From positions 1 to 24,653 of IMG/VR virus record IMGVR_UViG_3300022208_000027: a stretch of DNA of 24,653 bases; one strand, 5' to 3'. The position numbers and the translations under genes are program-made. This DNA comes from a virus. Shown here in pieces: positions 1-24,653 of the stretch. Below the pieces are notes generated by a model, which made no database searches, was not told where the DNA came from, and saw only the letters and a program-made list of their open reading frames with translations. The stretch's first letter is position 1. Every line of letters begins with the position of its first letter.

Positions 1-646
1 ACCTGCATATATATTTGTTATATCTTCCATCTTGCTTTTGATTCAATGTCCAACTTTTAACATTATTTTGATCGTTACCTATCTCATGTAACAATTGTGA
101 TGTAGCAACGTCTGCTCCAGGGCGAAATATCAATAGTTTTCCGTCTCCAGAAGGTACTAAGAAAACTTGTTTTTTCCTTGAATAGCTTTGCAGAAAATCC
201 ATGCACCTATCACCATTCTCTGATGCCTGTAGCTCATTTGAAAAAAATATGTTTGTTTCACTTGAAACATCTTCGACTTTTATATTTACCCCAAGTGCCT
301 GGATCACATTTTCACATATTTTTTGCAATGAAATAGGCCCCCCTATCACACGAACAGATGAAGGCGTACTGCTGTCTATAAGGTCGCATGTATTATCTCG
401 ACCAGAAACAGTTATTGTATGGCTTGAGCTATCACCACTTGCGTTTATTTGGTCAACGAATCCTGTGCATTTTGCAACACCACCAATCAAAACAGATACA
501 GGGTCTCCACGTTTTATTTGAAATTCTTTGGGTGATAAGTCAGAGGTTGAAAAATAAAAAACTCCAGATGAATTATCAATACTTCTGGATACAGACGCTG
601 TTTCCCACCGATTATATGCAACTCCATTTACTCTTATTTCAAACAT
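1..646 (-). CDS. Mu gpP-like baseplate hub protein (partial, C-terminus beyond window)
   Basis: An open frame runs from an ATG at 646 to the left edge without a stop (215 complete codons); the rest lies outside. It begins MFEIRVNGVAYNRWETASVS and shows the alternating beta pattern of the phage late control D / Mu gpP / T4 gp27-type hub family: a short N-terminal ligand-like fold, a GDPVSVLIGG..CTGFVD stretch, SGRDNTCDLID near residues 85-95, and a LQASENGDRCMDFLQ helix. Known members form the central hub connecting the tube to the spike. The ATG overlaps the stop of the gpN-like gene by one base (TAATG), implying translational coupling. The order tape measure, gpN, gpP is that of phage Mu. 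The family call rests on pattern and synteny. Confidence 0.85.
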   Translation of the reverse strand, partial: MFEIRVNGVAYNRWETASVSRSIDNSSGVFYFSTSDLSPKEFQIKRGDPVSVLIGGVAKCTGFVDQINASGDSSSHTITVSGRDNTCDLIDSSTPSSVRVIGGPISLQKICENVIQALGVNIKVEDVSSETNIFFSNELQASENGDRCMDFLQSYSRKKQVFLVPSGDGKLLIFRPGADVATSQLLHEIGNDQNNVKSWTLNQKQDGRYNKYICR

Positions 647-1998
647 TATGCAATAGCCCTATTTTGTAATGCTGTTGTATCTCCTGTCATCTGCAATCCA
701 TTTTGATCAGGATTAAGACCTTTTATAACCTTAGATCTTGCAGTCAAAGATTCGGAATCTGTAAATTCTTCCGCGTAAAGATCATATGCAGTTACAAATT
801 GCGATGACTTTGATGGTTTATCTATACTTACAAGACCAAAGGCTTGTTGTGTTTTTTGTTCAAGTACATTTAAAGCTGACCTCCTAACATTTTCCACTGC
901 AAACCTTACGCTTGCAACTGTTTGTATTGCATCTGGAGCGCTTGTTCCAACTTGCATTATTTTTTTATATGCACCATCAATTTTATTCACAGTCTGATTA
1001 ATTTCGTTTGTTGTTAGGTATTCCCCTGCTGCTGCTTGCTCATATGCTCCGACAAGAGCGTTTACACGCTGTGTACGAACTGATAATCTCCTCAATGAGT
1101 TTCTCGCTATCCTGCATCCTGTTGTTGAAGCCCAATAAGGTACAACATTTGCTGTTTCGTCAAAGAAACCCTTTACTTCTCCAATTACGGAACTTCCAGT
1201 TACAATCAAACTTGATGTAGTACTTAGCAATTCTGAGCCATACTCTGTAAGATCTATCATTGTATCAACAGCACCTTTTACACCCATGCCTATGCTTGTA
1301 AGCTGCCATAATCCTTCGTCTATAGCTGTTCCTTGAACAAGAGATAAAGCCATGCCTGAAGGGTCTTGTACCAATGATTGTACTGTGTTTTTTATATCAT
1401 TTACTTTCTTTATAACTTTTTTAAGTGTATCTATGTCTACAATGCCTTCGATTTTTGATTTTAAATCATTGGCAAATGATACTATATCACCCTCTGCTGT
1501 TAAAACATCTTCTATTGATGTAGGTACTACCCATTTATTTTCAAATGCTTCCTGGATTGCAAGCCTTGCGTCATCGCCTTTTTGAAAAACCTCTTCTTGC
1601 GTTGTGCGTGAAATAGCAGGCGCACTTGCTGGCTTACCTGCTGCAAACTCAAGGCTGAATGTAATTATTCCAACTGAGGTTTGTGACGCATCTTTGCTAT
1701 AAGGTAATGCATATATGCTAATGCTTCCAAATGTTGGGAGTTGGAGTTTACCAGGGCCTTTTTGTTTTAATGCTCTTTCAAGTGATCCTGCACGTTCGCG
1801 CCACGTTTCACCCTGCACAAATGCCTGAACTCTGAAACGTGGTGGGAGTTCACCCAAGTCCTCTACAAATCTTTGAGAACTATCAGGATAGTCGTGCAAA
1901 ACAATTTTCCTGCCACCTTCTGTAAGAGCCTCGCTGCTAACCAAAAACGGGATTCCCCTAAAAGATGCTGGCAATAATTTGTCAATACGTTTTACCAT
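646..1998 (-). CDS. Mu gpN-like tail/DNA circularisation family protein
   Basis: A protein of 450 residues. The first ~110 residues (RGIPFLVSSEALTEGGRK, then HDYPDSSQRFVEDLG, then F.VQAFVQGETW) match the N-terminal domain called DNA circularisation protein N-terminus (Mu gene 43/N family). In Mu this gene is needed for tail and baseplate assembly; the circularisation name is historical. The remainder is helical and low in recognisable motifs, with a Thr/Ser/Gly-rich hydrophobic middle. The ATG at 1998 overlaps the TGA of the tape measure gene (TGATG) and is preceded by GGGGATGG; a TTG one codon upstream is in frame but less likely. It lies between the tape measure and gpP-like genes, as in Mu. 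Confidence 0.85.
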   Translation of the reverse strand: MVKRIDKLLPASFRGIPFLVSSEALTEGGRKIVLHDYPDSSQRFVEDLGELPPRFRVQAFVQGETWRERAGSLERALKQKGPGKLQLPTFGSISIYALPYSKDASQTSVGIITFSLEFAAGKPASAPAISRTTQEEVFQKGDDARLAIQEAFENKWVVPTSIEDVLTAEGDIVSFANDLKSKIEGIVDIDTLKKVIKKVNDIKNTVQSLVQDPSGMALSLVQGTAIDEGLWQLTSIGMGVKGAVDTMIDLTEYGSELLSTTSSLIVTGSSVIGEVKGFFDETANVVPYWASTTGCRIARNSLRRLSVRTQRVNALVGAYEQAAAGEYLTTNEINQTVNKIDGAYKKIMQVGTSAPDAIQTVASVRFAVENVRRSALNVLEQKTQQAFGLVSIDKPSKSSQFVTAYDLYAEEFTDSESLTARSKVIKGLNPDQNGLQMTGDTTALQNRAIA

Positions 1999-3779
1999 CA
2001 ATAAGCCATCCCCATATTTACGCCAGTGTTAAGATCTGGTGTTGCGCTTGTTACTTTTGTTCCTTGTTCTGCTGCGACTTTTATCGTACCTCCAACGTTT
2101 ACATTTTGCTGAGTTGCCTTTGTTTTTGCTGCGCTTTCTGATGCTCCTGATGCTGCCTTGCTTGTTTCATCGCCTATTCCGAAAGTTGATGTTAGCTGTG
2201 AAAAACCTCCTCTAAGCGTTTCTAATGCAGCTCCGAAATCCATATTAATTAAATTTGTTGCAACTTTTACAATTGTATTAAGACCAACTAAAAACATTTG
2301 CAATGGTATTAATGCGAGACTTATTGCTATTCCAATAACATCAAAAGCTTGTCCAAGTAAAATCATTATAGTTGATCCACTATCTCCTATACCTATAAGT
2401 GACATTAATGATGATACTGTATCCCACACAAGAGATCCTATTTGCCTTAGTCTATCAATTAATGGGTTGCCTGTTTTAATCCATAGACTAAATGCAGTTA
2501 TTGCTCCCATTACAGCAGATGCCCCTATTAATATTGGAGTTGATAATGCGGCTATAGCAGAGACAACCATGCCAATTACAACCAACATTGAGCCAAATAC
2601 AGCAACAAATATCATTGCTATAGCTGTAAATTTTGTAAACTTTGGATGTGCTTTGGAAAATTCACCAAACCATTTGGCAAATGCACCAAACACATTGGCG
2701 ATGATTAATATAATTGGTGCAAGTGCATCTCCAAGTTTTCTAAGAGAGTTTTTAGTTTTTTCCTTTGCAATATTTATCATAGTGCTTGTTCGTTCAAGAG
2801 TATTTTGCATTTCTTTTGTCATGGAGCCAAATGTTTCTTTTGACAAAGCTGTTTTCATTGTTTTGTCAAAAAGTTCCATGTTTGATGTTAATTTTAATAC
2901 AAATCTTCCAGATTCTTGGCCGAACTTTTTAAATATTACTTTTGCTCTTTGTGCTTCTGGCATTTTTGCAAGTTTTGCCATTTCATCCCTTACGCCAGAA
3001 ACAGGATCTTTCATAAGCTTATCCATCATTCCAGGCATAACCATCATTCTGTTGAGCATCATATTAAGGCCAGATGCTCCAAGCTCAGCTGACACTTCAA
3101 CTTGATCAGCAAATGCAGCAAATCCAGCAGATACTTCAGGCGGGACTTTAAGAGTCTTCATTGTACCTGATGTTCTCTGGACTATTTCAATTATATTTTC
3201 TCCACTTGTTGCCATTGTATTAGCAAGGTGATTCGCAGCATCACCAAACTTAATAACTTCATCCATTGATAAACCAAGCTTTGCTTTTATCGATCCTATT
3301 GCAGCGCCTGCTGATTCCTCTGTCATATCAAAAGCGACGGCCATTTTTGCAACTGTGTTAACAAATGGCATGAGATCTTTATCTGTTGTTCCTAATTTTT
3401 TACCCTCAAATGCTATCTTTGCAAGAGCTTCAGCAGGACGTCCAATTTTTTCTGACAATCCTTCTAATTCTACTCTTACGCCTGCCAATTGATCTTTTGA
3501 CATGTCCGAAACTTTACCAATATCTGCTATAGCGTTTTCCATGCTCAATGAATCATCAAGTAGTGATTTTATTGCTGCTGAGATTCCAACACTTGCTATT
3601 GCATTTTCAGCAGTAGCCATGCTTTCACCCCATTTTTTCATTTGAGTTGTGCTTTTAGATACTGCTTGCTTCATTTTTTTTGCAGATTCTGAAAATTTGT
3701 CTGTAACCTGTTTTATTTTTGAAAGAGGACCTGAATATCTATCAAGAATTTTATAATCATATTGTATTGAGTTTGCCAT
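1998..3779 (-). CDS. Tail tape measure protein
   Basis: A protein of 593 residues with the TP901-type tape measure core. A Lys/Ser-rich amphipathic start is followed at about 70-300 by a helical domain (SMENAIADIGKVSDMSKDQL; AELGASGLNMMLNRMM), then hydrophobic segments around 350-450 (IILIIANVFGAF, AIAMIFVAVFGSMLVVIGMV, LIGASAVMGAITAFSLWI), and a Ser/Thr/Ala-rich tail. Tape measures fix tail length and are ejected ahead of the DNA; the hydrophobic part is the presumed membrane-inserting section. It is short for a myovirus; by the usual rule of about 1.5 angstrom per residue it would set a tail of roughly 90 nm (inference). It follows the frameshifting chaperone gene, the standard position for a tape measure. 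Confidence 0.93.
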   Translation of the reverse strand: MANSIQYDYKILDRYSGPLSKIKQVTDKFSESAKKMKQAVSKSTTQMKKWGESMATAENAIASVGISAAIKSLLDDSLSMENAIADIGKVSDMSKDQLAGVRVELEGLSEKIGRPAEALAKIAFEGKKLGTTDKDLMPFVNTVAKMAVAFDMTEESAGAAIGSIKAKLGLSMDEVIKFGDAANHLANTMATSGENIIEIVQRTSGTMKTLKVPPEVSAGFAAFADQVEVSAELGASGLNMMLNRMMVMPGMMDKLMKDPVSGVRDEMAKLAKMPEAQRAKVIFKKFGQESGRFVLKLTSNMELFDKTMKTALSKETFGSMTKEMQNTLERTSTMINIAKEKTKNSLRKLGDALAPIILIIANVFGAFAKWFGEFSKAHPKFTKFTAIAMIFVAVFGSMLVVIGMVVSAIAALSTPILIGASAVMGAITAFSLWIKTGNPLIDRLRQIGSLVWDTVSSLMSLIGIGDSGSTIMILLGQAFDVIGIAISLALIPLQMFLVGLNTIVKVATNLINMDFGAALETLRGGFSQLTSTFGIGDETSKAASGASESAAKTKATQQNVNVGGTIKVAAEQGTKVTSATPDLNTGVNMGMAY

Positions 3780-3788
3780 TTAAAGCCC

Positions 3789-4435
3789 TCATCGACGCAT
3801 TTTTCTTTCAACTTCTTTGTTGTATCTATCTGTTTCAGCACAAACTAAACTAAGCTCCCACGCGGTCATATTAAGAACATCATTGTATGATATAGATCCA
3901 TCTGATCCGCGTGAGAGATTAACTGCATCAAGAATTATGCTACCTGCATCTCTGAGGGCATAAGAAAAAAAGAGGCGTATGTAATCGCCAGCTCTTCAAT
4001 ATCGTTTGCGCTCATTTGATCAAAATGAATATCCTTGATTGGAATTTTTCCATCACACATAATGATTGATTTTTTAGAATTCTTCAAAGCCATATCAATA
4101 AATAGCTCAATAAAATTGCCAATATCTACAGTTTTAGACATTTGAAGCATCATTCCAAGAGCTTTTTTCATCTCAAGGCTTTCTTTCTCAATGTCTTCGT
4201 CTGTCTTTTCGTGGAGTAGCTTTTGTTCATGCCCAACAACTTCATTCTGACTCTTTTCAGAAACCTCCATCATGGCTTGCATGATAAACTGTTTCATTCG
4301 AGACGATTTCTTAACATGCGCCCTTGTAGGCTCGTGAAGCTCAAGAAGTATTACCTCTTTCTCTCCTTCTCCAGCGAAATGAACCATAATGGGCTTGTTT
4401 AGATAATATTCATGTGTTCCGTTTGCAATATCCAT
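3789..4435 (-). CDS. Tail assembly chaperone, -1 frameshift extended product
   Basis: After residue 157 of the chaperone the message carries seven U's read as U UUU UUU. A -1 slip at this point opens a frame with no stop until TGA at 3791-3789, adding 58 residues (SYALRDAGSIILDAVNLSRG ... ending ERKMRR) for a 215-residue G-T type fusion. The added frame has no start codon of its own near the junction, fills the gap between the 0-frame stop and the tape measure start at 3779, and contains a MTAWELSLVCAE helix typical of T-type extensions. Lambda gpG/gpGT, P2 gpE/gpE' and Mu genes 41/42 use the same device. Inferred from sequence; not experimentally shown here. Confidence 0.8.
3935..4435 (-). 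CDS. Tail assembly chaperone, 0-frame product (Mu gp41-like)
   Basis: A protein of 166 residues between the tail tube and tape measure genes, where dsDNA tailed phages encode the G-type tail assembly chaperone. The N-terminus (HEYYLNKPIMVHFAGEGEKE, then LLELHEPTRAHVK) resembles the phage tail assembly chaperone group that includes Mu gp41: a strand-rich start with an E-P-T-R/G motif, then a long charged helical region. Such chaperones coat the tape measure and recruit tube subunits, and are absent from the virion. The last codons contain a T-TTT-TTT run that can shift ribosomes into the -1 frame (see the extended product). Without shifting, translation ends nine residues after the run. Confidence 0.85.
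   Translation of the reverse strand: MDIANGTHEYYLNKPIMVHFAGEGEKEVILLELHEPTRAHVKKSSRMKQFIMQAMMEVSEKSQNEVVGHEQKLLHEKTDEDIEKESLEMKKALGMMLQMSKTVDIGNFIELFIDMALKNSKKSIIMCDGKIPIKDIHFDQMSANDIEELAITYASFFLMPSEMQVA
3965..3971 (-). promoter_or_regulatory. Slippery heptamer T-TTT-TTT for programmed -1 frameshift
   Basis: On the - strand seven consecutive T's are phased with the chaperone frame as T TTT TTT, which allows both P-site and A-site tRNAs to re-pair after a -1 slip. The position, nine codons before the 0-frame stop and immediately upstream of the tape measure gene, is the expected one. Confidence 0.8.
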
Positions 4436-4476
4436 ATTATTTTACCTCTGCTTTTTATTCATACTAATTCACTATA

Positions 4477-4881
4477 TTATTGAATAACCATAGGATCACC
4501 TGAGAACTCAACTTCTACTACTCCGTCAGATGATGCATTTCTTTCAACAGCATTAATAAGAGACATTCCAGGAAATACCCTTACAAATGATGCACCATTG
4601 GCGTTGGCCTGATCTGCCTTAATGGTATTTGTTCCAATTTCTCTCTTCCATTCCCTAATTTTAGAGTCAAGATCGTTGTCAAGAAAAAGAGAAAACTTGC
4701 ACATTGACATTTGTGTTTCTGCATTCTCGGCGTGAACAGTTTCAACGTTTCCGCTTCCTGAACTCGCAGCCCTTACAGTAATTTCTCCTTCGCCACCATT
4801 GTAAACAAAGCTATTTGGTACAATCCTAAAAAGCTCATCGTTAACACGCACCGAAGGGACGCTTATTGATCTAATCGCCAT
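4477..4881 (-). CDS. Tail tube protein (Mu gpM-like)
   Basis: A protein of 134 residues directly downstream of the sheath gene. It has the compact beta-barrel pattern of contractile tail tube proteins: a short N-terminal strand, N-G-G-E-G-E-I-T-V-R near residues 28-37, then AETQMSMCKFSLFLDNDLDS, and a strand-rich C-terminus (VVEVEFSGDPMV). The length and the order sheath, tube, chaperone, tape measure fit the Mu tail tube family (Tail_tube). Tube subunits stack as hexameric rings around the tape measure, and DNA passes through them. The start is ATG preceded by AAGGAGATAAAAC. Confidence 0.88.
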   Translation of the reverse strand: MAIRSISVPSVRVNDELFRIVPNSFVYNGGEGEITVRAASSGSGNVETVHAENAETQMSMCKFSLFLDNDLDSKIREWKREIGTNTIKADQANANGASFVRVFPGMSLINAVERNASSDGVVEVEFSGDPMVIQ

Positions 4882-4892
4882 GTTTTATCTCC

Positions 4893-6473
4893 TTAAAATG
4901 TAATCTGTGTTCCAGTGCTTGAAATGCTGAATGTAAGTGTAAGAGGATAGTTGATCCTCTCCAGCTGCGTAATAATCGGCAACAGGCTTGTGATTGTAAC
5001 AGTCCTTTGAGCCTTGTTAATTGTAACAGTTGTGTTTGCTCCGAAGAATTGTTCTGCCTCGTCTCCAGATTCCACAAGAACAATGTTTCCGAGAGTCCTA
5101 TAAATATTTCCCAGTTCAGCCCTAATTGTTTCCTCATTTGCGACACTATATCCAGGCCTTGCGTTACCTTCTGCAAGTCGAGACTGTGCAAAAACAGCTT
5201 TCAAAGTCCTGAAGAAAATCTCACGGCAAACAGAACCTGTCCGAACGTAGTTGAAGAACCTGAATGAATCATTTACGTTCCCAGCTGCATCAGTTGTTCT
5301 TGTTGTAACAACAGCGCCCATAATCATTGCATTTTTAGCACTGTTGACACCGAATGTTGTAACTCCATCGTCTGCAAGGTCATTCTGTTCAGTGTTTGAA
5401 AATAGATCAGTCGGAGCAGTTACAGGGCATCTTGCCAAGGGAGTGTTGAAATAAGGCAATGATGCTGTGTGTGGCCCACCAATAGCGTCGAGTGGAGAAT
5501 TAAGAGCAACGATGTCATCAGCTATAGGGGCACCAGGAGTAAGACGCTTGGATTCTACTCCCTGAAAGTATGCCATTGTCCAGCTTGGATACTGCACAAT
5601 TGCACTTCCTTCTGTCGACCCACCTGTAACTTTATTGTTGCCACCAATTACAAGTGACTGAGTATTTATCGAAGACACAAAAGTTTTAAGGTTTGTCAAT
5701 GTATCAGATTTACCCATAAATGCTGTACCATCAAGGATATCATTCTGTGGGTTGAATCTGTCGTCAAGAAGGTCGGTCACTTCGCTAACTGATCCTTGCC
5801 AATATTCAGGCCAGTTGATTCCTGTAAACCGAAGACCTTCAATTACGTCAAAAATTCCGGTTGTGCTTGGGTCTGTAGCACCGCCTGTCCATCCTGTGAT
5901 TGTGTAGGAGATTCCAGCCACAACTCCTGTAACTTTCGTGCTGTAATAGTTTCCAACTGTGCCTGCATCTGATGCCGTGAATGTAGTTGTTGCTGTTGAT
6001 GTAGCAGCAGTGAAAGGAGGAAAGTTTTCAAGCGCTATGAATGCAGCAGTTACAGCCGTTGAAACATCGGCTGCCGTATCACCTATAGCCACGGACACGT
6101 CTACGCTGAACTGTCTTTCATCAGCAACAGCAACTGTAATAGTCCCTGTCCCAGTAGCTGTACCTATAAAAACTACTGTGGATGTAGCTGGAGTTGCGGA
6201 AACTGTAGACAACCCAATAACTGATAATGGAGAATATCCATCGTTTCCTTGCTGCCATTGCCTGATTCTGTGGTAAAGTTCATCGTTACCGAACTGAGAT
6301 CTTAAATCTGAAGCACTTTTGCCTTGAATTTCTGTATTTAATGCACCACTTGTTGCAGTTGCACCTGTTCCAAGCTGACCCACTATCAAATCGTTTCGGT
6401 CTGCGAAGGCATCTACTACGGCGGCCGGAAGAAGCTGTATTGTAACTTGAGGATATGAAGTTGCTCCTGCCAT
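4893..6473 (-). CDS. Contractile tail sheath protein (Mu gpL-like)
   Basis: A protein of 526 residues. The N-terminus (SYPQVTIQLLPAAVVDAF, then DRNDLIVGQLGTGATATSGA) and the C-terminal half (NYVRTGSVCREIFFRTLKAV, then ARPGYSVANEETIRAELGNI, then QLERINYPLTLTFSIS) match the Mu-type sheath. The C-terminal part forms the conserved core that clamps the tube and extends arms to neighbouring subunits. Residues ~95-205 form a Thr/Ala/Gly-rich beta insertion (GTGTITVAVADERQFSVDVS, then GDTAADVSTAV), which is the surface domain typical of Mu-like sheaths. It defines this phage as a myovirus. The ATG at 6473 follows the DUF2635-like gene by three bases. Confidence 0.93.
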   Translation of the reverse strand: MAGATSYPQVTIQLLPAAVVDAFADRNDLIVGQLGTGATATSGALNTEIQGKSASDLRSQFGNDELYHRIRQWQQGNDGYSPLSVIGLSTVSATPATSTVVFIGTATGTGTITVAVADERQFSVDVSVAIGDTAADVSTAVTAAFIALENFPPFTAATSTATTTFTASDAGTVGNYYSTKVTGVVAGISYTITGWTGGATDPSTTGIFDVIEGLRFTGINWPEYWQGSVSEVTDLLDDRFNPQNDILDGTAFMGKSDTLTNLKTFVSSINTQSLVIGGNNKVTGGSTEGSAIVQYPSWTMAYFQGVESKRLTPGAPIADDIVALNSPLDAIGGPHTASLPYFNTPLARCPVTAPTDLFSNTEQNDLADDGVTTFGVNSAKNAMIMGAVVTTRTTDAAGNVNDSFRFFNYVRTGSVCREIFFRTLKAVFAQSRLAEGNARPGYSVANEETIRAELGNIYRTLGNIVLVESGDEAEQFFGANTTVTINKAQRTVTITSLLPIITQLERINYPLTLTFSISSTGTQITF

Positions 6474-6476
6474 GGA

Positions 6477-6695
6477 TTATTCCCCCTTCTTATTCTTGAT
6501 TTTTATCAACTCAACGCATCCATCAACCTTTGCGTCTTTCATTCTCCTGCGCCACTTCTGTTCTTTTGGAACCATATGATCATCAACTTCAATCTCTATC
6601 CTATCTCCAGGCTTTAGTCCGTGCAGTCTTACCTGAGATTTATTCTCAATAATCGCTTTCGGCATCTGTTTATTCTCCCATTTATTTTCAATCAT
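6477..6695 (-). CDS. Small DUF2635-like tail protein
   Basis: A small protein of 72 residues, or 62 if translation starts at the ATG at 6665, which has its own GGGAG 9-10 bases upstream; the ATG at 6695 has AGAGG close by. The pattern VRLHGLKPGDRIEIEVDDHM followed by a W-R-R-R-M-K-D motif and a short strand resembles DUF2635, a family that sits just upstream of the sheath gene in Mu-like phages. Its role is not established; the position between the neck genes and the sheath suggests involvement in tail assembly. Confidence 0.6.
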   Translation of the reverse strand: MIENKWENKQMPKAIIENKSQVRLHGLKPGDRIEIEVDDHMVPKEQKWRRRMKDAKVDGCVELIKIKNKKGE

Positions 6696-6702
6696 AAAAC
6701 CT

Positions 6703-7830
6703 CTATGGTTCTAAATTTATTGCTAATGTTAATTTTTCTTCGTTGTCTGCTGTAAACATTCCCCACGAAGCGTTAAGCTTTCTAAATGCAACATCATCGT
6801 AGAAATTGAATCCGTTGCTAACTGTTATATCAACAGGTGTTTGCCAGTCGTAAACCTCTGTGTAATATGCAACGTTGCTTGTGCCGGCCCCATGTCCATT
6901 TGTGACTGTAACGAAATCTGACCCGTCTCTATCTGTTGCGAATCCACCGAATCCATAAAGTACATTTAGGAGATCAATATAAACCTGCCCGTATGCTAAT
7001 TCTTGTGCTGTAGCTCCAGATATTTTGTCAGCAGAACGAAAAAATACAACCACTGAAAAGTTTTGAAGAACCCTTAACCTCATTTCGTCTTGATGTGAGA
7101 ATGATGCCACAGAGTCATTAAGTGTATGCCTGTCTTTTGACACATCTACATCATTCATGATTACAAAGGCCCAAAGGTCGTTTGATTCAGGCTGTTTGCT
7201 GTAAATCTCATCTGCCCTGTCAATATTATCAGCAGCAGCAACACGGACTCCAGTTGTAGCCCATAAATCAAGTATTTCACCATCTGGAATAGAAGGGACT
7301 TTACCAGAATCAAGAGTTACAACAAACTGTGTTGTCGTAGGGGCAGAGGAAACAGATTGAGTACCTAATACACTTAATGGCCTTTCCTCGTACCCAATAG
7401 CATCTCCGGGCGTAAATGTCGGTATTCCTGTTGCTCCGGAAGGGTATCTGACTATAACTGTTTTATCTGTAGGCACATCAATGATTGCAAGGGTAACGTT
7501 CCATTCTAACTCGTTGAATCCTACGCAAGGTAATGGTTCTGTTTTAATTACTGCGTTAGGAGTCGTGAAATCGTGTACATCGATAAACTCAATCAGTGCA
7601 GTTTCTCCTGGGTCTTCGTCAGCGATACTTGCTATTGTATTTTGGGTTTTCCCTCCTACAAAAAGGATAGGAGATCCGGAAACCAAACCATGGGCCGAGA
7701 CTGTATCAACAGTGATGACATTACCAGAGTTAACAACAGCCTTCGAAATATCAATGTTATCAGAAAAAAAATCCGTAACTCTTGGCAAGTATTCGGCCAA
7801 ATGTAAAACTATGTCTCGCGGTGTTATCAA
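6703..7830 (-). CDS. Probable tail terminator / Mu gp37-type protein with beta insertion
   Basis: A protein of 375 residues between the gp10-like protein and the sheath operon, the slot used by tail terminator or tail completion proteins in Mu-like phages. The N-terminus (MITPRDIVLHLAEYLPRVTD) and C-terminus (QELAYGQVYIDLLNVLYGFG, then YDWQTPVDITVSNGF) could make up a terminator-like alpha/beta fold. The middle (~35-190) is beta-rich with V-S-A-H-G-L-V-S-G-S-P-I-L-F, a repeat-like motif seen in phage structural beta domains. It is much longer than a typical terminator (about 130-190 residues), so the middle is probably an insertion. It overlaps the gp10-like gene by four bases. The function is inferred mainly from position. 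Confidence 0.5.
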   Translation of the reverse strand: MITPRDIVLHLAEYLPRVTDFFSDNIDISKAVVNSGNVITVDTVSAHGLVSGSPILFVGGKTQNTIASIADEDPGETALIEFIDVHDFTTPNAVIKTEPLPCVGFNELEWNVTLAIIDVPTDKTVIVRYPSGATGIPTFTPGDAIGYEERPLSVLGTQSVSSAPTTTQFVVTLDSGKVPSIPDGEILDLWATTGVRVAAADNIDRADEIYSKQPESNDLWAFVIMNDVDVSKDRHTLNDSVASFSHQDEMRLRVLQNFSVVVFFRSADKISGATAQELAYGQVYIDLLNVLYGFGGFATDRDGSDFVTVTNGHGAGTSNVAYYTEVYDWQTPVDITVSNGFNFYDDVAFRKLNASWGMFTADNEEKLTLAINLEP

Positions 7831-8252
7831 CTTATTTTACCTGCCTCTTCAAGAATTTTATATGTCACGCCAGCCTTATTATTTATTGCCCTTATCAAGT
7901 GTGGTCTTGGTTTCATTTTGCGTGTTCCATTCTCCAGAAACACTGCATGAATAGCCTCTTCACCAATGTTCATCTCCTGATGGTTCCGAACTCGGTAGTT
8001 TGAGCTTTTCATCAAGCGTCCACTTCTGTTAGCTGGTGGTTCGCCTGGAGCAGATGCCTGGTGGTTTTTTCCATTGTATCTATATATCCGACCAGTTTTA
8101 GGGCCTTCTTTTATAAGCCTTTTATTTTCGCGTTTTACCTCTTCGCCAATGTCATGTAGAGCATTTCTGATATTAGACTTTTGCTTATTCGCAAGATCAG
8201 ATATATCAAGCAAAACTTCACGCGATCTTTTGTTTACGGTAACAGATATCAT
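7827..8252 (-). CDS. HK97 gp10-like head-tail/tail completion protein
   Basis: A protein of 141 residues with the layout of the HK97 gp10 family: an N-terminal helical section (LANKQKSNIRNALHDIGEEV), a basic middle containing HQASAPGEPPANRSGRL, then AIHAVFLENGTRKMKPRPHL. The E-x-G-T-x-x-M-x-P-R-P motif at the C-terminal end is the clearest signature of the family. These proteins act at the head-tail interface or tail completion. Four-base overlaps with both neighbours indicate a tightly coupled neck operon. Confidence 0.87.
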   Translation of the reverse strand: MISVTVNKRSREVLLDISDLANKQKSNIRNALHDIGEEVKRENKRLIKEGPKTGRIYRYNGKNHQASAPGEPPANRSGRLMKSSNYRVRNHQEMNIGEEAIHAVFLENGTRKMKPRPHLIRAINNKAGVTYKILEEAGKIS

Positions 8253-8653
8253 GCTTCACTTCCTGCAAGAGACTCAACTCCTCTTTCGGTGCAAAGTAGC
8301 CTAATTGTTAGCTTTTGTTCGTTGATGTCTTCAGATCCTACGATTCTTAATCGACGGCCATCATCAAGACGCACAAAATTATTATCACTATCAATAGGCC
8401 AAATTGCAGGATCATAAAAAATGAATATCTCGTGAGTTGGTCTGTCTTCAGTGTTTATACCGTCGAACCGTCTTGTTTCTTTGACGGTTGTAACGGCTGC
8501 CCAAGGTTTGAGCATCGACGTAAAAACAGTTCTCGGGTCAATTTCTCCGATTGCAGGAGGCAAGATGTCACGCCTGATAATGTCAATCTGATTATCCATG
8601 TCACCGCTGCATATCTTTGACCTTGTGACCTGTATCGTTTTGCATACTGGCAT
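8249..8653 (-). CDS. Head closure / head-tail adaptor (SPP1 gp16-like)
   Basis: A protein of 134 residues resembling the Phage_H_T_join group: an N-terminal MDNQIDIIRR strand, WAAVTTVKETRRFDGINTED in the middle, THEIFIFYDPA, then DGRRLRIVGSEDINEQKLTI, a small beta-barrel typical of stopper proteins that close the connector and receive the tail. The initial Cys-containing segment (MPVCKTIQVTRSKICSGDMD) appears genuine, since the ATG overlaps the upstream stop (TAATG). The gene order connector, stopper, gp10-like protein, terminator is standard. Confidence 0.8.
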   Translation of the reverse strand: MPVCKTIQVTRSKICSGDMDNQIDIIRRDILPPAIGEIDPRTVFTSMLKPWAAVTTVKETRRFDGINTEDRPTHEIFIFYDPAIWPIDSDNNFVRLDDGRRLRIVGSEDINEQKLTIRLLCTERGVESLAGSEA

Positions 8654-9261
8654 TATGCGAAAACCTCAATAATTCTATAACTTGAAACAAGTGCTTTGAT
8701 CTGCGGAGGGATGCCACCTGACTGATTTAATACTCCGCAAGCACCAGGGTCAAGACAATCGCCTCTGTTACGGTACAGGAAATTAACATATTCTTTTATC
8801 GCTGTTTTTATCCTTTCCGGGACTGCATCAGAATCTCCATACCCAGCAACAAAAACTATCTGCAAAGGATAAGGAATGTCATCAAGCGATGTGTCAAAAG
8901 AAGGAAACAAAATCCTGCTAAACCCGTGATTATGTTTCTTTATCTGGAAATCCTGGTCAATAAATGAACCACCTGAAGATACCTGAACGCTTGTAACTGA
9001 TTTCAATGGAGCCCTGCGAAGTTTAACAAAAGGATAAATTTCTGTTTTATATGCAACTAAGAAATTAGAAAAATCACCATTAACAGTTCGTTCAATAAAG
9101 TATTGACCAGTGTATGATTCAAGTTGTTCGGTAGCTGTTTCAATATATGCCTGGATTAGATCGTCCTCAGCTGTGCTTGTTACACGCATGAAATCCTTGG
9201 CTTCCTGAAGTGTGACAGGAAAACCAACTGGATAAACAGTTATGGTATAAAAATCACTCAT
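8653..9261 (-). CDS. Head-tail connector (HK97 gp6-like)
   Basis: A protein of 202 residues. The N-terminal helical signature FPVTLQEAKDFMRVTSTAED, then DDLIQAYIETATEQLESYTG, is characteristic of gp6-like connector proteins (Phage_connect family), which form a 12- or 13-fold ring under the portal. A beta-rich insertion (~80-145) contains FVKLRRAPLKSVTSVQV, and the C-terminal helix begins PERIKTAIKEYVNFLYRNRG. The length fits the longer DUF3168/connect_1-type fusions. It lies directly after the capsid genes and overlaps its neighbours by one base. Confidence 0.85.
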   Translation of the reverse strand: MSDFYTITVYPVGFPVTLQEAKDFMRVTSTAEDDLIQAYIETATEQLESYTGQYFIERTVNGDFSNFLVAYKTEIYPFVKLRRAPLKSVTSVQVSSGGSFIDQDFQIKKHNHGFSRILFPSFDTSLDDIPYPLQIVFVAGYGDSDAVPERIKTAIKEYVNFLYRNRGDCLDPGACGVLNQSGGIPPQIKALVSSYRIIEVFA

Positions 9262-9563
9262 TACTCAGCCTTTTTCGCTTCGATTCGTTCAAACAATTCT
9301 TCATCTGTCCAATCTTTTCGAACACGCCCGCCAAGATTTTTATATTTTTCTTCAGCTTCTTCTCTGTCGAAGGATTCCTTGATATAATCTGCTTCTTCAT
9401 CACTCAAAACAGGTTCAGTTTCTGTCAAATATGGAGTTGCCCAACCTGCCTCGATCAATTCATTTGCAAGGTCATTATGGCAATTGTGTGTGCCAGATTC
9501 GATATAAATAATATCAACCCCTCGAAATGCCCATGCTCCACTTTTTTCAATTTGCAATTTCAT
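9261..9563 (-). CDS. Small phage head-region protein, function unknown
   Basis: An acidic protein of 100 residues between the decoration and connector genes. The N-terminal half (QIEKSGAWAFRGVDIIYIES) is strand-rich and ends in an A-G-W-A motif; the C-terminal half is highly charged, ending DWTDEELFERIEAKKAE, a helix that resembles short SAP/HeH-type tails. Similar small proteins are common after capsid genes in HK97-like phages, but I do not recognise a defined function. The start ATG follows GGAGATAAAAG. Confidence 0.6.
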   Translation of the reverse strand: MKLQIEKSGAWAFRGVDIIYIESGTHNCHNDLANELIEAGWATPYLTETEPVLSDEEADYIKESFDREEAEEKYKNLGGRVRKDWTDEELFERIEAKKAE

Positions 9564-9590
9564 CTTTTATCTCCGTTGGCTGCTCTTCAG

Positions 9591-9634
9591 CGATAGGCCA
9601 CCGCGCCTATCGGACCACGGGCCTAAGCCCATGG
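9591..9634 (-). other. Two tandem GC-rich intergenic hairpins
   Basis: Between the decoration gene stop (9644) and the next start (9563) the - strand RNA can form two adjacent stem-loops: an 8-bp stem at 9627-9634/9615-9622 with a four-base loop, and a perfect 8-bp stem at 9605-9612/9591-9598 with a six-base loop. The first contains a pair that is a G-U wobble in - strand RNA but a C-A mismatch on the + strand, which argues for function as mRNA. There is no U-run, so simple termination is unlikely. Confidence 0.6.
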
Positions 9635-9643
9635 TTTCGCAAA

Positions 9644-10039
9644 TTATACCTGTGCTGGTTTGTGATGTGCGCCCCACTTAATTGATGTAATGCTTGTTGC
9701 TCCGTTTGATGCGCCACCTCCAAGAGTAATCCTGACATATCGTTTTTTTCCGATATATCCAATTGACTGCGCAGCATCATCGGTTGACAGGGAGAATGGA
9801 TTTGCTGTCTGTCCAAGGATAAGATCAGCTGGGACAGTTTCTGCATCTGCAAGGCCTGAGTCATCCCCATGCTCAACAAGAGCCACAACATCAGCCGTGA
9901 TTGTTGCGTTCAAAAATGTAAATTCAAGCCCTTCATACCTTGCAGTATCGACAATAGCACCGCTAACAGCGGTAGTAACAGTCTGAGCAGCAAGGTTAAG
10001 TTCAGGGACAATATCATGATGTAGGTCAAATACGTTCAT
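9644..10039 (-). CDS. Probable capsid decoration/stabilisation protein
   Basis: A protein of 131 residues immediately after the major capsid gene. It is Ala/Thr/Val-rich and predominantly beta, with YEGLEFTFLNATITADVVAL in the middle and QSIGYIGKKRYVRITLGGGA near the C-terminus. The I-G-Y-x-G-x-x-R-Y-V-R motif recurs in small proteins placed just downstream of HK97-fold capsid genes, some of which are decoration proteins. The call is made from location and composition. The start ATG is preceded by AAGGAGATAAAAA. Confidence 0.55.
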   Translation of the reverse strand: MNVFDLHHDIVPELNLAAQTVTTAVSGAIVDTARYEGLEFTFLNATITADVVALVEHGDDSGLADAETVPADLILGQTANPFSLSTDDAAQSIGYIGKKRYVRITLGGGASNGATSITSIKWGAHHKPAQV

Positions 10040-10050
10040 TTTTTATCTCC

Positions 10051-11277
10051 TTATGCCGCTACTCTCAAAAGTTTGATTGCTTCTTCAAGGACAACCTGCC
10101 CAGTGTTCCAGCGGAAGAAAGTAAGTTCGATGATTCTGTTTCTCTTACGGGTGACTTCGTCACGAACAATTTCCATTCCGGAAAAGTCTGTAATGCAGTA
10201 TCCTCTCATCAAGTCACCGAATCCAACCGCAAAAGCATTGGCTGCGATGTCAGGCATATCTTCAAAGAGAACATAAGAATAACCGGACAGTGACGCAGGA
10301 GCGCCTTCGCGACCGATTGACCAGAGATACTGGCCGTCTGAGCCTTTTTTGACAAGAAAATCAGCTTTTGTTTTACGGTTGAAGAAATACGCAGGGTTGT
10401 AACCGACTTTCAAATCTCCTGTAAGCAAACGGATGTCGTCGAAATCAATTTCACCAGATGTTGAAGATGTACGATACCCTACAGGGTTAGTCGTTGCGTT
10501 GAACGCCTGGATAAGATTCGGGCTTGTCAGGATACCTTCAGGCTTCTTGGCTCCATCTCCAATAACAAAATTTCGACCCTCTGCAAAAGCAAAAGCCTCT
10601 GCAACGTCCATTCTGATCTCACTCTCAAGGTCAAATCGAGAATCCATCATAATGTCTCTGGTGAAAGGAACGGTTGTAGACAGAGCGTAAGTTGTCAAAC
10701 TCTCTGATCCGTAAGTGCTGGTACTTTCGTTATCTTGGTCAGCTTCTCCTTCATATAGGGCGGTAGGGATACTCTTACGAACAGGGATCATAAGTGTTTT
10801 AGATCCGACAGTCTTAACCCTTGCAACTGATCGAACAGGCGAGATCTCTGTAATTGCCTTAATGATCATGTTGTCCATCTCAGGCATAGTGAGATAACCA
10901 CCCTGGGTTGAATCATCGCCACGCAGAAGTTGTTTCTGCTCAGTAGTAACACCTTCAAGACCATTTATTGCAAATGCAGTAAGGGCTTTATATTCAGGTG
11001 CAGCCTTATAATCAGGATTACCAGTTTTGTTTTTTGTTCCCATCTCCATGAGTTTCTTTTCAACTCCCTCGGCACGCTCTTTGGCTTCTTCGGCATCTTT
11101 TACAGCCTGCGCCATATCTTTGACGTGCTTCTGGTTCATGGTTTCGAATTCTTCGAGTTTTGCATCTGTTTTTTCGAGTGCTGTTTTAAACTCGTGTGAA
11201 TCTTTATCGTACTTTTCGGCAGTCTTGCGCAGGTGTTCAACGGCTTCCTGGGCTTGCTGTTTTAGGTCTTCAGACAT
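10051..11277 (-). CDS. HK97-fold major capsid protein
   Basis: A protein of 408 residues. Residues 1-90 form a charged coiled coil (QAQEAVEHLRKTAEKYDKDS, then DAEEAKERAEGVEKKLMEMG), the scaffolding-like delta domain normally removed by the prohead protease. From ~115 on (LLRGDDSTQGGYLTMPEMDN, then ITEISPVRSVARVKTVGSKT, then VPFTRDIMMDSRFDLESEIR, then EGRNFVIGDGAKKPEGILTS) it matches the phage capsid family. It follows the protease gene with only an 8-base gap, and the ATG has a TAGGAGACAAT leader. Protease and capsid are a standard co-expressed pair. Confidence 0.95.
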   Translation of the reverse strand: MSEDLKQQAQEAVEHLRKTAEKYDKDSHEFKTALEKTDAKLEEFETMNQKHVKDMAQAVKDAEEAKERAEGVEKKLMEMGTKNKTGNPDYKAAPEYKALTAFAINGLEGVTTEQKQLLRGDDSTQGGYLTMPEMDNMIIKAITEISPVRSVARVKTVGSKTLMIPVRKSIPTALYEGEADQDNESTSTYGSESLTTYALSTTVPFTRDIMMDSRFDLESEIRMDVAEAFAFAEGRNFVIGDGAKKPEGILTSPNLIQAFNATTNPVGYRTSSTSGEIDFDDIRLLTGDLKVGYNPAYFFNRKTKADFLVKKGSDGQYLWSIGREGAPASLSGYSYVLFEDMPDIAANAFAVGFGDLMRGYCITDFSGMEIVRDEVTRKRNRIIELTFFRWNTGQVVLEEAIKLLRVAA

Positions 11278-11285
11278 ATTGTCTC

Positions 11286-12701
11286 CTATAATGATTTTAA
11301 TGTTTTAAACACATCTGAAAGCTCTTTTTGCTCACCGTCTTTTTTCGCATCCCGCGCATTGTCACTACCTGCATCCCGCAAGGTATCAACATTGAGACAG
11401 CTTATTAAAGCTTTACTCGCTTGCGTCGAAAATTTGACGCTTTTAAGTGATAACATACACTCAAGTTCTCTTTCTGTCAAGAATTTGACATCAATAGCGT
11501 CAATAATCAGACACTTTTCTTTTAACGGGGACTCTCTTCCCATTTTTTCGTAGTATCTGTTTATGTGTGACTCGACTTTTGCCTTGTCTGATTCGTGGAT
11601 ATCAACACCACCCCTTGCTCCACGCATAGCAGCAGCGGCCGCAAATATAGCTCTTGGCACTGCAACAAGCTTTCCATCGACAACATCAGCGAAAGGCAAC
11701 TTGTATGCTTCGAAGTTTTCAGCATCAGCAGAATCAAACCAAAGAAACGCGCGTCGATATCTTGACGATGGCTCATCAACAGAGTCAAGAAATTGACGAA
11801 CACGTCCTCTTGATTCTGTTGCACTCCACGGCCTTGAAACATCTGCAAGTGGAAGGTCTTGGAATGATGTTGCTCCTTTAACACCGGAAATCGTAGCTTG
11901 TGGATTCATAGGCATAGTCACTAAAGATATTTCAAAAAGAGTTAATTCTTTAAGATTTCTTATATCTCCATCAATATCCCATTGATTCGCAGCATATCCA
12001 ATTGATAATGCGGACACACTCCCAGCTTTCATTTGAGGAAACACACGGCCTCTTACAAAGTCATCAGCCTTTGGCATCTTTCCTTTTACATATAGTCCCT
12101 TTTCATCTTCCCGCATTTCCACATATGTTCCAAGAGGCATAGTCATGTCATGTTGCCACAACACAGGGAGTTGTTTGCCAGACCTAATAAATTCAGATAT
12201 GCAAGCCTTAAAAGCTCCAGGCATTACCCTATCCTGCCCAAGGTCTACATTGCCAAACGTTGACCCATAGCCTTCAAACTTATAAAAATCGTTATCTTCT
12301 TCGTCCATTTGCTTAATAGAAAATGGGACTGTGATTCTTTTTATTTCCATATTATAATGACCTTTGTTGTTGTCGTACTGTTCAGATATTTTTATAGCCC
12401 AATCGATACCAGATGTTCCACCCCATGCAAGCCACATCAAATATCCTTTGTCTCTCCATGGCTCATCCTTAAACTTAGGATCAATATTTGAATTTGCTCT
12501 ATGTCTATTAAATGATGCCATGCGCTTTATTGTTTCGATACTCAATGGTCCACCATTAGCAAGTTGCCTTGCTCTTGTCCATCCAACTTGAGTTCCGGCA
12601 CCTCTTGTTTCATCAGGATATTTTTCGCGCCACCTTAAAGCTTTTTTTGCATTGTTTTTTGCTGATTCTGGTGGTGTTCTTTGTTCTGGAGTTAATGACA
12701 T
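11286..12701 (-). CDS. Three-domain prohead protease (S78-type) with N- and C-terminal extensions
   Basis: A protein of 471 residues. Residues ~10-105 form a helical domain (WTRARQLANGGPLSIETIKR, then FKDEPWRDKGYLMWLAWGGT). Residues ~118-275 are the S78 prohead protease: KFEGYGSTFGNVDLGQDRVM, a PVLWQHD motif with the probable catalytic His184, and GSVSALSIGY with the probable catalytic Ser233. Residues ~290-390 form a third domain (YKLPFADVVDGKLVAVPRAI, then a run of Ala and GARGG), found in some prohead protease polyproteins. The enzyme cleaves capsid delta domains and scaffold during maturation. An internal ATG at 12350 (residue 118), with AAAGG about 10 bases upstream, begins MEIKRITVPF, like a stand-alone S78 protease, so a nested short form is possible. 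Confidence 0.9.
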   Translation of the reverse strand: MSLTPEQRTPPESAKNNAKKALRWREKYPDETRGAGTQVGWTRARQLANGGPLSIETIKRMASFNRHRANSNIDPKFKDEPWRDKGYLMWLAWGGTSGIDWAIKISEQYDNNKGHYNMEIKRITVPFSIKQMDEEDNDFYKFEGYGSTFGNVDLGQDRVMPGAFKACISEFIRSGKQLPVLWQHDMTMPLGTYVEMREDEKGLYVKGKMPKADDFVRGRVFPQMKAGSVSALSIGYAANQWDIDGDIRNLKELTLFEISLVTMPMNPQATISGVKGATSFQDLPLADVSRPWSATESRGRVRQFLDSVDEPSSRYRRAFLWFDSADAENFEAYKLPFADVVDGKLVAVPRAIFAAAAAMRGARGGVDIHESDKAKVESHINRYYEKMGRESPLKEKCLIIDAIDVKFLTERELECMLSLKSVKFSTQASKALISCLNVDTLRDAGSDNARDAKKDGEQKELSDVFKTLKSL

Positions 12702-12741
12702 TTTTACCTCTCACTCACACGGAGTAAATAGCTGAACATCG

Positions 12742-13572
12742 TCATTTTATTGTGTTATCTATTGTTGCCCCCATGCTATTGTCTCCTGGAATCATTAGCA
12801 ACTGGCCCTTAACTACGAAAGGTTCATCTATTGGAACTTTTTGAAAGTTTGCTGCCCTATGTGCATCACGGACTAAACTGTCTCCCATTGTTCTCCAAGT
12901 CTTATTTAACCTGGAAGGAGTTGGTCGCCTTATTCTTTCAAGTGGTGTTGGCTCAGGTTCAAGACCTGCAATAGTCCTTGCTTCAAAAAGTTTTGTCGCT
13001 TCAGCAGGTGCTTGAGTTTCAAGAGTTATTATTCCTTCGACTCGGCCTTTAAATTTCCTCGCAAGTATAACGGCAGCAACAGTCGCAATTGTTCTATTGT
13101 CAGTCGGTCCTTCCTGTTCAATCTGGACTTGCCTTGCCTCAGATATAGCCTCACGCATCTGTTTGTCGTTTGTCTGCGTTATGTGAGACTCCTGTTCTGG
13201 AGCCCTGTTGTTTCGATATCCAAGCAGCGCAAGCAAAAGAAGTTCTTCAAGGTTGTCCTCTTCTTCCTGTGTGAGTTCATCCTGTTTTCTTTGATATCCA
13301 ATTAGGCTTTTTTTGTTAAAGTCTTTGACCGTACCTAAAAAAGATTTCTGGACTCTGCTGTAATGCTTTTTTAACAAATCCTGCCAAGCAGTCGAAAACT
13401 CTCTTGCTTGTAGAGCTTGTCCAGTTGCAGCAACGTTAACCCTGAAATCTTCGCGCATCCTTGCAAACAAGCTGTTAACTTCTGGCCTGAATGTTCTTTC
13501 AAGCTTAAGCTTTTGGACAAGATCTCGTTTTGCTTGCGTGTTTATTTGTTTCTTTTCATAGTCAAGAACCAT
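12742..13572 (-). CDS. SPP1 gp7-like minor head / head morphogenesis protein
   Basis: A protein of 276 residues following the portal gene. The N-terminal half is helical and charged. The C-terminal half carries the phage head morphogenesis (SPP1 gp7) pattern: ITQTNDKQMREAI, GRVEGIITLETQAPAEATKL, then TWRTMGDSLVRDAHRAANFQ, then EPFVVKGQLLMIPGDNSMGA. Family members bind the portal and help DNA stay in place during ejection. Homologues usually end with an N-C-R-C motif after the G-A motif; here the protein ends NTIK, so the Cys pair is missing. The ATG overlaps the portal stop (TAATG). Confidence 0.83.
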   Translation of the reverse strand: MVLDYEKKQINTQAKRDLVQKLKLERTFRPEVNSLFARMREDFRVNVAATGQALQAREFSTAWQDLLKKHYSRVQKSFLGTVKDFNKKSLIGYQRKQDELTQEEEDNLEELLLLALLGYRNNRAPEQESHITQTNDKQMREAISEARQVQIEQEGPTDNRTIATVAAVILARKFKGRVEGIITLETQAPAEATKLFEARTIAGLEPEPTPLERIRRPTPSRLNKTWRTMGDSLVRDAHRAANFQKVPIDEPFVVKGQLLMIPGDNSMGATIDNTIK

Positions 13573-14945
13573 TATTCACCATCTCGCTGTATCAATGCAT
13601 CAGCCTCTTGTTCTGGAGTCATGTCCTGTTCATCTTGTATTATTCTTACTTCACCGATAGGTATTTTGTTTGCATCAACCAAAATGTCATTACCACCTTC
13701 AACATCATCTCGGTTCGGAAGTCCTTCTCTTAGTTCGTTGATGCTTTCAATACCAATATCTTTACGCTCTTTCAATTCTCTGATCATCCGTGATTTAAGA
13801 GCGCCGATTTCATACGGATTATATGTGATTTCGTATTTTGCAGGGTCCATCTTGAATCGTGGCATTAATGCCATGGACAGACCCTTGAAAATAACATTTG
13901 CAACAGGCAACACAGCAAAGTCATACAGGTTCTCTACAGAGTGGCCCATGTTGTTATTTGTCGCAGCCTCATTTGTCACAAGCGGCAAAGGTATTCTGTA
14001 TCTGTTATAAACAGCCCTATCTGCCATTTTTTCGAGTTCGGCATAGTCCATGTCTTTATTGGTAAGTCCAAGCTCTTTTATATCAAGATCATTTGATGAT
14101 GTAACAGCAATCTTGCCAGCATTATCTGCACCTGCCATCTGCTCATTAAGACCTTTACGCCTTTCATCATGCTGGTCCTGCGTCATAGTATCTTTAAATA
14201 TCGCAAGCATTGAAGGCCTTGCTCCATTATCAAGAAGCTTTGAATTGTGTAATCTTCCCTTGATCTGCTGCTCGACATCAAGACAAATAGCTTTAAGAGG
14301 AGAGTCTCCATGCAATCTTTCAGATCCTGCGTTCTGTCTTCTTATATGGAAAAGCTCCCGCATATTATCATTTGTATAATAACGAAATCCTGTCTTTGTT
14401 CTATTTTTTAAATATTGCGATGATGCCCCTGGTCCTTCATTGATAGAATAATAGAAAGGATATTTGTCTTCACCCTCAATAACGCTGGTATCCTGTGGTT
14501 TTATAGAGTACATTTCAAGGGGCTTTAGGTTAACATTTCCCGATAAATAAATATGGCTATCCCCGGTCAGAAGGTAATGAAGACCAATATTGGTAGCCAT
14601 AAAAGCCCATGTCTCATTATAATCGTTTGGATTTGATAGTAAATCAAGTATTTCATGAGAGTCATCAAGCGTCCCATCAGGACTACGCAGAACCGGTTTG
14701 ATGCTTGCAAATTCCTGTAGAATAATATCTACAGCAGTAGCTAGCGCTGAGCTTTGCCCATAAAGAGACATAGCACGCTGGTCTGTTAGATGGTAAAAAC
14801 CTCCGGCATTACCAAGAGCGAAGCTAAGAAACGATCCGCTTTGAATACCAATTGATTGCTGACCTCCTGTAGAGACAGCACACGAACCAATATTTTTTTG
14901 GCCCACACGGGACCACAACTTTTTTAATCCTCTAAACATGATCAC
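13572..14945 (-). CDS. Portal protein (HK97 family)
   Basis: A protein of 457 residues from a GTG at 14945, or 455 from the ATG at 14939; upstream ribosome-binding sequence is weak (GACGGTG). It contains YGQSSALATAVDIILQEFAS, AFMATNIGLHYLLTGDSHIY, KPLEMYSIKPQDTSVI, ELFHIRRQNAGSERLHGDSP, and the Q-x-x-H-D-E-R-R-K-G-L helix region, all typical of the phage_portal family. It forms the dodecameric DNA channel and docking site for the terminase. Unusually, the large terminase gene is not adjacent: a + strand gene block separates them, so this gene may be transcribed from the divergent region immediately upstream. Confidence 0.93.
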   Translation of the reverse strand: MIMFRGLKKLWSRVGQKNIGSCAVSTGGQQSIGIQSGSFLSFALGNAGGFYHLTDQRAMSLYGQSSALATAVDIILQEFASIKPVLRSPDGTLDDSHEILDLLSNPNDYNETWAFMATNIGLHYLLTGDSHIYLSGNVNLKPLEMYSIKPQDTSVIEGEDKYPFYYSINEGPGASSQYLKNRTKTGFRYYTNDNMRELFHIRRQNAGSERLHGDSPLKAICLDVEQQIKGRLHNSKLLDNGARPSMLAIFKDTMTQDQHDERRKGLNEQMAGADNAGKIAVTSSNDLDIKELGLTNKDMDYAELEKMADRAVYNRYRIPLPLVTNEAATNNNMGHSVENLYDFAVLPVANVIFKGLSMALMPRFKMDPAKYEITYNPYEIGALKSRMIRELKERKDIGIESINELREGLPNRDDVEGGNDILVDANKIPIGEVRIIQDEQDMTPEQEADALIQRDGE

Positions 14946-14957
14946 CGTCTTTTTATA

Positions 14958-15013
14958 AGTTAGCTAACTGTAATGTAATTACAACATGATTGTGCGTATG
15001 TCAATATTTTGAC
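14958..15013. promoter_or_regulatory. Palindrome cluster in divergent control region (candidate operators)
   Basis: The 227 bases between the portal and pRha starts contain three perfect palindromic elements: AGTTAGCTAACT (14958-14969), TGTAATTACA (14974-14983) and GTCAA-TATT-TTGAC (15000-15013). A further TTGACA at 15025 makes three TTGAC half-sites. A - strand TTGACA (14999-15004) could serve as the -35 of a portal-operon promoter, though the sequence 17 bases downstream (TAATTA) is a poor -10. Dense palindromes between divergent genes suggest repressor binding; the protein that binds is unknown. Confidence 0.45.
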
Positions 15014-15024
15014 GCAAGAAATGT

Positions 15025-15053
15025 TTGACATGTTTTGTTTTATTGTTTACATT
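15025..15053 (+). promoter_or_regulatory. Sigma70-type promoter of the + strand block
   Basis: A perfect TTGACA (15025-15030) is followed after 17 bases by TACATT (15048-15053), matching four of six -10 positions. Transcription would start near 15060, run through the folded leader and enter the pRha gene. This is the only good promoter seen upstream of the + strand block. Confidence 0.6.
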
Positions 15054-15087
15054 TGTATCGACACTATGTATTTTAATTATAAATAAT

Positions 15088-15152
15088 AACTCATGAGATT
15101 TCGGTATCCGCAAGGACCGAGCCGCATACATCGGTGTCAGATCTCATGGGTT
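15088..15152 (+). ncRNA. Structured leader RNA, possible C4-like antisense RNA
   Basis: The RNA can fold as a three-way junction. P1 is a 12-bp stem pairing 15088-15099 with 15141-15152 (one G-U). P2 (15102-15119) pairs CGGT..CC with GGACCG around a GCAA tetraloop, with a two-base bulge. P3 (15121-15135) is a short CCG/CGG hairpin. Seven U's follow P1 (15151-15157), so it is also a plausible transcription terminator or attenuator 12 bases upstream of the pRha ribosome-binding site. C4 antisense RNAs of phages P1/P7, which control antirepressor genes, have a similar three-stem architecture and GCAAGG...GCCG-like core; this match is from memory. No complementary target was found nearby. Confidence 0.5.
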
Positions 15153-15172
15153 TTTTTATTTTTGGAGGCTTT

Positions 15173-15778
15173 ATGAAAAATGTTCCAACAAAAATTGACG
15201 GCATTGAATTTATTGTCAATGGAGAAATAAAGGTTACATCATTTGAGGTGGCTGAACACTTTGGCAAAGAACCGAAACATGTAAATGAAGCAATATCTAA
15301 ACTCGTAAAAAAAGATGTGCCGTTTTTTCGACCTATCTCTATCCCTGATAAATACGGAAGAGATCGAAATGGATATACAATGAACAGGGATGGATACTCA
15401 TTGCTCGTGATGGGTTTCACAGGTAAAAAGGCTCTTGCATTCAAGTTAAAATTCATCGATGCTTTTAACAAAATGGAAGCCTACATCATTGCAGAGCAAG
15501 AAAGAAAACGTGCAGATGATACAGCAAGGCTTGAATGCAGACCTATGACTGATGCACTGATTGAATACCGTGTTAGCCTGGGGAAAGCAACGAAGCCATT
15601 CCACTTCTCAAATGAACACAATATGGTTTATAAAGTAGCTCTTGGTGCAACCAAAAAGAAATGGTGCGACACGTTCGGTATCGACAAGAAAGACCGTTTC
15701 CGTGACCACCTAACATCATGCCAGATCCGGTACGTTGAGGAGATGCAACGAGCTAACACTATGATGCTTGAGATGTGA
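15173..15778 (+). CDS. pRha-family phage regulatory protein, with in-frame TGA near C-terminus
   Basis: A protein of 201 residues from the ATG at 15173, which follows GGAGG at 15164-15168 with ideal spacing; an upstream in-frame ATG at 15134 lies within the leader structure and lacks this signal. Residues ~20-105 match the Rha regulatory domain: VTSFEVAEHFGKEPKHVNEA, KYGRDRNGYTMNRDGYSLLV, then GFTGKKALAFKLKFIDAFNK. Residues ~141-201 form a second helical domain (KPFHFSNEHNMVYKVALGAT). Rha proteins can interfere with phage growth in hosts lacking integration host factor, and are linked to antirepressor-type switches. The TGA at 15776 is followed in the same frame by 31 more codons that continue the domain, so the gene looks truncated by a nonsense change. 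Confidence 0.85.
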   Translation: MKNVPTKIDGIEFIVNGEIKVTSFEVAEHFGKEPKHVNEAISKLVKKDVPFFRPISIPDKYGRDRNGYTMNRDGYSLLVMGFTGKKALAFKLKFIDAFNKMEAYIIAEQERKRADDTARLECRPMTDALIEYRVSLGKATKPFHFSNEHNMVYKVALGATKKKWCDTFGIDKKDRFRDHLTSCQIRYVEEMQRANTMMLEM

Positions 15779-15874
15779 ATGGAGTACCATGATCTCAAGG
15801 AAAAGCTTAAGATCCTTTATTCAAAGAAATATGCAGCCATGATGAAAGAAGAATCGGATATGATTGAGGCTTAG
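15779..15874 (+). pseudogene. In-frame C-terminal continuation of pRha beyond TGA
   Basis: The 31 codons after the pRha TGA are in the same frame, begin with ATG directly abutting the stop and end at TAG (15872-15874). The peptide MEYHDLKEKLKILYSKKYAA aligns with the C-terminus of the KilA-N protein encoded at 22875-23537 (MPYAERKEVLYKLAKEKYK), and the flanking residues on the pRha side also align, so the TGA replaces one internal codon. It may be a detached remnant, a reinitiated peptide, or a readthrough extension. TGA is used as a normal stop in other genes here, so whole-genome recoding is unlikely. Confidence 0.6.
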
Positions 15875-15924
15875 GGTCGGTCAGGATTACCCTTAAATAT
15901 AAATCTAAACAATTAGGAGCAACC

Positions 15925-16263
15925 ATGAACAAATATTCACTTAAAATCGGAGATACAGCACTGATCACAACAGACGCTTATTTTTTTGCGCCAAATGGAA
16001 CGCAATATCGTGCTGTATTTGGAACAATCCACAACGTAGTTGACGCTGAAGATAGCCTTGGTATAAAAACAAATGAACGATCCACAAACTGGTACGTCGA
16101 GATTGGCAACATGATTGTTGCTGGTTGTCAGATTCATTATGCGATAAAGACAAATAATTTTAATCCAGGAAAAGCAGACGGGCACTATTCAGCAGATGCT
16201 AAGCATGGAGTGAATGAATACAGAGTTCCATCAGGGATCTATAACGCAGACGATGAGTATTGA
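15925..16263 (+). CDS. Conserved hypothetical phage protein
   Basis: A protein of 112 residues with a good AGGAG signal before the ATG. It contains DALITTDAY-like start, PNGTQYRAVFGTIHNVVDAE, LGIKTNERSTNWYVEIGNM, then AGCQIHYAIKTNNFNP. The T-N-x-R-S-T-N-W-Y and G-C-Q-I-H-Y motifs look like strongly conserved elements and I recall similar small proteins from other prophages, but no function is known to me. It ends in TGA and overlaps the next gene by 11 bases. Confidence 0.65.
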   Translation: MNKYSLKIGDTALITTDAYFFAPNGTQYRAVFGTIHNVVDAEDSLGIKTNERSTNWYVEIGNMIVAGCQIHYAIKTNNFNPGKADGHYSADAKHGVNEYRVPSGIYNADDEY

Positions 16264-16456
16264 TATGCCAGAAAGAACCTGCCTTACGTGCAAGCATGAA
16301 CCTGATTTTGGAAACTATCATTCAGGGCAATGCAAAAACGAAAATCTTAGTACAGGAGAGATTTATAAATCATCAAAAAATAGCTATTATTACCTAAAAC
16401 ATATGTGTCCTAAGAGTCAAAAAATTTATAACTGTTACCTATGGGAGCCAAAATAA
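16253..16456 (+). CDS. Cys-rich CxxC mini-protein, copy 1 of 3
   Basis: A protein of 67 residues (ATG 16253, or 63 from the ATG at 16265). It starts MSIDMPERTCLTCKHEPDFG, has a G-Q-C-K motif, a Cys near residue 51 and ends NCYLWEPK. The C-x-x-C-K-x-E-P-D motif with later Cys residues suggests a small metal-binding fold. It shares this pattern with the next two genes, so the three probably arose by duplication. The function is unknown; similar CxxC-EPDW proteins occur in other phages. Confidence 0.6.
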   Translation: MSIDMPERTCLTCKHEPDFGNYHSGQCKNENLSTGEIYKSSKNSYYYLKHMCPKSQKIYNCYLWEPK

Positions 16457-16680
16457 TGGAAAAGAACTGTTTGACGTGCAAAAATGAACCTGATTGGAAA
16501 ACAGAGTTTGATGGAGGGTCATGGGCCTACGGTAAATGCAAAAAAGTTCCTTTATTCTTCCAGGAAGGATCTCTACGCAAAGACTTGAAAGATGTGTCAA
16601 TTTTATTTGAAATTGGAGGAAGTTGTGGAAATTTCCATGAGAATATAAACTGCAACCTGTGGGAGGCTAAGGATGACTAA
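16456..16680 (+). CDS. Cys-rich CxxC mini-protein, copy 2 of 3
   Basis: A protein of 74 residues. It starts MEKNCLTCKNEPDWKTEFDG, contains Y-G-K-C-K, then G-S-C-G-N-F, and ends NCNLWEAKDD. The first and last motifs are shared with copy 1 (CLTCKxEPD and NCxLWExK). The ATG overlaps the stop of copy 1 by one base (TAATG) and has GGGAG upstream, so the two are translationally coupled. Zinc binding is inferred from the Cys spacing only. Confidence 0.62.
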   Translation: MEKNCLTCKNEPDWKTEFDGGSWAYGKCKKVPLFFQEGSLRKDLKDVSILFEIGGSCGNFHENINCNLWEAKDD

Positions 16681-16879
16681 AACATGCGTCAACTGTAGGT
16701 GGGAGCCGAAGTGGGAAGATTTGGACGCAGGTAAAAAAGGAAAGTGTAAGCTGTTTAAAGGTTGTGTTTATGATTTCGATGGGAAGATACACGGAATAGA
16801 AACAGAAATGCATACTTTGAACAAACGGTTCTTTGAACTTAAAGATTGTGCAAATAGAGAAGATAAACCCGCCAAGTAA
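16673..16879 (+). CDS. Cys-rich CxxC mini-protein, copy 3 of 3
   Basis: A protein of 68 residues beginning MTKTCVNCRWEPKWEDLDAG, then K-G-K-C-K-L, a Cys at ~31 and a final D-C-A-N motif. It keeps the CxxC, E-P and G-K-C-K elements of copies 1 and 2 but has lost the NCxLWE ending, and is the most divergent of the three. It overlaps copy 2 by eight bases and has GGGAGG upstream. A strong terminator follows its stop after 23 bases. Confidence 0.6.
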   Translation: MTKTCVNCRWEPKWEDLDAGKKGKCKLFKGCVYDFDGKIHGIETEMHTLNKRFFELKDCANREDKPAK

Positions 16880-16902
16880 CCGATTCACACAACCAAGTCT
16901 CC

Positions 16903-16967
16903 ACCGCCTTAGCCAACGAGACTCGATGCGGAAATATCAACTGTCCTGTGGTTAGGCGGTTTTTTTA
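16903..16967 (+). terminator. Rho-independent terminator of the + strand block
   Basis: The sequence ACCGCCTTAGCCA (16903-16915) pairs with TGGTTAGGCGGT (16949-16960) with one bulged base, followed by a run of T's (16960-16966). The apical part (16916-16948) is large and mostly unpaired apart from a small CGAG/CTCG element. The U-run fits only the + strand. It ends the pRha-to-CxxC transcript. Confidence 0.82.
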
Positions 16968-16995
16968 GATGAAATTTAAAAGTTAGCGAGGTTTT

Positions 16996-17199
16996 ATGGA
17001 AACAAAAGCATTACACAAACTTTGGTTAGAGCTGTCTTCGCTTGGCCTTGCAGGATACATCATAATAACAGTCAACTGGGGATTGACTGCTTTGTTCTGT
17101 TCGTTTATGACATCTGTTGTGTGTATAGTTGGGAATCAATTTGGAACAGAATATAAAAAACAAATCAAACAAGAAAAAATTGACAAACTCCACGCCTAA
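16996..17199 (+). CDS. Small membrane protein, function unknown
   Basis: A protein of 67 residues. A hydrophobic stretch at ~16-50 (LSSLGLAGYIIITVNWGLTA, then FCSFMTSVVCIVG) could form one long or two short membrane segments, followed by a Lys/Gln-rich cytoplasmic-type tail (KKQIKQEKIDK). It lies after the terminator of the + strand block, so it needs a separate promoter or readthrough, and its stop is six bases from the large terminase stop on the other strand. A GCGAGG signal precedes the ATG. Its size and layout would fit a small holin or accessory membrane protein, but nothing specific supports this. Confidence 0.55.
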   Translation: METKALHKLWLELSSLGLAGYIIITVNWGLTALFCSFMTSVVCIVGNQFGTEYKKQIKQEKIDKLHA

Positions 17200-17204
17200 A
17201 TAAC

Positions 17205-18581
17205 CTACACAAAGAAGAAGGACTTGCTACAATATTCATTGTACATCATGACAACGCAGTCTGCTAAGTTTGGAGACTGCGTTCCTTCTGGAGTTTTTTC
17301 AATCATAAGTTTACCCGTCTTGCTCATCTGTCTTTTTGGTTGTGACAATTCTCTTTTTAGATCGTCAAGGCATTCAAGGTCTGATGGTATCGATACAAGT
17401 TCATGATGCGGAAAAATCTCTCCTTTTTCTACAGCCCTGAATGTTTTGTAAAATCTCTGAGATAAACGCCAGTAAGACTGAGCCTTTAGGTTCTCGAAAA
17501 AGTCCTTGTTTATCGGAGCGTTCTTGTCGTTTTCATATATAGGCTTGTCTGCATCGAATACTTTGCCTGCTGATGACCATGGGAAGAACTCAAGAGTTTT
17601 GCGTATCAATCCCTCTCTGTGCTGCCTGTTAGTCTCTCCCTTAATTCCTGCGCCGATTCCAATGCAGTCGTATTGCATATTATTAAGCTGTGCCTCATCG
17701 CATAGCTTGATAGCCCTGTTTGCAGTTTCTGTTGTGTCTTCTGAGTAGTTCCATGCTGAGATATCTTTTAATAGGATACCATGGCGATATCCCCAAGCAT
17801 TCTTATCAGTTCCAGTATCAGCAACGTCAAGCGCAGATATCTTTTGACCTGAAGTGTCAAGCTTTAGTTTTACATGCGCATCAATAGCAGCATCAATCCA
17901 CTTAGGCTTGATTATAGAAAGTTCACCACGCTTAACAGGTTCCCCAAGATAAACATGCCTGTATAATTCATAATCGTTCTCCTTCATTATCTCCATGTCA
18001 ATTCGGAGTTCTTCAGGAAATCTTGGGTTGTCTGTATAATTAATTTTCTTGACTATGCAGTACCGCTTCCCATCAAGGTAATCAGGATACTTGCAATGGG
18101 TCACAAACTTTCTGTAGGTCTCGTCGTCAGGATCTTCAGGGTTGAATATTACCCATATCTCTGATCCTTCCTTACGAAATGTTGGTATTAGGTATTTCCA
18201 AGATTCTTTCGAAACATTGTTAGCTTCTTCAAGAAGGGCAAGGTCAAAACCTGAATAGCCCTTAATTTTCTGCTGGTTTCTATGCAAACCATCAAACTTA
18301 ACAACACCACCAGACTTTGATTTTATTTCATTCCTATAGATATCAAACCACTTGAATAAATCTCTCCTGGTTATCTCATCAACAAATTCCTGATAAATTG
18401 AATCGTCAATAGACTTCATGATCTCTCGAAAACAAATGACCCTCCATCCGTAATGCATAACATTATCGACTGCAAGGGTCACCATTGTTCGCGTTTTTCC
18501 TGAGCCTCTACCTCCATAAGAAACCTTGAAACGTGCCGGTTGTAGGAACTCTTCAAATGCTTTGAATATTTCTACTGCCAT
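17205..18581 (-). CDS. Terminase large subunit (Sf6 gp2-like)
   Basis: A protein of 458 residues. The ATPase part shows Walker A GGRGSGKT (23-30), Walker B LALLEEAN (114-121, with catalytic Glu at ~119) and a coupling motif EIWVIFNPED (141-150). The nuclease part shows ISALDVADTG (Asp252), YDCIGIGAG (Asp305) and a late SPNLADCVVM (Asp441) as likely metal ligands. The stretch KESWKYLIPTFRKEGSEIWV followed by NYTDNPRFPEELRIDME closely resembles Shigella phage Sf6 gp2 as I recall it. It drives DNA into the prohead and cuts the concatemer. The ATG directly abuts the TAA of the small subunit. Sf6 uses headful packaging, which would suggest the same here. Confidence 0.95.
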   Translation of the reverse strand: MAVEIFKAFEEFLQPARFKVSYGGRGSGKTRTMVTLAVDNVMHYGWRVICFREIMKSIDDSIYQEFVDEITRRDLFKWFDIYRNEIKSKSGGVVKFDGLHRNQQKIKGYSGFDLALLEEANNVSKESWKYLIPTFRKEGSEIWVIFNPEDPDDETYRKFVTHCKYPDYLDGKRYCIVKKINYTDNPRFPEELRIDMEIMKENDYELYRHVYLGEPVKRGELSIIKPKWIDAAIDAHVKLKLDTSGQKISALDVADTGTDKNAWGYRHGILLKDISAWNYSEDTTETANRAIKLCDEAQLNNMQYDCIGIGAGIKGETNRQHREGLIRKTLEFFPWSSAGKVFDADKPIYENDKNAPINKDFFENLKAQSYWRLSQRFYKTFRAVEKGEIFPHHELVSIPSDLECLDDLKRELSQPKRQMSKTGKLMIEKTPEGTQSPNLADCVVMMYNEYCSKSFFFV

Positions 18582-18980
18582 TTAATCTATGATCTTATAT
18601 TCTGGTTTTGGTGGAGACATTGATCCATCTGAGCTTGTATGATCATGTTCATGTTTATCTTTCCAATCATCGCGGAATCTGTTTTTCATATTCATAAACC
18701 AAAGTGTCGGACTAAAGTCTCTATTTTGAAGATTCTTCCTTCCTTGGGACTCCCACCATATTTGGCAAAGTTCACGGCCTTTTTTTATGGTTTCTAAAAA
18801 TTCAGGAACTTCTTCAAGCCACCTTTCCCAAAGATGAAATGTGCAACTATCTCGTCCTTCCATTTTTTCAATAATCAAACCGCGAATTTCAACATCACTT
18901 GCACCCTCTGCGTAGAGCGAAAGAATATCATTTTTCCAACCATCCCAAGGAATAAATGGTTCCTTCGGCCTTCCAGCCAT
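18582..18980 (-). CDS. Terminase small subunit
   Basis: A protein of 132 residues directly upstream of the large subunit. The N-terminus ([20 protein letters not shown]) leads into a helix-turn-helix-like DNA-binding region ([15 protein letters not shown]). The central part [14 protein letters not shown], then [20 protein letters not shown], is typical of small terminases, which form a ring that binds the packaging site. The C-terminus is polar ([20 protein letters not shown]) and probably contacts the large subunit. The start follows GAGGTGTAGC. Confidence 0.88.
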
Positions 18981-18981
18981 G

Positions 18982-19434
18982 CTACACCTCTTCTTTCTTT
19001 GCCATTTCTTCAGCTTTATCGTTCTTGATTTTCAACTCTCTTGCCTGTTCTTTGATGAGATCAACTTTAGCAATACTCATTCGTTGTTCAATTGTCAGGA
19101 GTTGATTGGGTTTCTTAAGCCTCTTAATTTCATCATCCTTGTACTTCCCAGCCTCAAGCGCAGCATTGTATCTGGACTCGGATTCGTTGAGTTTTGCTTT
19201 AAGCAATCCAAGTTCTAAGTTTCTTTTAACAAGATGACAGTTTCGTATCTTTATTGCATCATATTCTTTCTCAAGCTCATCAACCTTTCTCAGCAGCTCC
19301 AGGTTCTGCTTGTTAGCGTTTTCCAAGTCTTTCTCAAGCTCACACTGGCATGACTCTACAAATTCTCTTTCAAGCAAGTCAACTATTCCTGGTGGCAATC
19401 CTTGTGGCACACCTACAATCAAGACATCAACCAT
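18982..19434 (-). CDS. Coiled-coil protein upstream of terminase
   Basis: A protein of 150 residues. The ATG at 19434 overlaps the TGA of the DUF1737 gene (TGATG) and follows GGAGCAGAG, so it is preferred over an in-frame upstream start that would lie inside the previous gene. The N-terminus ([20 protein letters not shown]) is hydrophobic; residues ~30-150 are a long charged coiled coil (ECELEKDLE-like, [40 protein letters not shown]). There is no recognised family. Its place directly before the small terminase hints at a role near DNA packaging or simple operon membership. Confidence 0.65.
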
Positions 19435-19604
19435 CACTCTGCTCCTTTCAAAACCATAGCCTGCTTCCACAGTGACAACATAGACCAGTGAATCCCGCCC
19501 TGGCAAACATAACCTTGTTCCATCATTCGGTTAACCTGCCTCTTGAATCCCAACGGTGTTAGCCCGCGAACAACGATATATCTTGGTTTCTTTTTGTTTT
19601 TCAT
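19434..19604 (-). CDS. DUF1737 domain protein
   Basis: A protein of 56 residues with AGAGGATGAA before its ATG. It reads YIVVRGLTPLGFKRQVNRMM followed by EQGYVCQGGI and ends WKQAMVLKGAE. The pattern Y-x-V-V-x-G ... V-N-x-x-x-x-x-G-Y-x-x-x-G-G-I ... Q-A-M is that of DUF1737, a small alpha/beta domain found in bacteria and phages without an assigned function. It is short enough to be missed by gene callers. It is coupled by a one-base overlap to the coiled-coil gene. Confidence 0.78.
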   Translation of the reverse strand: MKNKKKPRYIVVRGLTPLGFKRQVNRMMEQGYVCQGGIHWSMLSLWKQAMVLKGAE

Positions 19605-19617
19605 TTCATCCTCTGCT

Positions 19618-19917
19618 TTATATTTTTTTTACACTAAAAGAATAATCAACATCTCCGGAATCTTCACAATGTGTCTTTGTGATATCAATCTGATATTCAT
19701 TTGGTACACCTGCATAATTAACTTTTTCAAACAAATTAGAATACCCAAAATATTCAAAAGAATTTTTGTGATAAATAAATTCACACTTAACAACCAAAAT
19801 GCTTGATAATAACCCAATAACAACTTGAGGGGCTTCATCTATAGCATATTTTGTAATATAGAACTTACCTATTCTGTTTTCTTCAACAGGGTTGCTTGCT
19901 TCTGGATCTATTTTCAT
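19618..19917 (-). CDS. Hypothetical phage protein
   Basis: A protein of 99 residues with a good start (AGAGGTATAA before ATG). It contains GKFYITKYAIDEAPQVVIGL, then CEFIYHKNSFEYFGYSNLFE, then PNEYQIDITKT. The aromatic-rich middle and alternating pattern look like a small globular protein. I recall similar sequences from other phages but no function. It is in the same operon as the terminase genes. Confidence 0.55.
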   Translation of the reverse strand: MKIDPEASNPVEENRIGKFYITKYAIDEAPQVVIGLLSSILVVKCEFIYHKNSFEYFGYSNLFEKVNYAGVPNEYQIDITKTHCEDSGDVDYSFSVKKI

Positions 19918-19972
19918 TTATACCTCTGCTATTAATAATTATACTAAATAATACAGCCGAATTGCGTTTTTG

Positions 19973-20158
19973 TCAATAGTAACCATCTTTCCCGATATCA
20001 ACCCACATGCCCTGATAATATTCTTTTTTCTCCTGCATGTCGATTAGAAACATGACCGGTCCACTTTCGCACGAATTATATGCATCTTTCAAAAGCTGAT
20101 CTGTCAGCTCGTTTGTTACTGTAGCCCCATACCCGCAGTCAATTATCAGATATCTCAC
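19973..20158 (-). CDS. Small hypothetical protein with GTG start
   Basis: A protein of 61 residues: MRYLIIDCGYGATVTNELTD, then SGPVMFLIDMQEKKEYYQGM, ending DIGKDGYY. The start is GTG at 20158, seven bases after GAGG; no in-frame ATG is available upstream. The beta-alpha-beta look of the first half is reminiscent of a small alpha/beta fold but gives no specific function. The reading frame is supported mainly by its ribosome-binding site and by fitting between the neighbouring genes. Confidence 0.5.
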   Translation of the reverse strand: MRYLIIDCGYGATVTNELTDQLLKDAYNSCESGPVMFLIDMQEKKEYYQGMWVDIGKDGYY

Positions 20159-20243
20159 TCATCCACCTCTCAAGGTTTGAAATATGTCCTTTGAAATTGC
20201 TGTCCATTTCGAAGCTTATTTTCTTTCTTTATTAAAATCGTTA

Positions 20244-20795
20244 TTAACCATTATTTATTAACGCGGTACTATCTTTTTTGGCTAAATAATTATATGCCGA
20301 AGAATCTTCTTTGCATTTATAGAAATCATACTTTTGTTCCAAATGATATCTTGCTACAACTGCTTCTTCTTCAGTATCATATGCCCTTTGCTCAAGAAGT
20401 CTTCTATTTCTATTTATTCTTGCTACCCATTTTGAAATCCCTTTATTCCAAGAAACTCCAGTTACCCCTGTCTTGCATCTTGTGCTTACTTTTGAATTAA
20501 TATAATTACATGTTCGTGAAACGTGTCTAAGATTATCAATTCTATTATCAAGCCTATCTCTGTTTATATGATCTATGTCGTTTTCTGGGGTATATCCATA
20601 CATATACAACCATGCCAACCTATGTCCATAGTAATATTTTTCCCCTATTCCAATAAACAAGTATCCTTGGGAATCTATACATCCAACTTTTTTATTCGGG
20701 TTTTTTATTCTTGTGAATATGCCTGTTTCTGGATCATAAGAAAGGACTGACTTTAGGTCTGACTGCAAAAGAGGTTTTTTGCGAGTGGTGTTCAT
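20244..20795 (-). CDS. HNH homing endonuclease with AP2-type DNA-binding domain
   Basis: A protein of 183 residues. The ATG at 20795 follows AGGAG with a 7-base gap; an in-frame ATG at 20864 would read through the leader hairpin and is less likely. An N-terminal FTRI..K-G segment (~27-45) is followed by the HNH_3 motif: GHRLAWLYMYG (His58), DIDHINRDRLDNRIDNLRHV (Asp75-His76 to Asn88) and N97. Residues ~113-150 (GVTGVSWNKGISKWVARINR) form an AP2-like DNA-binding domain. Such enzymes are free-standing selfish genes that cut phage DNA lacking the insertion. It lies within an operon of unrelated small genes, as expected for a free-standing homing gene. The C-terminal ~20 residues are not conserved motif. 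Confidence 0.9.
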   Translation of the reverse strand: MNTTRKKPLLQSDLKSVLSYDPETGIFTRIKNPNKKVGCIDSQGYLFIGIGEKYYYGHRLAWLYMYGYTPENDIDHINRDRLDNRIDNLRHVSRTCNYINSKVSTRCKTGVTGVSWNKGISKWVARINRNRRLLEQRAYDTEEEAVVARYHLEQKYDFYKCKEDSSAYNYLAKKDSTALINNG

Positions 20796-20803
20796 AAATT
20801 GTC

Positions 20804-20845
20804 TCCTTTGGTCGGAAGCCCGGCCACCAAAGGATTGGGCCGGGC
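20804..20845 (-). promoter_or_regulatory. Leader hairpin whose loop pairs with the HNH gene ribosome-binding site
   Basis: The - strand leader forms a perfect 8-bp GC-rich stem (20838-20845 with 20818-20825). Its 12-base loop contains TCCTTTGGT (20834-20826), which is exactly complementary over nine bases to ACCAAAGGA (20812-20804), the segment carrying most of the AGGAG signal of the endonuclease gene. It could form an H-type pseudoknot or an alternative hairpin, both hiding the ribosome-binding site. Pairing is seen in sequence; regulation is inferred. Confidence 0.6.
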
Positions 20846-20908
20846 ATACCGCAATTGTTTTCATGCCTGGGAGCTACCACAACTTAACTACATCCTACCA
20901 AATACGGG

Positions 20909-21190
20909 CTATTCTTTCAACTGTTTTTCAAACGTCATTTCCTGTATTTTTGCAAGCTGATTTTTCAAGCTTTTTGTTTTCCTATTCTTCATGGCGATAA
21001 ATTCTTTTCTTGCTTCGGCCTCTGTTAAATGCCATTCTTTCCCATAGAAATTTTGTGAGAATGCCCACTTACCATTCTTTTCAATGTTACACGAATCACC
21101 ATCGACATCAACTTTAGCCATATGGATTTCAATACCTGATGTCAACGCATACTTAGTTAGATATACCGTTTTAAGATCTTTTGATTTCAT
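20909..21190 (-). CDS. Hypothetical phage protein
   Basis: A protein of 93 residues from the ATG at 21190; a GTG three codons upstream is also possible. It reads KTVYLTKYALTSGIEIHMAK, then FSQNFYGKEWHLTEAEARKE, and ends in a basic helix (KNRKTKSLKNQLAKIQEM). The V-Y-x-T-K-Y-A-L-T-x-G-I motif recurs in small phage proteins that I recall from other phages; function unknown. Its start overlaps the end of the NrdR-like gene by 20 bases. Confidence 0.58.
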   Translation of the reverse strand: MKSKDLKTVYLTKYALTSGIEIHMAKVDVDGDSCNIEKNGKWAFSQNFYGKEWHLTEAEARKEFIAMKNRKTKSLKNQLAKIQEMTFEKQLKE

Positions 21191-21344
21191 TCCACTCACC
21201 TTTTATTTTTTTAACCAAAACCTCATACGGTGAAAACCTATTCCCGCACTCTAAGCACTCTCTTCTTCTCCTGATAAGCACTCCTTTAACCTTGCTTGTC
21301 CTGCTGTCAACTACCTTGTTGTATGTTAAGCATTTGTTGAACAT
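21171..21344 (-). CDS. Stand-alone NrdR-type zinc ribbon protein
   Basis: A protein of 57 residues: MFNKCLTYNKVVDSRTSKVK, then GVLIRRRRECLECGNRFSPY, then EVLVKKIKGEW. The V-x-D-S-R ... I-R-R-R-R-E-C-x-x-C-x-x-R-F-x-x-Y-E pattern is that of the N-terminal zinc ribbon of NrdR, the ribonucleotide reductase repressor. The ATP-cone that normally follows is absent, and the first Cys pair is reduced to a single Cys (Cys5), so metal binding may be altered. It is just long enough to be overlooked by gene callers and overlaps the next gene. It might bind NrdR boxes or serve as an unrelated small DNA-binding protein. Confidence 0.7.
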   Translation of the reverse strand: MFNKCLTYNKVVDSRTSKVKGVLIRRRRECLECGNRFSPYEVLVKKIKGEWNEIKRS

Positions 21345-21345
21345 G

Positions 21346-21708
21346 CTATGATCCTTTCACGCTTTCCAGGTAGGCTTCGGCTTTTTTGACTATGCATCCA
21401 ACTCCGTGAGTCACCCTAAAGTTTTCACCGCTAATAGATCCGCATTCTTTACATTTATCATTAAACATTCTGCCTTCTTCTTGCCAGTTATCCAAAACGA
21501 ATCTCGCAAACTCCTTTTTCTCATCGTCAACCTCCGGCTTAATGTCAAGCTTTTTGAGGCAGTGTTTGCATGTTACATCTTCTTTATGAGTTGTTATGTT
21601 AAAATGCTTAACCCTTCCATCGAAAAACCTACCACAACTTGATATCCTATAAACTCCAACTGTTGTTGATTCTTTTTTACCGCTGTCATGGTGTATTATC
21701 TTACCCAT
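21346..21708 (-). CDS. Zinc-ribbon-type Cys-rich protein (paralogue of 23913-24158)
   Basis: A protein of 120 residues from the ATG at 21708, which has AGGAGGC six bases upstream; the start further upstream would overlap the previous gene. It contains SSCGRFFDGRVKHFNITTHK, EDVTCKHCLKKLD, then NDKCKECGSISGENFRVTHG with another C. The first half matches the gene at 23913-24158 (S-C-G-x-x-F-x-G ... D-V-T-C-x-H-C ... L). The Cys/His spacing suggests one or two metal sites. Function unknown. Confidence 0.6.
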   Translation of the reverse strand: MGKIIHHDSGKKESTTVGVYRISSCGRFFDGRVKHFNITTHKEDVTCKHCLKKLDIKPEVDDEKKEFARFVLDNWQEEGRMFNDKCKECGSISGENFRVTHGVGCIVKKAEAYLESVKGS

Positions 21709-21883
21709 TGATAGCCTCCTCAAGAGCTTCGATTGTTTTTTGTTTATTTAGTTCGGAATTGTATGGGCATGTTTCACAATCAAAATAGTAACATCCTTCA
21801 CGACCCATACATAAATAATCAGCCTTGTTTTCTTTAAGATCGATGATTATATTATTTATAAGACTTTTGCTAAAATCATCCAT
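21701..21883 (-). CDS. Small Cys-cluster protein
   Basis: A protein of 60 residues: MDDFSKSLINNIIIDLKENK, then YLCMGREGCYYFDCETCPYN, ending ALEEAING. The spacing C-x4-C-x4-C-x2-C with a C-P-Y ending looks like a metal-binding cluster; proteins with this signature turn up in prophages. The ATG at 21883 is eight bases from AGGA; an in-frame ATG at 21892 is the alternative. Its stop overlaps the next gene by eight bases. Function unknown. Confidence 0.55.
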   Translation of the reverse strand: MDDFSKSLINNIIIDLKENKADYLCMGREGCYYFDCETCPYNSELNKQKTIEALEEAING

Positions 21884-21910
21884 TCCGCACATCCTATTTA
21901 TTTATTATAT

Positions 21911-21929
21911 GCAGGGCACTTGGCCCCGC
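21911..21929 (-). other. GC-rich intergenic hairpin after the holin gene
   Basis: A 7-bp stem (21923-21929 with 21911-21917) and a 5-base loop on the - strand, including one G-U pair that would be mismatched on the + strand. There is no U-run, so it is probably not a terminator; it lies between the holin stop and the next ribosome-binding site. Confidence 0.4.
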
Positions 21930-21939
21930 ATCGGTTTGG

Positions 21940-22347
21940 TTATTTTCTTTTTACGAAACTTGCCAGTGCATGAGATCCAAAGAAAAACACGCCAACCATA
22001 AATGTAAGTTCCCCAAGGCTGAACTTGACAACAGTTTGGATGCAATGTTCAGCCCAACCAGGGTCATATTTCCAGACAAGCACGGTGAACATGAACGCAA
22101 ACGAAAACAGCGTCATGATTATGATAGCAATAACCCTTCTAGTTACGCTCCTTATCGAAGATTCGCTCAAGGCCATCTTGATGAACTCAAGCTGTGAGTC
22201 CATGACTTTAATTCCGTTTATGGCCTGTTCTTCCTTTGTGTAAAATGCTTTGTCTATGCCTGACATTATGCCAGTTGATACTTTTTCTCCAATGTCCAAA
22301 GCCTTATCAACCTGCTTTGCCCCTGTTATAAAACTGAATAATCCCAT
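21940..22347 (-). CDS. Phage holin, GTA_holin_3TM-like
   Basis: A protein of 135 residues. The ATG at 22347 follows AGGAGG at eight bases and overlaps the previous stop region; longer in-frame starts lack this. The N-terminal half is amphipathic (MGLFSFITGAKQVDKALDIG). Two clear membrane segments are at ~71-92 (RVIAIIIMTLFSFAFMFTVL) and ~103-126 (FSLGELTFMVGVFFFGSHAL), and the protein ends in KRK. This layout, with R-R-x-I before the first segment and F-G-S-H at the end, resembles the GTA_holin_3TM / holin superfamily, which forms the lysis pore. No endolysin or spanin gene is recognised in the window, so the lysis genes are split or lie elsewhere. Confidence 0.65.
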   Translation of the reverse strand: MGLFSFITGAKQVDKALDIGEKVSTGIMSGIDKAFYTKEEQAINGIKVMDSQLEFIKMALSESSIRSVTRRVIAIIIMTLFSFAFMFTVLVWKYDPGWAEHCIQTVVKFSLGELTFMVGVFFFGSHALASFVKRK

Positions 22348-22348
22348 A

Positions 22349-22618
22349 TCATTTAACCTCCTGCTTAACAATAGCCCTACCTGCGCCATTGTTCTCTACT
22401 ACGAATGCATGAAAAAGCTTGCCAGAAATTCCAGCTTGTACTTTAGGAGTAAACGGCATGATATCTTTTATAATGTCGCAATATTGTTCAAAACTTATAT
22501 TGTATTTTTCAAATATCGCATCGTCAATGTCACCGTTGTTTATTGCATCTTCAGTTTCATCTTCGGTCTTTCCCATAGCCATGTACGCAAGTTCTTCAAT
22601 TTCCCATTCAATGCACAT
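22349..22618 (-). CDS. Small conserved phage protein
   Basis: An acidic protein of 89 residues: MCIEWEIEELAYMAMGKTED, then DAIFEKYNISFEQYCDIIKD, then IMPFTPKVQAGISGKLFHAF. I recall similar sequences from other phages, with E-x-A-x-x-A-M-G-K-T and L-x-x-F-T-P conserved, often next to the gene type found upstream here; function unknown. It has AAAGGA before its ATG, and its TGA is just before the holin ATG. Confidence 0.55.
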   Translation of the reverse strand: MCIEWEIEELAYMAMGKTEDETEDAINNGDIDDAIFEKYNISFEQYCDIIKDIMPFTPKVQAGISGKLFHAFVVENNGAGRAIVKQEVK

Positions 22619-22651
22619 AATTAATCCTTTCTTTTTCTGTTTTTGGTTTGG

Positions 22652-22843
22652 TTAACTAATCATTTTAAATCCACGCTTCAGAGCTGCTATCTCTCTATCC
22701 TTTTCGTCTAAAATCAACCTTACAAGTTCAGCAGGAGAAGTCCCTAATGGACCATGCTTCTCTATGGCTGTAACAGATAAATCTAACGAATTAACAACAT
22801 CTTCAAGCATATTCTCAAGCTCTTGTTTATTCCAACAACTCAT
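22652..22843 (-). CDS. Small conserved phage protein (HGPLGT motif)
   Basis: A protein of 63 residues from the ATG at 22843, or 67 from the ATG at 22855, which lacks a binding site. It reads LENMLEDVVNSLDLSVTAIE, then KHGPLGTSPAELVRLILDEK, then DREIAALKRGF. The D-L-S ... E-K-H-G-P-L-G-T-x-P-A-E-L-V-R-L-x-L ... K-D-R-E-I pattern is one I recall from many phage genomes and is probably a coiled-coil or helical accessory protein. It follows KilA-N by 31 bases. Confidence 0.6.
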   Translation of the reverse strand: MSCWNKQELENMLEDVVNSLDLSVTAIEKHGPLGTSPAELVRLILDEKDREIAALKRGFKMIS

Positions 22844-22874
22844 ATCATTCCACATCCAGTTTATTTTGGTTTTA

Positions 22875-23537
22875 TTAGCTCAATAAATAAGTGCATTTAT
22901 ATTTTTCTTTTGCCAATTTATACAAAACTTCTTTTCTTTCCGCATATGGCATTTCAATATCAATATAAGCAGAGTTTTTACCTTCAAGCCAAGCAAGCAT
23001 GTCAAGCTGTTCTTCGGTTGCTGTTTCGCGAATGTCTTTTCTATGCTCACCAAAGACAATGTTGTTAAGCATTTTTGCTTCATTTGCAAAGTGATAAAAC
23101 TTAGCAGGTTCATGCGCTCCATCTACAGAACTACTCATGATTTTATAATTTGCGCAGGCAAGAATCCGCTTCATGTTCCAATCTAGCTTTGATTGCTTCC
23201 CAGACATGTATTCAAGAAAAACCTTAAGCTTAAACTCAGGGCTTAACCACGTAGCGAATTCCATGGCTATTAATTCATGCCCATAAGTTCCACCGTTATA
23301 CTTTCCACGCTTAGAAATGATAGATTTTAATTCACTCACTTCTGAGGTATTTAAAAACTTATCTATAGTTTCAATAAACTCAACAGTTGACTCAAGCCTT
23401 TTCCAGTTATCTATTCTTTTATTAGGAAAATATTTACCAAGATCGTTCAGGCATATATATCCATTTTCATCAACCCTGATCTCTCCATCGAGATCATTAA
23501 ACTTCATTCTTATTTGCAGAGCTTCATTTAGTTCCAA
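22875..23537 (-). CDS. KilA-N domain regulatory protein
   Basis: A protein of 220 residues. It starts at a TTG (23537), chosen because AGGAGG lies directly upstream and no in-frame ATG is near. Residues ~20-110 are a KilA-N domain: RVDENGYICLNDLGKYFPNK, NWKRLESTVEFIETI, then YNGGTYGHELIAMEFATWLS. Residues ~145-220 form a helical C-terminal domain (KFYHFANEAKMLNNIVFG ... MPYAERKEVLYKLAKEKYK) shared with the pRha protein at 15173-15778. KilA-N proteins are phage DNA-binding regulators or antirepressor-type proteins. It has its own promoter behind a terminator, so it may be expressed independently and lead the downstream operon. Confidence 0.87.
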   Translation of the reverse strand: MELNEALQIRMKFNDLDGEIRVDENGYICLNDLGKYFPNKRIDNWKRLESTVEFIETIDKFLNTSEVSELKSIISKRGKYNGGTYGHELIAMEFATWLSPEFKLKVFLEYMSGKQSKLDWNMKRILACANYKIMSSSVDGAHEPAKFYHFANEAKMLNNIVFGEHRKDIRETATEEQLDMLAWLEGKNSAYIDIEMPYAERKEVLYKLAKEKYKCTYLLS

Positions 23538-23567
23538 TCTAACCTCCTTTGCGTTTTAATTGTATTT

Positions 23568-23596
23568 AATTTAATGCATTAATAACGCAATGTCAA
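23568..23596 (-). promoter_or_regulatory. Promoter of the KilA-N gene with overlapping palindrome
   Basis: On the - strand, TTGACA (23596-23591) and TAAATT (23573-23568) are 17 bases apart; the -10 matches four of six positions. The perfect palindrome TTAATGCATTAA (23571-23582) overlaps the -10 and spacer and could be an operator. The promoter follows a terminator, so KilA-N starts a new transcript that may continue through the holin and terminase genes. Confidence 0.62.
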
Positions 23597-23597
23597 C

Positions 23598-23621
23598 CAA
23601 AAAACAAAGCCCAGAAGGGCT
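23598..23621 (-). terminator. Rho-independent terminator after the DUF1653-like gene
   Basis: The - strand RNA has AGCCC/GGGCT (23617-23621 with 23608-23612) around a four-base TTCT loop, followed by TTGTTTTTT (23607-23599). It starts a few bases after the stop at 23625 and ends just before the -35 of the KilA-N promoter. Confidence 0.75.
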
Positions 23622-23624
23622 GCT

Positions 23625-23861
23625 TTATCTTGGTTGTTCCAGCATGGTAAACTTCATTCTAAATTCGCTGTCTTTTCTGTAGAATCCATGGCCTTCCATG
23701 ATAATAAGACCTAACGTTATAAACCATAGGCCAATTCGAGATCTCCTCCCATGATCCTTGTAATATATGATACCACGTTCTCCATCTTGATCATTGGTTG
23801 CGTTCGTAACAACTTGAGATCTTAGATAAATTTTTCCTGTTTTGTTGTGTATGAATTCCAT
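23625..23861 (-). CDS. DUF1653-like phage protein
   Basis: A protein of 78 residues: KTGKIYLRSQVVTNATNDQD, then GERGIIYYKDHG, RIGLWFITLGLIIMEGHGFY, ending FRMKFTML. The pattern of an I-Y start, N-A-T-N-x-x-D-G-x-x-x-x-x-Y-Y turn and final E-F-x-x-K-F resembles small SH3-like DUF1653 proteins seen in phages, but the match is loose. A terminator follows immediately. The start signal is weak (GGACATGATGATTT). Confidence 0.55.
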   Translation of the reverse strand: MEFIHNKTGKIYLRSQVVTNATNDQDGERGIIYYKDHGRRSRIGLWFITLGLIIMEGHGFYRKDSEFRMKFTMLEQPR

Positions 23862-23912
23862 AAATCATCATGTCCTAAACATTGTTGTTTAAATATTATA
23901 TTAACAAATAGA

Positions 23913-24158
23913 CTATAATCCCCTACCACACAACTCGCATCTCTCATCATTGGTGACATTTTCGCAATCAATAAACCCGCATTCAGGACAATACCAGTTG
24001 TTTTTTTTTAGCTCATCGATGCAATGCAGGCACGTCACATCATTAAGCATGGTAGTCTTACAAATTTGACCACGGAATTTCTTTCCGCATGAGGTCCAGG
24101 ACTTTGTGTCATCGTTATAATTTGCGTGATGGACAGTTCGTTTTTTATTTTTTATCAT
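23913..24158 (-). CDS. Zinc-ribbon-type Cys-rich protein (paralogue of 21346-21708)
   Basis: A protein of 81 residues: MIKNKKRTVHHANYNDDTKS, then WTSCGKKFRGQICKTTMLND, DVTCLHCIDELKK, WYCPECGFIDC and ERCELCGRGL. There are several C-x-x-C pairs, of which the final two resemble a rubredoxin/zinc ribbon arrangement. The S-C-G-x-x-F-x-G ... D-V-T-C-x-H-C part matches the protein at 21346-21708, so the two genes are probably related by duplication. The ATG follows AAAAGGAAATCTTA. Function unknown. Confidence 0.65.
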   Translation of the reverse strand: MIKNKKRTVHHANYNDDTKSWTSCGKKFRGQICKTTMLNDVTCLHCIDELKKNNWYCPECGFIDCENVTNDERCELCGRGL

Positions 24159-24173
24159 TAAGATTTCCTTTTA

Positions 24174-24193
24174 GCCCCTGAATTAACAGGGGC
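24174..24193. other. Perfect GC-rich hairpin between coiled-coil and zinc-ribbon genes
   Basis: GCCCCTG (24174-24180) and CAGGGGC (24187-24193) form a perfect 7-bp stem with a six-base AT loop. In - strand RNA it sits just upstream of the AAAAGGAAA ribosome-binding region of the zinc-ribbon gene. There is no strong U-run on either strand, so the function (RNA stability, translation control or a weak terminator) is unclear. Confidence 0.5.
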
Positions 24194-24199
24194 ACAAAA

Positions 24200-24653
24200 T
24201 TAATATTTAATCTCAACAGCAGGTATAATGCCTTTTGCTATTGCTGCAACTGCTGATTTGGCATCAGCCTCAAGTAAACCAGCTTCAACAAATGCCTGGA
24301 CTGCTTTCAAATTAATATTTCTTCTGTATTCTATATCAGCCTTTCTTCTGTCGTCTTCTGCTTTGATCCTGGCCGCTTCTGCTTTTTCTCTCGCTATCCT
24401 ATCACGCTCTGCTTGTTCAGCCCTTTCCCTCTCCACCCTGATTGCCTCATGCTTGTCACGCTCGGCTTGTTCTGCGGCTGCTTTAATTTCGTCCTGTCTT
24501 TTTATCTCTGCTTGCTTTGCTCTTTCAATCTCGGCAAGCCTTTCATCTTCCATGGCTTTCTCTGCTGCAATCCTGTCACGCTCGGCTTGTTCAATTGCAA
24601 GCCTTTCTTTTTCGATCCTGTCTTTTTCAGACTTGGCTCTTCTGGCTTCGGCT
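24200..24653 (-). CDS. Charged coiled-coil phage protein (partial, N-terminus beyond window)
   Basis: An open frame enters from the right edge with no stop, giving 150 codons in view; an internal ATG at 24553 is probably not the start, since the frame upstream continues the same repeat. Residues are dominated by Glu/Arg/Lys/Ala repeats (ERLAIEQAERDRIAAEKAME, then AEQAERDKHEAIRVERERAE), a long coiled coil with low complexity. The C-terminal ~45 residues are globular: RRNINLKAVQAFVEAGLLEA, ending AKGIIPAVEIKY. This final domain (N-x-x-A-x-x-x-F-V-x-A-G-L ... I-A-x-G-x-I-P-x-V-x-I-x-Y) is common in phage proteins that often lie beside recombination genes such as RecT-type annealing proteins; that neighbourhood would be off the right edge. 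Confidence 0.7.
   Translation of the reverse strand, partial: AEARRAKSEKDRIEKERLAIEQAERDRIAAEKAMEDERLAEIERAKQAEIKRQDEIKAAAEQAERDKHEAIRVERERAEQAERDRIAREKAEAARIKAEDDRRKADIEYRRNINLKAVQAFVEAGLLEADAKSAVAAIAKGIIPAVEIKY

Follow-up and report, generated by a model that had tools for sequence, protein, structure and literature searches.

In a 24.7-kb virus record with a GC content of 39.5%, the gene for an HNH homing endonuclease is preceded by a hairpin that carries, in its loop, the complement of the gene's own SD region. This arrangement raised the question of whether the leader of the endonuclease message represses its own translation and whether it belongs to a known family of regulatory RNAs. 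The whole record (24,653 nucleotides) was analyzed and is called the window here.

Layout and rarity of the endonuclease leader

A few small genes lie between the HNH gene and the terminase genes downstream of it. The window terminase was about 50% identical to those of Pseudoalteromonas phages; a terminase search for close phage relatives returned three distant loci only, and a search of a genome collection for relatives of the HNH protein returned one distant HNH. Of the small genes on the upstream side of the HNH gene, the one at 21171-21344 (minus strand) encodes 57 amino acids that include an NrdR-like zinc ribbon (E 1.7e-11). A KilA-N domain gene, possibly for an antirepressor-type regulator, was found at 22875-23537 (minus strand; E 4.6e-23).

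The hairpin, loop, and SD lie 5' of the HNH_3/phrog_99 endonuclease gene on the minus strand, with coordinates that decrease in the direction of transcription. In the RNA, the order is GCCCGGCC-CAAUCCUUUGGU-GGCCGGGC, UUCCG, ACCAAAGGAG, and AUG. The features, in window coordinates, were as follows.

20892..20920, minus strand: promoter-like TTGAAA-17-TAGGAT with a TG extension, directly 5' of the leader (consensus match, 9/12)
20879..20885, minus strand: AAGTTGT, complementary to ACAATTT between the SD and the AUG (from MFE folds)
20838..20845, minus strand: 5' arm of hairpin S1, GCCCGGCC (from the sequence)
20826..20837, minus strand: S1 loop, 12 nt, CAATCCTTTGGT (from the sequence)
20834-20826, minus strand: anti-SD segment TCCTTTGGT inside the S1 loop (from the sequence)
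20818..20825, minus strand: 3' arm of hairpin S1, GGCCGGGC (from the sequence)
20813..20817, minus strand: linker TTCCG, which would cross S1 if a pseudoknot forms (from the sequence)
20803..20812, minus strand: target ACCAAAGGAG, including the SD AGGAG at 20807-20803 (from the sequence)
20812-20804, minus strand: ACCAAAGGA, the 9-nt part of the target that matches the loop and overlaps AGGAG (perfect complement)
20244..20795, minus strand: HNH endonuclease gene, 183 amino acids, ATG at 20795-20793 (HNH_3, E 9e-16; phrog_99, 2.5e-54)

The hairpin and its complement were as the initial annotation had described them. The 8-bp stem is perfect, the 9-nt complement overlapping AGGAG is exact, and the three-base and five-base connecting loops are CAA and TTCCG, with 0 nt between the 9-nt segment and the 3' arm. 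The stem, which the annotation had called conspicuous in an AT-rich genome, was the sole all-GC, perfect 8-bp stem (loop of 3 to 16 nt) in the window. From the hairpin to the ATG there is a single ACCAAAGG site, and a second, upstream target site is absent. The leader is about 90 nt long and is located 3' of the promoter-like sequence, which was identified by consensus only and of a kind expected about once by chance across the region scanned. An intrinsic terminator was searched for, and none was found. An in-frame ATG at 20864, which would read through the hairpin, was rejected as an alternative start; it is not preceded by an SD.

The rarity of this arrangement, like the hairpin and the complementarity, was read from the sequence itself. 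We defined a combined motif as an 8-bp stem with a loop of 9 to 16 nt, at least 9 nt of which are complementary to the next 40 nt. The window contained this motif once. It was absent from 60 dinucleotide-preserving shuffles, both strands included, and had a single occurrence in 551,611 bases from other viral sequences. A 9-nt complementarity between a hairpin loop and its own SD was unique to the window leader in a set of 79 nonredundant HNH leaders plus the starts of 296 control genes, and no 9-nt match arose when SD regions were exchanged between the HNH leaders in 60 rounds. Treated as a simple duplex, the loop-SD pairing had a z of -3.5 relative to shuffled upstream sequence, and the strength of the upstream-RBS duplex placed the window leader in the top three of 52 HNH leaders, together with L063 and L064. 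The loop-SD complementarity is well above chance. Across the HNH leaders, anti-SD loops were not enriched: under a strict stem rule, matches of at least 5 nt were observed 9 times, versus 6.4 times with swapped SD regions.

No homologue of the exact window leader was found in the collections searched. The pattern TCCTTTGGTN{5,30}ACCAAAGGAG gave 10 chance-like viral matches, none with a GC hairpin; the pattern TTTGGTGGCCGGGC..ACCAAAG gave none, and blastn of the leader against phages returned one spurious mycobacteriophage match.

Folding of the leader and access to the SD

The predicted energy of S1 alone was -16.5 kcal/mol, or -18.2 kcal/mol with loop pairs, and the nested fold of the 43-nt stretch from the hairpin to the SD reached -21.9 kcal/mol. 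The sequence also fits the layout of an H-type pseudoknot (S1 plus S2) with loops of 3 and 5 nt. The rough energy of this pseudoknot was about -30 kcal/mol at 9 bp, -25 kcal/mol at 7 bp, and -23 kcal/mol at 6 bp, values that include one generic penalty of 9.6 kcal/mol, of the Dirks-Pierce type, and leave the geometry of the two loops out of account. By this rough measure, the pseudoknot appeared to be favored over nested folds. Because the 5-nt linker is tight across an 8-bp stem, full 9-bp pairing may be sterically strained.

When positions -90 to +40 were folded with a program that does not include pseudoknots, opening the start region cost 2.4 kcal/mol. This value was among the lowest in the phage, and the window SD was, under nested folding, about as open as most starts in the same phage. 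The leader fold was also no more stable than those of shuffled sequences (z -0.90). As modeled, nested structure alone is no strong block. Because nested folding leaves the SD fairly open, any control would have to come from the pseudoknot or from pairing in trans.

The fairly open SD would also suit a reading in which the GC hairpin functions independently as a 5' element (a stabilizer or a ribosome-spacing or mRNA-protecting structure) and the loop-SD match has little effect. Such an element would be in keeping with the stability of S1 by itself, and there is a precedent in seg43(25) of Aeromonas phage 25, in which a very stable hairpin is located immediately 5' of an unsequestered RBS (PMC2988022). 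Of the alternatives that we considered, this one survived best; we nevertheless think it unlikely, because it leaves unexplained a perfect match placed exactly over the SD, which has no equal in the other HNH leaders or the control leaders.

A second alternative is that the SD is closed mainly by a long-range nested helix, AAGUUGU/CUCC with GGAGACAAUUU, and that the loop-SD match is secondary. In MFE folds, CTCC (20873-20870) and AAGTTGT could form such a helix across GGAGACAATTT (20806-20796). The helix was present in the MFE structure of the 95-nt fold and in most longer folds, and in a 145-nt nested fold GGAG was paired via AAGUUGU/CUCC with a probability of 0.83-0.91. However, the low cost of opening the start region and a leader fold no stabler than shuffles argue against this helix as the main closure, and we regard it as improbable.

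int-alpA RNAs in front of related HNH genes

Homologues of the HNH protein were gathered from viral contigs, and their upstream leaders were compared. In two unrelated homologues, L030 and L053, the HNH leader was an int-alpA RNA (RF02996) above the Rfam gathering score. We then used a covariance model, R1, made from 31 int-alpA sequences and showing strong covariation in P1 and P2. R1 matched the HNH leaders L253 (Salmonella phage ZBSTP8), L258 (Salmonella phage SB28), and L332 at 38-42 bits, and its scores for L261 and L268 were weak; an int-alpA layout was recognized by eye in L063, L064/L259, L264, L267, and L300. A compensatory change in P3 (GCA...TGC versus GCG...CGC) distinguishes the int-alpA leaders of L253 and L258, each of which is at positions 339-391 and has a 7-nt loop-SD match. 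The loop-SD pairs in HNH leaders included CUCAUCA/UGAUGAG in L253, UCGUUA/UAACGA in L300 and L332, and CUUAAGC/GCUUAAG in L261.

Hairpins of other kinds were also noted among the HNH leaders. A GC hairpin of the type GAAGCCCC...GGCTTC recurred in L281, L289, L290, and L307, some tens of bases 5' of the SD of the HNH gene, and ACCTCTTCA...TGGAGAGGG, 5' of the HNH start in L087, resembled a simple hairpin enclosing the SD.

The variable P3 loop of int-alpA RNAs was complementary to two sites farther downstream. The first (site 1) comes just after P1, and the second lies in the SD region of the next gene; the distance from P1 to the start of that gene had a median of 35 nt (range, 29-63). We compared own and swapped P3 loops in 45 int-alpA RNAs with distinct loops, a set in which relatedness was reduced by the distinct loops only and not by a tree. 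At site 1, the mean was 4.13 for own loops versus 2.32 for swapped loops, and at the SD region, it was 4.73 versus 3.24 (0/1000 permutations in both cases). Because own loops beat swapped loops at both sites, the int-alpA loop and its targets change together across phages.

The genes 3' of the 45 int-alpA RNAs were diverse, with HNH_3 in 4 and NUMOD4 in two; one of the 4 HNH_3 genes, that of L030, entered the set because it was found as an HNH gene. Tandem two-site P3 complementarity was seen across L133-L252 (for example, in L142, L143, L187, and L193). When genomes of one phylum were sampled, int-alpA was present in 51 of 399, with up to six copies per genome.

The window leader has the trait typical of int-alpA, a hairpin loop complementary to the SD region (9 nt, perfect), and one trait of leaders that sequester the RBS of an endonuclease gene, namely, an HNH gene (HNH_3, phrog_99) directly 3'. 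An Rfam scan of 20700-20920 gave no match to RF02996 at an E of 10 or less, and R1 aligned to the leader as a simple hairpin only, with a score of 10.5 bits and a window-wide E of 0.87, compared with 38-66 bits for accepted members. Assignment to int-alpA was rejected on these two results, on the one target where int-alpA has two, and on a sequence resemblance that was not significant. The C4 (RF01695) and c4-2 models did not match the leader at an E of 10, and of the 4227 Rfam models run on it, only CRISPR-DR9 appeared, at chance level (E 9.8) and on the other strand. Judged by its sequence, the window leader appears to work like int-alpA and C4 but is a member of neither.

Two other RNA candidates were noted in the window. 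One, its only c4-2 candidate (15087-15155, plus strand), scored 36.5 bits (gathering score, 41), and ended in a T run. It lies 18 nt 5' of the start codon (ATG, 15173) of a gene for a Rha-domain regulator (Phage_pRha, E 1e-21), which is the classical location for a C4-type RNA. The other was a type II hammerhead ribozyme (9574-9642, minus strand; 52.2 bits; gathering score, 37) between the open reading frames at 9261-9563 and 9644-10039.

It could be argued that the leader has diverged from an antisense RNA of the int-alpA/C4 type, having lost its three-way junction and kept the hairpin as a P3 remnant. GTGG, TAGCTCCC, GAAAA, and GCGG are found 5' of the hairpin in int-alpA order, and the gene family and the promoter position match those of int-alpA-led HNH genes. 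Local alignment to the int-alpA core gave a score of 23, which was reached by 31 of 300 shuffles (not significant) and by 5 of 198 other window stretches. Against such descent are the Rfam models, which did not match even at an E of 10, the hairpin-only alignment to R1, and the single downstream target site, and we consider it about as doubtful as closure by the long-range helix.

Proposed mechanism and comparison with known systems

The least probable explanation, and one that we give little weight, is chance, that is, a transcribed palindrome or an operator in the DNA with an accidental match between loop and SD: one unrelated viral stretch in 552 kb meets the same motif definition, and pyrimidine-rich partners are easily found for poly-purine SDs, but only about 0.05 motifs are expected per window, even before an SD target at the correct distance from an ATG is required.

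On balance, and with moderate confidence, we read the leader as a probable cis-acting translational self-repressor of the phage HNH homing endonuclease. Transcription of the ~90-nt leader would start at the promoter just 5' of it, and the very stable GC hairpin would form first and display TCCTTTGGT in its loop. Once transcribed, the SD region ACCAAAGGAG would pair with the loop to produce an H-type pseudoknot, probably of 6-9 bp, which would keep ribosomes off; the endonuclease would then be made at a low or delayed level. The block may be constitutive, and, like C4 antisense RNA, this loop may be capable of acting in trans on further transcripts of the gene. Pseudoknot formation, repression, and any relief of repression are steps that we infer. 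Free-standing homing endonucleases must limit harm to the host, and a self-blocking message would be a compact means of doing so.

The initial annotation had proposed a pseudoknot, or a switch between two hairpins, that represses the endonuclease, and this proposal was borne out in part. It gained from a complementarity that exceeds chance and covers the SD, from the promoter-like sequence 5' of the leader, from the rough energy that favors a pseudoknot, and from int-alpA leaders of the same HNH family, in which a loop is set against the SD with co-varying sequences. The case for repression was weakened by the SD that nested folding leaves open (2.4 kcal/mol) and by the lack of enrichment for such loops in the HNH family.

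Phage leaders that control translation through RNA structure offer several points of comparison. T4-type homing endonuclease genes (I-TevI, segB, and mobE) are held down by RNA structures that sequester the RBS (PMC2988022). In those genes, a simple hairpin contains the RBS and a late promoter avoids the hairpin, whereas in the window a hairpin 5' of the SD would capture it through its loop. The T4 gene 32 leader pseudoknot is likewise in a phage mRNA leader and tied to translational repression (PMC3014915), but it lies 67 nt ahead of the start codon, serves to nucleate gp32 binding, and does not pair with the SD.

The C4 antisense RNA of phages P1 and P7 is made from the operon of its target gene, 5' of that gene, and its b' loop covers the target RBS (PMC5320573). 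C4 (RF01695; c4-2, RF02944) resembles the window leader in being an upstream RNA with a loop that pairs with the target RBS. C4 also comprises P1-P3 and two antisense loops, is processed by RNase P, and targets an antirepressor operon, which would set it apart from the window leader.

The parallel with int-alpA (RF02996), which also comes from sequence comparison, includes a leader RNA with a loop complementary to a downstream SD, a promoter-like sequence just 5', and a position in front of related phage HNH genes (L030, L053, and Salmonella phages ZBSTP8 and SB28). The two differ in architecture: int-alpA is a P1-P2-P3 three-way junction (with CUA, GAAAA, and CUG in the covariance model) with two tandem targets, whereas the window leader is one hairpin with one target. 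No clear role for int-alpA was found in the literature searched, although the int-alpA part of this comparison may be partly known already. The comparison suggests a testable role, in which the P3 loop matches the SD of a gene 29-63 nt downstream and a second, possibly competing site. More tentatively than we read the window leader itself, we suggest that phage HNH homing endonuclease genes may repeatedly use leaders in which a loop captures the gene's own SD; int-alpA RNAs would act as switches of this type, in which two tandem targets compete for one loop, and the window leader would be a minimal, single-hairpin version.
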